Shown piece by piece: positions 1-64,000 of a stretch of DNA of 64,000 bases. The stretch is from Mycoplasmopsis agalactiae 14628 (lineage in GTDB: Bacteria; Bacillota_I; Bacilli_A; Mycoplasmatales; Metamycoplasmataceae), in NCBI RefSeq assembly GCF_000266865.1, contig NZ_AJPR01000011.1, positions 1 to 64,000 on the forward strand, in the 5' to 3' direction. The notes beneath the pieces were generated by a model, which saw only the letters and a program-made list of their open reading frames with translations, had not been told where the DNA came from and searched no databases. A program made the position numbers and the translations under genes. Numbering within the stretch: the first letter of the stretch is position 1; the number at the start of each line of letters is the position of its first letter.

Positions 1-78
1 AATGAATTTATGATAAGTTCTGCTGTTAAATTCAACCCAATGTGCAAAAAGGTGATTGCAAACTATAACAAAGTTTAA
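1..78 (+). CDS. C-terminal end of an unidentified protein (truncated by window edge)
   Basis: The first 25 codons are open in frame 1 and end at TAA (76-78). The tail contains FNPMCKKVIANYNKV. Nothing recognisable remains, so no function is given. It lies upstream of the recombinase gene, separated by about 130 bases. It could also be chance open sequence, since only the last 25 codons are visible. Confidence 0.35.
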   Translation, partial: NEFMISSAVKFNPMCKKVIANYNKV

Positions 79-170
79 AATAAGATAATTATTGGGCTCT
101 AATTATGGAGCATTCATCAACTATTTTTCTAGACAATTCATAATCTTATTTATATAAATGGGCTATCAAT

Positions 171-183
171 ATTAGAGTCTAAT
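171..183. promoter_or_regulatory. 13-base perfect palindrome ATTAGAGTCTAAT before the recombinase gene
   Basis: The palindrome ATTAGA-G-TCTAAT ends 24 bases before the recombinase ATG. It lies just after a TATATAAA stretch (about 150-157) that could be a -10 box. A site here would be well placed for an operator or a recombinase half-site. A weaker stem (ATAATTA/TAATTAT) sits at about 84-105. Function is inference. Confidence 0.35.
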
Positions 184-207
184 AAAACAAAAAACAGAGG
201 AGTCAAT

Positions 208-957
208 ATGGTAGAAACCTTTATTACATTTTGCGAACGTAAGAATTTAGCAAAAAGCACAATTGAAGCTTACAAAAATATTCTTTCAAATATTTTGTCA
301 GTTGAAACAAATAAACATCTTGCTATTATGAAAATAATAACAAATCAGCAACTTAAAGCAAACACACAGCGTCTTTACAGACAAGTGTATGCTTTATACT
401 TAAAATTTAGTAATCAAAAGAGAAACTATAAAGATATAACAGTGCTAAAAGTAAAACCTATGCAGTCTATTTATAGGCCTGTTCTTACAAAAGCTCAAGT
501 ATATAGAAGAACTAATATTATGCATAAAGATAAACCAAAAATAGTGTTTTACAAACTGCTTATTCGTTTTATGTTCGAAACAGGAATTAGAATAGGTGAA
601 CTTAAATCACTTAATGAAGAAGATAAACGAATCTATGTTAATGGCAAGGGCAATAAAAACCGCCAGGTTTTTTATAATGCCGAAACTTATGAAAACTTAA
701 AAATGTTTAAAGACAGAATCAAAACAGTGTCGTATATCACTGTTTCAAAGGCTATTAAGCACTTTTTAGGCAATGAATATAGTCCACATTCACTGCGTAG
801 ATCATTTGCTTCATTTATGCTAAAAAAAGGAGCATTGCCTAAAATGGTGCAAAGGCAAATGGGGCACTCTAGTATAGCAACTACGTTTGCATACCAACAA
901 TTAGATGAAAATGAAAACTATCGAATTTACAGAAAAATAATGCTTAATAGCAAGTAA
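208..957 (+). CDS. Tyrosine recombinase (Xer/integrase family)
   Basis: A 249-residue tyrosine recombinase, which cuts and rejoins DNA through a 3'-phosphotyrosine. The N-terminal about 80 residues look like a SAM-like core-binding domain (STIEAYKNIL). The catalytic domain has all expected residues: R128 (TGIRIGEL), K147 (GKGNK), H194 and R197 (PHSLRRS), H220 (MGHSS) and nucleophile Y229. It should therefore be active. The start is set by GAGGAG six bases before the ATG. The protein is shorter than XerC/D (about 300) and resembles the compact Xer1-type recombinases that switch surface-lipoprotein loci in M. agalactiae and M. bovis. That link is inference, because no inverted silent genes are inside the window. 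A tRNA-Lys gene follows 91 bases downstream. Confidence 0.9.
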   Translation: MVETFITFCERKNLAKSTIEAYKNILSNILSVETNKHLAIMKIITNQQLKANTQRLYRQVYALYLKFSNQKRNYKDITVLKVKPMQSIYRPVLTKAQVYRRTNIMHKDKPKIVFYKLLIRFMFETGIRIGELKSLNEEDKRIYVNGKGNKNRQVFYNAETYENLKMFKDRIKTVSYITVSKAIKHFLGNEYSPHSLRRSFASFMLKKGALPKMVQRQMGHSSIATTFAYQQLDENENYRIYRKIMLNSK

Positions 958-1048
958 TTTTTATAAGAAAAATATAATTTTTTACTCAAACATACATCAT
1001 CAATTTTATTTTGCAATCATAAAATTTAATTTATAATATTTTTGTTAT

Positions 1049-1124
1049 GCGTCGTTAGCTCAGTTGGTAGAGCAGCTGGCTCTTAACCAGCGGGTCACAG
1101 GTTCGAGCCCTGTACGACGTACCA
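1049..1124 (+). tRNA. tRNA-Lys (anticodon CTT)
   Basis: Cloverleaf with acceptor GCGTCGT/ACGACGT, D arm GCTC...GAGC, anticodon loop CTCTTAA and an encoded CCA. A -10 box TATAAT lies at 1032-1037, with TTGCAA at 1011-1016 as a possible -35. A hairpin terminator follows at 1151. Confidence 0.95.
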
Positions 1125-1150
1125 TATCTTAAATATAATAAGAACCTTAA

Positions 1151-1176
1151 CAATCAACAAAAATGTTGATTGTTTT
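1151..1176 (+). terminator. Rho-independent terminator after tRNA-Lys
   Basis: Perfect 9-base stem CAATCAACA / TGTTGATTG with a four-A loop, followed by TTTT. Confidence 0.8.
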
Positions 1177-1295
1177 AATTTATTGTAAAAAATTATTTTT
1201 TGGTATTATTTGAATAATATTATTGCTTGCACAAAATAAGCAATAATTTCTATCAAATTCAAACCATTAATTATATATTTAACAACGGAGGTTAT

Positions 1296-3140
1296 ATGAC
1301 GCCTACACGCATAATTCCAATAGGTGGAGTACAAGAAATAGGAAAATCTACTTTAATAATTGAGCACGGCAAACATATTGTAATCATTGACGCAGGTATT
1401 AAATTTGCTGACACAGCAACAACAGGTATCAAAGGAATAATTCCTGATTATAAATACTTAAAAGAAAGAAAAGACAACATTGAAGGTCTTTTTATTACTC
1501 ACGGCCACGAGGATCATATTGGTGGTGTTGTTTATTTAGTTAAGCAAGTTCATCTAAAAAGAATTTATGCCCCTAAAATAGCAATTCAATATTTAAAACT
1601 TAAATTTGAAGAACACAAAATCACTCACAAAGTAGAATTTATTGAAATTGAAAAATCAGCTGTCCATGAATTTGGCAATGGTCAGGTAAAAGTAGACTTT
1701 TGAACAGCACAGCACTCAATTCCTGATGCTTTTGGTATCAGAGTTACTACACCTAATGGTTCAATTATGTGTACTGGTGACTTTAGATTCGACTATAACC
1801 CTATTGGTGAAATCTATACCGATTTTACTAAGCTAGATGCTATCGGAAAAGAAGGCCTTACAGTCCTATTGTCTGATTCAACTAATGCTATGCGTCCTTT
1901 TCACTCGCCTAGTGAAAACGATATCTTAATAGATATTGAACGCCACATGCGTTCTGCTACTAGAAAAATTATAGTCACTGCTTTTGCTTCTAACTTAACT
2001 AGAGTAAAAGCTATCATTGACCTTGCTGTTAAATTAAAGAAAAAAGTAGCTTGTTTTGGTCGTTCAATGGTTCAAGGTATTAAAATTGGCCGTAAATTAG
2101 GAAACATAAAGGCTCCGGCAAGTATTTTTGTTGAAAAAAGAGAAATATCAAAAGTTCCTGAAAATCAATTAGTTGTTTTAACAACTGGTAGTCAGGGTGA
2201 GCAATTAGCTGCATTATCAAGAATGAGCTATGGTAAGCATGCTAATATTAAAATAGAAAAAGGCGATATGGTTATCTTTTCATCTAACCCTATTCCTGGT
2301 AACAGAATGGTTGTTGAACTTCTTATTAACCGTTTAGCAAAACTAGGAGCCATTATCAAAGAAAACGGCCCTGATGGCTACTTGCACACTTCTGGTCATG
2401 CTTACAAACATGAACATGATAAAATCTTCCAGCTAACTAGACCTAAATTCTTTATACCATACCATGGTGAATATAGAATGTGTGTGGCACATGGTGAAAG
2501 CGCTGTGCGTAATGGTGTCAACAAAAACAACATTTTTATTCCTGAAATTGGTCAAGTATTCAATATGATTGATAACCAAATTGTTCCTACAACTGAAAAA
2601 ATTGAATACGGCCCAATTTATATTGATGGCACAACCACACTAAGTGTAACAGGCAGCACACTAAAAGAAAGAAATGAATTAGCTAACAGCGGTTTTGTTA
2701 ACATCATCATGACAATTGACAAAGAAAAAAATGAAATAGTCGGCAGACCACATCTTATTAGTCGGGGAAGCTTTTATGTAAAAACTTCTTTAGCCCTAGT
2801 TGAAGAGGCTAAACGTATAGCTCATGGCGCTGTACTTTACCATATTAAAAATAGCCAAAATTGAAACATTGTTGAACTAAAACAATTGATAATAGATCGA
2901 CTAGAATCCCTTTTTTATAAGGAAAAACGTCGTAGACCAATTATTATTCCTACCTTCTTATTTACTAAAGAAGAAACAGACCCTCTTTTTGAAAAAGCAA
3001 CAATTAAATTTGAAAACAAAAATATTGATTCTAAGAAAAGAGAGGCTAACCAAAAAGTTCTTAGAGAACTCCAAGAAGAGATTTTTGGAACCTCAAATGA
3101 ATTCACTGAAGACTTTAGAGATGAAGTTGATGATGAATAA
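1296..3140 (+). CDS. rnjA: Ribonuclease J, metallo-beta-lactamase fold
   Basis: A 614-residue RNase J, an endo/5'-3' exoribonuclease of mRNA decay and rRNA maturation. The beta-lactamase-type zinc site THGHEDH is at residues 68-74. The beta-CASP region (SDSTNAMRPFHSPSE, FASNLTRVKAI, TTGSQGE) follows, and then SGHAYKHEH and FIPYHGEYR. Two TGA codons are read as Trp (1701 and 2862). The start at 1296 is favoured over an in-frame ATG at 1227 because GGAGG lies directly before it and the conserved TRIIPIGGVQEIGKS begins there. The C-terminal domain runs through EKRRRPIIIPTF. The length fits the family, and a terminator follows. Confidence 0.95.
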
Positions 3141-3154
3141 TATTATTTACTTAT

Positions 3155-3183
3155 AAAAGCATCCATTTTGGGGTGCTTTTTTT
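3155..3183 (+). terminator. Terminator after rnjA
   Basis: Stem AAAAGCA / TGCTTTT around a CC/GG extension, ending in a run of T. Confidence 0.8.
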
Positions 3184-3279
3184 GAAAAAAATTATCTTGT
3201 TTTTCCATTATTAATATCTAAGAAAGCTAAATATATATAATTATCATAAATTACTTTTGTGCTTATTTTAAGGATGTAA

Positions 3280-4473
3280 ATGAACAAAATTGTAACTAAA
3301 GTACTATCATCATCAATTGTTGCTTTACCTATATCATTGCCTTTATTATCAGCTCGCTGTCAAAATCAAAATAACTCATCATTAATAAGTAGCAGTAACA
3401 CTCATGATTCAGATGCAAGACATAAATTTGTTACTCAAGCAAGCTTATCAAGCCAAATTTTAAACATGTTTCCTTCAATGTTTGGTGGCTTAATCTTGAA
3501 TAATATTGAAAAAGAGAAGAAGGCAAAAGAAGCAAAAGAAAAAAGTGAGAAAGAAAAGTCTGAATCAAGCGCTTTTGAATCTGAATCTAAAGATGGCTTT
3601 GATTTTATTATTGAAAATCAAAAAGATCTTTTTGCAAGCGGGGTTCCTTCTTTTGCTAATGGAATGGAGCAAATCTTCCTTAGTTTAAATCCTGAGTACA
3701 CTTCTAGATATGAAGCTAAAATAGTTGGCGCTGGCTTTAATGACCTAGAAGGTACCTTGACTCTTGTTGTTCAAATTCTTCATAAACCCGAATCAAATAT
3801 TGAGAACAATGAAGGCAACAAATACTTTCAGAAACTTGAATTTACTGGATTTAAGAAATTCGATGCATCGGATAGCAATAAAAATGTTATAAATCTACAT
3901 TATGGTAAGGAAAACTTGCTAAAATCTTATGAAAGAGGAACTAGTCTTTACGAATATATTGCAAGAAAAGTACTTAGAAACTATGTAAACGATAGCCCTA
4001 CACCAGTTGAAATTAATGGCAATGGCTGAACAGTTCTTAAAAGACTTCTTGCTTTGCCAAATGCATCAAAACAAATATCTGTCAATGCAAATGATTATCT
4101 TGAGATATATAAAACCAACAACCAAAAGCTAACTCTTAGTGACATAATATCACATAAACATGGTGCAATAGTCTATCCATTTTTTGGTTTGTTCGAGGAC
4201 TACCGCAACATCTACAGTGATCCAACTGATGATAATTTAAAAGTTTATCTTTATAAAAATGCTGATAAAAAAGACATGTTAAAAGTAAAAATAATTCTTA
4301 CTGTAAATGCTGGAATCCAAGATATATATACAAATATTGATCGAGACACAAGCGGCAAACCTAAGATAACATTTACTTTAGAAGCAGAAGCCCCATATGA
4401 TGACTTAATTCCAGACATTTCCGAAAAAGTAGAAAATGTAATTCCACATTGAAGGCGTTCTTGGCTTACTTAA
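3280..4473 (+). CDS. Predicted surface lipoprotein, unknown function
   Basis: A 397-residue protein with a lysine-then-hydrophobic signal segment ending LLSARC at about residue 27. The Cys fits lipid attachment, but Arg at -1 is unusual for a lipobox. A charged, probably coiled-coil stretch rich in EKKAKEAKEK lies at about residues 71-92. Later segments include LFEDYRNIYSD and ITFTLEAEAPYDDLIPD. TGA is read as Trp at 4027 and 4450, and the true stop is TAA at 4471-4473. AAGGATG precedes the ATG. It is monocistronic, with a terminator upstream and a hairpin downstream. I do not recognise a family beyond mycoplasma lipoproteins. Confidence 0.8.
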
Positions 4474-4485
4474 TTAAACTAATTT

Positions 4486-4507
4486 GCAAGCACAGCTTGC
4501 GCTTTTT
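4486..4507 (+). terminator. Terminator after the lipoprotein
   Basis: Stem GCAAGC / GCTTGC with a three-base loop, then GCTTTTT. It is flanked by a longer imperfect inverted repeat around TTAATTA. Confidence 0.7.
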
Positions 4508-4577
4508 AATTCCCAAACTTAATTAGTTTATATAACATAATTGCAAATAATAATCTATGATTTTAATGGAGATAAGC

Positions 4578-6995
4578 ATGACAGAATCAAGCAAGCCTAA
4601 AATCATTAATGAAACTAAATTTGTTAAGTCTTACTTTAACCAAGACTACTTTTTATGACACAGTGCTCAGGAATTTGAGGCAGATTATATAAATCCTTTA
4701 ATCTTGCCAAATGAAAAAGATGAGTTATTAGAGGATGATGAATATGATGAATCAGATATAGGAAGCTCAATTTGAAATAAGCTTATTAATGAAAATTTAG
4801 ACACAAGTGTGCAAACTGTTAATGCACAATCAAATATTTTTGCAAGCATCCAAAATCAACTTAATTTATGAGCAACTAGCGAATTATTTAGTGGCTTAAA
4901 ATACAAAATTGTTTCACCTAAAGGTGACTTAAAAGCTAGAATAAATGAAACAAATAAATTGCTTGCTGATTCTTCATGTGATGTAATTATAAATGGCTAT
5001 TTTGGCTATGAAACAGGCGAATTTGTCATTTATACAAACCCTTTTGCTTTCAATAAATTACAAAACAAACTATATCTTTCCAAACTTTCAACACATGTTA
5101 AAATTGACTCGCTTTTATCATTAAAATTTTCATATGAAATATTTAAAAAACAAAACATACTTGTAAATAATGCTTACTTAATTATTGTTGATTCACAAAT
5201 GCCACAAACTCAAGGTGTTTGTAAATTTGTATGCACTGAATTATGTCATATGTCAAGGAACAAATATACTTTTGATAAAGATGCCTGAGATACTATAAAA
5301 CAGGCTTTGAATGACAAAATTAACCCTTGCTTCAAAGACAGAAAAGCCTTTCTTAATTATATGAATCAAGGCTGAGCACTAGTTAAAAATGAGCTTAGTT
5401 TTAATCAGCACAATGGTAAACTGTCTAAGACATTTAATTATTCCGAATGTATTAGAAAAAATTATGGTTTAAAGTCAATTAAGAATGCTGACAAAAGAAA
5501 TAACTTTTTTAAATTTGATGTCGATGAATCGTTTGATTCAGAACTATATTTAGGTGATTTTGACAAAATAATCAACAAAATCATTAGAGCATATTATGTA
5601 ACTGAACCTGATCTAAGTTTTTTTGATATAGAAACTGATGATAATACTGCTCTTAATAGTGACTATAATCATTTTGGCAAAAATGATCTTTTGGCTAAAG
5701 ACTATTTGATAGCTTCACTAGGCAAAGAAAACATTTTTAACAGGCAAATTTTTTCTGACTTAAGAATTAATCTTATAGCCAATAATCAAGCTGGCAGAAC
5801 ATTTAATAAAGCTAAAGAAAACTTTATCGAAAAAGTTCAACAAGCCTATAAAACAGGCGATTTTGTCAAATCACTTGTTATTGAAAAATATCTCAGTGAG
5901 CTACATATTAAAGACCAAAAAATAGTTTGATATGACTATGAATCATTTATGAGTTTACTTCCAGTAATTGATGATTTTTCACCTTATTCACAAATAGTTA
6001 ACCAGGTATCAATCATTGACACAATTAATGGAAAAATTATAGAAAATACTCAAGAAGATATAGTTTATGACCCTAAAAACATATCAATTTATAACTTAAT
6101 TTCAATATTAAAAAATTTATATGACAGACAGGGAGATAGATATATTGTCTATAACAAAGGTTTCGAAAATACACGCAATATGGAAATAGCTACTTGAGCT
6201 CAAAATCATAATTCTGATAAGAGTTTTATTAAAGAACTAAATGAAACACTATCAATAAAGCCTGATGATGTTATGACTTTTGCTAACTATATCAATAGCA
6301 GAACCATAGATTTATATGAGTTATTTTCAAGACCAAGTAAGAAAATGAAATTTGATGATAGTAAAATTTACCAAAATATTCATATAGCAATAGATGAATC
6401 AAAACTTAATTCGAATGTAAAAAGCAAGCATAATCCAGTCACTACTTTTAGCCAAAAAGGCTTTATTATAGAACCAAAAGTTGATAAACAATTTATTAAC
6501 TTTACAATTAATGATGTTGATAATCAAACCATAAAAGGACTCGAAAATCTTACTGAAGTTCAAACTTCAGCAATGTCATCAATTCTTAATTTAAATGTGT
6601 TTTTGAAAGATTTAAAGGGCATGGGATCTATTAAAAAAGTTGAGCATTTAATAACAGCTAAAAAGATTCTTTTAGAACATATGATAACGCCTTATCCTGA
6701 CCTTAAAAAAGTTCATAACGGTTCTGAAGCCATGGAAATAGCCATAAAAAGATATGCTAACTTAATTGATGGCAATGTTTGAGAAGACAATCTCTCAAAC
6801 TTAAAGAAATATTGCCACAATGACGTTTTAGCAATGATCATGACTTTTAATTTCATTGAAAAAATTGTTGGTGACATTTTCCCAGAAATAAACGAATTAA
6901 AATATACATTCGACAGCAACCGTCAATACCTATTAAACAGGCATAAATGGCAAATTGAAGTTGTTAACTATAAAGAAAGAGCAACCAAGAAATAG
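4578..6995 (+). CDS. DUF2779-type protein with a DEDD-exonuclease-like domain
   Basis: An 805-residue protein, open only when TGA is Trp (nine or more in-frame TGAs). GGAGAT precedes the ATG. The N-terminal region (FNQDYFLW, then DVIINGYFGYE and LYLSKLSTHVK) resembles the Cas4/RecB-like PD-(D/E)XK part seen in DUF2779 proteins. The C-terminal half has WYDYESF at residues 451-457, matching exonuclease motif I (DxE). It also has YIVYNKGFENTRNME as a motif II candidate and YCHNDV (Y745, D749) matching motif III YxxxD. It is therefore probably a nucleic-acid exonuclease; substrate and pathway are unknown. The domain reading is from motifs by eye. The gene stands alone between lipoprotein genes. 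Two copies of the TGTTTTATAG motif lie inside it on the minus strand. Confidence 0.75.
5293..5302 (-). repeat. Interspersed motif TGTTTTATAG (10-base core)
   Basis: Ten-base core of the dispersed motif, read on the minus strand inside the DUF2779 gene. It lacks the final G. Confidence 0.5.
5845..5855 (-). repeat. Interspersed motif TGTTTTATAGG (exact)
   Basis: Exact 11-base copy on the minus strand inside the DUF2779 gene, with flanks making GCCTGTTTTATAGGC, a short inverted repeat. Confidence 0.6.
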
Positions 6996-7016
6996 GATGC
7001 TCTTTTATTGTTCATA

Positions 7017-7493
7017 TTAAATTATTTCTCAAGTTGTTCAAGGATCAACAACTTTGGCTTTGGGTTCATCTTTGATCTTTAAACTTGGGTATAAGCCATC
7101 GAAGATTTTAACTTCTTCTGAAGAAGCCATTTTTGTTTTCTTGTCTTTCTTTGAATTTACCTCTTTAACAATTTCACCAGTATATCACGATTCAAAAATG
7201 CTATCACTAGATGATAAATGATTTGCCACTGTTTTTGGCTTTGGTGGAGTCATTGGAGATTCTTCCATTTTCTTCTCAGGTGTTGCTGTTAAAGATTTAT
7301 TATCCTTTCCTTCCATTTTGTTTTCAGTGTTTTCCATTACTTCCTTTTTAGGAGTCATGTCCATTTTCTTTTCTTCTTTTTTCTCTACTTTTTTGTTCAT
7401 TTCTGCTGTGTTGTCAGTACATGATGCAGCCACTATTGGTGCAGCAAATAAAGTTGCAGGTGCTGCTAACAGCATTAATTTGTTTTTCTTCAT
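7017..7493 (-). CDS. Short predicted lipoprotein
   Basis: A 158-residue protein starting MKKNKLMLLAAP, with a clear lipobox VAASC at about residue 24. The mature part is short and very rich in Lys, Glu, Met and Pro (KKEEKK, PMTPPKPK). It ends SWYTGEIVKEV...VDPWTTWEII with three TGA-Trp codons. The start at 7493 is chosen over an upstream ATG because it begins the canonical signal peptide and AGAGGAC precedes it. It may be a truncated member of a larger lipoprotein family or a small surface antigen; no known domain is visible. It is convergent with the DUF2779 gene, 21 bases apart, and its upstream region holds operator-like palindromes. Confidence 0.75.
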
Positions 7494-7580
7494 TTGTCCT
7501 CTCAAATCAAAATATAGAATAGTGAACTTTACTAAGTCCGCGAATTAGTATACTGAAAACACATTTATCAATATCTTAGT

Positions 7581-7618
7581 ATGGAATGCATTTCATATTT
7601 ATAGCAATATGTTTCCAT
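7581..7618. promoter_or_regulatory. Operator-like palindrome upstream of the short lipoprotein
   Basis: ATGGAATGCATTTCAT (7581-7596) is a near-perfect 16-base palindrome of LacI-operator form (TGNAAN4TTNCA). GTTTCCAT at 7611-7618 is the reverse complement of ATGGAAAC, which also occurs in the palindrome before the LacI-family gene at 30976. Binding by that regulator is inference. Confidence 0.4.
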
Positions 7619-7636
7619 ACACATTTAAAAAAATAA

Positions 7637-7656
7637 AAATCTGGAAGACCAGATTT
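7637..7656 (-). terminator. Terminator overlapping the gatB stop codon
   Basis: Perfect 8-base stem AAATCTGG / CCAGATTT with a four-base loop. On the minus strand it is followed by TTTATTTTTTT. The gatB stop (7655-7657) lies in the first arm. Confidence 0.8.
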
Positions 7657-9076
7657 ATTGTTTAAATTTTTCATTCAAAATTTTTAGTAACACTTCATTT
7701 GCTTTTTGTGGGTTAACTTTGCCACCCGAAACCTTCATTATGTTTCCTAAAACAAATTTAATTACTTTTTCACTGCGTTCAGTATACTCGGACACAAGCA
7801 ATTCATTCTTTGCAATAATTTCATTAACTCAATTAGTTATGATGTTTTCATCACTGATTTGTTCTAAATCATGCTCTTTTATTAATTGGTTTATATCATC
7901 ATCAAAATTAACTAATAAAGGCACTATTTTTTTAAATGACTTGCCAGAAATTATTTCTTTGTCCAGCAAATCAATTGCTTTTTCTAAATCACTTGTTTTT
8001 ATATTTAATTCATATGCCTTAATATTTTTGCTGTTAGCTAACGAAACAACTTCAGCAAAAAATAGTTTGCTTAATTTGCTTCTATCTGCATACTTAATAG
8101 AATCAAAATAGTTTGCTAACTCAATGTCATTAGTTAAGCTTTTGATATAAATGTCTTGAATTTCTTCTTTTTTGTATCTGTTTTCCTTCTCTCAAGGAAG
8201 TTCATTTAGCTTTACATTATTAATAAATTCATCGCTTAATTTAATAAATGGAATATTAGGTTCTGGAAAGTATTTATAGTCAATTGCTCCAGTCTTAGTA
8301 CGCATTACAATTGTGCTTTGAGTCTCTTCATCATATCGCTTTGTTTGCTGTAAAATAGGCTCATTAGTCAAAATCTTCTGCTCTTGTAACTTTATTTCAT
8401 ATTCAATTGCATTCTTAATGCCCCTGAAGCTGTTCATATTTTTTATTTCAACTTTGGTTCCAAATTTACTATATCCTTTTGGCCTAAGCGAAATATTAAT
8501 ATCTGCTCTTAGTGAACCTTGTTCCATTTTTGCACTAGAAATATTTAATGAAAGAGCAATTTTTCTAATCATATCCACATAAGCAACAGCTTCATCAGCA
8601 CTACTTATTACTGGATTTGAAACTATTTCAATTAGTGGAACTCCTGCACGGTTATAATCTAATTTGGTTTTTTCACCATGATACTGTCTAGCTGTATCTT
8701 CTTCCAAATGAATTCTTTCAATACTTATTTTTTTAGTGCCTAAATCAGTATTTATTTCAACATATCCATTTGAACCAATAGGCCTATAAAACTGGGTTAT
8801 TTGATAACCTTTAGGTAAGTCAGGATAAAAATAATTTTTTCTGTCAAAGTGTAGCTCACTATCTATAATCATATTTAATGCTTTAGCTAACTTAATCCCT
8901 GAAATAACTGCTTCTTTATTAAGCAATGGAAGAGTGCCAGGATATCCCAAATCAATCTGATTTACAGTACTATTGGCTTCAGCATTAAAGTCAATTTTTG
9001 AAGGTGAAAACATTTTTGTTTTAGTATTGAGCTCAAGGTGAATTTCAATTCCAATAATTGCTTCAAAATTATTCAT
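7655..9076 (-). CDS. gatB: Aspartyl/glutamyl-tRNA amidotransferase subunit B
   Basis: A 473-residue GatB, the kinase/amidotransferase subunit that converts Glu-tRNA(Gln) to Gln-tRNA(Gln). Family features are the start FEAIIGIEIHLEL, LGYPGTLPLLN, HFDRKNYFYPDLPKGYQITQ, RIHLEEDTAR and the YDEETQ / DYKYFPEPN segment. The C-terminal YqeY-like tail ends VNPQKANEVLL. TGA is read as Trp at several positions. Its start overlaps the end of gatA by 8 bases, and AAAGGAG precedes it. It is the last gene of gatC-gatA-gatB, and a tRNA-Gln gene is also in the window (53006). Confidence 0.96.
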
Positions 9077-10382
9077 TATTCTCCTTTAAAAACTCTTCAA
9101 TTCATAATGCATGCGACAACAACTTTTCATCTTCATAAATTTTTGAATCAATTGATAAGTTAACAAATAAATCATCCTTAATTCAAGGAATCGACAATGA
9201 AGGATTCCCGGCAAGGTTAGCTCCGGTTAAAATATAGTCCATATAGCCATGCGATTTATTTTTTGAATCATCAATATAAGGCGCATAATCAGCAGCACAA
9301 GGATAAATAACGATGTCAAATTGCTTATGAATATTATCAATATGCTCTTTAATTAATCTTCTAACTTTTTGCGCCTTTAAAATCATTTCTTCTTGATTTT
9401 TAGAATGTAAAAAGAATGATCCTAGTGCGAGCCTAAGTTGTACCATTTCGCCAAAGCCTTCTGCTCTTGTGTTTGTCATTATTTCTTCTCAATTGCTTCC
9501 ATCTTTTCTAGACCCAAAAGCAATACCATTTAGGTTTGCAAGGTTGCTTGAAGCCTCAGAATAAGAAATAATTTCATAAACAGGTTTGATAGCTTTAAAA
9601 AGAGTCTCATCAATGTCAACTAATTCAACATTAGTTTCCTTTGAAAGCTGACTCATTAATTTTTTATATTTTTTATCAACAAACTCTTCAAGTCCGTGAA
9701 CATTCAGCATTCCTATTTTTTGTGGCTTGAGCTTGTTGACATCATTAATCTTGATATCTAAGCTAGTCATATCTCTAGGATCTTTGCCAAACATTACGCG
9801 TGACAAAGTAGCTATATCACTCACATTATGAGCAAAATATGCAACAGTGTCTAAGCTAGAAGCAAATGCGAATAATCCAAATCTGCTTATTGCTCCATAA
9901 CTTGGTTTAAATCCAACAATTCCGTTATAACTAGCGGGCAAACGAACTGAATCTCCGGTGTCTGAACCTAGCGAAAATGCAATATTTTTGGTTAATGTCG
10001 CTGCAGATCCACTAGATGATCCTCCTGCTAACCTACTTGAATCAAATGGATTAGTTATTAATCCAAAAGCACTATGCTTTCCTGTTCCTCCTAAGGCTAG
10101 CTCATCACAGTGAACTTTAGCAACTGGCACTGCACCCGCATCTAATAATTTTTGAACTACAGTTGCATTATAGTGAGGCATAAAATTTTCCAAAATTTTG
10201 CTTGAAGCAGTAGCTTTTTTACTTTCTGTAGCATAGTTATCTTTAATAGTAAACACACATTCATTTAAGATACCGTTGCCAACTTTTTTCTTTTCATCAT
10301 ACAAACTAGAAACACAATTATTCTTGTTGTTTTTTAACTCTTCAAATGCTTTTTCAAAATTGCCTTTATTTACTAATTCCAT
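9069..10382 (-). CDS. gatA: Aspartyl/glutamyl-tRNA amidotransferase subunit A
   Basis: A 437-residue amidase-signature enzyme that releases ammonia from glutamine for GatB. The Ser-cisSer-Lys triad region is visible: FTIKDNYA with the catalytic Lys, GSDTGDSVRLPAS, and GGSSSGSAA. Asp replaces the second Gly of the usual GSDTGGS; from memory this also occurs in other mycoplasma GatA proteins. It is slightly shorter than the usual 480 residues. TGA-Trp codons join the segments. Its ATG overlaps the gatC stop (TAATG), so translation is probably coupled. Confidence 0.96.
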
Positions 10383-10687
10383 TATTTTACAACCTTATTA
10401 GTCAATATGTAGTCACTATCATAATCAGCAGCATTAGCTAACAACTCTTGTTTTTCAATCGTAACAATTGACTCGTTTTCAACATCTTCTCTTAGAAAAT
10501 CAGTGAACTTTTCTTCATTTATATGACTTAGAGGCAACACATTAGTTGTATCAATATCTTTTAATCACGCAATTCTAGAATTTAAGTCTGCCCAAAGCGC
10601 CATTATGTCGTCCATAACCTTGTCATCAATTTTAAACATTAATGATGATGCTATTTCTCTTAACTCTTCTTTAATATTGTCTTTCAT
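10382..10687 (-). CDS. gatC: Aspartyl/glutamyl-tRNA amidotransferase subunit C
   Basis: A 101-residue protein starting MKDNIKEELREIASSLMF, with one TGA-Trp (SRIAWLKDIDTTNV). The IDTTNVLPLSH segment matches the GatC motif (DTxxVxP) that wraps GatA and GatB. Position directly before gatA with a TAATG overlap supports the call. Five bases separate it from the pseudouridine synthase gene upstream, so both are probably in one operon. Confidence 0.9.
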
Positions 10688-10692
10688 ATAGC

Positions 10693-11547
10693 CTACCATT
10701 CTTCTCTGCATTCAAATTCTTTGCCATCTAAATACTCTAATGGCTTTGATAAATTATTAAATTTTAGCTTATAGCAGTGTAAATAAACTCTTTTGGCTCC
10801 TTTTACTTTTGAACCATATTTTATGTCCCCATATATTGGATATCCGAGATATTCCAGCGTGGCTCTAATTTGATGTTTTCTGCCAGTGAACAATTGTGCA
10901 TATAATTTATTATCTTTTTTAAAAAACCTTGTTTTGGCTATTTTATCATCAGGATGCTGCATATTCTTAGTTGCAACCATTTTTTGTTGCAATTCATCAT
11001 GATGAATATAAACAGAAACAATTTCATCATGGGGATTATAATCACTTTTTAAAACATAAATTTTGTCCAAAAACTCTGTTTTATGGTTTAATTCAGCTAA
11101 TGCTTGATAATTTTTAGCATACATTATAAGTCCGCTGGTTCACTTATCTAACCTGCCTACATGACTAGGCCTAAAAGCTGAGTTTTGCTTAAATTTTAAA
11201 TGACTGATAACTTGATTATCCAAGCAATTAGAATCCCCGTGCACTATAATCCCTGCTTTTTTATTAATAAGCAAAATATTGTCATCTTCATACACAATTT
11301 CAGAATCCAATTTTCATGAATTATCATAGATAATGAATGATGCCTCATCCTTTATGCCATAAATAATTATTTCATCACCTTCTTTGACAACATAATTACT
11401 GTCAGCAATTCTTTTATTATTTACCTTAATACTCTTTTGACGAAAAAGCCTATAAATTCGGCTTTCTGGTAAATTTTTAAAAAGAGAGCTAATATATTTT
11501 ATTAACTTTCTTCCATTATCACTGCTTTGGGCAATGAACTTATGCAC
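10693..11547 (-). CDS. RluD/RluC-family 23S rRNA pseudouridine synthase
   Basis: A 284-residue protein. An N-terminal S4 domain lies at residues 10-60 (ESRIYRLFRQKSIKVNNKRI), followed by the RsuA/RluD catalytic domain with HVGRLDKWTSGL, where the Asp (about residue 134) is the catalytic residue. LFTGRKHQIRATL and GDIKYG are also family motifs. A TGA-Trp joins the two halves near 11312. The start is GTG at 11545-11547, preceded by AAGGAGGGG. It is probably co-transcribed with scpB upstream and gatC downstream. Which of the RluC/RluD-type sites it modifies cannot be told. Confidence 0.93.
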
Positions 11548-11558
11548 AGCACCCCTCC

Positions 11559-12137
11559 TTATTCAACATCAACTCTTATGCCGTCAAATAAATTAAAGTC
11601 TTTTGCTTCATTCTCTGTTCCATCAGAATAGTTAAATTCAGTTAACTTAGGCAACTCATAAGTTGACTTTAATTTAAAATAATCATAAAACTTGTTTGTC
11701 ACGCCGTAAAGGATTGGATTCCCCGGCGTAGGACTAATTCCAACCTCTTCAACAACTCCTTTAGTTAGCAAAGTGTTTAATACTTGCTCACTAGCAACAC
11801 CTCTTAAATTGTTAATTTGTGAACGAGTAACAGGTTGTTTATAAGCTACAATTCCAGCCACTTCGATAGCAGCATTTGATAAACGGTGTTTTTTAACAAC
11901 TTGCACCATTTTGTTTATATATTCTTTGTAAGCCTCTCTGGTTGCTAGCTTAAAGACTTCATTGAAATTAACAACTTTTAGTGCTCTGTCTTCGTCATTA
12001 TATGCTCTAACAAAATCATTCATGACTTTTCTAGCTTCTGAAATTGTGTTTAATCCAAAAATGTCCTTAACTTGCTCTAAAGTAAGACCTTCGTCGCCTT
12101 GAACATATAATAATGCTTCCAAAATCTTATTTTTCAT
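11559..12137 (-). CDS. scpB: Chromosome segregation and condensation protein B
   Basis: A 192-residue ScpB, the winged-helix partner of ScpA in the SMC condensin complex. Recognisable segments are LEALLYVQGDEGLTLEQV, NAAIEVAGIVAYKQPVTRSQINNLRGV and PILYGVTNKFYDYF. The start is taken as MKNKILEALL at 12137, giving the normal family length and an 11-base overlap with scpA. A longer reading from 12170 would add a non-conserved tail. Confidence 0.95.
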   Translation of the reverse strand: MKNKILEALLYVQGDEGLTLEQVKDIFGLNTISEARKVMNDFVRAYNDEDRALKVVNFNEVFKLATREAYKEYINKMVQVVKKHRLSNAAIEVAGIVAYKQPVTRSQINNLRGVASEQVLNTLLTKGVVEEVGISPTPGNPILYGVTNKFYDYFKLKSTYELPKLTEFNYSDGTENEAKDFNLFDGIRVDVE

Positions 12138-12888
12138 ACTCTGGCCCCTTTTCAAACCTAATTTCACCAAATTGATTATCTTGATACATTCTTATAATTT
12201 GTCTTCTTGATAAATCAAGCACAGCTAATAATGTAATTACAAAATGATTCAAACTAGGTTGCCTAAAAATCATTTCAAATGTAACTTTGTCACATGAATC
12301 GAACAAATTTAAAATAAACGGTATTTGGTCTTTAGGTGTTAGATTAAAAGTCTCTAATTTTGTCCTTCTAAGTTGTTGTGCATATGTTCTTTCAAACATT
12401 TTTCTTAAAACAGTAATTAGCTTCAGCGGATTGCTTGAGCCATCAAGCGCACTTTTATCATCATCAACCAAAAACTCATCAATGTTACTAGGACTTTTGA
12501 TAAAAATCTCTTTTCTAGACTCTTCTTGCTCACGCAATACTTTAGTAACCTCTTTAATTTGTTGGTATTCATAAAGCCTACGAAGCAATTCTCGTTTGTC
12601 TTCTTCAATTTCTGGTTTTTGCTCAGGGGTAAACAAAAGCATTTTGGTTTTAAGTGCTAATAATGTTGCAGCCATGACTAAATAATCACTTGCAACATCA
12701 ATTTCATTTTCTTGCAAATCTTCAATTATTTTTAAGTAAGCAGTAGCTAATTCAAAAACATCAACATCCATTATGTTTACATTTTTTTCTTGAACTAAAG
12801 CCAGTAATAAATCTAAAGGCCCATCAAAGTTTTCTAACTTAATGTCAAACTTATTCTCACTGTTTGATTGCAAGGCTTCATTATTCAT
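12127..12888 (-). CDS. scpA: Chromosome segregation and condensation protein A
   Basis: A 253-residue ScpA kleisin that bridges SMC heads. The diagnostic ENFDGPLDLLLALVQEKNVNIMDVDV is at residues 18-43. The ASDYLVMAATLLALKTKMLL helix follows, and the C-terminal winged helix holds FEMIFRQPSLNHFVITLLAVLDL. It overlaps plsC upstream by 8 bases and scpB downstream by 11, so the block is translationally coupled. smc itself is not in the window. Confidence 0.96.
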   Translation of the reverse strand: MNNEALQSNSENKFDIKLENFDGPLDLLLALVQEKNVNIMDVDVFELATAYLKIIEDLQENEIDVASDYLVMAATLLALKTKMLLFTPEQKPEIEEDKRELLRRLYEYQQIKEVTKVLREQEESRKEIFIKSPSNIDEFLVDDDKSALDGSSNPLKLITVLRKMFERTYAQQLRRTKLETFNLTPKDQIPFILNLFDSCDKVTFEMIFRQPSLNHFVITLLAVLDLSRRQIIRMYQDNQFGEIRFEKGPEYEK

Positions 12889-13621
12889 TTCTTAATGCTC
12901 CTTTAATCATACTTTTTACATTTTCAGCAATAACTACAGGCTCCATTGTAATAAATGATGCTGGTTTAAGAGCAGGCAAGAATGTAACCTTAATCTTAAT
13001 TGATTTCATTCTTTTAACATTCAAACCATCACGAGAATCAGAAATAGCAACAGGCACAATAGGCAAGTAATTGCTTACAGCTATCTTAAATGCTCCTGCT
13101 TTAAAATCACCTAGTTCATCATTTTCAACTCTAGTTCCTTCAGGGAAAACAACGCCACAAGTAGAATTCTTTTTAACAAAAGCTCCAAATTCATTTATTT
13201 TCTTAATGCCATCACGCGGATTGTCTCTGTCAACATAAATTGTGTCAATTAGGCTTAGTAAATTTCTGATAGTTCTTTTCTTGCTTAGCTCCACTTTTGC
13301 TAAAAATGTTGGAATTTTATTTCTAGCACTTTCTTCTTTAGTTTGCTTTCTAAGTGCGCATAAAACCAAAACTGGATCAATGTTTGATTTATGATTTGGA
13401 GCCAATATTACAGCACCTCTGGGAATATTGTCATACCCTTCAACAACTAATTTAACACCAAAAAGTCATAGGAAAAATCTAGCTTTTTTCAAAAGCCAGT
13501 CACTTCTTTGCTGTGGATGATAAAATGTTGGATCTTTTTTATACTTTCTAGCAAAAGCATTTATTCTTCATCAGTATCATAAAACTAATCATCAAAGAAA
13601 GATCATTTTTATTATAAACAT
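12881..13621 (-). CDS. plsC: 1-acyl-glycerol-3-phosphate acyltransferase
   Basis: A 246-residue membrane acyltransferase making phosphatidic acid. The N-terminus (MFIIKMIFLWWLVLWYWW) is a membrane segment with several TGA-Trp codons. Motif I is NHKSNID (HX4D) and motif III is FPEGTR; VPVAISD is motif IV-like. AGGAGTG precedes the ATG. The gene follows acpS by 9 bases, linking acyl-carrier-protein activation to phospholipid synthesis. Confidence 0.94.
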
Positions 13622-13630
13622 ATAACACTC

Positions 13631-13945
13631 CTATTTTTTCACTACTACTGCTATTATCAAGTCATCTTCGTCTGTTGTTGATATCATAAAATCAGAATGT
13701 ATATAAGCTCCTTGCTTTTTTATAATCGTTATCTTATCAAAAGCAGGTATTGCATTGTCAGCCTTAAACATAGCCTCTTTGATACACCAACGAGTAGCTA
13801 AAAACTTTTGTTTTTCATAATCCGATTTTAATTCATCAAACTCAATAAACTCTTCAGCGCTTAAAATACGTATAATTGTGCTTTTTTTAAGCTCTTGAAA
13901 ACGGCTTATTTTTGTCATATCTAAGCCTATATTATGATTAAACAT
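13631..13945 (-). CDS. acpS: Holo-[acyl-carrier-protein] synthase
   Basis: A 104-residue phosphopantetheinyl transferase that activates ACP. It has NIGLDMTKISRF (the GxDxxxxxR motif) and the signature RWCIKEAMFKA. The start MFNHNIGLD at 13945 is preferred over an upstream ATG (13990). It fits the family length, and a perfect TATAAT lies six bases upstream, which suggests a leaderless mRNA. The acpP gene is elsewhere in the window (23158). Confidence 0.92.
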   Translation of the reverse strand: MFNHNIGLDMTKISRFQELKKSTIIRILSAEEFIEFDELKSDYEKQKFLATRWCIKEAMFKADNAIPAFDKITIIKKQGAYIHSDFMISTTDEDDLIIAVVVKK

Positions 13946-14057
13946 AATAAAATTATAAATTAAATGAAATTTTATTTCTCTATTAAACAAAAAGCATATA
14001 TTATTTAAATTTTAATAAGCCGTCTAATTCATAAATACCAGCTTACAATAAAAAAAT

Positions 14058-14082
14058 AATTTGCCTGTTTTATAGGCAAATT
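14058..14082 (-). terminator. Terminator after der, carrying the interspersed motif
   Basis: Perfect 9-base stem AATTTGCCT / AGGCAAATT with the 7-base loop GTTTTAT, followed on the minus strand by ATTTTTTTATT. The plus-strand sequence includes TGTTTTATAGG at 14066-14076. Confidence 0.8.
14066..14076 (+). repeat. Interspersed motif TGTTTTATAGG (exact)
   Basis: Exact copy forming the loop and inner stem of the der terminator hairpin. Preceded by CC. Confidence 0.6.
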
Positions 14083-14095
14083 AGGAAATTTAGTC

Positions 14096-15406
14096 TTATT
14101 CAAATTCGTTTGATTTATTTTTAAAAATAATGTTTATTGGGCATCCAGTGTACTCAATATTTTGTCTAATTTGTTTCTCTAAAAATCTTTGGTAGCTAAA
14201 GTGGACAAATTTTTTGTTATTAACAAAAAAGATAAATGTAGGAATTTTGTTTTCTGTTTTTCTAGCGAAATAAATATTTAATCTTCCACCATTATATGGA
14301 GGGGCTGGCTGAATTAATTGGCTTTCTCTTATCAAGTTTGTTAAGACTGAAGGCTTAATTTCTCTTTCTAAGTTTTCTTTAACTTTTAAAACAATGTCAA
14401 TAAGTTTGTCAATTCTAGAACCTGTCTTAGCTGAGATAAACTCAACAGGAACTCAAGGCACGAAATGAAAACGATTTTTAAGTTTTTTTCTATATTCGTT
14501 CATTGTGTCTTGTGTCTTATTAATTAAATCTCATTTATTAACACAAATAATTATCGGTTTATTGTTTTCTAGCGCATATCCAATTATTCTAGCATCAAAG
14601 TGAGCTAACTCTCTAGTTGAGTCAATTAATACTATAGACAAGTCAGATTCGTCAAGAGATGACATTGCTCTTTTAAGGGCTAAATGTTCAACAGTGTCAT
14701 CAATTTTGCTTTTTCTAGTAATTCCAGCAGTATCAATTATCTCAATTTTGTGACCTCTTAACTCAACCACACTCTTCACGCTATCCCTTGTTGTGCCAGC
14801 AATATCAGACACAATTGACCTATTTTCATGAGTAATAGCATTTAAAAGTGAGCTTTTTCCAGAATTAGGTTGCCCAATAATAGAAAGCTTAAAATAAGGA
14901 CTAACATTGTCGGTGTCAAAATTTAAATATTTAAGACATTGGTCTAAAACATCACCAATTCCGTTTCCATGAAGTGCACTAATTCTAAAAACATGATCAG
15001 CGCCTAATGAATATCATCCATAATCAAATTTTGAAATATTATCAAGCTTATTAGCAACAACAATAATAGGCTTGCCAGACTTTTGTAACATGCTATAAAT
15101 CATCTTATCATCAGAAGTAATAGCGGCTTGTCCATCAACAATAAAAATAACAACGTTTGCTTCTTCAATAGCTATCTTGGCTTGAATTAATATTTGATCT
15201 TGGAAGTCTTTTTTCTCAATTTGGATACCGCCAGTATCAATTACATTAATCTCTTTGCCATTTCATGTAAACGATTCATAAAGTCTATCTCTAGTTACTC
15301 CAGGTCTATCAAAAGTTATTGAACTCCTTTTACCAACAAGCCTGTTAAATAGGGTACTTTTACCAACATTAGGTTTTCCGATAATTGCAATTACATTCTT
15401 TTTCAT
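14096..15406 (-). CDS. der: Ribosome-associated GTPase Der (EngA)
   Basis: A 436-residue GTPase with two tandem G domains needed for 50S ribosome assembly. The first P-loop GKPNVGKST is at residues 10-18, and the second P-loop region is at about residue 177. [14 protein letters not shown] and [13 protein letters not shown] belong to the second domain. The KH-like C-terminal domain ends [12 protein letters not shown]. Many TGA-Trp codons split it in a standard-code reading. It begins two bases after the cmk stop, the usual cmk-der pair. Confidence 0.95.
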
Positions 15407-15408
15407 AA

Positions 15409-16074
15409 CTACATTCTTTCTTTTGCTAAACTAACAATTTTATCTACAACTTGATCAAAATTCATATCTGTTGAATCAATTACAATTGCATCATCAGTAA
15501 TATGAAGCGGGTCAGTTTCTCTGTGCTGGTCAGCATAGTCTCTCGCTTTGACTTCTGCTAAAACAACATCATAGTTGGTCTCAAAACCTTTGTCTTTATT
15601 CTCAAGTGCTCTTCTTCTTGCTCTTATTTCAGGAGTTCCGGTAAGAAAGATTTTTAATTCAGCATGTGGCATTAGCTTAAAGGTTGTATCACGACCGTCC
15701 ATAATATAACCCTTAGATTTTTTAGTTATCTTATGAATAAATTCAACAACATAGTGCCTAATTAAAGGATATTGAGCAACTTTTGAAGCAGCCTTAGCAA
15801 CTTTGTCGTCCCTAATTGTCTCAGATACATTTTCACCATTAAGAAAAATGTTTTCATGCTCATCTAAATCAATTTCAATCTTGCTAAGCATCTTAAATAC
15901 TTCATTTTCAACATCAAAATCAACACCCATTCTTATTGCACTAAGTGCTATTGCCCTATAAACACTACCACTGTTTATAAAAACATATTTTAACTTCTTG
16001 CTCACCTCTTTAGCAACAGTGGACTTGCCGGCTCCACATGGCCCATCTATTGCTATATTTATTTTGTTGCTCAT
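15409..16074 (-). CDS. cmk: Cytidylate kinase
   Basis: A 221-residue (d)CMP kinase. The P-loop [10 protein letters not shown] is at residues 10-19, the NMP-binding part is [11 protein letters not shown], and [22 protein letters not shown] and the lid RRRALENKD follow. AGGGAG precedes the ATG. Forms a short operon with der. Confidence 0.95.
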
Positions 16075-16153
16075 AAAAACTCCCTGTCTTAAATTACATT
16101 ATTTAATTATAAATTAAATAACGCTCTTATGCACTATAAAGACAATTAAATAG

Positions 16154-16615
16154 CTAAAATTCAGCTTTATTAATTACAACTTCTGTTGTATTAGTAAATG
16201 AAATTGTGTCTTCAGTAAATGATGATCCGCCATCATAAAAATCATCATCTTTTACATCTAATAATGACAATAATTCATTTGATGAAAATGAAATATTTTT
16301 ACTTATGCTTCTTAATTCAAAAGGCATATCACTCTTAGTTTTGTAATAATTAACATCTATCAAATATTTGTTTATGTTGTTCATATCAACCTGTTTTATA
16401 GTGTTTTTAGTTAAATTATTAACTTCAATATTTGGTACTTTTATACTCTCTTTTACATGACCAAACAAGTCATAATTTGGCATTAATTGGTTAAAAATAC
16501 GATAGTGAGTATCCAGTTCTTTATTTTCTTTTAATAAACTATTAAACATATCCTTTTCACTATATGCTGATAGATCAAGCACATCTGGGGCAAGTTTTTC
16601 TTTATTTTCACTCAT
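16154..16615 (-). CDS. Hypothetical protein
   Basis: A 153-residue soluble, acidic protein starting MSENKEKLAPDVLDLSAYSEKDMF, with no signal peptide, membrane segment or recognised motif. A perfect TATAAT lies six bases before the ATG with no Shine-Dalgarno, so it is probably expressed as a leaderless mRNA. It precedes cmk by 79 bases on the same strand. No function is offered. Confidence 0.7.
   Translation of the reverse strand: MSENKEKLAPDVLDLSAYSEKDMFNSLLKENKELDTHYRIFNQLMPNYDLFGHVKESIKVPNIEVNNLTKNTIKQVDMNNINKYLIDVNYYKTKSDMPFELRSISKNISFSSNELLSLLDVKDDDFYDGGSSFTEDTISFTNTTEVVINKAEF
16392..16401 (+). repeat. Interspersed motif TGTTTTATAG (10-base core)
   Basis: Ten-base core inside the hypothetical gene at 16154, antisense to it; followed by T instead of G. 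Confidence 0.45.
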
Positions 16616-16683
16616 ATTTAAATTATATTTTTATTTACACTTTTACTTAATACGTTTTTTTAGCTTTTGCTGTTTAAAAATAT

Positions 16684-16706
16684 AAAAAAGCCTGCTTGAG
16701 CAGACT
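16684..16706 (-). terminator. Terminator after the DUF285 lipoprotein gene
   Basis: Minus-strand stem AGTCTGC / GCAGGCT with one mismatch and a TCAA loop, followed by TTTTTT. The rest of 16616-16804 shows nothing else. Confidence 0.65.
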
Positions 16707-16804
16707 TAAAAGTGTAAGTGCTTTTTAATAATTGATTAAAAGTTAATAAACAATATGTTTTATTATTGGGGGTTTGCGGTTCCATTACGGATATGATCTT
16801 TGTT

Positions 16805-18102
16805 TTATTTTCTATTGTAGTCAATTCTTCCAAATTTATCAATAGATATTTTCCAAACACTTGCTAATTTTTCTACATCTACTTTTGTGTTCCCTGTAAA
16901 CATACCCACAACATTAAAAATAGGATTAAGCTTTCACTTGCTTAAGTCTTTGTTAAATGACTCAGTATGAGCAAACATTTCAGACATTGTGTTCACATTC
17001 TTAACATTTCAATTGTCAATGTTACCATTGAATGATGAAGCGGTGTGAAACATAGATTCCATATCAATAACATTTTCTGTATTTCATGAATTTAAGTCTT
17101 GGTTAAAAGCTGCAGCCCCAGCAAACAAATTAGACATTTGTCTTACATTTGAAACATCTCAACTATTTAATGGCATATTGAATTTTGTAGCATCGGCAAA
17201 CAATCCAGCCATATTTCTAACATTTGTAGTATTCCATGATGAAACATCTTGATTGAATTCTGACGCATACGAAAATGCTTCAGAGATGTCGCTTACATTT
17301 GTTATATTCCATTTCTCAATATTATTAATTCTTGAAGAATTTAATTGATAAAAGGCTTGGCGCAAAGATTGAATTTTAAGTGGTAAATTTTTTGGAACTT
17401 CAACAGTGTTTTTTGGCATTGTGGCAATGGTGACAACATTATCCTTTAATGAATAGCCAATTTGCCTAATAAATATTTTCTTACCGCTCTTATTTAGATC
17501 TTCAAATTTGTTGTCATTGCTGATCCTTAAGTCTGAATCATTACGTTCTATTGTGTATTTCGTTACAACTTTGTCTTTAAGAACAGATCCAAGGGCAACT
17601 TCAAACACAGTTGATCCTAATTTAAGTTTTATTTTATTTTTACCACCACGATTATCTTCAATCAGAAATTTACTTTTGTTAGTTTCTGCTAATTCCAAAT
17701 TGTTGATTTTTTCTTCTTTTGCATAGACATTAACTTGATCATAGAAGTCTTGAAGTGAGTGAAAAGTAGCAAAAGCATCTTTTAGTTCTCCAACAATTTT
17801 CTTTACCTTTTCAGCATTTTCCTTATTAGCCTTCTTTTCCTCTTCAGTTTCCACTTTTTCTTTATTTATGTCAGCTGAATGATTGCCTTCTGTATTTCCA
17901 CCAGGTTGATCACCTTGCTCCCTTTCAGAATGGGGGGGGTCATATTTTTATTATCTCCATCACCACCGTCCAGATGATCAGTTTGTGGTTTCTTAATTAT
18001 TTCTGCATTATTATTACTTTTATTATCGCATGATGCTGCAATCAAAGGAATTGTTGCGATTGACAAAAAAGCACCACTTAAAAATTTAATTTTCTTGTTC
18101 AT
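16805..18102 (-). CDS. DUF285 (BspA-like repeat) lipoprotein, out of frame at a C8 tract
   Basis: Signal peptide MNKKIKFLSGAFLSIATIP with lipobox IAASC at about residue 24, then a low-complexity linker. At 17932-17939 the coding strand has eight C. Read as is, the frame runs to TAA at 17866 after 78 residues. With nine C the linker reads PPPHSEREQGDQPGG and joins the frame that continues through METEEEKK to a TAA at 16805, giving about 432 residues. The distal part has DUF285 repeats of the form W-N-x-x-NV-x-x-M-x-x-x-F-x-x-x-x-x-FN (about residues 290-420), as in mycoplasma surface proteins. The copy here is in the OFF state, or the tract length is a sequencing error. AAGGATA precedes the ATG. 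Confidence 0.8.
17932..17939. repeat. C8 homopolymer (G8 on plus strand), likely phase-variation tract
   Basis: Eight consecutive G on the plus strand in a strongly A+T-rich genome, placed within the first 57 codons of a surface lipoprotein. Adding one C restores a long open frame. Confidence 0.8.
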
Positions 18103-18249
18103 ATTATCCTTACTTTTTTACCTTACTGTTTGTATTTTAAATTTAAACAATCGAAACTATTTTTAATATTTAAAAATATTACAAAAAATATAGCAAATTT
18201 TTTATTTTTTAAAAATTTTTAATTTTTATTAAATAATTTCCTAAAATGC

Positions 18250-18259
18250 TGTTTTATAG
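18250..18259 (+). repeat. Interspersed motif TGTTTTATAG (10-base core)
   Basis: Intergenic copy between dnaJ and the DUF285 lipoprotein, preceded by C and followed by A. Confidence 0.45.
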
Positions 18260-18266
18260 ATATAAA

Positions 18267-18290
18267 AACACAAGCTAATTCGCTTGTGTT
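18267..18290 (-). terminator. Terminator after dnaJ
   Basis: Perfect 9-base stem AACACAAGC / GCTTGTGTT, 6-base loop, followed on the minus strand by TTTATATC. Confidence 0.75.
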
Positions 18291-18294
18291 CGCT

Positions 18295-19425
18295 CTATTG
18301 TGCTTTTTTAAACTCCTCAACAAAGCTTTTATTTACATCGTCACTAAAGCCTTCTAGCACTTTAGCAACTTCTTTAAATTTAGAAGATGAATACTCAGGA
18401 ATCTTAACGCTAAGAGTTATTATTAAATCACCCTTGTGACCGCTTTTGTCTCACATTCCGCCATCTTTAACCTTAATCTTAGTGCCATCATTATATGAAT
18501 GTTTCATTCTTACAGCTTTTAACCCACTTGGTGTTGGCACAATAATCTCATTTTCTTTAATAATGTCTAAAAATGAAACAGGGAAATTTTCTATATGTAA
18601 GTTAAGTCCTTCTCTAACATAATATTTATGTGGCTTAATTGACACTACAACATACATATCACCAGGTTCGCCGCCATTAATACCTTTTTTACCATAACCA
18701 GGCAACTTAATTTTATCGCCATTAATAAAGCCAGGTGACACCTTGATAGTTACTTGTTTATCTTTTTTGATATATTTAGCACCCTTACACATATCACAGG
18801 CACTTAAAATAATTTCACCTAAGCCATCACACTTAGAACAAGCTCCTACCATCTCAACAATTCCAAATGGAGTTTTTCTTCTGCCTACTTCCTTACCGCT
18901 ACCATTACACTTGTCACAAACTTTAATATTTTTAGACTCAGCACCTTTTCCAGAACACTTAGGACACACTTCATACTTACTTAATGTCTCTTTAAACTCA
19001 ACCCCAGTAATTGATTCATTAAATGTTATTACAATATTCGAATAAACATCCATTCCTCTCTGTTTCATAGCACTTTGCGATGATCTGCTACTTCTGCCAC
19101 CGCCTGAAAAGCCACCTGAAAAAGTTGAAAAAATATCATTAAAGATATCATTAATCCCTGAACCAAAATCAGCAAAATTGCCATTCATATTAAAGCCTCT
19201 ATTTGCCGATCCAACACTTCCATATTTGTCATATTCATCTCTTTTTTTAGGGTCAGACAACACTTCATACGCTTCATTAATTTCTTGCATTTTTTGATCA
19301 CTTGTTCCATCTTTTAATTTATCAGGATGGTACTTCATTGCAAGCTTACGGTAAGCAGCTTTTATTTCTTGATCGCTAGCTTTTTTATCAACACCTAGTA
19401 TTTTGTAGTAATCTTTATTTGCCAT
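18295..19425 (-). CDS. dnaJ: Chaperone protein DnaJ
   Basis: A 376-residue DnaJ, the Hsp40 co-chaperone of DnaK. It has an N-terminal J domain with HPD (YHPDKLKDG), a Gly/Phe-rich linker (about 75-130) and four CxxCxGxx zinc repeats starting near residue 154 ([32 protein letters not shown]). The C-terminal substrate domain follows. One TGA-Trp near the end ([13 protein letters not shown]) extends it to TAG at 18295. A CIRCE operator sits 13-39 bases before the start, so HrcA control is likely. dnaK and hrcA are not in the window. Confidence 0.96.
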
Positions 19426-19437
19426 AACAAATAAATT

Positions 19438-19464
19438 TTAGCATATTTGTATTTTGAGTGCTAA
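19438..19464 (-). promoter_or_regulatory. CIRCE operator (HrcA site) upstream of dnaJ
   Basis: On the minus strand the sequence is TTAGCACTC, nine bases, ATATGCTAA. The first half matches CIRCE perfectly, and the second differs at three positions from GAGTGCTAA. The spacing of nine is exact. Confidence 0.85.
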
Positions 19465-19506
19465 ATTATTATTAATTTGAGTTATTTCAACTATAATGTT
19501 ATTTGC

Positions 19507-19582
19507 GCCATCATAGCTCAGTAGGTAGAGCACATCCATGGTAAGGATGGGGTCGCAGGTTCGATTCCTGTTGTTGGCACCA
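19507..19582 (+). tRNA. tRNA-Thr (anticodon GGT)
   Basis: Cloverleaf with anticodon loop ATGGTAA and encoded CCA. Acceptor GCCATCA / TGTTGGC has a T-T mismatch at pair 5-68. A TATAAT lies at 19492-19497. Confidence 0.92.
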
Positions 19583-19605
19583 TTTCATTTGAATGACTCA
19601 CATAC

Positions 19606-19627
19606 AAGCGGCCTTCCGCTTTTTTTA
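19606..19627 (+). terminator. Terminator after tRNA-Thr(GGT)
   Basis: Stem AAGCGG / CCGCTT with loop CCTT, then a run of T. Confidence 0.8.
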
Positions 19628-19664
19628 TTTTTTACAACTTATAATAAATGTATAAAATTATCAT

Positions 19665-20006
19665 ATGAAAAAAAGTATAAGTGTGCTAAGAAAAGAGTCT
19701 CAAATTAAAAATTTTATTTCAACAATAATAACTAATGAACTAACAAATGCTAACATCTACAATCCAACAGTGACTGACGTTGTGCTTTCTACTGACTTAA
19801 GTCATGTTAAAGTGTTCTTAGCTTTTAGTTCAAAAGAAAATGATGGTCTTGATGCAGTTAAAAATGCATCAGGTTATATTAGAAAAATGCTTTCAAAGAC
19901 TCTTAACTGAAGAAAAATTCCAGAACTACATTTTTACATTGATGAAGTAGAAAAGAAAGCTTTTGAAATTGATCAAATTCTTAATTCATTAAAGAATGAA
20001 GAATAA
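19665..20006 (+). CDS. rbfA: Ribosome-binding factor A
   Basis: A 113-residue RbfA, a KH-fold factor for 30S maturation. It has the family start SVLRKESQIKNFIS, then NPTVTDVVLSTDLSHVKVFLAF and ASGYIRKMLSKTLNWRKIPELHFYIDE, with one TGA-Trp. It stands alone between two tRNA-Thr genes. A TATAAA eight bases before the ATG hints at a very short leader. Confidence 0.92.
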
Positions 20007-20013
20007 AAAAAAT

Positions 20014-20036
20014 AATAGCGAATAATCTTCGCTATT
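20014..20036 (+). terminator. Terminator after rbfA
   Basis: Perfect 9-base stem AATAGCGAA / TTCGCTATT with a 5-base loop, then TTTCATT. Confidence 0.75.
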
Positions 20037-20050
20037 TTCATTAACTTTAT

Positions 20051-20125
20051 TGGTGCCAGTTACGAGGATCGAACTCGTGGCTGCTGGTTACGAGTCAGCT
20101 GCTTTACCACTAAGCGAAACTGGCA
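20051..20125 (-). tRNA. tRNA-Thr (anticodon CGT)
   Basis: Minus-strand cloverleaf with acceptor TGCCAGT / ACTGGCA, anticodon loop CTCGTAA and encoded CCA. It converges on rbfA. Confidence 0.92.
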
Positions 20126-20177
20126 TAAATACTAAGGTACATAATTGTATTAAATATCTTAGTAAATATTTAAATAA

Positions 20178-21413
20178 TTAAACTGTTTTGAGCAAAATAA
20201 CTTGTTTTTTTCCTTTTTTAAAAAAGGCATATTTCCCGCCAAAATGAGCTGGTTTATAAACTGAATCAAATTCAATTTCTTCATTATCAATCTTTAAAGC
20301 CTTAGCTTGTATAAACTCTCTAGCTTCTCTATTAGAAGCAATAAATTTATTTTTAATTAAAGCTTCAATTATCGAATCCCCTTGTTTTATAGGACAAGTA
20401 GGCAAATAGTTTTCAATAATTTCTAAATCATTTAACGTTAAAACATTTGTGTCAAAAGACTTATCAAACAAAATTTTTGTAATATTTTCAGCTTGCTTTA
20501 GCTCATCAGAGCCAAAAATATTTTGAACAACCTCGCTAGCTAAAAATTTTTGTGCTTCTTGTGCTGATGGGTTAGCAAAATGCTTTTCTAAAACAGTATT
20601 AATTTCACTAACATTTTTAAAAGAAAATCAGTATATAAGTTCTTTAATTCTAGAATCATTTTGTGAAAGTAAATATTGGTACATTTTAAATGGCGAACAC
20701 ATATTTTTGTCAATTCATAAGGCTCCTCCGCCAGTTGACTTACCAATTTTTTTACCATTTTCATCGCTAAGCAAATTAACTGTTACTCCAACTGCTTCAT
20801 GCCTGTCACCAACAACTTTGGAAATCATATCAATTCCTGTGACAATATTGCCTCACTGATCACTGCCACCTAACTGAACTTTAATACCTAGCTCTTGATA
20901 AGTTTTTAAAAAGTCAAAACCTTGAAGTAGCTGGTAAGCAAATTCAGTAAATGAAAGACCTTTTTGAATTCTTTTTTGCACAGATTCTTTAGCCATCATA
21001 TATGAAACATTGACAAGCTTACCAACACTTCTTAGAAACTCTAAAACATTCATATCTTTGTAAAAATCATAATTATCAATCACTTCTAAACCAAATGATT
21101 CTAATTGTGCTTTTATTTTTAACTTGTTTTTATTAACACTTTCATTGTCTAATAAAACTCTTTCTGAATCTTTAAAAGAGGGGTCACCAATCATTCCTGT
21201 TGCCCCACCTAAAACTGCATAAGTTTTAAAGCCATATTCCTTAAAGCGCAATAAAACAGAGATTAAAATATAATTCCCTAAATGCAAACTCTCTGCAGTT
21301 GGATCAAAACCAACGTATACTCCAGTTGTGCTAGGATCAAGATTTGCGAACTTATCCTTGCTGCTAATATCTTTTAAAATGAGTCTTTCTTCCAAATCCT
21401 TAAGTATATTCAT
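20178..21413 (-). CDS. tyrS: Tyrosyl-tRNA synthetase
   Basis: A 411-residue class I synthetase. HIGH-type motif HLGN lies near residue 44 (DPTAESLHLGNY), and KMSKS-type KIGKS lies near residue 219 (KIGKSTGGGALW). The QLGGSDQWGN substrate pocket spans a TGA-Trp. A C-terminal S4 domain carries FIASNREAREFIQAKALKI. GGAGAG precedes the ATG. It follows the YtpR-like gene by 10 bases and is probably co-transcribed. Confidence 0.96.
20383..20393 (+). repeat. Interspersed motif TGTTTTATAGG (exact)
   Basis: Exact copy inside tyrS, antisense to the gene, preceded by T. Confidence 0.6.
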
Positions 21414-21423
21414 AACTCTCCTA

Positions 21424-22026
21424 TTACAACAAGTTGCTAACTTCTAATCCTAAATATGAATCATCACATTTTTGCAATAATTCGTCCAATTTTTTCGCTT
21501 GAATCTCACTAAATCCTAAGCTTTGTGCACTACACAACATTCCATAGCTTTTAACTTCTAATATCTCGCCTTCAGTAATTTTTAATCCTGTTGCAGTTAT
21601 TGAACCTGGCAAACATCAAACAAAATATTTGCCTTCAGTTGTATATGTAGTGTTAGTAACTATTTGTCTTTTATTCTCTTTAAAATCAACTTCCAAAACA
21701 AATAATTTTTGGCTTTTTGGATGCACTTCTCTTTTAAGAATTTTCCCTATTATAAAGTGCTTAATCCTTTGAATTTTATACTTACTGCTCTTGCTTAATA
21801 TTAAGTCTTCTAATTCGTTGTATTCATCAGTATTTAAAATCTTAAATTTTTTGCCCAAATCTGCTGTTTTATAGTTTAATAAGTTTACTGATGATACATT
21901 AAAATTTTCATCGCGAAATACAACCATATCATCGTAAAAATCAGCATGTGAATCATTTATATTTGTATTAAAAAATGCAATAGCATTATTTTCAAATTTG
22001 CTACTTATATTAAATAAAATTGCCAT
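21424..22026 (-). CDS. YtpR-like protein with tRNA-binding (EMAP II/PheT-N) domain
   Basis: A 200-residue protein. The C-terminal about 110 residues form an OB-fold tRNA-binding domain: IIGKILKREVHPKSQKLFVLEVDF, TTEGKYFVWCLPGSITATGLKI, and KSYGMLCSAQSLGF, matching the PheT N-terminal domain and YtpR proteins. The N-terminal 90 residues are an extension typical of YtpR. TATAAT lies six bases before the ATG, with no Shine-Dalgarno. Divergent from degV and upstream of tyrS. Confidence 0.85.
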
Positions 22027-22087
22027 GTCTTAATTATATAAAAACTTTAAATTATTTAATTTATATGTTTTCTTATATAATGTTGCT

Positions 22088-22990
22088 ATGAAATATGCAA
22101 TAGTAACTGATTCGTCAATCGGGCTCACAAAGGCACAAACTGAAAAACTAGGTTGATACTTTTTGCCCCTTAATTTAGTCATTGACGGCGTAAATTATGC
22201 AGATGGAATTGATATTACATCTGACACATTGTTTGAAAAATTTACATTAGAATCTGATGTTAAATCATCAATGTTTAATATGCAATATGCAATAGATTTG
22301 TTTACAAACTTGTCTAAAGAATATGACATGATTTTTGTTTACCCAATTTCACAACATTTATCAAACTCATATCAAACTCTTAAAACCATGGAAAGGGATT
22401 TTGACAAGCTTAGAGTTATTCAAAGCAAACAAGTTATGATGCCTCTATTATGAGATGTTATTTGATTTGACCATATGCTTAAAACTGACTCTTCTAAATA
22501 TGAAGAGTACATTAAACATTTAGAAAACCCATCGTGAGCTCACTCAGTTTCTGTTATTCCAAAATACAACAGATACTTAGTAAAAGGCGGCAGATTACAT
22601 CCTGCAGCAGCTCTTGTTGCTAGAATGCTTAAATTAGTTCCTATTATTAAATGAGAAGACGGCCAACTAATGAAAGAAAACATTGGCAGGAACTTTGAAA
22701 AGACTGTTTTAAAAAACCTTATGCAAAAACACGAAAGTTTCACAGTTCCTTCAGGCTTTACTCTTACTCCTATTATTATTCACCAAGGCGCACCAAAAAA
22801 TGATTTGGACGAATATAAAAAACTTGTGCACCAATACTGAAACAAAAACCCAATGATTTTTAGTTTCTCACCTGTAATAGAAATACACACTGGCCCTGAA
22901 ACTCATCTTCTAGCTCTTATGCTTTTCCCAACTGAATTAATTCATGTCTTAAAAGAAAAGCTGACACTTCTAGGCCTGTGAAACAGTTAA
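22088..22990 (+). CDS. DegV-family fatty-acid-binding protein
   Basis: A 300-residue DegV protein (FakB-like), which presents fatty acids to the FakA kinase. It starts MKYAIVTDSSIGLTKAQ, the family N-terminus. FVYPISQHLSNSYQTL matches the S-G-T/S substrate loop, and YNRYLVKGGRLHPAAALVARMLKLVPII is the RxxxGGRI-type segment. Eight or more TGA-Trp codons are present. A perfect TATAAT lies six bases before the ATG, so the mRNA is probably leaderless. The fakA partner is not in the window. Confidence 0.9.
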
Positions 22991-23001
22991 TTAAGTAAAT
23001 T

Positions 23002-23027
23002 AATAAGCTTAAATGCTTATTTTTTTA
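23002..23027 (+). terminator. Terminator after degV
   Basis: Stem AATAAGC / GCTTATT with loop TTAAAT, then TTTTTTATTT. An adjoining inverted repeat TTTATTTCC / GGAAATAAA (to 23049) may serve the converging tRNA-Trp. Confidence 0.7.
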
Positions 23028-23053
23028 TTTCCAAAAAAAGGGAAATAAAAAAA

Positions 23054-23128
23054 TGGCAGGAGTGACAGGATTCGAACCCATAACACACGGGGTTGAAGCC
23101 CGTTGTTCTACCGTTGAACTACACTCCT
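23054..23128 (-). tRNA. tRNA-Trp (anticodon TCA) reading UGA
   Basis: Minus-strand cloverleaf with acceptor AGGAGTG / CACTCCT, anticodon stem ACGGG/CCCGT, loop CTTCAAC and encoded CCA. Anticodon UCA reads UGA as Trp, confirming genetic code 4. Confidence 0.95.
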
Positions 23129-23157
23129 ACAACTTAAGTATGCTAATTATACTTAAA

Positions 23158-23385
23158 TTATTTTAAAAGCTTATTAAAAACTTGCTCTATGTCTTTTACC
23201 TTTTTGATGGTTTTTAAATCATCATCAGGAATCATCACATTATATTTCTCTTCTAAATCAAAAACTAATTCTGCTAGTGACAAGGAATCAATTTTTAACT
23301 CTTGGAAAGTTGATTCAGGATTTATTTTAATTTTGGTTAGCTTTTGAATGCTAGCCATTATGTCTTTTAAATCTTTTTCTTGCAT
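23158..23385 (-). CDS. acpP: Acyl carrier protein
   Basis: About 75 residues. KIDSLSLAELVFDLEEKYNVMIPDDDL contains the DSL motif whose Ser (residue 34 from this start) takes phosphopantetheine from AcpS. Two ATGs are possible, at 23391 and 23385. The second is preferred because TATAAT ends exactly six bases before it, as in other apparently leaderless genes here. No fatty-acid synthase genes are nearby, so it probably serves PlsC-type transfer or another carrier role. Confidence 0.9.
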   Translation of the reverse strand: MQEKDLKDIMASIQKLTKIKINPESTFQELKIDSLSLAELVFDLEEKYNVMIPDDDLKTIKKVKDIEQVFNKLLK

Positions 23386-23430
23386 ACGCATATTATAAAA
23401 GAATTTTAATTATCAAAATAACTTTATTTT

Positions 23431-24153
23431 CTATCTTAAATTTTCATAGCTAATGAATGCAAATCTCTCTTTTGATGACATATCTTTTACAATTTTTGCA
23501 CCTTTAATTTGCCTTCATCTATTAATATGTTTTGGATTTATTTCAAAAGCCAAAATTCCGTTTTCATTTAAGTACTGTTTTGCTTCATTTAAAAGCTTTT
23601 CATAAAAAAATCAGCCTGAATCTTGAGCAAACAGCGCAATTTCGGGTTCAAATTTTCTCACAGATTCGCCCACATCTTTATCTTCATAATCTAAATAAGG
23701 TGGATTAGACACAATTATGTCAAATTTGCCTTCTATTCCTGCAAAACAGTCACTTTGGACAACTTGTATACCTGCTTTATCTTCAAAATTTAGCGCTATA
23801 TTTTCATTGGTTTGCATAATAGCTTCATCATCAATGTCGCTTAATGTGACATTGATTGAATCAAAATTCTTCTTTAAAGCTATTCCAATAAACCCTGAAC
23901 CAGTGCATAAATCTAACACCTTCATTCCTGGCTTTAAATACTCATTCAAAAGTATATAAACTAGCTCTTCAGTTTCATATCTTGGAATTAAAACTTTGTG
24001 ATTTAGATTAATTCTAACATTTGCATACTCAACATATCCCATTATGTATTGAATGGGATATCCTTGGTTTAATTTTTCAAGCTCTAATGAGTTAACTTTT
24101 GACTCAAGTCCATAACGCTTTTTCTCTAAAAGCAAGTCTTCAATAGTGGGCAT
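23431..24153 (-). CDS. prmC: Peptide chain release factor methyltransferase
   Basis: A 240-residue SAM-dependent methyltransferase that modifies the GGQ glutamine of release factors. GYVEYANVRINLNHKVLIPRYETEEL is the N-terminal segment, VLDLCTGSGFIGIAL the SAM site, and NPPYLD the catalytic motif. The C-terminal TGA-Trp readings (DSGWFFYEKLL) extend it to TAG at 23431. The start overlaps the prfA stop by one base (TAATG), so substrate and modifier are encoded together. Confidence 0.95.
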
Positions 24154-25229
24154 TAAAATCCACTTTCCTTGATTTTTTGATTTTGTTCTTCTGCTAAAAG
24201 AGCATCAATTATAGGTGTTAACTTACCTTCCATGATTGGTTTTAAGCTAGTTGAAAAACTTATTCTATGATCAGTAACCCTGTCTTGTGGATAATTATAA
24301 GTTCTTATTTTTTCACTTCTATCACCGTGCCCAGCTAACTTTCTATATCCTGATTCCTCTTCAGCCTTCTTTTGCATTTCTAAATCATACAATTTCGATT
24401 TTAAAATTGTTAAAGCAGTTTCGCGGTTAGCAATCTGACTTCTTTCATCCTGAGAAGTTACGACAATATTAGTTGGTAAATGTGTAATTCTAACAGCTGA
24501 ATCAGTTGTGTTAACAGATTGGCCACCAGCACCACTTGAACGGAAAACGTCTATTTTAAGATCGCTTGGCTTAATTTCTATTTCTACTGAATCATCAATT
24601 TCAGGCATAACAGTAACTGTTGTTGTTGAGGTATGAATTCTCCCTTGCGACTCAGTCACAGGCACTCTTTGCACCCTATGTACGCCAGATTCAAACTTAA
24701 ATTTTGAATATGCTTTTTCACCTTTTATTGAAAAGACAATTTGTGAAAAACCTCCTGCGCTAGCGCTGTTAGTTGATAAAATTTTTAACCTAAACCCTAG
24801 CTCATCAGCAAATTTGCTATACATTCTGAATAAATCTCCAGCAAATATATTGGCTTCATCACCGCCAGCAGCTCCTCTGATTTCAACAATGATATTTTTA
24901 TCATCATTTTCATCTTGCGGTAGTATTAAAATCTTAAGCTTTTCTTCTAATTCATCTAATTTAAGGGAGTTTTCGTCAATAATCATTTTAGCAAACTCAA
25001 CCTCTTCTTCATTCTTAGATTCAAGCATAATTTTAGCTTGCTCAACATCTTTTAAAATATTTTCATAAGTAATGAACTTCTCAGAAATCTCTCTAATTTT
25101 TGCAATTTCTTTATTGATTGCTGAGTACTCTTTTATGTTGCTAATAACTTCAGGATCATCAATTTTTTTCAGTAATTCTAAATAACTTTGTTTGATTTCA
25201 GATAGCGATTTAAACATTGTCTTTTCCAT
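24153..25229 (-). CDS. prfA: Peptide chain release factor 1
   Basis: A 358-residue RF1, which reads UAA and UAG. The GGQ motif ([17 protein letters not shown]) lies near residue 230, and the C-terminus has [25 protein letters not shown]1 but not RF2 is expected where UGA is Trp. The start could be 25229 or the Met at 25217. TATAAT lies nine bases before the first ATG. Operon with prmC. Confidence 0.96.
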
Positions 25230-25304
25230 AGTTTTTATATTATATTGAAAATTTAAATATTTATTTTAATATTTAAATTAGAGGCAGTTTTTTACTAAAA
25301 ACAT

Positions 25305-25315
25305 TGTTTTATAGG
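25305..25315 (+). repeat. Interspersed motif TGTTTTATAGG (exact)
   Basis: Intergenic exact copy five bases before a long hairpin, preceded by T. Confidence 0.6.
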
Positions 25316-25319
25316 TTAA

Positions 25320-25364
25320 TTAATTAAAAAATCAGGCAATACTTTGCTCTGATTTTTTAATTAA
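25320..25364. terminator. Long perfect hairpin between the YitT-like gene and prfA
   Basis: A 16-base perfect stem TTAATTAAAAAATCAG / CTGATTTTTTAATTAA with a 13-base loop. T runs allow termination on either strand. On the minus strand it ends the YitT-like transcript. Confidence 0.75.
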
Positions 25365-25383
25365 TTTTTTTTTACATCTATTG

Positions 25384-26805
25384 CTAAAACTTTTGCTCTG
25401 GAATATATAACTTTCCGTCCACAGAAGCGACGTTGCTTACTGTAATTAAGGCATCAGCATCTGCTGTTCTAACCTTTTTAATAAGCCTTGGAATTTGCCT
25501 ATAAAGAGTGATAGAAGATAAAATTTGGAGCTTGCTTCCTGAATAACCTCCTTCACCATTTTGTAATGTGAAGCTGTTGATTGTTCTTTTATCGGTAATA
25601 ATTGCTTTTCTAATTTCTTCCATCTTGTGTGAGTAAACTTTAAACTGTACAATCTTAAATCTTGGGAATAAATTATTTAAGTAAATTACAAATATGAAGT
25701 TACATAAATAAGTTGACACAAAGTTTGGAGAAAAGTATAAATCAGCTTGTCATCTAAGCTCGCTAATTGCTTTAACAGTAGCTAATTCAGCAGCACTTAA
25801 TGAATTTTTAACTTCTGCAACTTCACTAATTGTTTTAAAGTCATTAGCAATCATACTTCCTGGAATATAAGTACCAATAACAACACTAATTAAAATAATT
25901 ATTATGTTTATGTAACCGTTTATTGTTCCAAAATTCTTTTGTTTATAAACAGACATATATTCACCAATTATCCCTGTAACACCAGCTGATCCGCCAATTA
26001 TTGCAATAATTGCAAAAAAGTAAGCTAATAAAATACCGTAAATAATTGCAAATAAAATTTGAACAATTGTGTTCCCGCCATCATTTCATTGCAATGGTAA
26101 TAGTTTAATTAAATCATTAATATTTTCGCTATTCCACCCTGCATGATTAACTAATGCCGCCTTCATATTTTCAGTTATTTCAGGGTGATTAAACTTACCA
26201 AAAAGCGTGAATTGGTTGAGTGCAGGAATTTGCCCTAATCCTGCTGAAACTAAGCTACTTAAGACCAAAAATTCTAGCGAAAGTAAAATATATACTTTAC
26301 CTAATTTCTTCCATCCAAAAACAAATATTGGAATGCTTAAAACTAAATACAAAATTCAGAACAATGAGTGGTCTATAGCATTCATTATTGGCTTAGTAAT
26401 AGCAGCATTGCTGCGCAAACTAGTTACAACAATTTTAGAAATTGCTTGTCCAAAGGCAGCTAGTCCAAAATTATAAATACCAGGGTTCTTAACTAAAAAG
26501 ATACCTACAACCCCAAATAAAATAGCTAATCCCGCAGTTATGAGCCCTAATTTTCAAAGTGGCATCAAAGCATAAAACCTAGATAATTGGAGAACAAAAT
26601 TAGACATTTTTGTGTATCTGTATTGCGTATTCTTTTTGTCCACAATCTTCTTTTTATTGTGGTTTTCGTCTACTAACTGATTTACAAGTGTTGAGTTTTC
26701 TTCCACAGATTCTGTTTTATTATTCAGCACTTCGTTTGCATTAAACTCTTTTTGAGAATCGCTTGCTTCATTTGTAATTTTCTTATCATCTGTTTCGTTA
26801 TTCAT
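25384..26805 (-). CDS. YitT-family membrane protein with C-terminal DUF2179 domain
   Basis: A 473-residue membrane protein. A hydrophilic, acidic N-terminal tail of about 75 residues comes first. Some six hydrophobic helices follow (LGLITAGLAILFGVVGIFL, IPIFVFGWKKLGKVYILLS, IIYGILLAYFFAIIAIIGGSAG, YINIIIILISVVIGTYI). The GGSAGVTGIIGEY glycine-rich loop and the C-terminal segment with YSHKMEEIRKAI and TLQNGEGGYSG match YitT/DUF2179 proteins. Substrate unknown. The start at 26805 is fixed by AAAGGAGG. An in-frame ATG at 26826 lacks a ribosome site. Confidence 0.85.
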
Positions 26806-26991
26806 TGTATGCCTCCTTTCACTCAAATAAAGAATAAAAAAAATATGCTTTATTGCATATAAATTATATTAAAATAGGCTTAAAAATAAAACAAAAGCAT
26901 AAATTTGGGAAAAATTAAAAAAATATTTTTTTCATATAGAAATGTTGCCAATTTGGTGTTTTTTCTAACACTCATTTTTCCTCTTTTTTGA

Positions 26992-29009
<2,018 letters not shown>

Positions 29010-29133
29010 CACATTAGGATAATTTTTCCTAATAATTAGTTTAAAATATCAAAAATATAAAAAAATGCTGTTTTTATACCAAAAAATGCACTTTTTGTAT
29101 AAAATAACTCAATCAGCAAATAAAGGAGGAGCT

Positions 29134-29448
29134 ATGCTTAAAGAAATTACAGCTCAAGAATACAAAGAAACAGTTGAAGGCAAAGTAACTGAACCTTATT
29201 TATTAGTTTTTCACGCACTATGATGTGGTCCATGTAGAATGTTCAAAGAATCATTATCAGAATTAGCTGAAAAAGACAATGTATTAGTTTACCGTGTTAA
29301 TATAGACGAAAATTCAGAACTAGCAAGCCAATTCCAAGTGCGTTCAATCCCAACATGATTTGTTTTCAAAGACGGAAAACAATTAGTATCTCACAACGGC
29401 TTCCTTCCATATGAAGACCTTAAAAACGTTGTTGATTCAATAAGATAA
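29134..29448 (+). CDS. trxA: Thioredoxin
   Basis: A 104-residue thioredoxin with active site WCGPC at residues 30-34 (Trp encoded by TGA) and cis-Pro in SIPTWFVFKDG. AAAGGAGGA lies before the ATG. It is 124 bases downstream of gyrB; an ATTAGGA/TCCTAAT stem between them has no T run. Confidence 0.95.
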
Positions 29449-29467
29449 GCCCATGTGGCTTTTTTAT
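29447..29467 (+). terminator. Terminator after trxA
   Basis: Stem AAGCC / GGCTT with a 5-base loop and following T run; it starts inside the trxA stop codon. Confidence 0.75.
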
Positions 29468-29500
29468 TAACTTCCTATTATTTTCTTTATAATCTTAATT

Positions 29501-29944
29501 ATGAAAGTAATTAGTGAGAATCGCAAAGGCCTTTATGGCTATAAAATAATTGAAAAACACGAGGCCGGCATTTCTCTATTGGGCTGGGAAGTAAAAAGCG
29601 CTCGTGCTCAAACAGTTAATTTAACAAACTCTTATATTTTCTTTAAAAAAGGCGAGCTTTTTCTTTACAATGCTAATTTTGCAAAATATATGTTGCTTAA
29701 AGTAGAAGAAGATAGAGACCGTAAGCTACTAATGCACAAAAAGGAAATAATTCGCCTAAAAAATAAATTAGATCGCTTGTCATCTACAACAATTAAGCCC
29801 ACTAAAATCTACTTTAATAACAAGTCTACAATAAAAATTGAAATAGCATTAGTTCAAGGTATGAATAAGGCTGATAAGCGTGAAGATTTGAAGAGAAAAG
29901 ACAACGAAAAATACATACAAAAAGTCAAGAGCAACTACTTATAA
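29501..29944 (+). CDS. smpB: SsrA-binding protein SmpB
   Basis: A 147-residue SmpB, partner of tmRNA in trans-translation. It starts with an ENRKGLYGYKIIEKHEAGISLLGWEVKS core, followed by VNLTNSYIFFKKGELFLYNANFA and a basic C-terminal tail. A perfect TATAAT (29488-29493) lies seven bases before the ATG, so the mRNA is probably leaderless. The terminator stem overlaps its last codons. Confidence 0.95.
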   Translation: MKVISENRKGLYGYKIIEKHEAGISLLGWEVKSARAQTVNLTNSYIFFKKGELFLYNANFAKYMLLKVEEDRDRKLLMHKKEIIRLKNKLDRLSSTTIKPTKIYFNNKSTIKIEIALVQGMNKADKREDLKRKDNEKYIQKVKSNYL

Positions 29945-29960
29945 TCTCTTGACTTTTTTA
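29921..29960 (+). terminator. Terminator overlapping the smpB 3' end
   Basis: Perfect 11-base stem AAAGTCAAGAG / CTCTTGACTTT with T run. The first arm is inside the smpB coding sequence. Confidence 0.85.
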
Positions 29961-29972
29961 TACGCAAATGAT

Positions 29973-29983
29973 TGTTTTATAGG
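29973..29983 (+). repeat. Interspersed motif TGTTTTATAGG (exact)
   Basis: Exact intergenic copy between convergent smpB and the LacI-family gene, preceded by T. Confidence 0.6.
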
Positions 29984-29986
29984 GCT

Positions 29987-30946
29987 TTAAGGCTTTTCTA
30001 TAATAGAAATGTTTTCAAATTTTCTACTTATTTTTGAATTTGAATATGATGAATCAGTTAGGATCTTAAACATCTGACATCCTAAAAGGTGATAATCAAT
30101 AAATATCTTGCACTTATAGTTATTTTTTCAGTCATAAATAGATGTATAACCGATATCTGTTAGCCTCAAGTTTTTATCCTTAGAAGCAACTAAAGTTATA
30201 AATGATTCATGTGTTGAATTAATTAAGTTAACAATGTTGTTTTTATAAACAAAGTTAATAAAATCAACAGTCGCTTTTTCGCTTCTATTATCAACTTCAA
30301 TCTTTAGTTGATTAATTCCATTTTCACGACAAAATCTTTCAAAGCCATCGCTTCTTTGTTTTTGCTCAGCATCAGAAAGTTTAGAATCAACTACAAAAGC
30401 AATTTTTTCATTCTTGTCGATATATGATGAGAATTTAGTTGTTAAGTCATAAAATGCTTTTGTATAGTCGATTGCAATATTATTAACTCTTTTGTCTGTT
30501 GTTGGATATACCAATGTTGTGCATTCATTAACATTATTGGCTATATAATCAAGTACAGCATTTTGGTTACTATTTGGTAAAAAGAAAATAACAGCTCATG
30601 GCTTTCAAGATAATACGTATCTCACTGTTTCAATGTACTTTTCTAAATCATGCCCAGCATAAATTGTTAATGTCTTTACATTAAACACTTTAGCTTGCTG
30701 ACTAATTCCCAAAACTATTGACTGATAATAGTTTGGAGACTGTTCAGGCATAATAATAAATACAGAATTGTCACTGCCACGAATTAAGCGCGCTCCATGA
30801 TTTGGATAATAATTATATTTAGTAACAATATCCTGAATTCTTGCCTTAGTTTGTTTAGAAACATACCCGCCATTATAAAAACGACTTACAGTACTAATTG
30901 AAACGTGAGCTAATCTAGCTATGTCTTTGTAAGAAAAATTTTTCAT
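29987..30946 (-). CDS. LacI-family transcriptional regulator
   Basis: A 319-residue regulator. The LacI-type helix-turn-helix is at the N-terminus (SYKDIARLAHVSISTVSRFYNGGYVSKQTKARI), followed by the hinge YYPNHGARLIRG and a periplasmic-binding-protein-like effector domain. The start MKNFSYKD at 30946 is set by the domain boundary and by TATAAT seven bases upstream, which indicates a leaderless mRNA. It ends at TAA 29987. No sugar genes are adjacent, so the ligand is unknown. An operator-like palindrome is 30 bases upstream. Confidence 0.9.
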
Positions 30947-30975
30947 AGTACTTATTATAATAAAAAAAAATAAAT

Positions 30976-30990
30976 ATGGAAACATTGCAT
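30976..30990. promoter_or_regulatory. Operator-like palindrome before the LacI-family gene
   Basis: ATGGAA-ACA-TTGCAT is an imperfect palindrome with LacI-type half-sites (TGNAA/TTNCA). Half-site ATGGAAAC recurs at 7611-7618. Autoregulation is inference. Confidence 0.4.
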
Positions 30991-31035
30991 AAAACTTTAT
31001 TATTCGCCTTATTTCGTTTTATTGTTATAATTTAA

Positions 31036-31122
31036 AAGCTGGTGAAATAGCAACCTTATAACCTGGTCAGGACAGAGATGTAGCAGCCATATTAAGAAGT
31101 GTTATGTTCGCCAGCTTTTTAA
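31036..31122 (+). ncRNA. ffs: Signal recognition particle RNA (small bacterial type)
   Basis: AAAAGCTGG and CCAGCTTTT pair to close a single long hairpin. The conserved apical region CTGGTCAGG...GTAGCAGCC is present, the Ffh-binding core. TATAAT at 31026-31031 gives a start near 31036-31038. The 3' arm ends in T and may act as terminator. Confidence 0.9.
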
Positions 31123-31140
31123 AAGCATAAAGGAGTTTTT

Positions 31141-31536
31141 ATGGATATTAAAACATCTGAAACAGTTAGCTTAACTTTTTTGACTGTCTTTATGCTTATA
31201 ACTTTTCTAGCAAAAATATTTTACTTTTTTACGCTTAAAGAAAAAGAGTGATATAGAAACCAAAATCTTATGAGTCTATGATATAGGCATATAAGTGTTT
31301 TAGTCATTGTTGTAATAATTTCAACATGTGCGTTGTATCCTTGACTTATGACTATAACAATGCGCTTGTTTTATAGAAATTATTACCAAAGTGCTGACCT
31401 TGTAACTTCTAGAGTCTCAATTATCTTTTCGTTAGTAATTGCCCAATTTATACACATAAATAACCTTATTTTGCTATTTAAATTTGTTGTCTTTAAAAAA
31501 TATGCCAAGCCTAAGGCTAATAATGTGATATTATAA
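31141..31536 (+). CDS. Small membrane protein, unknown function
   Basis: A 131-residue protein with three or four hydrophobic segments (SLTFLTVFMLITFLAKIFYF, ISVLVIVVIISTCALYPWL, VSIIFSLVIAQF, NLILLFKFVVF) joined by TGA-Trp codons. AAGGAG precedes the ATG. It begins 18 bases after the SRP RNA, and its stop codon overlaps the TATAAT (31532-31537) of tRNA-Leu. No family recognised. Confidence 0.7.
31367..31376 (+). repeat. Interspersed motif TGTTTTATAG (10-base core)
   Basis: Inside the small membrane protein gene in sense orientation, preceded by T and followed by A. Confidence 0.4.
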
Positions 31537-31544
31537 TATTACTC

Positions 31545-31628
31545 CCCCAAGTGGTGGAATGGCAGACACCGTAGACTCAAAATCTACTGGAGAAATCCGT
31601 GCAGGTTCAAGTCCTGTCTTGGGGACCA
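31545..31628 (+). tRNA. tRNA-Leu (anticodon CAA)
   Basis: Long-variable-arm tRNA: acceptor CCCCAAG / CTTGGGG, anticodon loop CTCAAAA, variable arm around TGGAGAAATCCG, encoded CCA. Confidence 0.94.
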
Positions 31629-31648
31629 TATGATTAAATTCATCCAAC

Positions 31649-31672
31649 AAACAGCAATTTATGCTGTTTTTA
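31649..31672 (+). terminator. Terminator after tRNA-Leu
   Basis: Stem AAACAGCA / TGCTGTTT around ATTTA, followed by TTATTTT. Confidence 0.75.
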
Positions 31673-31711
31673 TTTTGCCTTTAGTGCTTTCTCAGTTTTT
31701 ACCAATTAGCC

Positions 31712-31722
31712 TGTTTTATAGG
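31712..31722 (+). repeat. Interspersed motif TGTTTTATAGG (exact)
   Basis: Exact intergenic copy between tRNA-Leu and the converging P-type ATPase gene, preceded by C. Confidence 0.6.
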
Positions 31723-31729
31723 ATAAAAA

Positions 31730-31751
31730 ATATTGTAGCTTCCTACAATAT
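31730..31751 (-). terminator. Terminator overlapping the mgtA stop codon
   Basis: Perfect 9-base stem ATATTGTAG / CTACAATAT with loop CTTC. On the minus strand a TTTTTT run follows. The TAG stop (31743-31745) is in the stem. Confidence 0.85.
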
Positions 31752-34451
31752 CTCTTTATATTTCTTTTTATAAATCACTCTAACAATCATAACTAGTGCA
31801 ATATACAAGACAACTAATGATGCTAGCAACAAGTAAAACCAAGGATTCAGTGCTTTTATGCCAAGCAAAGTATTTAGCCCTGGTATGTATGGAGTAGCAG
31901 TCACTAAAGCCACTCCACCAAATGTAGCAAATAATAATGTTCAAGATGGCCTTGATTGAACAAAAGGTATCTTTTCAGTTCTTATAAAATGAATTACTAA
32001 ACTTTGTGTTCACATAGAAATTATGAACCAACCTGTTTGGAATAGCGAAATTCATTCAGCCGACTTAGGATCAAGATCTGGATATAGTTTTGGAATAAAT
32101 AATCAATTTAAGATCACAAAAGCTAATATATCTACAATTGAGCTTGTTGGCCCAAATCACAGCATAAATTTAATTGTACTTTTCGTATTAAATTTCCTTG
32201 GCTTCTGGATAAATTTAGCATCGACTTTATCCCAAGGAATAGTTCCACAAATAATGTCATAAATAAGGTTTAAAAATAATATTTGAGTTGCTAATAATGG
32301 CACAAATGGCAATATTATTGCAGCAATCAAAATACTGAATATATTCCCAAAATTACTGCTTAATGTCATCTTAATGTACTTATTCATATTAGCATATGTT
32401 TTACGCCCTTCAACAACTCCAGTTGCTAATACATTAAGGTCTTTTTCTAAAAGAATAATATTTGCGCTTTCTTTAGCAATATCAACTGCGGTGTCAACTG
32501 AAATTGAGACATCAGCTGTTTTCATCGCAGGTGCATCATTAATTCCATCACCCATGTAACCAACAACATGTCCATTAGCTCTTAATGCGCCAATAATTGT
32601 TGCCTTTTGATCAGGGCTTAGTTTTGCAAAAATATTGTGCTTTTCAACAATTTCTCTAAGTTCTTCATCATTTAAATTTATTAAATCTTTGCCAAGAATG
32701 ACGCCTTCAGTTTTCATGCCTACTTTATCACATATTGCCTTAGTAACTCTAGCATTGTCACCAGTAAGAATTTTGACTTCTACGCCATGTTCATAGAGGT
32801 TTTTGATTGCAGAAGCAGTCGATTCTTTTGGAGGATCTAAGAAAGCTAGATAGCCAATTAATGTCATTTCATGTTCATCAGAAACGCCAAACTGTCCTGC
32901 TTTATTTGGATTCTTTTTTCTAGCTACAGCTATAACTCTCATACCCTGATCATTAAGCTTGTCAACTTGCACTAAAACTTTATTAATCATTGCTTGATCT
33001 AAAGCAACAACATTGCCATTTAATTCTAACGTGTTGCAAACTGAAAGAATTTCTTCAACAGCTCCCTTGGTTACCATTTCGATGCCAGTATTTTTATTTT
33101 TATTTTTAACTAAAACACTCATTCTTTTTCTGTTGAAGTCAAACGGAATCTCGTCTATCTTTTCATATACATTTTCTATATTTCTTAGCTCTTCATGTAT
33201 ATCGCTTAATTCATCAGTTTTATTTATTATTGATAAATCAAGCAAGTTTTTTAAACCAGTTTGATAATAACTGTTTAAAAATCCATATCTTAAAACTCTT
33301 ATGTTTTCGTTCCCCAAAACATCAAGGTGCATTTCCAGTGCAACCTGATCCATTGTTAATGTACCTGTTTTGTCAGTACAAAAAACATCCATTGCGCCAA
33401 AATTTTGAATAGAATTTAAACTTTTAACAATTGTCTTGCTTTTAGACATTCTCGATGCCCCTTTAGCAAGAGTACTTGTAACAATCATAGGCAACATCTC
33501 AGGAGTAAGCCCGACCGCCACTGAAATTGCAAACATTAAAGCTTCCAATCACTTTTGACCATCTTTAAAATTCTTAACTCCTGCAATTAAGAACACAATT
33601 GGTACAACAGTAATCATGATTCTAAAAAGTAATCACGATATCGAACTTATGCTTTTTTCAAAATTTGACTTAACAGGCTTTTCATTAATTTTTTGAGCCA
33701 CTTGACCTAAATATGTCTCATCACCAGTTACGATCACAATAGCTTTAGCACTTCCTGAAATAATGTTTGAGCCCATAAAGGCTAAATTATGCCTGTCTGT
33801 GACATTTTGATACTCATGTTCATAATTAATTGAAACAAACTTTTCAATTGCCTCGCTTTCACCCGTCAATGAAGACTGTGACACAAACAAGTCTTTTGCA
33901 CTAATGATTCTGACATCAGCAGGAATAATATCCCCTGCTGCTAAATGAATAATATCTCCGACAACTACTTCATCAAGCGGAATTTCATAATTAGTTCCTT
34001 GTCTTTCGACTTTGGTAGTTGTTTGTACCATTTTGACCAATTTAGCTGCAGAAGAGCTACTTTTGGTATCTTCAACAATATGTAAAATTCCACTAATTAT
34101 AACCATTGACATAATTATTATGATAGTAGCAGGCTCTGCCTTTTCACCCTTTTTTAAAGGCAAAATGATATCAACCACCAATGATATAAGTGAAAGAATA
34201 AGCAAAATAATAGAAAAAGGATTAAAAAAGGCGTCAACTATTCTTTTTCAAACAGAATTCTTGCTTTTCTTGCTTAAAACATTAGCTCCATATTCACTCT
34301 TGTTGATTTCAACTTGCTCATCACTTAGCAAGCCATTAATACTGGAGTTATACTTATTACAAAGTTCATTTACACTCATTTTTGATGCTGCAATAAGATC
34401 TTGTTGGGCTCGTGATAAGCTGGTGCTCTTATTTTTCTTACTTTTCAACAT
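31743..34451 (-). CDS. mgtA: P-type cation-transporting ATPase, magnesium (MgtA) type
   Basis: A 902-residue P-ATPase. An N-terminal cytosolic tail comes first, then actuator motif LTGES near residue 195. The M4 segment is [21 protein letters not shown], the MgtA form. Phosphorylation motif [10 protein letters not shown] lies near residue 360, and the hinge [18 protein letters not shown] follows. Ten membrane helices are expected. TPEMLP fits magnesium-type P3B pumps rather than calcium pumps (PEGLP). Many TGA-Trp codons split it. No Mg riboswitch is apparent upstream. Confidence 0.92.
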
Positions 34452-34544
34452 ATAACTCCTCTCTTTTTTAATATTCTAATATTAAAAAATTATAATGTAT
34501 TATTTGCTTTTGTAACTTCTCTTGAATAAACTTGTTAAAAAAAT

Positions 34545-34570
34545 AAAAAAGCACTGCCGTGTGCTTTTTT
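34545..34570. terminator. Terminator after the ABC ATPase gene
   Basis: Perfect 10-base stem AAAAAAGCAC / GTGCTTTTTT with loop TGCCGT. It lies between the ABC ATPase and mgtA and works on either strand. Confidence 0.85.
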
Positions 34571-34572
34571 TC

Positions 34573-35646
34573 TTATTCACCTTTAAATAAGTCAATTTGG
34601 TCAGGATGGATAGGGTTTTGGTTTACCTCAATTTTAGAAATTCTTCCTTCAACAACATGCACAATCCTGTCGGCCATGGCTGCCATTACAGGGTTATGTG
34701 AAACCATAACCACAGTTGTTTTATTTTGCTTATTAATTTCATATAAGAGTCTTAAGACAATTTTGGTCGTGCTCTCGTCAAGTGCTCCTGTTGGTTCATC
34801 AGCAAAAATAATTTCAGAATTTTTAGATAGTGCTCTCATTATTGAAACTCTTTGTTGCTGTCCTCCTGACATTTGAGATGGAAACTTGTGCATTTCTTCT
34901 TCCATTTCGAACTTTTTAAACATTTCAACAATGTCTAATTTTTTGCTTTTATCTGTTTGTAAATATCCACCGGTTTCAACATTGTCATAAGCATTTAAAT
35001 TAGCTAGCAAATTGTAGTTTTGGAATATGAAACTAACATGCTTTCTCCTAAATAAAGTTAGTTTATTATTAGACAAATAAGGCAAGTTCTCATCGCAGAC
35101 TATTACATCGCCCTTGCTTGGTCTATCTAAGCCACTAATAAGGTTTAAAAGCGTACTTTTTCCACCACCAGAAATGCCATAAATTAGCATTAATTCACCT
35201 TGTCTAACATCCATTGAAACATTTTTTAATACTCTAGTTACAATGTTGTCATTAACATAATATTTACTTGCGTTTTTAACTTCAATCACAAGCCCAGGAG
35301 AGTTTTTTGTATAAAACCCTTCATCAATTTTTCTTTTTTTACTGTTTATTTTATTTAAAATTGATCTTATTTTTCTAGGAACAATAATGTTTTTCTTCTT
35401 GCTATTTTGATCCAAAATATCAAACAAATTGTCCTTTGTAATTTTGACGTCCACGCCTATTTCAATGGTTTGGAGGTTATCTTCGATTATTTCTTCAGAC
35501 GTTAATGATTTACTCTTTTTATCTTTATGCCCCTTGGCTTTTTTAGTATGCTTTATAGCTCTTTTACTATCAACATTTTTGCCTTCATTTAATTCAGATG
35601 ACTCATCAATGTTAAATAAGTCTTTATCTTTGTTATTGATATCCAT
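34573..35646 (-). CDS. ABC transporter ATP-binding protein (LolD/MacB type)
   Basis: A 357-residue ATPase with a basic, hydrophilic N-terminal extension of about 115 residues (SKRAIKHTKKAKGHKDKKSK). The ATPase core has Walker A GISGGGKST near residue 155, the Q loop FIFQNYNLLA, signature MSGGQQQR near 262 and Walker B IIFADEPTGALDE. The pattern ENVxTG and DEPTGALD fit the LolD/FtsE family. It follows the giant permease gene by 7 bases and is surely its partner. The N-terminal extension is unusual. Confidence 0.93.
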   Translation of the reverse strand: MDINNKDKDLFNIDESSELNEGKNVDSKRAIKHTKKAKGHKDKKSKSLTSEEIIEDNLQTIEIGVDVKITKDNLFDILDQNSKKKNIIVPRKIRSILNKINSKKRKIDEGFYTKNSPGLVIEVKNASKYYVNDNIVTRVLKNVSMDVRQGELMLIYGISGGGKSTLLNLISGLDRPSKGDVIVCDENLPYLSNNKLTLFRRKHVSFIFQNYNLLANLNAYDNVETGGYLQTDKSKKLDIVEMFKKFEMEEEMHKFPSQMSGGQQQRVSIMRALSKNSEIIFADEPTGALDESTTKIVLRLLYEINKQNKTTVVMVSHNPVMAAMADRIVHVVEGRISKIEVNQNPIHPDQIDLFKGE

Positions 35647-35653
35647 AAGTTAA

Positions 35654-38600
35654 TTATTTACCTTTCAATAAGTCAACTGGCTTCATCTTGTTAATACTAA
35701 TTCAAACTGAAATAGATGTTACAGCAAATATGATAAGCATTAAGCCTGAAGTTATTAGCACATGCCACCATTTTAGTGACAATAACAGCGCAATAGATGA
35801 TGATGAAAGCAAGAATGATCCAAACACATTTATCATGGCGATCACTATAGGTATTGAAATAATTAATGCAGCAACCAAGAACGGTATAAATGCTCCAAAA
35901 AACATCATTAATTTTTCTCTTTGTGAGTAGCCTAATATTGATCAAATAGCAATATTTCTTTCATTTTCGCTAACGATAATTGACGACATTATTATTAATA
36001 TCATTAGCGAAATAACAAAGTTTATAACTATTATAAATATGCTAATTTGTTCAATTGTGTGTCCAACTTGCACCACAAATCCTACTTCAATGTTTCTTGA
36101 ATCAATTGAATTGCTTAGTGCAATAAACAATTTATTTTCATAAATCCTACTAAAGTCTTCAATGTGAGCCTTAGCTGAATTTTTGGCACTTTCATAAAGT
36201 GATTCGCTGAATTTCTCTGCTTTTGGATCTAAGAACTTAGCAATTTCATCTTTAGTTAGTCCATGTTGGCTTTGTAACACCCCACCTTTTTCAGGTGTAT
36301 CTGAAACTTTAAAAATTTCATCAAACATTTTCTTAACTGTTCCCTGATCTAGCGAACTAACATCAAAGCCATCAAGACCGGCTCAATATCCACTTGGTGA
36401 ATATAATCCAGCAGATTCAGTAACTTGCACTGGGTTTGCGTTTTGTGTTAACACACCGTTAAAGCTACTTTCATTATCAGGCAAGCCTACTAATAAATTA
36501 GCTGCACTGTGTGTTGTTATTAATTCATCATTAATATATGTAGGATTAATACCAACTATTTTAAATTTAGCATTAATATTCTTGCTATATTGTTTTTTCA
36601 AATCATCCTGTTTTATAGGATTATTGGTATAAATTTTTTCTAATAATTTTTGTCTATATCTATCAACTCTATTCGAAATAACAAAATCAATTTGATCATT
36701 AATTTCTAATTTATGCTTTTTAGCAAAAACATCATTAACAACTAATGGATAGATATTGTTTTCGACCTTAAAGTCATATAAAGCATCATACAAGTTATTG
36801 CCGTTTTTGTCAATTAACTTAACCTTGGCACTCTTTATATCGCCAGGCTTTCTATATCCATATATTTTGGCGCTTATATTATTGTATGAACCATTAATAT
36901 ATGTATATGTTTCATCATAGTGTTTATCAAATAAAATTCCGCCAAAGCCTATAAAATAGTCATTAACTCATTGTCTGTCTAAATCAGATTTATCTACTAA
37001 CCAAAAATCAGAATTGCTTCTTGATATAGTTCAATTTGTAATAGGATTAATTAATTCTTTTCCTTCTGCAAGCAATTTTTCATGTTGCATTCTGACAATA
37101 TCATTCTTTTGGTATGCCTTAACCAAGAAATCTCTATATTCATTTCTTCCGCCATTATTACCTGTTTTTATTGTCTTCATAACATATTCATTGTTAGCTA
37201 AATCCCAGTGTGCAAGTCTGAAACTGCCTTGCTTATCATTTGGTGATTTGTAATACTTAAAGAAATCATATTTCTTGCCCGATGCATCTTCATATGACAT
37301 CAAACCGTTCGAATCTACCTTAATTACAGGCTTATTTGGATCAGTTATTAGTTTACCATTTTCATCAAGACTTTGCGTCCATTCTAATTGATGTCCAACT
37401 AGATCCCTTATTTTATCAATTTTAGCTTTCTGACTATCAGGCATACCATTGTATGCTATCAACCAAGGATCAGCAGCAACACCAGCATCCACAGTCACAT
37501 TTACACTAAATTGTGAAAGCAAGTGCGGAGCAAACTCACCTGGATTTCCATTTGCTGTATTATCTGGATTTATTATGCTTGATTTTCCTGGTTTAAAGTA
37601 ATCAGCAGTCTCTCTATTTCCTTCATTCAATGAACCAATAGGTGTATAAATCAGATCTTTTAGTTCACTTGGATTATACAATGAATAATATTTACCTTCA
37701 GTTGTAGGAGATTCTAAATCAATCTTAAATCTATAGTCTCTATTTTTATAAGTGTCATTAATTGTGTTGTTGAACGTCTTGTAGTTAGCTAACCCAAACA
37801 TTGTCGCTATTGATGTCAATAACACCGATCCACCAAATGAAGCCAGTTTCCAAAAACCACTATAAGCAAGGGTGAAACTGAAACGTTTCTTAACACTTTT
37901 CTTGTTAATAAACTTCTTCTTAATCTTGTTGAATAGCCTGCCTCTAGGCGCATCATCAACACCAGTTATTAAGTCAATTGAACTTTTTCTTAGCGAAATA
38001 AGTGCAACAACAATAATTAACAAGCTCATTCCCAAAAATGGTATAAACACATTAAAGAAAAGTGAGAAGAAGTCAAATGGTATAGCCGATTTAGGTAGCG
38101 TCCAATAATTAGAAAACACGTTTTGCAACAATATCTGTGTTCTAAATCCAATTGAATATCCTAATATACCACCTATTAATGAAGTAACCATTGCAAATGG
38201 TAATAATGAAATAGCAATTTCAATTGGCCTATAACCTTGTGCAAGCAATATACCAAACACTTTAGCTTTGTTAGCAATATATCTTCTAATAATGAATATT
38301 ATTGCTACTGAAACCACAATAATAAATAGTGACATTAAAGCAATTATTGAACTTGAAATTACATTAATCATGCCTTCAATAGTTGTTATTCTTAAAGCCC
38401 TTTCAGGGTTAATAGGATCTAGCTCATCATATGAAAACACTCTCTTAAGCTTATTCGCATCACTAATTGAGCTATCAACTATGTTTGTAATATTTCTTTT
38501 AACTACATCACTACTGTTTTTTGATCCATTAACAACTAAAAGATTTTTCTTAACAACATTTCCTTGGTAAGCGGCCATAATTCTAGAAAAACCGTAATTA

Positions 38601-41600
38601 TTTAAATACACTAATGCTTGATTTTGTGTATTAACTTGTAAATGGTTTTCATCAATAACAGGATAAATATAATCAACTGTTGTATCTTCACCAACTATTA
38701 AAAACTTAATTCCATTAACATCCAGAATATATTTGTCATAAATTGTGTTAAGTAAACTTTCCATTTCAACATTATTTCTTGGAAGCTCACCATTGTAAAT
38801 AGCTTTATTGTTTTTTGATAAGTAAGCATAATTAACTTTAGCATAATAGCTATTTATATCATTAAACACAATGTCTTTTAACTCTTTAGGCTCAACAATT
38901 CCGTTCACTACTTTGCCAGCTAAATTCAGAAAATCTATGCCAAAGATAGTTGCTTTCTTGGTTTGTTCATTGAATATTTTATTTACTCTAGCGCCATCTA
39001 AAGCCAAAGTGATTTCTTCACTATAATCAAGCGGAACTAATGATGTGTCTTTATTGGCTCATATTTGCTCAAAATATGCTTCTAATTCTAACTTTTTAGA
39101 GTTGTCTCTAATAATTTCTTCAAAATTTCCAATTCTATTAGAAACAATGTAAGCTAAATTACCATTAATTTTTCCTAAACTTTGTTTTTGCGTTGAAAGG
39201 AATGAAGTCATTAACTGTGGATACATGCTTCTTAAAACGGGGTTTATGATTATTCTAGATAATCCAAACAATTCAATTGGGAAATTAATTTGCATTGAAC
39301 GAGCAATTAATAAAACAATATCTTTTATTTCTCAAAAATCTTTAGTAGCAAAGTATCTATCAACAGCCTTTTTGATGGTTTCATAATAAATTCCATTAGG
39401 TGCATAAATCTTGCCTGCTTCAGTTGGTTGTTTATCATTTTTTGAATACTGTTGGCTAGCACCAATTAAGCCCAAAAGCTCTATCAAACTGCGCTTTTGG
39501 CTAGATAAATAACTTCTGAATTTTGGATTTTTACTTGCTAATTCTTCAACTTTAGCATTGGTAAATTTGCCATTAGATTCATTAAAAACAGTAACTTGTT
39601 CAGGTCTGTGTAATGCTATTGAAAGTCCAAAATTAGTGCTATTAAACCTTGGCAAGTTTTCGTCCTGAGCTAGCTTATTGATTTCATCTAAAATACTTTT
39701 ATCAATGCTTAACGTCAAGAAATCTTTAACAAATTGTAAGGCTTCTTTTTGCGTTACATTCTTGTTATAAGTTAACGTGTTTATTCAAGGAATTAGTAAA
39801 TCAAAAGCTTGGGCTCCAAGTGAAAATTTATTTACTACATTTGCCTGTCCATATATAGCAACCACACTTTTTCAAGTTTTCCAGTTTTCATCGCCTTCAT
39901 TGAAATTATTTAAGTCATAAATTAAATCAGCAAGTGTCTTATTTTTTTCTGAAACAATCTTTATTTTTTCATCCAAACTTGTGGTTGTTTGGATAATAAA
40001 ACGCTGAACTCTATCAAGTTTTTCAATAACTTTTTTGTCTATGGTAATTTCATTAGTTATTATGCTAAATTTCTTTAAGATCTCTATGGCTTTAATATCT
40101 AACTCATGTAGTCCTACTGAATTGCCTTTAGTTGAAATAACTTTTTGAATATGTTCTTTTGCATAAGAAAGATCATTATTAATTTGTTGGTTTTTGAATA
40201 TTGCTTTGCTTTGATCAGCGCTTAAAAGTGCGGGAAAAAAGGCTAAAAAGTCACTAAAACTCAGTTTCTCATCATCAGAATCAGGTGTAATCACTGAGCC
40301 TGAACTGTCTTCAGTTTTCAATGTGCTTACCTTATCAGACAAGTTAAACATCTTAATAATATTTGCTTTAAACTCTCTGTTTGTGCCTGGATTATAGAAC
40401 AATCCGTAAATTAAAGCCATCATTCCATCTTTAGGCCTTATGGTTTTTAAGGCAACTTTTTCTTTAAACACCTTTTCTTTGTTTGATTCGTAATCAAAAT
40501 CAGACTTCTTATATTCAAAATAACTAGTAGTTAAGTGTTCTCTTAAATAGTCAGATAAAACATTGAAATCAATGTTCTGTAAAATACTATTTAATCCTTC
40601 TTTAACATTCTCAAATTTTCCATCTTTACTTACTTTTGCGAGTAATATTTTGATACCGTCAATTAATGAAGGAACAGAATCATTTAATTTTTTGTATAGC
40701 AGACTGTTTTTATCATCTAAATTAAGCACTTTTTGAAAATCTAAATTGTTAATAAATGCTTTTAAGCCTGCTTTAAGGGTCTTTTGGTCAACTGACTTAA
40801 ATAATCAATCAATTAATAATCCTGAACTTAATCTATTTGTGTATTTCTCATTATTATGCTCAACTTGTTTCTTTCATTCACTCTTGTATCACTCATTAGC
40901 TAACTTACTAAAATTATAAGCATCAATGCTTCCAATAATATTTTGAAATGCATTTATAACTTCTTTAGGATCATTAGAAAGATTAACAAGATCTTCAGCA
41001 CTTAAAAATTTATTGATGTCAATTCCTGCTAAACCAGCTATTAAAGAATAAATATTATTTACTTCTTCAATTAAATATTTTTTCTGACTTTCTAAACCAC
41101 CTTTTTCATTCAATTTAGCCTTAACTTTTTCAAAAATGTTAAACAAAACACTTTTGAATATATTCCCAGAATCACTGTGGCTTAGTTCATAAAGTAAATC
41201 TAATCCTATTTTTGGAAGCAGCTCTTTATTAATTTTTGATGAAGTAAATGCATTAGCAAAATTGTTACTATTTAATACTTTTTTTACTGCTTTAGTAATT
41301 TGAAACACATTTTCTTGTGAAATAAATTCATCCTTAACTAAAACAGAATCTAACAATTCCTTCTCGATAGCTTCAGCTAAGAAATCAACTTTTCCTGTAG
41401 CTAAAATATCATTAATTAATTCGGCTTTAGGAGATAAAAATTGAGTAGGAACATAAGATATATTCGCTAATGATTGATCTTTTTTAGCTCATCCATAATC
41501 ATCAGTTTTAATAAATTTAGTTGCTAATGTAACTTTATTATGTTCCATTCATTTGGTCAATAAGCCTTTATCAAACCCGTGTTCTCCAGCTCCATCAATA

Positions 41601-43825
41601 TGAATTGTTTTTCAAAATAACTGTCCATCAGAATTTGCTAAAGTGACTAATTTATAGTTGTTTCCTCTAAAAGTTATCCCTAAATTTAGTTTCTTATACT
41701 CAGACTCTAAAGTTTTAGAATCAATGTTTTTATTATTTCTATCAATTAAATATTTGTTTAATAAAACAATTTTAGAGCTTTCTTTTCTAATACCTTTTGT
41801 AACTGGATTTATATCAGTTACTTCAGCAAATTCATAAATTGGCTCAACATACTTAGGATCTGGGAAAAGATTTCTGCCTATTGATTGTATAAGTAATGAT
41901 GCAATATATGGTGGCAACTGATTCTCTTTATAAACCGAATCATCAAACTTGCTAGAAGGAATTAAAGCACTCTTTCTTTTTTGCTCTTCAAATAATTTTC
42001 CTACATTAAGTTTAATGCCATCAACTTCACCTTTTTCATCGCCAATGTTTATAAAGTGAAAAACATTTTGCTTCTTTGTCTTTTCATCAATTGCATCTAC
42101 AGTTATAGTTTTTCTTAAACCTAGATTTTCTCTGCCGCCAACTTCATTAGCAATCTTGTCAATAATTATTTTTTTAGTTACTTCATATGCTTCTTGCTTA
42201 ATTAAATTAAAACTCTTGTTTTTTAAATCTTTGTCATTAATAGCTTCTAACAATGCTTTGTTGTAGTTTGCTTGATTTTTATCTACAAATGTCTCTATTT
42301 CAAGAATGCTTTTTGCACCAGATTTATCTATTTTATAGGATCTTCCGCCTGGGAAATTAGTTCTAGATTCATTTATATTATTGTTGGAATTATCAGCATT
42401 ATATATCTTTTGTTTTATGTCAGCATCATTAATTGGAACACTAATATTAACCTCTTTTTTAGATAATTTAGTGTTATTATAAGGTTCAAAAACAGTTTTA
42501 ATATTTTTAATTCAGTTAGAAAACTCGGCTAATTCTTTTCATTTTTTATAATTAACTGATTTAGGATCATTTTTGCTACTTTCAAGCTCTTCCATAAAGG
42601 TTTTAAAAGCACCAGTTCAAAGATTCTTGTTATCACCAGTAAATGTTGTGTGATAGTTTCATCTTTCAAATAAAACATTTCTAGTTTTTTTGGCAAGCAA
42701 ATCTTTATTTATTTTGATTTCCTTGTCTTTTTTAATTGTCAAAATTTTTGCTGGCTTAACTTCGATTGTTGATTTATTGTAAAAATCACTAATTGTTCAT
42801 TCGCTTTTTACTTTTGACTTTTCATCCAATAAATCAGTGTTATTGGTGGTTGTTGTTGCACTACCAGCAGGCTGAGTTGATGTTTCGCCTTTTTCTAAAA
42901 ATTTAGATAAATTGCTGTTGCTTCCATCATTGATAAATACAAAATTATTGTCTGAAACCTTTTTAAAACCAAACTTTTCAATTCATTCATTTGCAGGAAT
43001 AATAATACCTTTATTTTCTGCTAATCATCTTTGACCGACACTGTATTCATTGGTAATTTTTTTATCCAAAACATTTATAAATAAAGGTTGAACTTGCTCC
43101 GCATAAACAAGATTTGGTTTGTTTGGATCTGTTCCTTTTTTAAGAATCATTAAATCTGAAAGAGTTAGATTCTCTTTATCAAATTTAACTTTATCAGTAT
43201 TTTGTATGTTTTTACTTTCAGTAACAACTTCAAATTTATTGCCTTTTTTCTCATAAAAAATAAAGTTTTTGTCTTCTTTTTTTAATTTAAAACTTGCGTT
43301 GCCCGCATCATTTTGATCTTTTCCTAATTTAAACTCAACAATTGAATTGCTAGGATTGGCAGAATAAATTGAATAAAGAATATCTAAATCATCTTTTTTA
43401 ATATAGTAATTATTAAGGCTTCCATTTCCATTATTGTCAATACCAGTAAAATTACTCAAACTAATAAATTCGTTATTTTGCAAATACAAAACATTCTCAA
43501 CAGAATCCTTATATTCGCCCTCACCATTTGCTAAATAATAATTAATTGGTTTGTACTCTTTTACTCCATTTTGTCCTAAAACTTGCCCATTAACAAAATA
43601 GCCTTGATTAAAGGCGCTTCCCTGGCTTGGCAGGTTTAAATCCACAGATAAATCATGTTTTACAGATAACTTTTTGTAATTTTCAAAACCAGTAACAATT
43701 GATGATCTTAATGATGAAAGCAAAGTAAAAACAGCTGAAGTAATAAATATAAGTATACTTAAGCCGATAACCATAATTTTGTTTTTAGATAATGACTTAA
43801 AAACTTCTTTAGATAATCTTCACAT
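35654..43825 (-). CDS. Giant FtsX/MacB-type ABC transporter permease
   Basis: One reading frame of 2,723 residues (MWRLSKEVFKSLSKNK at the start, INKMKPVDLLKGK at the end), open when TGA is Trp. I read the gaps 42254-43024, 41357-41611, 36794-37030 and 36329-36382 in frame and found no TAA/TAG. TM1 is MVIGLSILIFITSAVFTLL. A very large extracellular region (about residues 45-1780) follows. Next comes an FtsX domain (ISSSIIALMSLFIIVVSVAIIF, then EIAISLLPFAMVTSLIGG, then MSLLIIVVALISL), then a second MacB-like unit (LASFGGSVLLTSIATMFG) with its own extracellular part. C-terminal helices end at the IFAVTSISVW segment. Partner ATPase lies downstream. Such units usually export lipids, lipoproteins or peptides; the substrate here is unknown. 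Confidence 0.9.
36609..36619 (+). repeat. Interspersed motif TGTTTTATAGG (exact)
   Basis: Exact copy inside the giant permease gene, antisense to it, preceded by CC. Confidence 0.6.
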
Positions 43826-43935
43826 AATAAAAAAATTATTCCTAATTATAAAGTGTAAAAATTATATTAATATTTTTAGAAAAAATATTATTTATTATTT
43901 GTGCTCAATACATTGCTAATAATAGTTTTTAAGCA

Positions 43936-43945
43936 TGTTTTATAG
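43936..43945 (+). repeat. Interspersed motif TGTTTTATAG (10-base core)
   Basis: Intergenic core copy between ftsH and the giant permease gene; followed by C instead of G. The rest of 43826-44006 is A+T-rich with no gene. Confidence 0.4.
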
Positions 43946-43996
43946 CTTTTTTAGTCGACAGATATGCTTGTTTTCGTCTGCCATAATTAAAAGAAA

Positions 43997-44017
43997 AAAC
44001 GATGGTCTACATCGTTT
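43997..44017 (-). terminator. Terminator overlapping the ftsH stop codon
   Basis: Perfect 8-base stem AAACGATG / CATCGTTT. On the minus strand TTTTCTTTT follows. The TAG stop is in the loop. Confidence 0.8.
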
Positions 44018-46034
44018 CTCCTTTTTCTTCAGATTTTCCATCCAATATATCGTCTATTGTAAGGTTAACATTTTCAGCTTTTTCTTCTTTGCTTTCTGAA
44101 GGTAATTTCATATTTTTTGCAATGTACTCAATCTCTTCAGCAACAATAGTTTCTTTTTCTAATAAAGCTGTCTTAATTAACTCATGAAGCTCTCTGTTTT
44201 CTTCAATAATTTCCTTGGCTTTCTTTTCTGCTTCAGTAATTATGTTTCTTACTTCAATATCAATTTCATGTGCAACTTGTGCTGAAAATTGTGCTGATTT
44301 TAAGTAGTCTCTACCTAAGAATGGAGAACCTTCATCTTGTTCATATTGAATAGGCCCTAAATCAGACATACCTCATTCAGTAACCATTTTTCTTGCAATT
44401 TTTGTTGCTTTATGTAAGTCATCAGAAGCTCCTGTTGAAACATTTTCTTTCCCGTAAATAATTTCTTCAGCAGCTCTACCACCCATAAAACTTGTAATCA
44501 TTGCAATAAGTTCTTTTTTGGTTAAGTTGTACTTTTCTTCTTCAGGTGTCATCAAGTTGTATCCACCAGCTTGACCACGTGGAATAATAGTAATTTTTTG
44601 TACCTTATTTGCGCCAGGCATTTTGATACCAACAACAGCATGTCCAGCTTCATGATATGCAACCATTGTAAGCTCACTCTTAGTTATAACTCTGTTTTTC
44701 TTAGCAGGTCCAGCCATAACTCTATCTATAGCTTCGTCAATGTCATCACGTTCGATAATTTCAGAATCTCTTCTAACAGCTAGTAATCCAGCTTCATTTA
44801 TAACGTTTTCAAGTTGTGCTCCAGAGTAACCAGGTGTTCTTTTTGCAACTTGTGCAAGATTAACATTAGGTGAAACTCTTTTACCTTTAGCATGTAAATT
44901 AAGTATTTCTTCACGTTCTTTTACATCAGGAAGGCCAACAGTAATTGTTCTGTCAAATCTACCAGGACGAGTTAATGCAGGGTCTAAAACGTCGGTTCTG
45001 TTTGTTGCAGCAAAGAATAGAATTCCATTGTTTTCTTTCATTCCATCCATTTCAACAAGCAATTGGTTTAATGTTTGCTCACGTTCATCGTGACCACCAC
45101 CAATACCTGAACCCCTAGTTCTACCAATTGCATCAAGCTCATCAATAAATATTATCGCAGGAGCATTTTTACGTGCTTCATCAACAACAGTTCTAACTCT
45201 TTTAGCACCTAAACCCACAAACATTTCAACAAAGTTTGATGCTGAAATAAAGTAGAAAGGAACATTAGCTTCACCTGCGGTGGCTTTAGCTAACAATGTC
45301 TTACCAGTACCAGGAGGACCACCTAATAAAATACCATGAGGCATTCTTGCACCAGCAATTTCGTATTTTTTAGGATTTTTTAAATAATCAACAATTTCTT
45401 TAATTTCTTCAACTGCTTCTTTATTTCCGGCCACATCTTTAAAGGTTTTGTCACTTTTAATTTTTTGCGCTGGATTCTTTTCATCCCCAATAGCACCAAT
45501 CATGTTCATGCTTCTTTTCATCATTGAACGGTACAATCAGAAAAGAATAATTATTCATAATAATGTTGGCAATACAGAAAGAGCAATTCTAGCAAACGTA
45601 TTTGGTTTTTCTAATACTAATCCTACTGTGCTTCATTGTGTTGATAGAACATTAGCATCAGCACCAGGATGTTTTAGTAAATTAGCAATAATATATTCTT
45701 TATCACCTATATAAAACTTATCTGGAAGCAAAAACGTTTTTTCAACAACACCTTTGCCTAAGCTTACTTCACGAAGCCTTGCTACTCCGTTTTCTACAAA
45801 CGTATATTTAGCAATATCTTGTACTCCGTCAATTTTTACTTCTGCTAAATATGTATTATCATCAATGCTTTTGCTAGCAGCCACAATATCATTTACAAAG
45901 TCTTGAAAATTACCTTGTCTAACTTGTGGTTTAAAACGGTTTCAGAGAAGTAATGTAATTATTAAAAGAATTACTGCTGAAAGAATTGTTCAGAGAACTA
46001 TTTTAGTTATTTTTTGCTTTCTTTCATTTTCCAT
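44007..46034 (-). CDS. ftsH: ATP-dependent zinc metalloprotease FtsH
   Basis: A 675-residue membrane AAA+ protease. TM1 is at about residues 10-30 ([20 protein letters not shown]), an extracytoplasmic domain follows, and TM2 is near 147-165. Walker [10 protein letters not shown] lies near residue 237, Walker [12 protein letters not shown] follows, and the SRH has [19 protein letters not shown]. The zinc site HEAGH is near residue 460. GGAGAG precedes the ATG. Several TGA-Trp codons. It is last in the recD2-pth-tilS-ftsH block; the tilS-ftsH neighbourhood is common in Firmicutes and mollicutes. Confidence 0.97.
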
Positions 46035-46105
46035 ACAACTCTCCTTCCTTTTTATTTATATATAATGTTTATAATTTTAATGTAATTTTTTAATTAGTCA
46101 AAAAA

Positions 46106-46966
46106 TTAAAAAACTAATTTCCCGTGCTTTTTTTGTATAAAAATGTTGTTTTTTATCAAATATTTGCTTGTTCTATTGTCGCTCAGTATAAAGCCAATTA
46201 TTGACTTAATTTTGCCGCCTGACAGTTTTATGTTTAAATAATTATCATGCACAAACTTGAATACTAGTCTCTCTTTGTTGCTCAATGTCAAAAATAAATC
46301 TTGGCTAAAGCTAGAATTTTTTCATTTTTCATACTCTAAGACCGCTTTGTTTTCAATTCTTGCTAATTCATTATTTTCTTTTTCTGCTTCATCTAAAATT
46401 TGACTTTTCTGACTGTTTGATAGGCTTTTTAGTCAACTCCTAACTTTATTTCTTGTGTATATAGGTAATTCATTAGTAAAATCATTTGCATATTCAATCT
46501 TTTTGTTATGCAAAGTTTCTAAAATTTCACTTTTAAAAACTTTATCAACAAGCGGTCTGACAACTTTCATCTCATAAATATAATTTTCTTTCTTTATTCC
46601 AAAAAAATCCGGTTGTCTTTTAGACTCTTTTTGCATAAAATAACTTTCTAGAAAGTCATCCTTATGGTGTGCTAAATATAGAGCCTCGCAATTATATTTT
46701 TCATAAATCTTTTTAAAAAAATCAAACCTTTGTTCTCTTGCTCATTTTTCAAAATTGCCTTTAAAACAGGCTTTTTTGTCAATTTCAAGATATTCAAAAA
46801 TTATGTTTTTTTCTTTGCAAAAATTTCTAACTATCTCCACATCATATGCTGAATCTTGTCTAACATTGTAATTTAAAGTTGCAACCACTATATCACTTCT
46901 TTGGCTAGATATTAAATCTAGCAAATACATAGAATCTGGTCCGCCACTAATTCCTAATAAAATCAC
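46106..46966 (-). CDS. tilS: tRNA(Ile)-lysidine synthase
   Basis: A 286-residue N-type ATP pyrophosphatase that converts C34 of tRNA-Ile(CAU) to lysidine. The PP-loop SGGPDS is at residues 7-12, and ALYLAHHKDDFLESYFM and VRPLVD follow. The C-terminal domain is short, as in other mollicutes. The start is GTG, overlapping the pth stop by one base (TAGTG). The frame is joined by TGA-Trp codons at about 46742, 46430 and 46320. Confidence 0.93.
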
Positions 46967-47532
46967 TAAATAACTCTCTTTTTATTCTCAGTATTGAACT
47001 TGTTCATAACAAAATTGATATCATTGTATACTAAAGATATTGCTGCATCAGCAACTTTTTCAAGTACTTCTTCAACAATTATCATTTCATCTTTTGTAAA
47101 TAATGAAAGCACATAATCTTTTATTGTTGTGCCGTTATTTGCGCCTATCCCGACTCTAATTCTTTTAAAATCATTGCTGCTGAACTTACTCATCAAGCTA
47201 TCTATTCCTTTATGTCCAGCACTAGATCCGCCAATTTTTATAGCTGCTTGACCAATTGAAAAACTAAGATCGTCATAAATAACAATAATATCTGAAGGAT
47301 TTATTTTATAAAAGCTAGCTATTGAATAAACAAAATCACCTGATTTATTCATGTATGTAAGTGGCTTAGCTAAAATAAAACCGTCAGAAACAGCAAACTC
47401 TCCATTAAATTTTTCTTTGTTTAGTGAAATATTTAGTTTTTCGCAAATTTTATCAATTGCTAAAAATCCTGCATTGTGTCTTGTAAATCTATATTCATTG
47501 CCAGGATTTCCCAAACCTACAATTAGCTTCAT
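46966..47532 (-). CDS. pth: Peptidyl-tRNA hydrolase
   Basis: A 188-residue Pth that recycles peptidyl-tRNA. It has LIVGLGNPGNEYRFTRHNAGF with catalytic H19, then LAKPLTYMNKSGD, DDLSFSIG and SSAGHKGIDSLM. Its ATG overlaps the recD2 stop (TAATG) and its stop overlaps the tilS start, so all three are translationally coupled. Confidence 0.96.
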   Translation of the reverse strand: MKLIVGLGNPGNEYRFTRHNAGFLAIDKICEKLNISLNKEKFNGEFAVSDGFILAKPLTYMNKSGDFVYSIASFYKINPSDIIVIYDDLSFSIGQAAIKIGGSSAGHKGIDSLMSKFSSNDFKRIRVGIGANNGTTIKDYVLSLFTKDEMIIVEEVLEKVADAAISLVYNDINFVMNKFNTENKKRVI

Positions 47533-49802
47533 TATTTTGCCTCTTTTTCTATTAATAATTTTAAATTAGTAAAGTGTTTTAAATCAGCATTTCTAGATTG
47601 AATTTTTTGAATATATAAGTCTTTAGAGCCTAAAAGTAATAATTCCTCTTTTGCCCTTGAAACAGCCGTATACATAAATTTTTTAGTAAACATATGTTCA
47701 ACTCTGTTTTTCAAAATTCCGAAAATAACACAGCTTGCTTCTGACCCTTGAAATTTATGCACGGTTATAGCATAAGCTAGTGACAAGTTTTCTAAAATCT
47801 CGCTCCTGTTATATCTAACTTTCTTTTCTTGGCCAAAGCCTACGACAATAAATGTGTTTCTGCTGTCTGTATTTATTTCTTCAACAATGCCTATTTCACC
47901 ATTAAAAACATTCCTGTCATAATCATTTACGGTTTGTATAACTCTGTCGCCAACAAATAAAGTTAAATTGTTGTGAATTGATAAATTTTTCTTAGCACCT
48001 GTTCTTTTTATATTTCATTCTTGAAGTCTTTTGTTAACTTCATTAATTCCAGGCTGACCAAACTCTAAATATGAAGGAAGTAAAATTATTACATTATCAA
48101 TTGAATACTTGTTTACTTTTTCTTCATATATTTTAACAATGTTGCTTAAAAACTGTATTCCGTTTTGCTCAATAAACTTTACATTTTCTGTATTAATTTT
48201 AGGAACCCTGTTGTCGTTTATGGCTATAAAATGCTCAAATATGTCAATTTTATCAGTTCTATGAATTTCTTTTAATACAAATGTAGGAAACTTCTTGCTG
48301 TTAATAATATCTTCTAACAAATTGCCCTTACCAATGCAAGGCAGCTGATCTCTGTCCCCTACTAAAATAAGTCTTTCAATGCTTGTACATGTTTTTAATA
48401 ATTCATACATAATTGGCAAGCTAACCATTGAAAACTCATCAACAACAACAACTTTAATAGGATTCTCTTTTTCAAAAGATTCAATAAATGAATCGTCCTC
48501 ATCAGGTTTAGATAGCTTTAAAAAGCTATGTATGGTTCTGGCTTCTATGCCTGTTTTATAGGTTAATATGGTGGATGCCCTTCCAGTAGGAGTCAGTACT
48601 GCAATATCTTTTTTCTTATAATGCTTATCTTTTAATAAAGTCTCAACAATATAAGCAATTAAATAACTTTTTCCTGTTCCTGGATATCCAGTTATAACTG
48701 AAAGCGGGTTATTTAATGCGCTTGCATAAGCTTTTTTTTGCTCTTCTGACAATTTTTGAGATGGAAGCGGAATAACTTGTTGTTTTAACTCACTATCTCT
48801 TATTTTGAGAAGTTTTTTAGCAACAAATAATTCTTGTTCATATACTTCATTTAATGAAAGGCGTCTAGATTCATTATCAAAATAAATTTCGCCCCTCTGA
48901 ATCATCGCATTTAGCGATTCAATAATTAAATCATCACTTATGTCTCTTTTTTGAAGCAGAAGCGACAACAATGACACAACATATGACTGCTCATAAAGTG
49001 TACTGTTATCCGAATTATCTCTTCTGTAATCCTCATACCAGTTTCATAAACTTTTGTAAAATGGTAAATCATCATAATACATTGTGCAAATGTTATTAAA
49101 ATTTGTTCTTAATATTTTATAAGTAAATGCTCTTATTATTTTGTATGGTTCAATATTTTTATTAACACATTGTGCAAAAAGGTCTACTAACTTAAAATCA
49201 ATTCAATGATCAACATACAATTCATATGGATCACCATTATTTTTATACCTGCTAACAAAGTCCTTGTTTTCAAATCTAGCATGTAGCTTGTCATACAATT
49301 TCAAGAGTCCATTTTCAGCAAAAAAGTCATAATCCTTTTGATCAAAGCTACTTATGAAATTTTTCAAATTTTCATATATGGCTGTTTTTAAGACGTTTTG
49401 GGCAGATTCAACATCATCAAATAGTTCTTTGATGCTTGAAAATCCTAGCTCGCTTTTTATTCTTTGAATTCCCTTAACTCCTAGACCTGCTACATTACTT
49501 ACTAGCATTTTTTCAATATCACTATCATTGTCGGGGCTTACAATTTTACAACTTAGTAACTCATATGTTGCATTTTGATATTTTGAACGTTTTGAGGCTT
49601 TTAATTTAACTTCAATTTCATAAAAACATGAACTTTTTATATCTTGTTTATTGGTGTAAATGAAAAAACGCTCTCTCTCAGGGTTTGATTCAAAAATTCA
49701 GAGCTCTCTTGCAATGTTATTATCAGCTCCGCTTCACTTTACAACTAAAAACTTTCCTTTTAGCCTAATGGCTTCCGAATTATTTTCACTACTTATAAAC
49801 AT
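47532..49802 (-). CDS. recD2: RecD2-type superfamily 1B helicase
   Basis: A 756-residue helicase. The N-terminal region has helix-hairpin-helix motifs (VAGLGVKGIQRIKSELGFSS). Walker A GYPGTGKSYL lies near residue 375, followed by VVVDEFSMV and VGDRDQLPCIG. The C-terminal UvrD_C2-like motif is YAITVHKFQGSEA. No RecB or RecC partner is seen, fitting RecD2. The start at 49802 is chosen because TATAAT lies eight bases upstream and no ribosome site is seen. Divergent from dnaA across the origin region. Confidence 0.92.
48552..48562 (+). repeat. Interspersed motif TGTTTTATAGG (exact)
   Basis: Exact copy inside recD2, antisense to it, preceded by CC. Confidence 0.6.
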
Positions 49803-49984
49803 TTTTATTAATTATAGAATATTAAAGGCTTATCAAATTAAATTATGTTCAATTATATTTTCAAATTTTTTGCCACATTTTTTATCAACATATTTATGTG
49901 GATAACTATGCAAAAAATTGTGGATAACTTGTTATATAAACACTTTATAAATCATTTATATTATTTATTAATTATTATATTAAT
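49803..49984. other. oriC: Probable chromosomal origin (oriC), upstream DnaA-box cluster
   Basis: Between divergent recD2 and dnaA. Perfect DnaA boxes on the minus strand (TTATCCACA, seen as TGTGGATAA) lie at 49897-49905 and 49919-49927. A variant TTATCAACA is at 49882-49890. An A/T-only stretch follows to the dnaA start and could be the unwinding element. A further perfect TTATCCACA is at 51475-51483 between dnaA and dnaN. The dominant gene strand changes here, and dnaA is adjacent. Confidence 0.85.
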
Positions 49985-51385
49985 ATGAATATCAACAGTC
50001 CAAATGATAAAGAAATTGCTTTAAGGTCATATACAGAAACTTTTTTAGATATTCTTAGACAAGAATTAGGCGACCAGATGCTTTATAAAAACTTTTTTGC
50101 TAACTTTGAAATCAAAGACGTCTCAAAAATTGGTCACATAACTATTGGAACAACCAACATAACCCCAAACTCACAATATGTTATAAGAGCTTATGAAAGC
50201 AGTATTCAAAAATCTTTAGATGAAACTTTTGAACGTAAATGTACTTTTAGCTTTGTTTTGCTAGATTCAGCTGTTAAAAAGAAGGTAAAAAGAGAAAGAA
50301 AAGAAGCTGCCATAGAAAACATTGAGCTTTCAAATCGTGAAGTTGATAAAACTAAAACTTTTGAAAACTATGTTGAAGGCAACTTTAACAAGGAAGCAAT
50401 TAGAATAGCAAAACTAATTGTTGAAGGCGAAGAAGACTATAACCCAATATTTATTTATGGTAAATCCGGCATAGGGAAAACTCACTTGCTAAATGCAATA
50501 TGCAATGAACTTCTTAAAAAAGAAGTTTCAGTTAAGTACATAAACGCCAATTCTTTCACAAGAGATATATCGTATTTTCTTCAAGAAAATGACCAACGTA
50601 AACTAAAACAAATAAGAAATCATTTTGATAATGCTGATATTGTCATGTTTGATGACTTCCAAAGTTACGGAATCGGCAATAAAAAAGCCACAATTGAACT
50701 AATCTTCAACATTCTTGATAGTAGAATAAATCAAAAAAGAACAACAATAATTTGTTCAGACAGACCAATATATTCATTACAAAATTCATTTGATGCTCGT
50801 TTAATTAGCCGTCTTTCAATGGGGTTACAACTTTCAATTGACGAGCCACAAAAAGCTGACCTTTTGAAAATTCTGGACTACATGATTGACATTAACAAAA
50901 TGACTCCTGAATTGTGAGAAGATGATGCCAAAAATTTTATTGTTAAAAACTATGCAAACAGCATCAGAAGCTTAATAGGTGCTGTAAATAGATTAAGGTT
51001 CTATAACTCCGAAATTGTTAAAACAAATTCTAGATACACATTAGCAATAGTTAACTCAATTCTTAAAGACATCCAACAAGTTAAAGAAAAAGTAACTCCT
51101 GACGTAATTATTGAATATGTTGCAAAATACTATAAATTATCGCGCTCTGAAATATTAGGTAAAAGCCGAAGAAAAGACGTTGTTTTAGCTAGACATATAG
51201 CAATTTGAATTGTCAAAAAACAATTAGACCTCTCTTTAGAGCAAATTGGGAAGTTTTTTGGCAATAGAGACCACTCAACCATTATCAATGCAGTTAGAAA
51301 AATTGAAAAAGAAACCGAGCAATCAGATATAACCTTCAAAAGAACTATATCAGAGATAAGCAACGAGATTTTTAAGAAAAATTAA
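49985..51385 (+). CDS. dnaA: Chromosomal replication initiator protein DnaA
   Basis: A 466-residue initiator. It has the TFENYVEGNFNKEAI linker, Walker A GKSGIGKTHLL near residue 160, Walker B IVMFDDFQSYG, and sensor DARLISRLSMGL. The C-terminal DnaA-box-binding helix-turn-helix has the signature GNRDHSTIINAV near residue 422. Two or three TGA-Trp codons. A TATTAT box sits six bases before the ATG with no Shine-Dalgarno. Confidence 0.97.
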
Positions 51386-51474
51386 CATTTTAAAAAACGG
51401 TTTTAAACAATTAAAAAAGTACAAAAATTGCAAAAAAGATCTAAAAAATAACCTAAATTTGTGCTTTTTGCTAC

Positions 51475-51483
51475 TTATCCACA
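51475..51483 (+). promoter_or_regulatory. DnaA box between dnaA and dnaN
   Basis: Perfect TTATCCACA in the 134-base gap between dnaA and dnaN, 37 bases before the dnaN start. Confidence 0.8.
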
Positions 51484-51519
51484 AATTAACAAAACATATA
51501 TTTATTATTTAAGGAAAAC

Positions 51520-52629
51520 ATGAAAATTATTGTAAATAAAAATTTTTTAGATGAAATTATCGAAGTTGTTTCAAGATTCTCTGATCCTCTTAGCTCTTTA
51601 TATGGAATGAGGTGTATTAAAATAACTGCAAATCATAATTTTGTTAAATTTGAAGCAACAAACGAAATAACAAACATTGTTAGAAAAATTAAAGTTGATG
51701 ATGACAAAATTATTGTTGAAGAAGACGGCGAGTTATTAGTCCAAGCTAACTATTTTAAAGGTATAATCAAAAAACTTAATGGTTTTATTGAAATAAAAAC
51801 ATATTTTAATAAAATGGAAATAAGACAACAAGATTCTGTATATACATTAACTTTAAATGAAATCAGTTCATTCCCTCAAATTGATGAAAACATTAATATT
51901 AAGAAATTCCAAATTAACACTGAAGAATTCAAAAAAGCTGTCAAAAATGTTGCTTTTGCAGCAAGCAACGGCGCTAACTTAATATACAAATGTATCAATT
52001 TCAAAAGTTCAGGAAACAAATTAAACCTTGCAGCAACAGATACATTCAGATTAGCTTACTACACAATAAAAACAAATCAAATTTTAGAAGATTTTGACTT
52101 CAGCGTTAATGCAAAAGACGTCAAGGAACTACTTCCAGCAGATGTCCCCAAAACTGTTACAATGTTTTACAATTCAATTAAATTTGGCGTTGAATATGAT
52201 GATACAACAATAACAGCCAGAATCACTGATTTACCATACCACAATGTAGAGCAACTATTTAACAAAGCAATCTCAGAAACCAAACACAAAATCACCATTG
52301 AAAAAACTGAATTCAACAACCTTTTAAACAAAATATGAATAAATTCATCAACTGACAAACAAAACAGAATTGAATTAAAGATTTCTAACCAAGAAATAAA
52401 TATTTACACAAAATTAGATGAACTAGGTGATTCCAACGTTAAAACAACCAAATTCATGCTTGAAGGAACACCTTTTGTTTTCGACATGAATTTTAATTAT
52501 TTAAAAGACGCTATTTCAATAACTGAAGGCGAAACCTATATTTTAATTGATGAAAAAATTCAAAACATAGTTTTATTTTCAAAAGACAATCCAAATTCAA
52601 AACAAATAATAACCCCTCTCAGAAGGTAA
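51520..52629 (+). CDS. dnaN: DNA polymerase III beta sliding clamp
   Basis: A 369-residue clamp starting MKIIVNKNFLDEIIEVVSRF. LNLAATDTFRLAYY matches the conserved ATD-hydrophobic-RLA segment of domain 2. TGA is read as Trp at 52336. The C-terminus reads NSKQIITPLRR, close to the usual MPMR end. AAGGA precedes the ATG. It follows dnaA, as is usual at bacterial origins. Confidence 0.95.
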
Positions 52630-52630
52630 A

Positions 52631-52855
52631 ATGAAACCAGAAATTTTTATTCAAGAAAACATTATTACAATAGGCCAGTTATTAAAAAAAATTGGACTTA
52701 TCCAAACAGGCGGCGGAGCCAAATTTTATCTAGAAAAAAACAAAGTTTTAATTAATAACAAAAAACCAGAAGGAAGAAACTCTAAAGTTAAAAACGGAGA
52801 CTTGCTAACAATTAACAGCAACATTTATATTGTTAAAAAAGAACAAGATATTTAG
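52631..52855 (+). CDS. S4-domain RNA-binding protein (YaaA/RlbA type)
   Basis: A 74-residue single S4 domain: ITIGQLLKKIGLIQTGGGAKFYLEKNKVLINN, then GDLLTIN. Its ATG is one base after the dnaN stop, so it is translationally coupled. In Firmicutes this small gene sits between dnaN and recF; recF is absent here. Confidence 0.9.
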   Translation: MKPEIFIQENIITIGQLLKKIGLIQTGGGAKFYLEKNKVLINNKKPEGRNSKVKNGDLLTINSNIYIVKKEQDI

Positions 52856-52918
52856 CAATTAATTGTTTTTATTTTATTTGGTGTTATAATATTTTTGCTA
52901 TTTTTTAAAATAGCTTTT

Positions 52919-53002
52919 GGAGGGGTAGCGAAGCGGCCAAACGCGGGTGGCTGTAACCCACTTCCTCACGGTTCGGGGGTTCGAATCCCTCCCCCTCCAC
53001 CA
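52919..53002 (+). tRNA. tRNA-Tyr (anticodon GTA)
   Basis: Long-variable-arm tRNA with acceptor GGAGGGG / CCCCTCC, anticodon loop CTGTAAC and encoded CCA. TATAAT at 52885-52890. Confidence 0.95.
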
Positions 53003-53005
53003 TTT

Positions 53006-53080
53006 TGCCCCATAGCCAAGCGGTAAGGCAACGGGTTTTGGTTCCGTCACGCGTTAGTTCGAATCTAACTGGGGCAGCCA
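53006..53080 (+). tRNA. tRNA-Gln (anticodon TTG)
   Basis: Acceptor TGCCCCA / TGGGGCA, anticodon loop TTTTGGT, encoded CCA. It is three bases after tRNA-Tyr, so both are co-transcribed. It is a substrate for the GatCAB route encoded at 7655-10687. Confidence 0.95.
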
Positions 53081-53082
53081 TT

Positions 53083-53107
53083 TGTTCTCGAAAGAGAGCA
53101 TTTTTTT
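53083..53107 (+). terminator. Terminator after the tRNA-Tyr/tRNA-Gln pair
   Basis: Stem TGTTCTC / GAGAGCA (one G-T pair) with loop GAAA, then TTTTTTT. Confidence 0.8.
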
Positions 53108-53129
53108 ATTTCATTTTTCCTAATTAATT

Positions 53130-53140
53130 TGTTTTATAGG
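53130..53140 (+). repeat. Interspersed motif TGTTTTATAGG (exact)
   Basis: Exact copy nine bases upstream of the TATAAT of the first hydrolase gene, preceded by T. Confidence 0.6.
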
Positions 53141-53148
53141 CATAAATG

Positions 53149-53154
53149 TATAAT
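53149..53154 (+). promoter_or_regulatory. -10 box placing the start of a leaderless hydrolase mRNA
   Basis: Perfect TATAAT ending six bases before the ATG at 53161. The transcription start would fall at or next to the start codon, and there is no Shine-Dalgarno. Confidence 0.6.
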
Positions 53155-53160
53155 TTTATT

Positions 53161-53946
53161 ATGAAGCCAATTTATAAATACAATGTTGTTTTCAAAGACA
53201 ATAATAATCCTAATGAAAACATAATTTTCTGTCATGGACTTAATTCAACAGCTGACAGATTTGATATTTTTAAAAATTATTGAACAAAATCAAATTATTA
53301 TTCACTTCAGTTTCCAGCAAGTAATTTAACACCCGTTTTAGAAAACGATGAACCTAGTGTTTTTTGTTTTGCAAAATTATTAGTTAAATTTGTTGAAAAA
53401 AATAATCTAAAAAATGTAACTTTAATAGGCCATTCTCTTGGAGGTGGAACAATTTCTTTAGCTTATCAATTAAGGCCTGATTTATTTAAGAAACTAGTTT
53501 ATATAGCCCCAATGAACAAACCAGCCTTAGCATTATATGATAGATATAAAAAAGACTACTTTCCTAAAGATTATGAAGGTTTCTTAGACCTTATGCGTTC
53601 ACTTTACTATGACATTTCAAAATTCACATCAGATCCACATTGAGTTAAAGAGCAAAAAGAAAATTTTAATCCTTATTTGTACAACAATCCTGATATTGTT
53701 AAGCTAGGAACGCCAGATATGAATGTTTTTAATGCTATAGAAGAAACTTTAAAAATTATTAAAGTTCCAACTTTATTAATTTTAGGTGAAAAAGACGGCG
53801 TAATTTTAAGAGAAGAGTGTATTGATTACTTTAAAAAGCACGTAAAAGATGTTGAGGCTCACTGAATTCCAAAAACAGGGCACATGATGTATCTAGAAGA
53901 CTGAGATTCGTTTATAAAAATTTTAGAACCATTTTTGGACAAATAA
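53161..53946 (+). CDS. Alpha/beta hydrolase (first of a tandem pair)
   Basis: A 261-residue hydrolase. It has the oxyanion HG in IIFCHGLNS, nucleophile elbow GHSLGGG near residue 99, acid residue in LILGEKDGVI and His in KTGHMMYLED. The fold is complete, so a serine esterase, lipase or peptidase activity is expected; substrate unknown. Several TGA-Trp codons. The second gene starts one base after its stop, and the two share near-identical DNA at their 5' ends. Confidence 0.88.
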
Positions 53947-53947
53947 T

Positions 53948-54766
53948 ATGAACACAATCTATAAGTATGATTTTGTTTTCAAAGACAATAATAATCCAAA
54001 TGAAAACATAATTTTCTGTCACGGTTTTAATTCATCTCCAAATTCTTTTAAAATTTTCGAAAACTATTGAACTAGATCTAATTATTATGCTTTACAATTT
54101 CCAGGTAATAATCATACCGAAATTAAAGAAGGCGATGAAGCCACTGTTGAATGTTATTCAGATTTATTAATCAAGTTTATAGATGATAATAAGCTAAAAA
54201 ACATTATATTAATAGGTCACTCTATGGGAGGCGGAACAATTTCTCTTGCCTATCAAAAAAGACCTGAGCTGTTTAAAAAACTAATTTACTTAGCGCCAAC
54301 AAACAAATCGTCGCAAAATGTTACTGAAGCTTTTTTAAGAGATTACTTTCCTAAAACTTTTGATGAATTTATTGGTTTTTTTAAATCATTATATTATGAT
54401 GTAACAAAATTTACTTCAAACGAATCGTGAATGAGACTTGTAAAAAATACATTTGATCCATATGATTTTAACAACCCCACAATAGTTGGTTTAGGCCAAT
54501 ATTTAATAAGCAACTATTTTCATGATAAATTGGAGCTTGCTTTACAATCTGTTAATGTTCCAGCTCTACTAATTTTAGGTGAAGACGATGGAGTTGTGGA
54601 TAGAGAGCTTTGTCTTAAATATTTTAAGGAAAATGTTAAAGGCGTTCAAGCACTATGAATGCCTAAAACAGGGCATATGATGTTTGAAGAAGACTGAGAA
54701 AACTTTATAAAGATTGTCGAGGAATTCATTGAGAAGCCTTCGGAAAATTTACCAAAAGCATTATAA
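53948..54766 (+). CDS. Alpha/beta hydrolase (second of a tandem pair)
   Basis: A 272-residue paralogue of the preceding gene. IIFCHGFNSS, nucleophile GHSMGGG, ILGEDDGVV and KTGHMMFEEDW give the same catalytic triad. The N-terminal KDNNNPNENIIFCHG is shared with the first copy. Adjacent start and stop imply one transcript. Confidence 0.88.
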
Positions 54767-54787
54767 AAAAGCCATTCCGGCTTTTTT
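54765..54787. terminator. Bidirectional terminator between convergent genes
   Basis: Stem AAAAAAGCC / GGCTTTTTT with loop ATTCC. It overlaps the stop codons of both the second hydrolase and the oxidoreductase. Confidence 0.85.
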
Positions 54788-55973
54788 AGTTTCCTTCTGA
54801 ATTAGAATTCTCTTCTAAAGTTTTTAATGATTCAGTTGGAATGGTTTCACAAAAACCAAACATTTCGACAATGCCTTTAAATGATGATTCAGGAACCGCC
54901 AAGTCTTTTAGTTGAGAAAAACTTATGTTTAAATTAATTTTGTCCTCTTGATTATTTTCAATTTTTTGAACAAATTCAGGGTCAGCTACAAAAACAGAAC
55001 TTAAGCCAACTAAATCAGAATATTCAAGAGCATCTAAACATTTTTGTGGAGTATTTATCCCACCAGATGAGATTATAGGCAGGGTTCCTTTAAACTTTTC
55101 ATAGATAACTTTGTTAACTAATTGTCCAGTATACTCGTTTTCTGATCTAACTTTATTTAAATATATATCATGTCCTCATGAAGCAATTGCTAAATAGTCT
55201 ATCTTTCCTTTTTTAATAATTTCATTTACAAGCTGTATAAAATCAATTATGCTATATCCTAATTCTGGGCCATATGTTTCTTCTGGCGTTGCACGAAATC
55301 CAAAAATAAAGTCTTTACCAGCATTTTCATTAATCACTTTTCTTATTTCTTCAACTATTTCAAGGCATAATCTGGATCTGTTTTCGAAAGTATTTGATGA
55401 ATATTCATCGTTACGTTTGTTAACAATTGAGCTAAAAAATGTTTGAATCAATAACCTTTGAGCCATTGATATTTCAACTCCATCAAAGCCGGCAGCAATA
55501 GCTCTTTTAGTTGCACTTGCGTAATCTTTAACTATTTGTTTTATTTGGCTTACGCTTAATTCAAAGACTTCGTGTTCTACTGGTATATGATTTTTTTCAT
55601 ATGATGGACCATAAAGATAGCCATATTTTTTGAGACTAGCTTTTGAGAATTTGCCAGCATGAGCAAGTTGCAAAATTGCTATATTACCTTTTGATTTCAT
55701 TGCATTAGCAAGCTTTTTTAATGATTCAATGTCATCGTCATTTTTTGCACTGTACCCATATTCAAAAAGCTGACCAAATTCATCGAAATATGTACCCCCC
55801 GAAATTAGCAATGGTGCACAGTTTGCCCTTCTAGCTGAGTACTCTTCTTCTTCCTTTGTTACTTTTCCGTCTTTAGTTGCCAAACTTAAAGTCATAGGTG
55901 AGAGAACAAAACGATTTTTAAGCGTGTAGCTACCTAATTTAAATGGTTTAAAAAGTGGAGCATATTTATTCAT
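54786..55973 (-). CDS. Old Yellow Enzyme-family NADH:flavin oxidoreductase
   Basis: A 395-residue TIM-barrel FMN enzyme: LFKPFKLGSYTLKNRFVLSPMTLSLA at the start, ILQLAHAGKFSK, AIAAGFDGVEISMAQRLLIQTFFS (the usual HGAHGYL changed to SMAQRLL), and FRATPEE. The VEI-S-MAQRLLIQTF substitution of the typical His may alter substrate. TGA-Trp joins the C-terminal part. Its start overlaps the lipoate ligase stop by 8 bases. OYE-type genes are known neighbours of class M sirtuin/GcvH-L/LplA operons. Confidence 0.88.
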
Positions 55974-57012
55974 TATCTTCCTCGCTCAAAATTGTTTTAA
56001 CAACATCATCAACACTTATTTCATTAAAAAAGTATTTTTCCAAATTTGCCTGTTTTACAGCACTATAAAGCTCATCATAATCCATTTTAACGCCTACTAG
56101 AACTTTTTCTAGCTCACTAATGTCAGCTTTTGCAAAAAAGTCACCACTGATCTTAATTTTTTCAATCCTTTGACCTTCAACAGCAAGTGAGAAATTAATT
56201 GTACCAATTGCCAATATTGCATCACGGTTATATTCATATCTAGGACTTAGTCCATAGTTTCAGTTTCAGTTTTTGTATTTGGTATTTACTAATTCATCAA
56301 TTTGCTTTCAATCGTTTTCAGTTAATACATATCTTTTTACTTTACTCAAGTCATCGACGTTAAATAATTTCTTAACCACCAAATCCTTGAATTCGAAAAT
56401 ATCCATATTTTTGTACGGCTCATCAAAATAATCACTTAAAGGCGCAATTCTTTGTCTTACTGACTTAATTCCTTTAGCTTCAATTTTCTTTCTATTTGGC
56501 TTTAGCACCTGTGACATAGCATCATAATCAATTTTATAAATATAAGTATTTCCACCATAAATTGTGTCACCAATTAGTGCCATTGCCGCACCACTAACTT
56601 TAAGCCCGTCAATTGTTAAGTCATTTTTACCTGATTGCACAACATTTTTAGCGCCTAATTCTTTGATAATTCTTATTGCGGGCTCTAGGAATTTTTCATA
56701 ATTTCCTAAAATGCTTTCGTTATTTTTATAAGGAATTAGATAACAAACCCCCATTTGATTACTATCAATATAAATAGCTCCGCCGCCAGTGTCTCTACGA
56801 ACTATTGGAATGTTATGTTCTTTTAAGTATTTAAAATTAACCTCAACTTCAGGATTTTGGAAATATCCTATCTGCACATAGGGATCTAAAACTGCAGGAA
56901 AAGCAACAATCTCATCAAATTTTAAATGACTTAATGCTCAGATTTGTGTAGCTAGATAGTAAGCACCATCTTTTATATATTTTCCATTTCTAATAGGTTC
57001 AACTAAAATCAT
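55966..57012 (-). CDS. lplA: Lipoate-protein ligase A (copy 1, downstream)
   Basis: A 348-residue ligase that attaches lipoate to a lysine. It has RRDTGGGAIYID (lipoyl-AMP site), GKNDLTIDGLKVSGAAM with catalytic Lys near residue 134, and GGNTYIYKIDYDAM. The C-terminal accessory domain has INFSLAVEGQRIEKIKISGDFF. TGA-Trp codons occur near both ends. A paralogue lies immediately upstream, with a terminator between them. A 173-base stretch is nearly identical to that copy. Confidence 0.93.
56132..56304. repeat. Direct repeat, copy A (lplA C-terminal region)
   Basis: Aligns without gaps to 57241-57413 with four differences by eye (about 98% identity), while flanking parts of the two ligases differ much more. 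Confidence 0.85.
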
Positions 57013-57019
57013 ATATACC

Positions 57020-57030
57020 CCTATAAAACA
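57020..57030 (-). repeat. Interspersed motif TGTTTTATAGG (exact)
   Basis: Exact minus-strand copy just upstream of lplA copy 1, preceded by C and followed by GG. Confidence 0.6.
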
Positions 57031-57044
57031 GCCATATTCAAAAA

Positions 57045-57075
57045 TATTGATTTATGAACTAAACATAAATCAATA
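57045..57075 (-). terminator. Terminator between the two lipoate ligase genes
   Basis: Perfect 12-base stem TATTGATTTATG / CATAAATCAATA with a 7-base loop. On the minus strand it is followed by TTTTTG. Confidence 0.8.
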
Positions 57076-57083
57076 CTGTTTTT

Positions 57084-58121
57084 TTACTCTTCATCCAATA
57101 TTATTTTTGCTACTTCTTCAGCATTTATTTCATTAAAGAAATAACTTTGCAAGTTTGCATCTTTAAAAGCCTTAACTAAGTCATCATATGTCATTTTTGT
57201 GCCAACTAATGCTTTTTCTAATTCAGTTATATCTTTTTTAGCAAAAAAGTCACCACTGATCTTAATTTTTTCAATCCTTTGACCTTCAACAGCAAGTGAG
57301 AAATTAATTGTACCAATTGCCAATCTTGCATCACGGTTATATTCATATCTAGGACTTAGTCCATAGTTTCAGTCTCAGTTTTTGTATTTAGTATTTACTA
57401 ATTCATCAACTTGTGCTCAATCTTGCTCAGTTAATTCATAACGTTTTACTTTGCTTAAATCATCAACTCCGAAAAGCTTTTTGATAACAAGGTCTTTGAA
57501 TTCGAAAATATCTAAATTACGGTATGGTTCGTCAAAATAGTCACTTAAAGGCGCAACTCTTTGTCTTATTGATTTAACACCTTTTGCCTCTATTTTTTTA
57601 CGATTAGGCTTTAATGAATCAACCATTGCATCATAGTCAACTTTGTATAAAAGAGAGTTACCGCCATAAATAACATCACCATTAAGCATCATTGCAGCGC
57701 CACTAACTTTTCTACCGTCAATAGTTAAGTCATTTTTGCCAGATTGAACAACATCCTTTGCCCCTAATTCTTTAAGCATTTTGATTGTTGGTTCATAAAA
57801 TTTGTCGTAATTACCTAAAATATTGTCTTTTTCGTCATATGGGATTAAGTAGCAAACATTAACAGAGTTATCATCAATGTAAATTGCCCCACCTCCAGTA
57901 TTACGACGCACAACTTCTAAGTTGTGGTCTTTTAAGTATTTAAAATTAACTTCAACTTCAGGATTTTGGAAGTAACCTAATTGAATATGAGGAGCAGCAA
58001 TTCCCGGAAACACAATTTTTTCATTTAGTCTCAAGTGATTCATTGCTCAAATTTGTATAGCTAATCAATATGCACCATCTTTAACATATTTACCATTTCT
58101 AATTGGCTCTACTAAAATCAT
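57084..58121 (-). CDS. lplA: Lipoate-protein ligase A (copy 2, upstream)
   Basis: A 345-residue paralogue with RRNTGGGAIYID, GKNDLTIDGRKVSGAAM and the same accessory domain. N-terminus MILVEPIRNGKYVKDGAYWLA is almost the same as copy 1. The start overlaps the sirtuin stop by 23 bases, so it is translated within the sirtuin transcript. It is the ligase most tightly tied to the GcvH-L/sirtuin cluster; copy 1 may serve a different lipoyl acceptor. That division is inference. Confidence 0.93.
57241..57413. repeat. Direct repeat, copy B (lplA C-terminal region)
   Basis: Partner of 56132-56304. Offset is 1,109 bases with no gaps. Confidence 0.85.
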
Positions 58122-58968
58122 TTTTAACCTCTAACAATTTATTAATAGTTTGTTTGATATCATCTGTCCAAACATAAGTTCTTTGTCTTATTTCAAGCGG
58201 AGTTCTATAAGATTTATTATTCATTGCAATATATTTTGAGTTAGAAAATTCTTTTGTCATTTCTCAGAAAGGAAATTTAATTAATGTTGGAGTTGAGTAA
58301 CCAACTCCTATTTCTCAAAAAAGGATCTTTTGACCTTTATGCCTATAAATAAAGTCTTCATACATTTCTTTCTCTTCAAAAAAACGTTTGTCTTCAACCA
58401 TACCCTTGCCTTTAAGCCGCTTGTTAACTTCTAAAAAGTTGTTGCACTTAGGGCAGCGAGGGATAAGTTCTAAAGGCACTTTCATATCCTTTTGTTTTTC
58501 AATCATTTCATAAACTGCTTTATCATTTGAATAAAGTGTGTTATGACACATTTTTGAACACTGAAGCAAGTTATATTTGCCTTGAATATAGAAAATTTTG
58601 TCAGCTTCAAAGTTTGCAGCTTCTAGTGAATTATCACTATTTGTTGTAATTATGTGATAGTTTTTGCCTTTTAAATATTCTTTTAGTTTCAAAAAACTTT
58701 CACTTGCAGGTTGGTCAAAGTAATTAAGCTTCATAAATCTAGAATGAAATGCCCAATAATTTTGAATATCATCAAAATGATAAACACTTGCTTGAAGCAT
58801 ATCTAGAAACTTAAACTCATCAATAAAGTCTTTAAAATTTTCGACAAATCTTTGTCCGCTATAGCCTATGCCATCAGCACTGGTCATTCCTGAACCAATG
58901 CCCACCACAATAGCATCAGCTTCATTAATAAGCGAGTCTAATTCTTTAACAGAGTTTAATTTAAGCAT
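58099..58968 (-). CDS. Class M-type sirtuin (SirTM), lipoyl-linked ADP-ribosyltransferase
   Basis: A 289-residue Sir2-fold protein. NAD-binding GIGSGMTSADGIGYSG is at residues 23-38, with TTNSDN near 107 where other sirtuins have TQNID. YIQGKY near 127 puts Gln where the catalytic His usually is, as in SirTM proteins. Zinc Cys pairs are CSKMC and CPKC. The C-terminal half reads through two TGA-Trp codons (LFWEIGVGYSTPTLIKFPFWEM) to TAG at 58099. Starts two bases after the GcvH-like stop. In studied bacteria SirTM ADP-ribosylates lipoylated GcvH-L; activity here is inferred from motifs and context. Confidence 0.9.
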
Positions 58969-58969
58969 A

Positions 58970-59314
58970 TTAAAAGTCTTCTAATTGTTCCAAAGTCTTA
59001 GGGTCAATGTCGCTTAAAATCATTACTCAGTTTTCACTATCTTTTGGTGAACTTAATAATTTAGGATTGGCCATTGCATCTTTATTAATTTCAACAACAG
59101 TAGCATCAAAAGGCATTTTTAGTGTCAAGATAGCCTTTGAAGCTTCTAAGTTTAAGAAAATATCATCTTTGTGTAACACTTTTTTGTCAGTGTTTTTATA
59201 TTGAATAAAACCAATTGTTCCGATATCATCCTGCATTTCAGGTGTAAATCTTAAATAAAACTGGTCTTTGCCTTCTAGTTTTTCCACAACTAAATACTTA
59301 ACAACTTTTTTCAT
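58970..59314 (-). CDS. GcvH-like lipoyl-carrier protein (GcvH-L)
   Basis: A 114-residue lipoyl-domain protein. The lipoyl lysine is K60 in NLEASKAILTLKMPFDATVVEINKD, matching the ESVKA...PVSGTVVEVN hairpin of GcvH. TGA-Trp in SENWVMILSDI extends it to TAA at 58970. No glycine-cleavage P, T or L gene is near, which is typical of GcvH-L in sirtuin operons. Its start overlaps the upstream flavoprotein gene by 17 bases. Confidence 0.92.
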
Positions 59315-60299
59315 TTTTACCTCTTTTTACATAGAAATCAGCAACATTCTTGATAGCTATTTTTCGATCATTTATATCTGCAATTGTTGGCAAAATCATC
59401 AAGTGATGTACTTTTAAATATTCGCATAAACTATTTAGCTTGTTCATGCTTTCATCATCAAAAACATTAAAGATACTTTTGTGCAAACGCAAGAAATTTT
59501 TGTGCTGTTCTTCACTAAACACAAACTGTTCAAACTCACTATATGATGGGTAATAAGCAAAATGATTAGGATCAGCAAAAGAACGATAAAATGCAATCAA
59601 ATTATGATTTCTCATTGATTTTTCATAATCAGCACCGCTTACTACATTTACACTAAGAGCAACTTCAGGCGGATTTTCATTTCAAGCTGTTTTATAGGTC
59701 TCAATGTATGAATTAATAACAGTTTCAGCATACACCTTAGAAGGGTTTAAAAACCAGCCATAATTGATTTTAAATTTATGCATAGCTGCAAAAATTGCAC
59801 TTTGTTCAGATGTTACCAACATAACAATGTCAACAGGCTTACTTATGTTAGGATTAACCTTAAAATCAAACTCTTTATTGTTGTTTAAATATTCATTAAC
59901 AGCAATAATTTTTTGTTGAAATTCTGCAGAAGTTAATGATGGTTTTAAAAGCTTAATAGTTTCTTTTGTGCCTATATTTGAGCCAAATCCATAAATAAAA
60001 CGCTCTGGGTGCAATAGATTTAATGTTTGAATTTGCTCAGCAACATTATATGCTTGATAATTAGCAAGCATAATGCCCCCACACCCTAATTTAATGCCAC
60101 TAACATTGTTAGCTAAATGATCAAGAAGAATAAGCGGACTAGAAATAACCAATGAATTAACATTGTGTTGCTCACTAATTCAAAAAGAATAAAGATTTAA
60201 ATCCCTAACATATTGACAAAGTTCAATTACTTCTTTGTAAGCTTTTTCATAGTTATTTTGGTCAGTTAATAGCCCATGGTCAAGAATGCTTATCTTCAT
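59298..60299 (-). CDS. Luciferase-like monooxygenase-family flavoprotein
   Basis: A 333-residue LLM-family TIM barrel starting MKISILDHGLL. It has FWISEQHNV, LGCGGIMLANYQAYNVAEQIQTLNLLHPERFIYGFGSN (the PxxxAEQxxxLxxLxPGRxxxGxG motif), and three or more TGA-Trp codons. TATAAT seven bases before the ATG marks it as first gene of the cluster and probably leaderless. LLM proteins are known members of extended SirTM operons. Confidence 0.9.
59689..59699 (+). repeat. Interspersed motif TGTTTTATAGG (exact)
   Basis: Exact copy inside the luciferase-like gene, antisense to it, preceded by C. Confidence 0.6.
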
Positions 60300-60436
60300 A
60301 AATAAAATTATAAAACTAAAGCAGCATAAAATAGGCATTTTGGAAATTTATGCATATTTTTAAATGGTCAAAATATAGCACTAAAAGCAAAATTTTTCCT
60401 TAGAAACTTATTTTTATATAAATGTATAATAAAGTA

Positions 60437-61240
60437 ATGGAAAACAGATTAATAGAAAATCAAAATGTTAACCAAAAAAACTTTAGAAGATTCGAGAGAG
60501 CTTCATCTGTTGCAAGCAGAAAAAATGCTTTTCTTGGTGCTTCGGTTGGTTGATTCTCATATGCAACAGCAATAGCTTTTATTAGTGCTATTGTTATGTT
60601 AGCATTTTTTGCTAAAGCGCTAGATTACTTGCAAAGCAATCCATTTATTGGGCTTGGTCTTGCTTTAGGGCTTTTAGTGCTGATTTTTATAGAGTTTATT
60701 GTAGGCCCAAAAATGAATTTCTGGGTGCAGTTAGTGATTATAACTTTAAGCATGATACTGTTAGGTATTGTGCTATTATCATTTGCGCTTGTAGAATTAT
60801 TAGCAACATTTTCTACTGGTGTAAGCATTGATAACTTAGCTATAGCCAAAACATTTGGGGTTATTTTACTGCCAGTTGCCATATTATCAATAATGGCAGT
60901 ATTAGCCTACTTTGATTTAATAAAAATAAAATTTGTGTATGCAATTATAATATTCTTAACCATTAGCTTCTTTTTCATATTTATATTAAGTGTCTTTATA
61001 TTCAACTCTTGAATTAATGCACTATTTCCATCAATAGGGTTTGCCTTAATGATTAGTTATATGGCATTCGATTGATGATTAATTACAAGATACAACAAAG
61101 CGTTTAATGCTTCAGTAAGCAATGACTCAACTAAAAAAGAGTTCATGAAACTAACGATATACTTTGGATTTAAGTTAGCATATGATTATATATATGCGCT
61201 TATATATCTAATAAGATTAATAAGATTAGCTAAAAATTAA
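60437..61240 (+). CDS. Bax-inhibitor-1-like membrane protein
   Basis: A 267-residue protein with about seven hydrophobic helices after a polar N-terminus (RRFERASSVASRKN). The C-terminal YFGFKLAYDYIYALIYLIRLIRLA resembles the last helices of YccA/BI-1 proteins, which may act as calcium-leak channels or FtsH modulators. TATAAT (60425-60430) is six bases before the ATG. The family call is by overall layout, so is moderate. Several TGA-Trp codons. Confidence 0.7.
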
Positions 61241-61243
61241 TAC

Positions 61244-61272
61244 AAAAAACCAGGTATCAAGCCCGGTTTTTT
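61244..61272 (+). terminator. Terminator between convergent genes
   Basis: Stem AAAAAACC / GGTTTTTT with an inner AGG/CCC extension. Works for the BI-1-like gene and possibly for the lipoprotein on the other strand. Confidence 0.8.
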
Positions 61273-61285
61273 ATGTTGATTAAGG

Positions 61286-62689
61286 TTATTTTCTTGTTTC
61301 AGAAGCCAATCAGTCAACCATTTTTTTGAATTGACTACCAGCATCATCATCAGAAGGGAATTTATTTCCCAACGCGCTTTTAGCTGTTTCCATTTGTTTT
61401 TTTAAGGTTTCTTGGATTTTAGCTTTGTTTTTCACATAGTATTCGGTTGCGTCTTTTAGTGCTTTGTTAGCTATTTCATCATTTTTATCATCTAATAATC
61501 CTGATGTAGCAACACCTACATATTGTTTGTCTTCAGTATCACCATAGCCAAAGACTGTTGGAGTACCATTTTTCTTGCCAATTTCAAACCCTGGTTGAAG
61601 GTCTAAATTGTTTTCGCCTTTGCTATATAAGTCAGCTAAAATGTTGTAAATTGCTTGACCAATTAATTTCATAACTGATGTAAAGATTCTGTTGCCTTTT
61701 AATGCATTCTTTTGGTCAGCATCGACACCAATAATGAATTTTTCCTTGTCAGCCAATTTTTTAATTTCTTTTGCTGTGTCAACTGATAGTGAACCAGCAA
61801 CAGGGTAAGAAGCTGTGGCTTTAACTACAGAGTTAATTGCTGTAGTAGCCTGTGGTGTTCCAGATACAAATAAAGTATTTAGTTCAATAGTTTCATTTAA
61901 TGACTTAGTTTTAGCTTCAGGATGTTCTTTATTTCATTCAATAATACCTTGGAAAGTACCAGCTATAAAGTCAGAAACTGCTGGCCAAGGAATACCACCA
62001 AATGCACCAATTGTACGTTTTTCGGGTTGGTCTTTATAAATTTGTGAGAAGTAATCTGCAAGAGCACGACCAGCTATATAAGCAGCTTGTTTAGTGTCAA
62101 AGATAACTGGAACAAAGTGACCTTCACCTATTTTTTCAATAAATGTTTTAAAATTTGCATCAGTCTCTGTGAAAAGATTAAAGTCAACAGTGATAAAGAC
62201 AATATTATTTTCTTTAATCTTATTGATGTAAGTTTGATCTAAGCCAACAAGTGCATCTCTGTGAGTGAATCCACAAAGAACAATGTATTTAAAACCACTG
62301 TCAATAGCGTTTTTGTAAGCCTCAAGTAATTGACCTTTTTTAGGTTCATAAACTTTGTTTCTTAAGCCTTTATTACCACTAACTTGTGCTTTGTCTAAAC
62401 CAAGTTCATAAGAAACTTTGTGAACTGCTTCTCATCCTGATTGGTTAAATGATTCATCATGCACAGAACCTTCATCAGTTATAAAGGTTGCCTTAGGTGC
62501 ATTTTCAACAGTTAAGCCTTCTCTTAGTTTAAGTCCTTTACGAGAAGTAATGTGTGCAAGTGTTGAAATAGTTTTTACACCATCAACTTCTGTTTCTTTA
62601 AAGTACTTGTCGCCACAAGATGCAGCAACTAATGGTACTGATAAAACAGGAGCAGCCCCTAAAAATAGATAGAATTTATTTTTCTTCAT
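61286..62689 (-). CDS. BMP-family substrate-binding lipoprotein (P48/MALP-404 type)
   Basis: A 467-residue lipoprotein: MKKNKFYLFLGAAPVLSVP with lipobox VAASC at about residue 25. BMP/PnrA-like features are ITDEGSVHDESFNQSGWEAV, IVLCGFTHRDAL, TIGAFGGIPWPAVSDFIAGTFQGI and IIGVDADQ. BMP proteins bind nucleosides for ABC uptake, and a matching ABC ATPase starts 685 bases away on the other strand. AGGGA precedes the ATG. It resembles the invariant P48 surface lipoprotein of M. agalactiae/M. bovis; that identity is from memory and unproven. Confidence 0.9.
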
Positions 62690-62810
62690 TTTTATCCCTA
62701 ATTCAAATATATAAAGTTCAAAAATTAAATTTTCCAGTTTAGTTTTTAAACCATATATATTATATTAAATTTAATATTAACTAATAGTAGTGTGAAACAG
62801 GCAAATTAAA

Positions 62811-63260
62811 CTAATTAAACAATAAAACAGACTCTATTACTTTTCTTTCAGTTTTAGTAATTTTTAACCCTTTATTATTAAGTGTGTTAAACACCAAAAT
62901 ACCTATAAACAAGTTGAATACTATCGATACATTGCCAGGATGATACTTACTTCAAATATTTTCGCCAGGCTTTTTATTCATTAAAAAATTCATTCATTTG
63001 CTTAACGTTAAAAGCATGCAAAATGGGCCAATTAAAAACACAAGCAGTAAAAAACTTGCTGATGCTATAGAACTAAAAGTAATAAGCAAAGTTTTTTGCT
63101 TAGAATACATCAGAGCAAACATAATCATGAAAAAAGTTAAAAGAGTTAGAAAGCCTAGAAAAAATATTATAAGAATTCTAAATTTTTTATTTTGATCATA
63201 GGAAGCTAGTTTTTCTAATTTTTTTATCTCAATATTCATTAACTTTATATTTTTATTCAT
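62811..63260 (-). CDS. Small membrane protein, unknown function
   Basis: A 149-residue protein with two long hydrophobic helices (FRILIIFFLGFLTLLTFFMIMFA at about 28-50 and LLITFSSIASASFLLLVFLIGPF at about 57-80) and a hydrophilic C-terminal half with a weak third helix. AAGGGAA precedes the ATG. A second Met seven residues in is possible. It sits between the BMP lipoprotein and the ABC ATPase genes, but on the strand opposite to the ATPase. Confidence 0.7.
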
Positions 63261-63373
63261 AAATTCCCTTACTAATTACTAAATTTAGCATTCCAAAGGC
63301 TAACATAAAAAAACATTTATATATAATTAAATTGTATTTACTTAAATATATTTTATACAAGAAAGGGGGTTTT

Positions 63374-64000
63374 ATGGAGCATGAATATGCCGTTGAATTT
63401 GAGCATGTTACTAAAGACTTTGTTGGTATAAGGGCCAATGATGACGTAACTTTCAAAGTTAAAAAAGGCTCAATTCACGCGCTTATTGGTGAAAATGGTG
63501 CTGGCAAAAGTACGCTAACATCAATTTTATTTGGTTTATATGAACCAACTGAAGGGTCAGTCAAAATTAATGGTAAATCAGTAATTGTTAAGAACCCTAA
63601 CCAAGCTAATGAAATAGGTATTGGTATGGTTCACCAACATTTTAAATTAGTTGCTGCTTATACTAATTTACAAAATGTAATTATGGGTTCTGAGTTCACT
63701 TACAATTATTCAATGGGCACATTGGATCTTAAGTTAGCTAAAGCTAAAATTAAAAGTATTCAAGAGCTATATGATTTACATTTTAATCTAAACCAAAAAA
63801 CATCTAAAGCAACTGTAGCAACTCAACAAAAAGTTGAGATCATGAAGATGCTTTACCGTGATGCTGAAATTTTGATTTTTGATGAACCTACAGCAGTTTT
63901 AACAGACCAAGAAATTCAAGGTTTACTTAAAACAATGCAAGTTTTTAAGGAAAACGGCAAAACCATCATTTTTATTTCCCATAAACTCAACGAAGTTAAG
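63374..64000 (+). CDS. ABC transporter ATP-binding protein, nucleoside/BMP type (cut by window end)
   Basis: The first 209 residues of a probably two-domain ATPase (YufO/RbsA-like). Walker A GENGAGKST lies near residue 39, GMVHQHFKLV is the Q-loop form of this family, and Walker B LIFDEPTAVL is followed by FISHKLNEVK. The canonical LSGG signature is replaced by KATVATQQKVEI. AAAGGGGG precedes the ATG. It pairs with the BMP lipoprotein; permease genes would follow beyond the window. Confidence 0.92.
   Translation, partial: MEHEYAVEFEHVTKDFVGIRANDDVTFKVKKGSIHALIGENGAGKSTLTSILFGLYEPTEGSVKINGKSVIVKNPNQANEIGIGMVHQHFKLVAAYTNLQNVIMGSEFTYNYSMGTLDLKLAKAKIKSIQELYDLHFNLNQKTSKATVATQQKVEIMKMLYRDAEILIFDEPTAVLTDQEIQGLLKTMQVFKENGKTIIFISHKLNEVK

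Follow-up and report, generated by a model that had tools for sequence, protein, structure and literature searches.

A SirTM-type operon of Mycoplasmopsis agalactiae and related mycoplasmas predicted to encode an ADP-ribosylation writer without the macrodomain eraser

SirTMs are named after their macrodomain partner, and in the published models the two form an ON/OFF switch pair. The window, i.e., the whole stretch of 64,000 nucleotides analyzed here (contig NZ_AJPR01000011.1 of Mycoplasmopsis agalactiae 14628), carries a SirTM gene in a cluster that contains no macrodomain gene, which raises the question of how a writer functions when its eraser is missing. Judged from its sequence, the locus likely encodes a working writer of the SirTM type without a macrodomain eraser and can be regarded as an extended SirTM operon that lacks the macrodomain. 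A writer kept without its eraser is a direct test of the ON/OFF model: either one-way ADP-ribosylation of the lipoyl carrier GcvH-L is useful or a novel type of eraser exists. The SirTM gene set as such is known in bacteria; new is its macrodomain-less form across the SirTM-bearing mycoplasmas examined.

Reading TGA as tryptophan (mycoplasma code), all six genes of the operon are present at 54786-60299 on the minus strand (Table 1). The families of five of the six were confirmed by Pfam and NCBIfam models, although the luciferase-like protein LLM remains slightly below the cut-off of TIGR03558 (MsnO8 family; 166.7 vs. 166.95 bits). No Pfam model reaches SirTM, but phmmer connects it to the SirTM of Streptococcus pyogenes (5a3a). 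The genes are tightly packed, with overlaps of 17 bp between LLM and GcvH-L, 23 bp between SirTM and LplA-a, and 8 bp between LplA-b and OYE. GcvH-L and SirTM are separated by 1 bp at the place that a zinc macrodomain (Zn-Macro) gene occupies in most Firmicutes loci, and the 71-bp gap between the two ligase genes holds a conserved hairpin, whose stem is kept with an altered loop at two further loci (L032 and L033). A sigma-70 scan yielded 36 sites compared to 39.0 in shuffled sequences, therefore no promoter is claimed.

Table 1. Positions of the operon genes, border genes and hairpins in the window.
Feature	Position	Strand	Evidence
LLM, luciferase-like flavin monooxygenase, 333 aa	59298-60299	-	PF00296, E 6e-14
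GcvH-L, lipoyl carrier, 114 aa	58970-59314	-	PF01597, E 9e-9
SirTM, predicted ADP-ribosylating class-M-type sirtuin, 289 aa	58099-58968	-	5a3a, E 3e-93
LplA-a, lipoate-protein ligase, 345 aa	57084-58121	-	TIGR00545, 318 bits (cut-off 280)
Hairpin between LplA-a and LplA-b, terminator- or attenuator-like	57043-57077	-	14-bp stem, -12.9 kcal/mol, z -3.8
LplA-b, second lipoate-protein ligase, tandem duplicate, 348 aa	55966-57012	-	TIGR00545, 301 bits (cut-off 280)
OYE, Old Yellow Enzyme-type NADH:flavin oxidoreductase, 395 aa	54786-55973	-	PF00724, E 8e-58
Terminator-like hairpin between convergent OYE and hydrolase genes	54764-54788	both (scan)	-10.7 kcal/mol, z -4.4
Border alpha/beta hydrolase 2, 272 aa	53948-54766	+	PF00561, E 3e-16
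Border alpha/beta hydrolase 1, 266 aa	53146-53946	+	PF12146, E 8e-17

The extended SirTM operon of Staphylococcaceae and Lactobacillales comprises GcvH-L, Zn-Macro, SirTM, LplA2, OYE, and LLM (PMC4518038, PMC11490716). Its characteristic combination of an adjacent LplA2 gene with OYE and/or LLM genes is present in M. agalactiae, and the two versions agree in their families (except the macrodomain), in the local order LLM-GcvH-L-SirTM-LplA, and in the catalytic and acceptor residues. Families, order, and coordinates thus bear out the preliminary description of the cluster, which had named its genes and related them to this operon. The mycoplasma version differs in having no macrodomain, neither in the operon nor in the genome, in the position of OYE downstream of LplA, in the second LplA gene of one clade, and in the border hydrolases of several lineages.

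The predicted sirtuin has the features expected of a class M enzyme. Q129 corresponds to Q137 of the S. pyogenes protein, so that the sequence reads QG (Q129-G130) in place of the catalytic HG, and N110 and R184 are the equivalents of Asn118 and Arg192. These three catalytic residues and the cysteines C137, C141, C172, and C175 are invariant in the alignments. The glutamine had been pointed out before as a replacement of the catalytic histidine; the residue is correct, but it is the one that defines class M sirtuins (PMC4518038) and is not a novelty. In the window, the motif GVGx[NT]TP of the class appears as GVGYSTP, with serine for asparagine or threonine, and many other mycoplasma SirTMs have GVGxTTP. 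The Sir2 fold with Rossmann and zinc domains, expected of the gene beforehand, is predicted by AlphaFold2 (pLDDT 90.5), and the model aligns to 5a3a over 284 residues (Z 38.8). In the window lineage, dN/dS of SirTM is 0.03-0.04, which means strong purifying selection. An enzyme assay of any mycoplasma SirTM was not found in the literature.

GcvH-L matches the S. pyogenes protein 5a35 (E 1.2e-26) and ends at the same point as this protein, without the canonical C-terminal helix region. It contains the putative lipoyl lysine K60, the predicted ADP-ribose acceptor D29, and the conserved residues E26 and E57. E26, D29, E57, and K60 correspond to Glu24, Asp27, Glu53, and Lys56 of the extended operon. 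None of the four varies among 28 mycoplasma and 71 Firmicutes sequences, and dN/dS of GcvH-L is 0.02. An ectopic GcvH-L paralog occurs only in the agalactiae/bovis clade among 61 genomes of the genus; like a stand-alone lipoyl domain, it is a candidate substrate of the ligases. With the glycine cleavage system the locus shares a lipoylated H-type carrier and its ligase LplA. However, the P protein (PF02347) was not found in the whole genome, in line with the earlier remark that no glycine cleavage genes are in view, and GcvH-L differs from the canonical H protein by the specific Glu26 and the missing helix region.

Both ligases consist of a catalytic and a C-terminal domain (PF21948 and PF10437) and score above the cut-off of TIGR00545 for lipoate-protein ligase A, which confirms the reported duplication. 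They are 75% identical; around 56170-56290 their DNA is 96-98% identical, which suggests gene conversion between the two genes. Their dN/dS values are 0.016-0.02 (LplA-a) and 0.016-0.05 (LplA-b), compared to 0.13-0.17 to near relatives for LLM, the fastest-evolving gene of the operon. Since only 4 of the 28 genomes with examined operons carry the duplication, all of them from the agalactiae/bovis clade, it is probably unrelated to the loss of the macrodomain. A compensating role is unlikely, as most macrodomain-less operons have a single LplA.

The missing macrodomain is not a peculiarity of one strain. In Firmicutes, GcvH-L and SirTM flank a zinc macrodomain gene at 73 of 76 loci, whereas this gene is missing from all of the 29 mycoplasma loci examined. 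Its absence from the cluster, noted previously, extends to the genome of the window (99% complete), where the proposed search with PF01661 yielded no macrodomain, linked or fused to SirTM or elsewhere, and to all SirTM-bearing relatives tested. PF01661, which detects Firmicutes Zn-Macros at E < 1e-33, gave no hit in the 248 genomes of the order that are well assembled. Furthermore, a Zn-Macro profile (positive control E 3e-121) had no match in the 31 SirTM-bearing mycoplasma genomes, so that a displaced copy was rejected. ARH hydrolases (PF03747) as a substitute eraser were rejected as well, with no match in these 31 genomes. As the sole known eraser and ARH hydrolases are both absent, the modification is no longer supported as reversible, as it had been called. 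A highly divergent eraser may escape these searches.

The mycoplasma SirTMs form one clade with a support of 99 in a quickly searched, unrooted tree, in which the placement of two sequences (L056 and L050) is unsure because of a long-branch warning. Since the clade has no macrodomain and SirTM shows strong purifying selection in the window lineage, with a dN/dS of about 0.04, the writer appears to have outlived its eraser. In other SirTM lineages, the gene is as a rule linked to a macrodomain (PMC4518038), which argues for a loss and not for a primitive absence. Most likely, the macrodomain was lost before the SirTM-bearing mycoplasmas diverged. The SirTM cluster of Gemella haemolysans (L135, L138) also has two LplA genes and no macrodomain, but the genome has a Zn-Macro gene outside the cluster and SirTM groups with Firmicutes, so that shared ancestry is not supported by the tree.

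From the families and residues of the operon we infer every enzyme activity in M. agalactiae, the redox role, and the way in which the mark ends. The stress link suggested earlier derives from the literature on Staphylococcus and Streptococcus. LplA would attach lipoate to K60 of GcvH-L, and SirTM, with NAD+ as its substrate, would modify D29 of the lipoylated carrier with a single ADP-ribose. The flavin oxidoreductases OYE and LLM would probably pass electrons to or from the lipoyl group. The macrodomain, which erases ADP-ribosylation in Staphylococcus and Streptococcus, would have been lost while the writer was kept under strong selection. As no eraser was found in the mycoplasmas, the switch would either be one-way, with the mark ending when the protein is turned over or the Asp-ADP-ribose ester is slowly lost, or be reset by an enzyme other than a macrodomain.

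Candidates for such an enzyme are the two alpha/beta hydrolases at the border of the operon, which are tandem paralogs (57% identical) and could be a replacement eraser or hydrolases of lipoyl adducts. In five lineages, orthologs with 35-57% identity immediately adjoin the operon, in three different arrangements, and within the 17-kb stretches around the operons every copy lies at this border. A rough, post hoc estimate gives a chance product of 3e-5 for this placement (1.7e-4 without the window lineage).

A plausible explanation, though short of probable, is a one-way mark, by which part of the lipoylated GcvH-L is locked inactive until turnover while the border hydrolases act as thioesterases that clear acyl adducts from the lipoyl group. 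The lack of any known eraser family in the genomes searched fits this reading, as does a further alpha/beta hydrolase gene immediately after the third ligase gene. ABHD11, an alpha/beta hydrolase-type thioesterase, clears such adducts from the lipoyl group and provides a precedent (PMC12643935). The best NCBIfam match of the border hydrolases, the AcoC-type dihydrolipoyl acetyltransferase subunit, points in the same direction, but it reaches only 57.6 bits, far under the cut-off of 307, and this likeness is shared by alpha/beta hydrolases in general.

It is improbable that the hydrolases instead replaced the eraser, cleaving the Asp-ADP-ribose bond on GcvH-L and thus keeping the switch reversible by a different fold. 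This bond is an ester, the border placement is conserved as described, and the hydrolases are missing from the Firmicutes loci, which carry the macrodomain. However, a hydrolase is present in the stretch around the operon at only 10 of 29 mycoplasma loci, the estimate of chance is post hoc, and to our knowledge no alpha/beta hydrolase removes ADP-ribose. There is accordingly little expectation that a whole bacterial family ADP-ribosylates its lipoyl carrier without macrodomain or ARH and has recruited the border hydrolase as a new type of eraser.

A role apart from ADP-ribosylation is quite improbable. The operon would then be a unit for lipoate salvage and lipoyl relay only, in which GcvH-L donates lipoyl groups or carries electrons, while SirTM is a binding protein or has a different target. 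The loss of the macrodomain and the retention of lipoate salvage and an E2 domain in mycoplasmas would suit this, but the invariant NAD-site and catalytic residues of SirTM, the invariant acceptor region of GcvH-L (D29/E26), and the low dN/dS of SirTM argue for a working writer. Decay of the operon after the loss of the eraser, to which a truncated LplA-b frame of 234 aa in one genome (G073) and the absence of LLM from several loci might point, is highly improbable. The strong purifying selection on SirTM, GcvH-L, and LplA-a rejects it for the window lineage, the operon is intact in the window, and three operon proteins were detected in the proteome of M. hyopneumoniae (PMC6634062).

In M. hyopneumoniae 168, these are the consecutive proteins ADQ90530 (sirtuin), ADQ90531 (LplA-1), and ADQ90532 (flavin oxidoreductase), which are expressed in larger amounts than in the attenuated strain (PMC6634062). 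The LplA of the M. hyopneumoniae SirTM locus (G024) is identical to the ligase Mhp-Lpl (6jom), which LplA-a matches with an E-value of 9e-125. Mhp-Lpl was shown to lipoylate the GcvH of this species (Mhp H) at K56, and the published passages covered do not describe the two as members of a SirTM operon (PMC7186572). Both belong to a macrodomain-less SirTM operon like that of M. agalactiae, which differs in M. hyopneumoniae by a single LplA and the absence of an adjoining LLM gene. This way, Mhp-Lpl, Mhp H, the 'sirtuin deacetylase', and the virulence-linked flavin oxidoreductase, all known from published work, are united in one operon, which suggests that the M. hyopneumoniae sirtuin described as a deacetylase is an ADP-ribosyltransferase.

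The operon lies in a mycoplasma genome of 919,593 bases (G000; 22 contigs, 99.3% complete), whose contig C11 supplies the window (C11:1-64000), and its genes require translation with TGA as tryptophan. The nearest named genome is that of Mycoplasmopsis bovis (locus L060), with a SirTM identity of 91%, while the SirTM of genome G073 is closer still (96%). In the Pfam and NCBIfam searches SirTM had no Pfam match, unlike the five other operon proteins.

Operon genes, border genes and related loci of the analyzed genomes
Feature	Position	Strand	Remark
LLM	59298-60299	minus	Pfam + NCBIfam
GcvH-L	58970-59314	minus	Pfam + NCBIfam
SirTM	58099-58968	minus	match to 5a3a (S. pyogenes SirTM structure), E 3e-93
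LplA-a	57084-58121	minus	Pfam + NCBIfam
LplA-b	55966-57012	minus	Pfam + NCBIfam
OYE	54786-55973	minus	Pfam + NCBIfam
Two tandem alpha/beta hydrolases	53146-54766	plus	convergent with OYE
Ectopic GcvH-L paralog	L159:6980-7357 (G000:C3, outside window)		125 aa
Third lipoate ligase	G000:C11:121332-122192		TIGR00545, 390 bits
Third ligase and distant hydrolase	L153:6216-8020 (G000:C11, outside window)		
Stand-alone lipoyl-domain protein	L152:7456-7692 (G000:C3, outside window)	minus	78 aa
E2 catalytic domain	L160 (G000:C11:158079-158768, outside window)		open frame, 245 aa
LplA-b of G073	L032:6327-7031		frame stops at 234 aa

The Sir2 fold, which the preliminary description had proposed for SirTM and left to structure prediction, was borne out. 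The AlphaFold2 model (pLDDT 90.5) aligns with 5a3a over 284 residues (Z 38.8, rmsd 1.4), and ordinary sirtuins rank after it with Z about 19. The residues N110, Q129, and R184 correspond to N118, Q137, and R192 of the S. pyogenes enzyme, which are required for its activity (PMC4518038). Together with four cysteines they are invariant in 25 mycoplasma SirTMs and in a mixed alignment of mycoplasma and Firmicutes sequences. In GcvH-L, E26, D29, E57, and K60 are the equivalents of E24, D27 (the ADP-ribose acceptor), E53, and K56 (the lipoyl lysine), and are invariant across 28 mycoplasma and 71 Firmicutes sequences. From this residue conservation, lipoylation-dependent ADP-ribosylation is predicted for the window organism.

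The macrodomain eraser is missing. Among 76 Firmicutes SirTM loci from the collection scan, 73 carry a gene of about 260 aa between GcvH-L and SirTM. This gene encodes a macrodomain; three copies were tested, each matching PF01661 with E below 1e-33, and an alignment was also made. Of the other three loci, one is truncated where its contig stops, and the remaining two belong to Gemella haemolysans, in which the cluster is rearranged and Zn-Macro is encoded elsewhere in the genome. The Gemella order (L135, L138) is LLM-SirTM-LplA-OYE-LplA-GcvH-L; OYE and LplA are each represented by two genes. No macrodomain adjoins SirTM in any of 29 mycoplasma loci (28 genomes), and PF01661 had no match in the 248 genomes of the order that are well assembled; the one hit it gave comes from a genome that is 82% complete and has no SirTM match. 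Matches to the Zn-Macro profile (Gemella positive control, E 3e-121) and to ARH-type hydrolases (PF03747) were likewise absent from all 31 SirTM-bearing mycoplasma genomes, a count which leaves out a 32nd match in genome G099 (E 9e-4, 30% over 139 residues), taken to be an ordinary Sir2. Linkage to a macrodomain is among the features that define class M sirtuins, but the window SirTM, when tested, lacks it, and the operon is therefore set apart from plain class M membership.

In a quick, unrooted tree, a branch with SH-aLRT 99 has all mycoplasma SirTMs on one side. Since SirTMs of other lineages are as a rule linked to a macrodomain (PMC4518038), the pattern is most simply read as a single loss in the mycoplasmas. 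The writer is not in decay; against the three nearest relatives of the window, dN/dS is 0.03-0.04 for SirTM, 0.02 for GcvH-L, 0.016-0.02 for LplA-a, and 0.016-0.05 for LplA-b.

In genome G024 the ligase adjoining SirTM has the same sequence as 6jom (the Lpl of M. hyopneumoniae) over 343 residues. This enzyme has been shown to lipoylate the M. hyopneumoniae GcvH at K56 (PMC7186572). Its specificity is for GcvH, whereas PdhD is also a substrate of a second ligase, LplJ (PMC7873978). The first step has therefore been demonstrated for a macrodomain-less operon, although neither paper, in the text searched, mentions a sirtuin or a macrodomain. The consecutive accessions ADQ90530 (annotated sirtuin), ADQ90531 (LplA-1), and ADQ90532 (NADH-dependent flavin oxidoreductase) were more abundant in M. 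hyopneumoniae 168 than in an attenuated strain (PMC6634062).

G000 encodes a third lipoate ligase, and only 2 bp downstream of its gene comes another, more distant alpha/beta hydrolase; triacylglycerol lipase ADQ90483 and lplA ADQ90484 of M. hyopneumoniae 168 are also consecutive accessions. The only Biotin_lipoyl match of G000 is the stand-alone lipoyl-domain protein, upstream of lactate dehydrogenase. As this domain and the E2 catalytic domain lie on different contigs, the pyruvate dehydrogenase E2 appears to be split.

Among the loci read, LplA-b is confined to the window genome, G073, G081, and G082. In the window, LplA-a and LplA-b share one stretch in which their DNA is 96-98% identical, compared with 58-86% over the rest, a pattern suggestive of recent gene conversion; the two are separated by a hairpin whose stem is conserved. 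The LplA-b frame of G073, the nearest relative, is shortened by true loss or sequencing error. The ectopic GcvH-L paralog is found in 4 of 61 genus genomes, precisely those with the duplicated LplA, which counts as one co-occurrence, not four, because these genomes form one clade. The paralog retains the lysine and the Asp, but the Glu of the lipoyl motif is lost (LKTNKNEL replacing LEASKAIL); its evolution is fast (dN/dS 0.27-0.56), and its C-terminal tail is conserved (EFAMWDRYQSLI).

Orthologs of the border hydrolases lie directly at the operon edge in five lineages and three arrangements (the agalactiae/bovis clade, G056 on both sides, G025/G033, G020, and G038), in locus L052 directly upstream of LLM, and all copies within 17-kb windows sit at this border. 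The chance of such placement is a rough, post hoc product of 3e-5 (1.7e-4 without the lineage where it was first noticed), which shared synteny could inflate. Their best NCBIfam match, far under cut-off, is an AcoC-type dihydrolipoyl acetyltransferase subunit. By analogy with ABHD11, a thioesterase for lipoyl adducts (PMC12643935), they may be such thioesterases, or a replacement eraser; the favoured reading is a one-way ADP-ribose mark, in which case the lipoyl group would be the target of the hydrolases.

Genome G056 has two SirTM loci (L043, L056). The second is a divergent GcvH-L/SirTM pair without adjacent LplA or OYE. In the first, LplA and OYE may be fused in a frame of 737 aa, and a frame of 660 aa combines an alpha/beta hydrolase with a part resembling an ABC ATPase.
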